A stretch of DNA of 5,441 nucleotides from Clostridia bacterium. Its GTDB lineage: Bacteria; Bacillota_A; Clostridia; Oscillospirales; CAG-272. The position numbers were made by a program, and so were the translations under genes. The notes under the pieces are model-generated. The model did not search any database. It saw only the letters and a program-made list of their open reading frames with translations, and was not told the origin of the DNA. Below are positions 1-5,441 of this stretch, in pieces. How positions within the stretch are numbered: position 1 is the first letter of the stretch; every line of letters begins with the position of its first letter. Where the stretch lies: the NCBI GenBank assembly GCA_017959485.1, contig JAGDAM010000042.1, positions 1 through 5,441 on the forward strand. Reading direction: 5' to 3'.

Positions 1-21
1 CCGGGACGGCCACGTGTCTCA

Positions 22-43
22 GACCTTCGCGATATCGCAGGTC
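22..43 (-). terminator. Possible 3' hairpin after the two-domain surface protein
   Basis: GACCT (22-26) pairs with AGGTC (39-43), and the interior contains the 10-bp perfect palindrome GCGATATCGC (29-38), with a 2-nt bulge at 27-28. It lies 23 nt past the stop codon of the minus-strand gene ending at 66, which suits a transcript end. There is no T-run after it on the minus strand, so it is not a canonical intrinsic terminator. It could equally be a protein-binding palindrome. Nothing else was recognised in bases 1-65. Confidence 0.3.
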
Positions 44-65
44 AGAGGCGGGTTATTATCCGAAA

Positions 66-1721
66 TTATCTGGACTTTACGGTCTTGACCGCGACGCCCA
101 TGCCGAGCAGAGCGACGGCTCCGACAACGGCGAACCAGATCGCGGCGTCCCCGGTGGTGGGAGTGCCTGTCTGAGTGTCGTCCGGATAAGTCTCGGAGAT
201 CGTGAGTCCCTTGTAAACGGCGGCGTCCTTGACTCCGTACTGAACGTTGGCGTTATAGATGTAGATCATGAACGCGAGGTTGTCTCCGCTCGAGATGGGA
301 TGCGTCTGATCGGTCGCGAGCGCCTTGACGTCGACAGTCTGGACCGGAACGAGTTTGCCGCCCTGGTTGGCGTCGGTCATATACATCGTCCACTTCCAGC
401 CGTCGAGCTCTACGGCGATATCGGTGTATCCGTCGGCGTCGAGTACGGGTGTGATGGCGTTGAAGACCTTCATCGGTTCATCGGTGTAGTTGTAGCCGGT
501 GAAGTTCGTGCCGTTGTAGGCGAACTTGACGGTGGGAACCGCTTTGTAGTCTGTTCCGGAGAACACGCCGTACCAGTTGAACCGGTTGACCGCGTTCTCG
601 GCGAATCTTACGCAGTTGTGAGCGACAGCTCCGGCGTAGGAGCTGCCCGCGTCCTTCTCTTTGTATGTGAAGGTGTACTTGGTGTCATCGGTGATCTTGA
701 GGTTGCCGATGTCTCCTCCGTACCAGCGGGCGCCCTTGGATTCGGAATCGGAGGGCTTGGGAGCGATCGTCATATAGATCGACTTTCCGTCGGCCGAAAT
801 GTCGGTGGTAAGGTGCTGAGGAAGGACCTTCTGAACGAAGTAGGGTTTGAAGGAGGGGTTGGAGCCGTCAAAGAGAAGATCGGCGAGTTTGGCTCCGAAC
901 TTGGCGGCGGCGTAGTCGATCCCGGTCGTCGGGGCCTTTACAGAGTTGGACTTCTTGTAGTCGCATCCCTTTTTGACAACGACGTTCTTAACGGTGCAGA
1001 CGACGCCCTTGTTGTAAAGGTAGATCGTGAAGCCGAGTTCTCCGCACTCCGCGTAGGCGGAATCCGAAACGAAGCTCTGATCATAAAGCTTTCCGTTGAA
1101 CCAGACGCTGTAGAAGTCGTCGTCGATCTTGATGTCGACGTCGACGAAACCGTCACCGTCAGCCGCGACTCCCTCGGGAAGAGGAGTGTAAGCGTCCGCG
1201 GACGAGACCTTTTCGCCGTTAAACTTTCCGCCGGCGCCCCACGACATGGTCATGCAGTTGCCCGACTTGATCGTGCCGTACAGTCCGTACATGCTGTTGA
1301 AGGTCTGATCTTTGGTGGGATCGTATCCCTCGGTCTTGGAGATGTCGGCAATATTGTAATACATACCGGCGTTGTTTGCGGGGAACGAGGCCTTGAAGGA
1401 GATCGTGTACTGGCGTCCTCCGCCGACCTTGAGTCCGGCAAACTTGCCTCCGAAGAAGACCGCACCCGCGGCTCCCGTGGTGGCGGTTCCTACGAGGGTC
1501 TTGCCGTCCTCTGAGGGAACGAAGGTCGCCTCGGCGAGAGCGGTGCTGCCGGCTCTGAAGACGAACGGGCTGTAGATGCCGTCGTTCCCTCTGAAGTCCA
1601 CTTCATAGAGAACGTCTCCGTCGTTTTTCGCGGCGTAGTCGATTCCGGCGGCCGACGCGAATACCGTCAGCATACCGAGAACCATAATCGCCGAAAGGAT
1701 CAGTGACAGTGCTTTTTTCAT
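66..1721 (-). CDS. Secreted cell-wall-anchored protein with two LamG-like repeat domains
   Basis: This is a 551-residue exported surface protein of unknown ligand. Residues 1-25 form a signal peptide: MKK, a hydrophobic core, then a likely cut after ASA near residue 24. Residues 26-252 and 267-505 are two diverged copies of one beta-rich domain. Both copies begin GIDYAA and share S-x-DGK, FN-x(1-2)-YG-x(2)-GT, DG[FY]-x-D-[VI] and a final strand pattern YN-x(7)-K-x(5)-KG, which resembles the closing strands of LamG/concanavalin-like jelly rolls. An APTTG linker (263-267) joins them. The C-terminus has TPTTGD (520-525), a hydrophobic stretch (about 526-545) and a basic tail KTVKSR, which is an LPXTG-like sorting signal with Thr in place of Leu. 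I chose ATG at 1721 because it follows AAAGGA and starts the signal peptide. An in-frame GTG at 1790 lies in the promoter and cannot be used from that transcript. The fold assignment is inference from pattern, probably carbohydrate or matrix binding; no catalytic residues were identified. Confidence 0.85.
   Translation of the reverse strand: MKKALSLILSAIMVLGMLTVFASAAGIDYAAKNDGDVLYEVDFRGNDGIYSPFVFRAGSTALAEATFVPSEDGKTLVGTATTGAAGAVFFGGKFAGLKVGGGRQYTISFKASFPANNAGMYYNIADISKTEGYDPTKDQTFNSMYGLYGTIKSGNCMTMSWGAGGKFNGEKVSSADAYTPLPEGVAADGDGFVDVDIKIDDDFYSVWFNGKLYDQSFVSDSAYAECGELGFTIYLYNKGVVCTVKNVVVKKGCDYKKSNSVKAPTTGIDYAAAKFGAKLADLLFDGSNPSFKPYFVQKVLPQHLTTDISADGKSIYMTIAPKPSDSESKGARWYGGDIGNLKITDDTKYTFTYKEKDAGSSYAGAVAHNCVRFAENAVNRFNWYGVFSGTDYKAVPTVKFAYNGTNFTGYNYTDEPMKVFNAITPVLDADGYTDIAVELDGWKWTMYMTDANQGGKLVPVQTVDVKALATDQTHPISSGDNLAFMIYIYNANVQYGVKDAAVYKGLTISETYPDDTQTGTPTTGDAAIWFAVVGAVALLGMGVAVKTVKSR
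207..1646 (-). repeat. Two-copy domain duplication inside the surface protein
   Basis: Copy A is encoded at 966-1646 and copy B at 207-923. They match in order along their length: the GIDYAA opening, SEDGKTL versus SADGKSI, FNSMYGLYGT versus FNWYGVFSGT, DGDGFVDVDIKID versus DADGYTDIAVELD, and YLYNKGV...KKG versus YIYNANV...YKG. Identity between these blocks is low to moderate, so the duplication is old. Confidence 0.65.
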
Positions 1722-1730
1722 TTTGGTTTT

Positions 1731-1736
1731 TCCTTT
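1731..1736 (-). promoter_or_regulatory. Ribosome binding site fixing the start at 1721
   Basis: Minus-strand AAAGGA lies 9 nt before the ATG at 1721. It decides the start against the longer reading frame opening with GTG at 1790, which would begin upstream of the -10 box. Confidence 0.8.
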
Positions 1737-1758
1737 CAGAAAAATATTGGTTAACACT

Positions 1759-1787
1759 ATTTTATCACTCTTTCGGCTCGTTGTCAA
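1759..1787 (-). promoter_or_regulatory. Sigma-A-type promoter of the two-domain surface protein
   Basis: On the minus strand, TTGACA (1782-1787) and TAAAAT (1759-1764) are separated by exactly 17 nt (1765-1781). Initiation is expected near 1752, giving a leader of about 30 nt. An AT-only palindrome sits just upstream of the -35 box and may act as an UP element or operator. Confidence 0.85.
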
Positions 1788-1790
1788 CAC

Positions 1791-1804
1791 ATAATAATTA
1801 TTAT
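1791..1804. repeat. 14-bp perfect AT palindrome upstream of the -35 box
   Basis: ATAATAATTATTAT is its own reverse complement and begins 4 nt beyond the -35 hexamer of the promoter at 1759-1787. With the preceding C it shares a 14-mer (1790-1803) with 5326-5339 in the repeat element near the right end of the window. Possible roles are an UP element, an operator, or an insertion-target or remnant of that element. Confidence 0.5.
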
Positions 1805-1854
1805 TCGGATCATAGTCGGTAAGGAAAGGGAAGAGGGCTCCGAAAGGCCATTAT

Positions 1855-1901
1855 ATACCGGTCCCCCCGGATCCGTCAGAAGGATCCGGGGGGACCGGTA
1901 T
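1855..1901 (-). terminator. 20-bp perfect inverted repeat, probable terminator of the beta-helix gene
   Basis: The arms at 1855-1874 and 1882-1901 are perfect reverse complements around a 7-nt loop (GTCAGAA). Each arm contains a run of six C or six G and nested ACCGGT and GGATCC palindromes. It starts 36 nt after the stop codon of the gene at 1938-3518 and lies before the next promoter, the right place for a terminator. No T-run follows on either strand, so termination may need Rho or work by another route, or the hairpin may be a processing or stability barrier or a dispersed repeat. The inverted repeat is certain; its role is inferred. Confidence 0.65.
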
Positions 1902-1937
1902 CAAAACGTCGTTTCCGATAAAGTCGGGAGAAGACGC

Positions 1938-3518
1938 TTATCTTTGTTTGCAGGTCCTAAACGCGGCGGCCATTCCGATGAGAGCGACGACTCCGGCGAC
2001 GGCGAACCATACGGCGGTGTCTCCGGTAGTGGGGGCGGTCGGATCTGAGGGAGCGGCGGGCGCCTGATATCCGAGGTTGGCTATCGCGGCGGCGGCTGCC
2101 GCGGCGTCTGCGGCGGAGACTAACTGAAGGGTGTCGGGCCTGTTCGAGAAGGCGGACCTGTTGTCTTTGTAGTCATCACTCTCTGCGTAGGTGAACCAGT
2201 CGGGAGTATCCGCGTCGGAGAGTATAACGTTGATATTGTAATTGGCCCCTTTGGTGGAGCTGGAGAGTCCGACGAAAGCGTCATAGAACTGGGTCGGTTC
2301 TCTCTTGGCTTCCGCGCATCTCGAAACGGTTCCGAGTCCTACGCCGGTGATCGTAGTGTTCTGCTTCTGTCCCTCTTCCATCGTTCTGGTGTCGTTGGTG
2401 TAGGCGAAGAGCTGGGACGCGAAGCTTCCGGCCTGGACATCGCCTTTGTTGACGCAGTCGATGACCGAGCCGAAGATATAGTTGCCATTCTGACCTCCGC
2501 ACCATACGTATCCGGCGATACCCGCGGCACTGGAGTTCTTTGACGTCACGTTGCCCTCGTTGAGACACTTGACGATCCTGACCATGCAGTAGTGTCCGTC
2601 CGCAGTGGGAGTCGAACCGAAGATTCCGGCGGCGTAAGATGTGCCTCCGTCCGCCGCGGTATACGTAGACGTGACGACGCCTTTGTTGGTGCAGTTTTCG
2701 ATGAGAACGGAGCTGCTTCTGGCGTGGCCGAGAATGCCCGCGGCCTGAGACGTTCCGGTAACGTTGCCGGTGTTAAGGCAGTTTTTGATGATCACGTTCG
2801 AGATATCGTTGTACGCTTTGTCGTCGCCGCCGTAGCGTCCGACGATTCCGCCCGCGACGCCGCTCAGACCTCTCGCAACGTCAATGGTTACGTTTCCGTT
2901 GTTGACGCAGTTGATAACCGTGAGGGTGCTGGGAGTTGTGACAGTTTCATCGTTTACCTTCTTCGAGCCCTTGCTCTGCGAGTATCCGACGAATCCGCCC
3001 GCCATATTGCCGCCCGAGATCGCAGCGTTGTTAACGCAGTCCCTGATGGTCACGGTCGAACCCGAGCTGATCTGGCCGATAAGCGAACCGCCGCGGTAGG
3101 CGAACGTGACGCTGCCGTTGACGGTGATGTTTTCGATCAGAACGTTCTCGGAGTTAGCGGGGACCTGGTTGGCGATCGCACCGGCGTAGGAAGCGGTTGC
3201 GTTTGCGGTTCCTTCCTTTACGACCGAGCTGTTGATGGTGAGGTTTTTGATGGTTCCCATAAACTGTACGAAGAGAGGAGCGGAGACGGTAACCGTGTGT
3301 CCGTCACCGTCAAAAGTCCCCGCGAAGGGAGTTACGGGATCGGCGCCCCAGGAGGCGTCGATGGTGATATCCGCGGTCAGTTTGTAGTTTCCGTCCGCGG
3401 TCATAGCGGCAAAATCTGCGGCGGTGGCTATCGGAGTCGCTTCTTCGGCGTTAATACCCAAGACAGCGATCGAGAGCAGCAGTGCGGCGCCGAGGATGAG
3501 AGCGATAGTTCTGCGCAT
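1938..3518 (-). CDS. Secreted cell-wall-anchored beta-helix protein with C-x-N-x-G (GLUG-like) repeats
   Basis: This 526-residue protein has a signal peptide (about 1-24: MRRT, hydrophobic core, then INA|EE). Residues 28-80 match the usual opening of gut Firmicutes beta-helix surface proteins: TAADFAAM, NYKLTADI and PFAGTFDGDGHTV. Residues about 121-401 are helix coils carrying CVNNA (161), CVNNGNV (204), CLNTGNV (247), CTNKGVV (276), CLNEGNV (318), CVNKGDV (355) and a worn CAEAK (401). Several are followed by AGGxVG, AGIxG or similar turns typical of GLUG-like repeats. Residues 470-480 are Ala-rich. The end is a Pro/Ala linker, APTTGD (495-500), a hydrophobic stretch (about 501-520) and the tail RTCKQR, a sorting signal with Ala in place of Leu. 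The ATG at 3518 has an RBS and lies downstream of a consensus promoter. A role in adhesion or binding at the cell surface is the family expectation. No catalytic site is visible, so it is not called an enzyme. Confidence 0.87.
   Translation of the reverse strand: MRRTIALILGAALLLSIAVLGINAEEATPIATAADFAAMTADGNYKLTADITIDASWGADPVTPFAGTFDGDGHTVTVSAPLFVQFMGTIKNLTINSSVVKEGTANATASYAGAIANQVPANSENVLIENITVNGSVTFAYRGGSLIGQISSGSTVTIRDCVNNAAISGGNMAGGFVGYSQSKGSKKVNDETVTTPSTLTVINCVNNGNVTIDVARGLSGVAGGIVGRYGGDDKAYNDISNVIIKNCLNTGNVTGTSQAAGILGHARSSSVLIENCTNKGVVTSTYTAADGGTSYAAGIFGSTPTADGHYCMVRIVKCLNEGNVTSKNSSAAGIAGYVWCGGQNGNYIFGSVIDCVNKGDVQAGSFASQLFAYTNDTRTMEEGQKQNTTITGVGLGTVSRCAEAKREPTQFYDAFVGLSSSTKGANYNINVILSDADTPDWFTYAESDDYKDNRSAFSNRPDTLQLVSAADAAAAAAAIANLGYQAPAAPSDPTAPTTGDTAVWFAVAGVVALIGMAAAFRTCKQR
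2316..3158 (-). repeat. Beta-helix coil repeats coding region
   Basis: This stretch encodes residues about 121-401, the repeated coils. Conserved Cys codons fall at residues 161, 204, 247, 276, 318, 355 and 401, with spacings of 29-46 residues. The repeats are recognisable in protein but well diverged in DNA, so slippage-type recent expansion is unlikely. Confidence 0.7.
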
Positions 3519-3525
3519 GTGTGTT

Positions 3526-3532
3526 TCCCCTT
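3526..3532 (-). promoter_or_regulatory. Ribosome binding site of the beta-helix gene
   Basis: Minus-strand AAGGGGA lies 7 nt upstream of the ATG at 3518. It supports that start and the signal peptide that follows. Confidence 0.75.
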
Positions 3533-3554
3533 TTAAAAAAGATTTTATAAGAAT

Positions 3555-3583
3555 ATTATATCAACCGAGCCATTATATGTCAA
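3555..3583 (-). promoter_or_regulatory. Perfect-consensus sigma-A promoter of the beta-helix gene
   Basis: On the minus strand TTGACA (3578-3583), a 17-nt spacer (3561-3577) and TATAAT (3555-3560) match the housekeeping consensus at all 12 positions. Sequence upstream of the -35 box (3584-3640) is very AT-rich, as in an UP element. The leader is about 30 nt. High basal expression is the expected consequence. Confidence 0.9.
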
Positions 3584-3720
3584 GAAAAAAACTATAAATA
3601 TTCGTCAATTGATCATTTTGGGAATAAAAATTTAAAAAAGCAAACCGGACTCGTGGGAGAAAGGCGAAAAAACGGCGCGGCGACGGAACACGGAGAGAGG
3701 AGATAACGCCCGGCCCGCCG

Positions 3721-3749
3721 TTGACTTTTTTCCTTCTTTGTTTTATAAT
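3721..3749 (+). promoter_or_regulatory. Sigma-A-type promoter of the glycosyltransferase gene
   Basis: TTGACT (3721-3726), a 17-nt spacer and TATAAT (3744-3749) give 11 of 12 consensus positions. Initiation near 3756 gives a leader of about 30 nt. It diverges from the promoter at 3555-3583, with 137 nt between the two -35 boxes. Confidence 0.88.
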
Positions 3750-3773
3750 GTTAGAGATGAAGAGCACTTTTAC

Positions 3774-3778
3774 GGAGG
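3774..3778 (+). promoter_or_regulatory. Ribosome binding site fixing the glycosyltransferase start at 3786
   Basis: GGAGG lies 7 nt before the ATG at 3786. An earlier in-frame start at 3738 falls between the -35 and -10 boxes and would not be in the transcript, so the protein is 430 and not 446 residues. Confidence 0.88.
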
Positions 3779-3785
3779 CATTATT

Positions 3786-5078
3786 ATGAACGGTTCGGGC
3801 GTTGAGCGCGGGATACGGGTCTGTCTCGCCAACGATTCCTTTCCGCCGCTTATCGACGGCGTTGCGAATACGGTCGTCAATTACGCCGCGGTCATCGAAA
3901 AACAGTTCGGATCGGCGATCGTCGCGACTCCCGGCTATCCCGGAGTCACCGACGATTATCCTTTCCCCGTCGTCAGATACCGCAGTCTCAACACTACGAG
4001 ACTGCTCGGGTACCGGTCGGGAGACCCTTTCGACCCGGATACCTTTTCAAAGATCTCCTCGTTCTCCCCCGACGTGATACACAGCCACTGCCCGCTCGCC
4101 TCATCCTTCCTCTGCAGAGGGCTGCGCGAGGAGACGGGTGCTCCGCTCGTTTTCACCTATCACACGAAATTCGACATCGATTTCGAAAGGGCGCTGAAGC
4201 TCGGTTTTCTGAAGGAAGCCGCGGTCAGGGTGATGATCGAAAACATATCGGCGAGCGACGAGGTCTGGGCGGTCAACCGGGGTGCCGCCGACAATCTGCG
4301 CTCTCTCGGATACGGGGGAGAGATCAGGATTATGCCTAACGGGGTCGATTTTCCGGAAGGAAGACTGTCCGGGGAGGATACCGCCGCTCTTCGCGCGGAG
4401 CTCGGCCTGTCCCGAGACGTTCCCGTTTTCCTCTTCGTGGGCAGAATGATGTGGTACAAGGGACAGCGGATCATTCTCGAAGGACTGCGGCGTCTCGTCT
4501 CTTCTGGCCGCGATTTTCGGATGCTTTTCGTCGGTGACGGCGACGATCTCGCCGAAATAAAAAAAGCCGCGGAAGACTGCGGCGTCGGGGACAGGTGCCG
4601 GTTCACAGGCGCCGTGCGCGACAGGGGTAAGCTGAGGGAACTGTACAGTATATCCGATCTGTTTATTCTTCCGAGCGTCTTCGACAACAATCCGATAGTC
4701 GTCAAGGAGGCCGCGGCGTGCGCCGTCGCGAGCGTTCTCATACGCGGTTCCTCTTCCGCCGAAGGGGCGACGGACGGGGTCGACTCGCTTCTTATAGGAG
4801 AGGACGGAGAAGAACTCGCCGCCGTTCTCGAACGTTCGGTGTATGAGAATGACCTTACCCGCCGGCTGGGAGAGGCGGCGCTGCGCGATCTTTACGTCTC
4901 CTGGGACGATATGATCGCCTCCGCGGTGTCGCGCTACCGCGAGATAATCGCCGCGCACCGCTCCGGGGAACTGCCGGAACGGAAAAGACGGCTGTCGGAT
5001 ATCGCCATCGAAACGCTGGCGGATATCTCGTCTGCAGTCGGACAGATGCGGGACAGCTTGCCGCAGTGGATAAGATAA
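3786..5078 (+). CDS. GT4-type (GT-B fold) glycosyltransferase
   Basis: This 430-residue cytoplasmic or membrane-peripheral enzyme should transfer a sugar from a nucleotide donor to a lipid, glycan or protein acceptor. The N-terminal acceptor half shows CLANDSFPPLIDGVANTV (13-30), DVIHSHCP (96-103) and TYHTKFD (124-130). The C-terminal donor half shows MPNGVD (183-188), FVGRMMWYKGQ (217-227, with R220 and K225 in the usual phosphate-binding positions), LFVGDGDDL (247-255) and YSISDLFILPS (287-297). The family E-x7-E motif appears as D300-x7-E308, a conservative change at the first acidic position. Residues about 392-430 form a basic, probably helical extension (PERKRR) that could touch the membrane. 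The general pattern recalls diacylglycerol glucosyltransferases and PimA-like mannosyltransferases, but donor and acceptor cannot be read from sequence. It is transcribed alone, divergently from the surface protein genes, and no other glycan gene is in the window. No signal peptide or transmembrane segment is seen. Confidence 0.9.
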   Translation: MNGSGVERGIRVCLANDSFPPLIDGVANTVVNYAAVIEKQFGSAIVATPGYPGVTDDYPFPVVRYRSLNTTRLLGYRSGDPFDPDTFSKISSFSPDVIHSHCPLASSFLCRGLREETGAPLVFTYHTKFDIDFERALKLGFLKEAAVRVMIENISASDEVWAVNRGAADNLRSLGYGGEIRIMPNGVDFPEGRLSGEDTAALRAELGLSRDVPVFLFVGRMMWYKGQRIILEGLRRLVSSGRDFRMLFVGDGDDLAEIKKAAEDCGVGDRCRFTGAVRDRGKLRELYSISDLFILPSVFDNNPIVVKEAAACAVASVLIRGSSSAEGATDGVDSLLIGEDGEELAAVLERSVYENDLTRRLGEAALRDLYVSWDDMIASAVSRYREIIAAHRSGELPERKRRLSDIAIETLADISSAVGQMRDSLPQWIR

Positions 5079-5085
5079 TATTATC
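5074..5085. repeat. 12-bp AT-rich palindrome over the glycosyltransferase stop codon
   Basis: GATAATATTATC is a perfect palindrome that includes the TAA stop (5076-5078). It has no T-run and no loop, so it is a weak terminator candidate. It may be chance in AT-rich sequence. Confidence 0.3.
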
Positions 5086-5114
5086 ACTCCGCGTTATTGC
5101 CGCAGAATATCATC

Positions 5115-5127
5115 CGGCCCGCGGCCG
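5115..5127 (+). repeat. Short hairpin resembling a stray unit of the downstream array
   Basis: CGGCC (5115-5119), loop CGC, and GGCCG (5123-5127) form a 5-bp stem with a 3-nt loop, followed by AAAGTGAATGAG. It closely resembles the array unit at 5243-5264 (stem CGGCC/GGCCG, 3-nt loop, then GTGAAAT). It lies 36 nt after the glycosyltransferase stop and 23 nt before the left terminal inverted repeat. It may be a worn array unit or part of the gene's 3' end; no T-run follows. Confidence 0.4.
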
Positions 5128-5151
5128 AAAGTGAATGAGATGCGGATATCA

Positions 5152-5184
5152 ATAATTATTAACGTTTGCGTCGTATGGGCGAGC
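5152..5184 (+). repeat. 33-bp direct repeat, copy 1
   Basis: This stretch matches 5330-5362 at 29 of 33 positions (mismatches at 5162, 5163, 5168 and 5176), with a period of 178 bp. It comprises the AT palindrome, a TTT[GA]CGTCGTA core and GGGCGAGC, the left arm of a hairpin in both copies. Confidence 0.8.
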
Positions 5185-5210
5185 AAGGCCTTCGCGCCTC
5201 GCGGCGCTCG
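5180..5210 (+). repeat. Leading imperfect hairpin of the array
   Basis: Outer arms CGAGC (5180-5184) and GCTCG (5206-5210) can pair, or alternatively GCGCC (5194-5198) and GGCGC (5203-5207) form a tight stem with a TCGC loop. It precedes the first GTGAAAT linker at 5214 and does not share the compact 3-nt-loop geometry of the later units. Confidence 0.45.
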
Positions 5211-5213
5211 GCA

Positions 5214-5314
5214 GTGAAATTCGCGCTTTGCGCGAGCGAAATTCGGCCTGCGGCCGAGTGAAATAAAACGCTTCGCGTTTTGTGAAATCTTCGGGCGGAG
5301 CCCGAAGGTGAAAA
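5214..5314 (+). repeat. Array of four stem-loops separated by 7-nt GTGAAAT linkers
   Basis: The linkers start at 5214, 5236 (GCGAAAT), 5258, 5282 and 5308 (GTGAAAA). The intervals between them are filled exactly by perfect hairpins: 5221-5235 (TCGCGC/GCGCGA, loop TTT), 5243-5257 (TCGGCC/GGCCGA, loop TGC), 5265-5281 (AAAACGC/GCGTTTT, loop TTC) and 5289-5307 (CTTCGGGC/GCCCGAAG, loop GGA). Stems are 6, 6, 7 and 8 bp, always with a 3-nt loop. Stem sequences differ while pairing and linker are kept. Unit spacing of 22, 22, 24 and 26 nt and TGA within linkers exclude coding. Confidence 0.85.
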
Positions 5315-5326
5315 GAGACGCAAATC

Positions 5327-5373
5327 ATAATAATTATTACGGTTTACGTCGTAGGGGCGAGCATCGCTCGTCC
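5327..5373 (+). repeat. Partial second copy of the element's left end with one hairpin
   Basis: It overlaps the right end of the first element and repeats its left 33 bp (copy 2 at 5330-5362). It then closes into a single hairpin: 5355-5362 with 5366-5373, 8 pairs including one G-T, loop ATC. This has the same size and loop length as the fourth array unit. No GTGAAAT linker follows. Confidence 0.7.
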
Positions 5374-5441
5374 GCCTTCAACACGATAACCGCCGAGGAA
5401 TATTGGTGATATCTCAAATCACATAAACGCGTGCCTTCCCC
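5374..5441. other. Intergenic end of window, nothing clear
   Basis: No reading frame or RNA gene is recognisable. GTGAT (5406-5410) and ATCAC (5418-5422) could form a weak 5-bp stem with a 7-nt loop. The window ends in GTGCCTTCCCC, which could be the left arm of another stem-loop cut by the boundary; this cannot be tested here. Confidence 0.3.

Follow-up and report, generated by a model that had tools for sequence, protein, structure and literature searches.

The 5,441-nt window analyzed here, i.e., the whole stretch of DNA taken from contig JAGDAM010000042.1 of a Clostridia bacterium, carries an array of short hairpins separated by near-constant linkers. We judge it somewhat probable that this array is the lone arm of a family of small elements, dispersed in gut Clostridia and carrying an S23 gene, whose hairpin string would act as DNA and would be recognized by the S23 protein. 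The family has a recognizable architecture, with strings placed before S23 genes and behind tRNA genes, linker words linked to S23 clades, a repeated unit with sharp ends, string-only copies and a particular type of loop. A complete element (about 0.6 kb in the one unit measured) would often have a tRNA gene and a terminator-like hairpin first, then hairpins spaced by about four GTGAAAT linkers, an inverted string with about four ATTTCAC linkers, and finally a gene for an S23/IVP four-helix protein.

The hairpin string in the window

A preliminary description of this DNA had listed five linkers (three exact GTGAAAT, one GCGAAAT and one GTGAAAA) alternating with four perfect hairpins, whose stems have 6, 6, 7 and 8 bp and whose loops all have 3 nt. 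These positions and lengths were found in the sequence as described. The span given to the array, 5214 to 5314, does hold it but is slightly short, as a fifth hairpin, with a 5-bp core and the loop GCGA on the minus strand, lies outside it at 5188-5213. The string thus extends to 5188, and consists of one arm with five linkers, two of them altered. The features of the array and its surroundings are the following (genomes and loci are designated by G and L numbers).

3786..5078, plus strand: upstream neighbor, group 1 glycosyltransferase gene (Pfam PF00534, PF13439)
5151..5172, no strand: 22-nt inverted repeat around the array (86%), left arm (repeat search, DNA-fold centroid)
5188..5213, minus strand: fifth hairpin, core GCGCC-GCGA-GGCGC, flanking G.A mismatches, outer GCC/GGC (sequence, minus-strand folds)
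5212..5293, plus strand: match to the Rfam Gut-1 RNA (RF01706), 56.3 bits, gathering cut-off 50, E 1.6e-9, model positions 1-77 of 77
5214..5220, minus strand: linker 1, GTGAAAT on plus, ATTTCAC on minus (sequence)
5221..5235, minus strand: hairpin, 6-bp stem, 3-nt loop AAA on minus (sequence, minus-strand RNA and DNA folds)
5236..5242, minus strand: linker 2, one-base variant GCGAAAT (sequence)
5243..5257, minus strand: hairpin, 6-bp stem, loop GCA on minus, GNA type with C-G closing pair (sequence, folds)
5258..5264, minus strand: linker 3, GTGAAAT (sequence)
5265..5281, minus strand: hairpin, 7-bp stem, loop GAA on minus, GNA type with C-G closing pair (sequence, folds)
5282..5288, minus strand: linker 4, GTGAAAT (sequence)
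5289..5307, minus strand: hairpin, 8-bp stem, loop TCC on minus, off the loop rule (sequence, folds)
5308..5314, minus strand: linker 5, one-base variant GTGAAAA (sequence)
5317..5338, no strand: right arm of the same 22-nt inverted repeat (repeat search, DNA-fold centroid)
5351..5373, plus strand: separate GTAGGGGCGA-type hairpin repeat adjoining the array (sequence; similar sequence near the array in L010)

The RNA fold of positions 5130-5390 beats 200 of 200 shuffles on both strands (z of -4.7 on the plus and -5.6 on the minus strand), and the DNA fold of 5140-5350 on the minus strand has a z of -3.9, with 1 of 200 shuffles equally good. Apart from Gut-1, all Rfam matches in the window were under their cut-offs. 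The alternation of constant and variable parts had been likened to a CRISPR, an analogy that we do not retain. A CRISPR array, with identical repeats, unrelated spacers and cas genes, was rejected: the spacers in the window are palindromes and the Rfam listing includes no CRISPR repeat.

The second inverted arm with ATTTCAC linkers is absent from the window, whose record ends 127 nt past the array. The tRNA scan found no tRNA in the window. By eye, no window ORF is an S23 gene and the three main ORFs have no PF05635 match, in a record whose end cuts one side. We term the array a solo arm, and not a complete element, because the second inverted arm is absent. With neither second arm, S23 gene nor tRNA, it is therefore tied to the S23-linked elements by family only. 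Its closest sequence relatives among the fetched loci are the one-armed arrays L106 and L085, and its best reading is that of a solo or relic arm of the S23-linked hairpin-string family. The Rfam scan of the window found no rRNA match, hence we do not class the array as a 23S rRNA intervening sequence. The glycosyltransferase gene has its 3' end about 110 nt before the fifth hairpin. When an array-free counterpart of the site was sought via this gene, the best relative in 291 genomes was just 52% identical.

The inverted repeat that encloses the array scores 14.5, the 95th percentile of the control being 12. It was rejected as a general element boundary, since 0 of 76 distinct one-armed arrays were above the 99th percentile of swapped flanks. 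Repeats of the GTAGGGGCGA type occur in the window, L010, L118 and L001, and resemble a separate REP-like family; GYAGGGGCGA sites are found in 29 of 479 loci, only some of these having the hairpin (by eye). Elsewhere in the window, positions 66-1721 and 1938-3518 of the minus strand encode two large proteins, probably secreted, with alike C-termini (PTTGD..WFAV.G.VAL.GM) and no Pfam match. A long GC-rich inverted repeat lies near 1858-1900, between these two large ORFs (by eye).

Strings in other genomes

To search a collection of species genomes, we used a pattern of three exact GTGAAAT linkers with gaps of 12-30 nt and unconstrained spacers. At least 118 genome loci match it; among those listed, 58 have palindromic spacers and 60 do not, which provides a natural control. 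According to record titles, the 58 palindromic loci listed, several of which share one genome, correspond to 54 Clostridia-type MAGs, 3 Akkermansia(ceae) and 1 uncultured bacterium. This bears out the tentative mention, in the preliminary description, of similar strings in gut Clostridia. Record titles also place strings in ruminant and other gut MAGs. Stems are perfect (G.T allowed) in 126 of the 169 distinct spacers of 62 palindromic loci (the 58 from genomes and 4 viral), where shuffling gives 0.5, a count that is conditional on the choice of these loci by a pairing threshold. Constant linkers with variable, mostly self-complementary stems are thus the rule in these loci, as they had been described for the window. 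The earlier view that the structure looks selected is likewise supported.

In eight array-bearing whole genomes, searched with gaps of 8-32 nt, we obtained 8 to 57 matches each, which overlap and hence represent fewer elements, and 0 matches of the reversed pattern. The search of other genomes that had been proposed thus returned many arrays in the genomes that bear them, most keeping their complementarity, and neither a lack of further arrays nor a general loss of pairing. In an even sample of the class (291 genomes), 26 genomes match the pattern, 22 of them with palindromic arrays by eye and 4 (G104, G126, G264, G292) without; the reversed pattern had 3 matches in 2 genomes. Among 145 genomes of the Akkermansia phylum, 7 match. 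Inspected by eye, 6 of these have tandem or coding-like repeats, with a hairpin inside one in G405, and palindromic arrays are confined to the starting genome, G007. Absences of genes or strings are soft throughout, because the genomes are mostly MAGs.

A link with viruses was rejected: of 120 loci on viral contigs, just 4 pass the pairing threshold, among which L185 looks weak by eye, and the strings are no general phage feature. In G007, an Akkermansiaceae MAG, several two-armed strings surround an S23 gene and a Y1 transposase gene (L293, 15986-18559). These strings may be the same family, or contamination, in another phylum.

Arms, spacers and loops

Many copies are two-armed, with about four GTGAAAT followed by about four ATTTCAC linkers, and our set has 58 distinct elements of this kind. 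We folded 51 of them as DNA (the others exceeded 210 nt, contained N or had another start). In 50 of the 51, the fold pairs at least two left with right linkers, resulting in a row of four-way junctions. This fishbone is weak evidence, because reverse-complement linkers pair in any fold.

To characterize the arms, we cut out 383 of them, the sources being L001-L118, L239-L380 and the window. The 300 in which pairing reached 60% were kept, a threshold without bias on loops or mismatch direction. As loci overlap, an arm may count twice, and each spacer was counted once. The commonest number of exact linkers per arm is four (48 of 85 left, 52 of 88 right and 81 of 127 single arms). The distinct spacers number 338, of which 236 are perfect Watson-Crick palindromes and 330 reach at least 60% pairing. 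A C-G pair closes the loop in 291 of these 330.

The loops mostly follow a rule on the ATTTCAC strand: those of three bases are GNA in 116 of 193 cases and TNC in 3, and those of four bases GNNA in 84 of 137 and TNNC in 2. In work by Hirao and by Bevilacqua, loops of the C(GNA)G and C(GNNA)G types are said to make stable DNA hairpins. Mismatches on this strand are equally one-sided, with 61 G.A vs 6 C.T (p 1.5e-12), including tandem GA/AG mismatches in 22 spacers, and the numbers of G.T (36) and A.C (21) do not differ significantly (p 0.06). Both arms of two-armed elements have these features: G.A outnumbers C.T by 22 to 0 in the left and 28 to 3 in the right arms, and G..A loops make up 67 of 95 and 83 of 115, respectively, T..C being absent from both. 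Single arrays conform less closely to the loop rule (78 of 153 are G..A, 5 are T..C), and in the window array 2 of the 4 perfect hairpins obey it. As the two arms are inverted, the loop and mismatch signature lies on opposite strands and cannot be carried by one transcript. It is mainly for this reason that we prefer DNA over RNA: the sequences suggest that the strings are DNA hairpins rather than one RNA.

The strings might instead be an expressed structured noncoding RNA, as Rfam files Gut-1, with bead-like hairpins working in trans or bound by a protein. We regard this as unlikely. The window array folds strongly on both strands, as such an RNA might, and Avd, a fold relative of S23, is reported to belong to a DGR ribonucleoprotein; but in two-armed elements the special loops and the G.A mismatches switch strands from one arm to the other, which no single transcript explains. 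RNA GNRA tetraloops also need a purine at the third position, and the four-base loops show no such preference (44 GNRA, 40 GNYA). Furthermore, in several loci a promoter-like sequence of the S23 gene is seen by eye behind the right arm. Between the two structures that had been put forward earlier as selected, an RNA of bead-like hairpins and a DNA-binding array, our results support the second, in which binding would be a putative property of the string.

The other earlier proposal, that a palindrome-making mechanism alone, without selection, produced the units, fares less well. Replication template switching can give rise to hairpins and preserve perfect pairing in their stems (PMC8794818), and perfect stems of many different sequences are what it would leave. 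Yet palindromes made and mended in this way, with no function of their own, are very improbable as an explanation, given that neither the C(GNA)G and C(GNNA)G loops, their C-G closing pair, the one-sided G.A mismatches nor the one-strand tandem G.A pairs are predicted. The same holds for linkers that are identical within an element, number about four per arm and follow the S23 clade. Template switching may be the mutational source of new stems in what we take to be DNA elements.

S23 genes next to the strings

Clustering of the ORFs near strings revealed S23-like proteins (Pfam PF05635, TIGR02436) at 7 of the 58 palindromic loci. S23 was found in 7 of 8 array genomes in one count and in 17 of 18 in another, and in none of 14 controls. 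In the 291-genome sample, an S23 match (sub-cut-off ones included) is present in 21 of the 22 genomes with palindromic arrays and in 69 of the 269 others, with kinship uncontrolled.

With exact GTGAAAT linkers only, a string lies near just 4 of 17 S23 loci in array genomes. We searched with the L079 protein, obtained S23 matches in 123 of 295 genomes, and retained the 30 best-scoring loci, a set biased to one clade because L079 is itself string-linked. In these best 30, the mean number of perfect hairpins is 5.4 in the 300 nt upstream and 1.07 downstream, against 0.4 in shuffled sequence; at least four hairpins occur upstream in 24 loci and downstream in none (L425 is without upstream sequence). 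A set of 26 motif-filtered S23 rows had pointed to strings confined to one S23 clade, and this was overturned by wider hairpin and linker counts. In a coarser split, by hairpins alone, at least four lie upstream in 38 of 46 loci nearest the L079 clade and in 17 of 29 nearest another clade. For the linker counts, we joined the best-scoring S23 matches with six loci of the GTGAAAT scan and dropped duplicates and loci with less than 190 nt upstream, which left 70. A two-armed linker score of at least 2 is reached upstream in 57 and downstream in 8 of these 70 (1.75 expected from shuffles), and a score of at least 3 in 39 vs 1; 13 have no two-armed score upstream. The copies in 23S rRNA intervening sequences (IVS) and other S23 genes have no strings by eye.

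The S23 model resembles Avd of diversity-generating DGR systems, with 11% identity and about 2 Z units above other helical bundles. A kinship of fold predicted in this way shows no function. The sequences that follow S23 stop codons differ, hence the right boundary of the element is not located this way. In 16 of the 56 string-linked S23 genes with a readable stop, the stop overlaps an ORF of at least 40 aa (ATGA; e.g., L087, L412, L424, L430), and several of these ORFs are mutually unrelated, making them possible cargo genes. G230 has four near-identical S23 genes (L451-L454) beside 23S rRNA motifs and without strings, which are probably ordinary rRNA intervening sequences.

Linker words and S23 clades

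Other S23 clades have two-armed strings with other words, for example GCTAAAT/ATTTAGC, ATGATG/CATCAT, TCGATAT/ATATCGA and GTGAAGT/ACTTCAC. Read on the S23 strand, the loops of their left arms are T..C in 28 cases, G..A in 1 and other in 19; of the 26 right-arm loops, 7 are G..A, none T..C and 19 other. The polarity of the loops is thus inverted as in the GTGAAAT strings, and weaker on the right arm. On a tree of 55 S23 proteins, the linker word needs 10 changes, where the minimum is 8 and the shuffled mean 20.6, with 0 of 200 shuffles as low. This count uses four labels given by eye, with related words merged and the loci of unclear word (L382, L390, L403, L439) excluded. One genome, G003, has three linker words on different S23 paralogues. 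Since these paralogues bear three words and the word tracks the tree, the linker word follows the S23 protein and not the host. The match between word and clade is explained if string and gene descend together as one unit. A functional reading is that the S23 protein may recognize the word.

Location behind tRNA genes

A tRNA gene within 420 nt points at the string in 22 of the 58 palindromic loci and away from it in none, while random positions give 2.8%. Similarly, 32 of the 49 string-bearing S23 loci with enough sequence have an upstream tRNA gene on the same strand, with 0 on the opposite strand and 0 downstream, and 1 of 12 string-less S23 loci has an upstream tRNA. The 34 tRNAs of the whole set cover 16 amino acids.

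These positions, with the window array also following the 3' end of a gene, might indicate a 3' end device of tRNA and mRNA genes, whose hairpins would end or protect transcripts. We consider this quite improbable: a terminator-like hairpin with A- and T-runs already parts tRNA and string in most of 21 loci (by eye), a scan of window positions 5040-5441 found no terminator-like site, and the S23 gene and linker families would be left unexplained.

Some strings (L424, L100, L102) are preceded by incomplete tRNA 3' ends (by eye), as if the element had carried or duplicated the tRNA end. In some two-armed elements (e.g., L081, L087, L474), two pairings are possible for the 5' half of the first hairpin, either with the 3' half of the same hairpin or with another copy of it in mid-element, and the three pairing segments co-vary between elements (both by eye).

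Signs of mobility

In G146, a 637-bp unit comprising the string, S23 and about 35 nt more is present at two sites with different flanks, the copies being 98.0% identical, and the genome has 13 further string-only matches. Among nine of the latter, eight measure 170-171 bp, with 3 or 4 linkers on the left and 4 on the right, and the ninth (L470) has 4 left and 3 right linkers in 173 bp. The congener G096 shares the left flank of one of the two sites (77.6%) without the element, and this empty site matches G146 at the left flank only. String-only units also occur at two sites in L019 (247 bp, 95.5%) and L032 (211 bp, 97.6%), where they begin at the tRNA end or at the terminator A-run.

REPINs are dispersed hairpins in inverted pairs, and the strings are like REP/REPIN and RAYT systems in consisting of DNA hairpins that are dispersed, inverted and flanked by a short conserved motif. 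That they are REP-like hairpins spread by a Y1 (RAYT-type) transposase seems highly improbable to us, although a Y1 gene does lie between string groups in one Akkermansiaceae genome. REPs are near-identical, with conserved stem sequences, whereas the stems of the strings vary. Y1_Tnp was found in just 3 of 8 array genomes (MAGs), not including G003, the richest of them, and S23, in 7 of the same 8, is the steadier companion. A reverse transcriptase (RVT_1) is present in 3 of 18 array genomes. By these counts in MAGs, neither Y1 transposases nor reverse transcriptases seem to be general movers.

Comparison with known systems

The preliminary description is supported in part; it had overlooked that the array matches Gut-1 and that many copies have a second, inverted arm, along with the S23 gene, the association with tRNA genes, the families of linkers and the loop rule. 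Gut-1 was reported as a likely noncoding RNA, "Human gut only" and with no function given in the text available (Weinberg et al. 2010, PMC2864571). We found no further Gut-1 paper in a search without preprints and with few subscription papers, and the same search returned none joining a four-helix protein, tRNA genes and hairpins or palindromes. The window exceeds the cut-off of the model (RF01706), which also matches arms of the S23-linked L404 and L420 and of the two-armed L365. Unlike Gut-1 as described in that text, the sequence appears here as a piece of a larger dispersed element, is found, by record titles, in other gut MAGs too, and has DNA-type features.

The Coxiella IVS is a 23S rRNA intervening sequence with an S23 protein and a small selfish element (PMC4990558). 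Our elements are like it in being small, apparently selfish, and associated with an S23 gene (PF05635, TIGR02436) and stable RNA genes. They differ from 23S rRNA IVS in being two-armed and placed behind tRNA genes, and the IVS-like copies of G230 are stringless. DGR targets need a DNA hairpin with a free stem sequence and a conserved GRNA loop (PMC3240598). The likeness lies in a variable stem with a conserved loop (GRNA in DGR, GNA or GNNA here) and in the fold that Avd shares with the S23 model; unlike the single hairpin of the DGR target, ours come in strings. No DGR seems at work in most array genomes, because a reverse transcriptase is present in so few.

We propose that the string acts as DNA, either as extruded hairpins or as a cruciform with paired linkers, and that the S23 protein would recognize linker and hairpin together, by analogy with DGR homing on a DNA hairpin of variable stem and fixed loop. 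The string could then be a cis site through which the element spreads or is maintained, and copies that stand alone, like that of the window, would be non-autonomous or leftover. A wider reading, which we offer tentatively as possible and rather less than probable, is that these are minimal mobile elements of a new class. Their sole protein would be the Avd-like S23, probably pentameric, and their cis site an inverted string of stable DNA hairpins with about four identical linkers per arm, usually behind tRNA genes and with clade-specific words. Gut-1 would be a DNA arm and not an RNA, and S23 would spread strings in trans without a known transposase, recombinase or reverse transcriptase.

Such elements would offer a home for Gut-1, an RNA family with no assigned function since 2010, and for the S23/IVP four-helix proteins, which likewise have none assigned. 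They suggest that the Avd/S23 fold handles DNA hairpins, a testable idea that would bring together target recognition in DGRs, intervening sequences of rRNA and a common repeat of gut Clostridia. The strings may also account for where some contigs of gut MAGs break off: contigs of array-rich genomes often end near strings, the window included (by eye).
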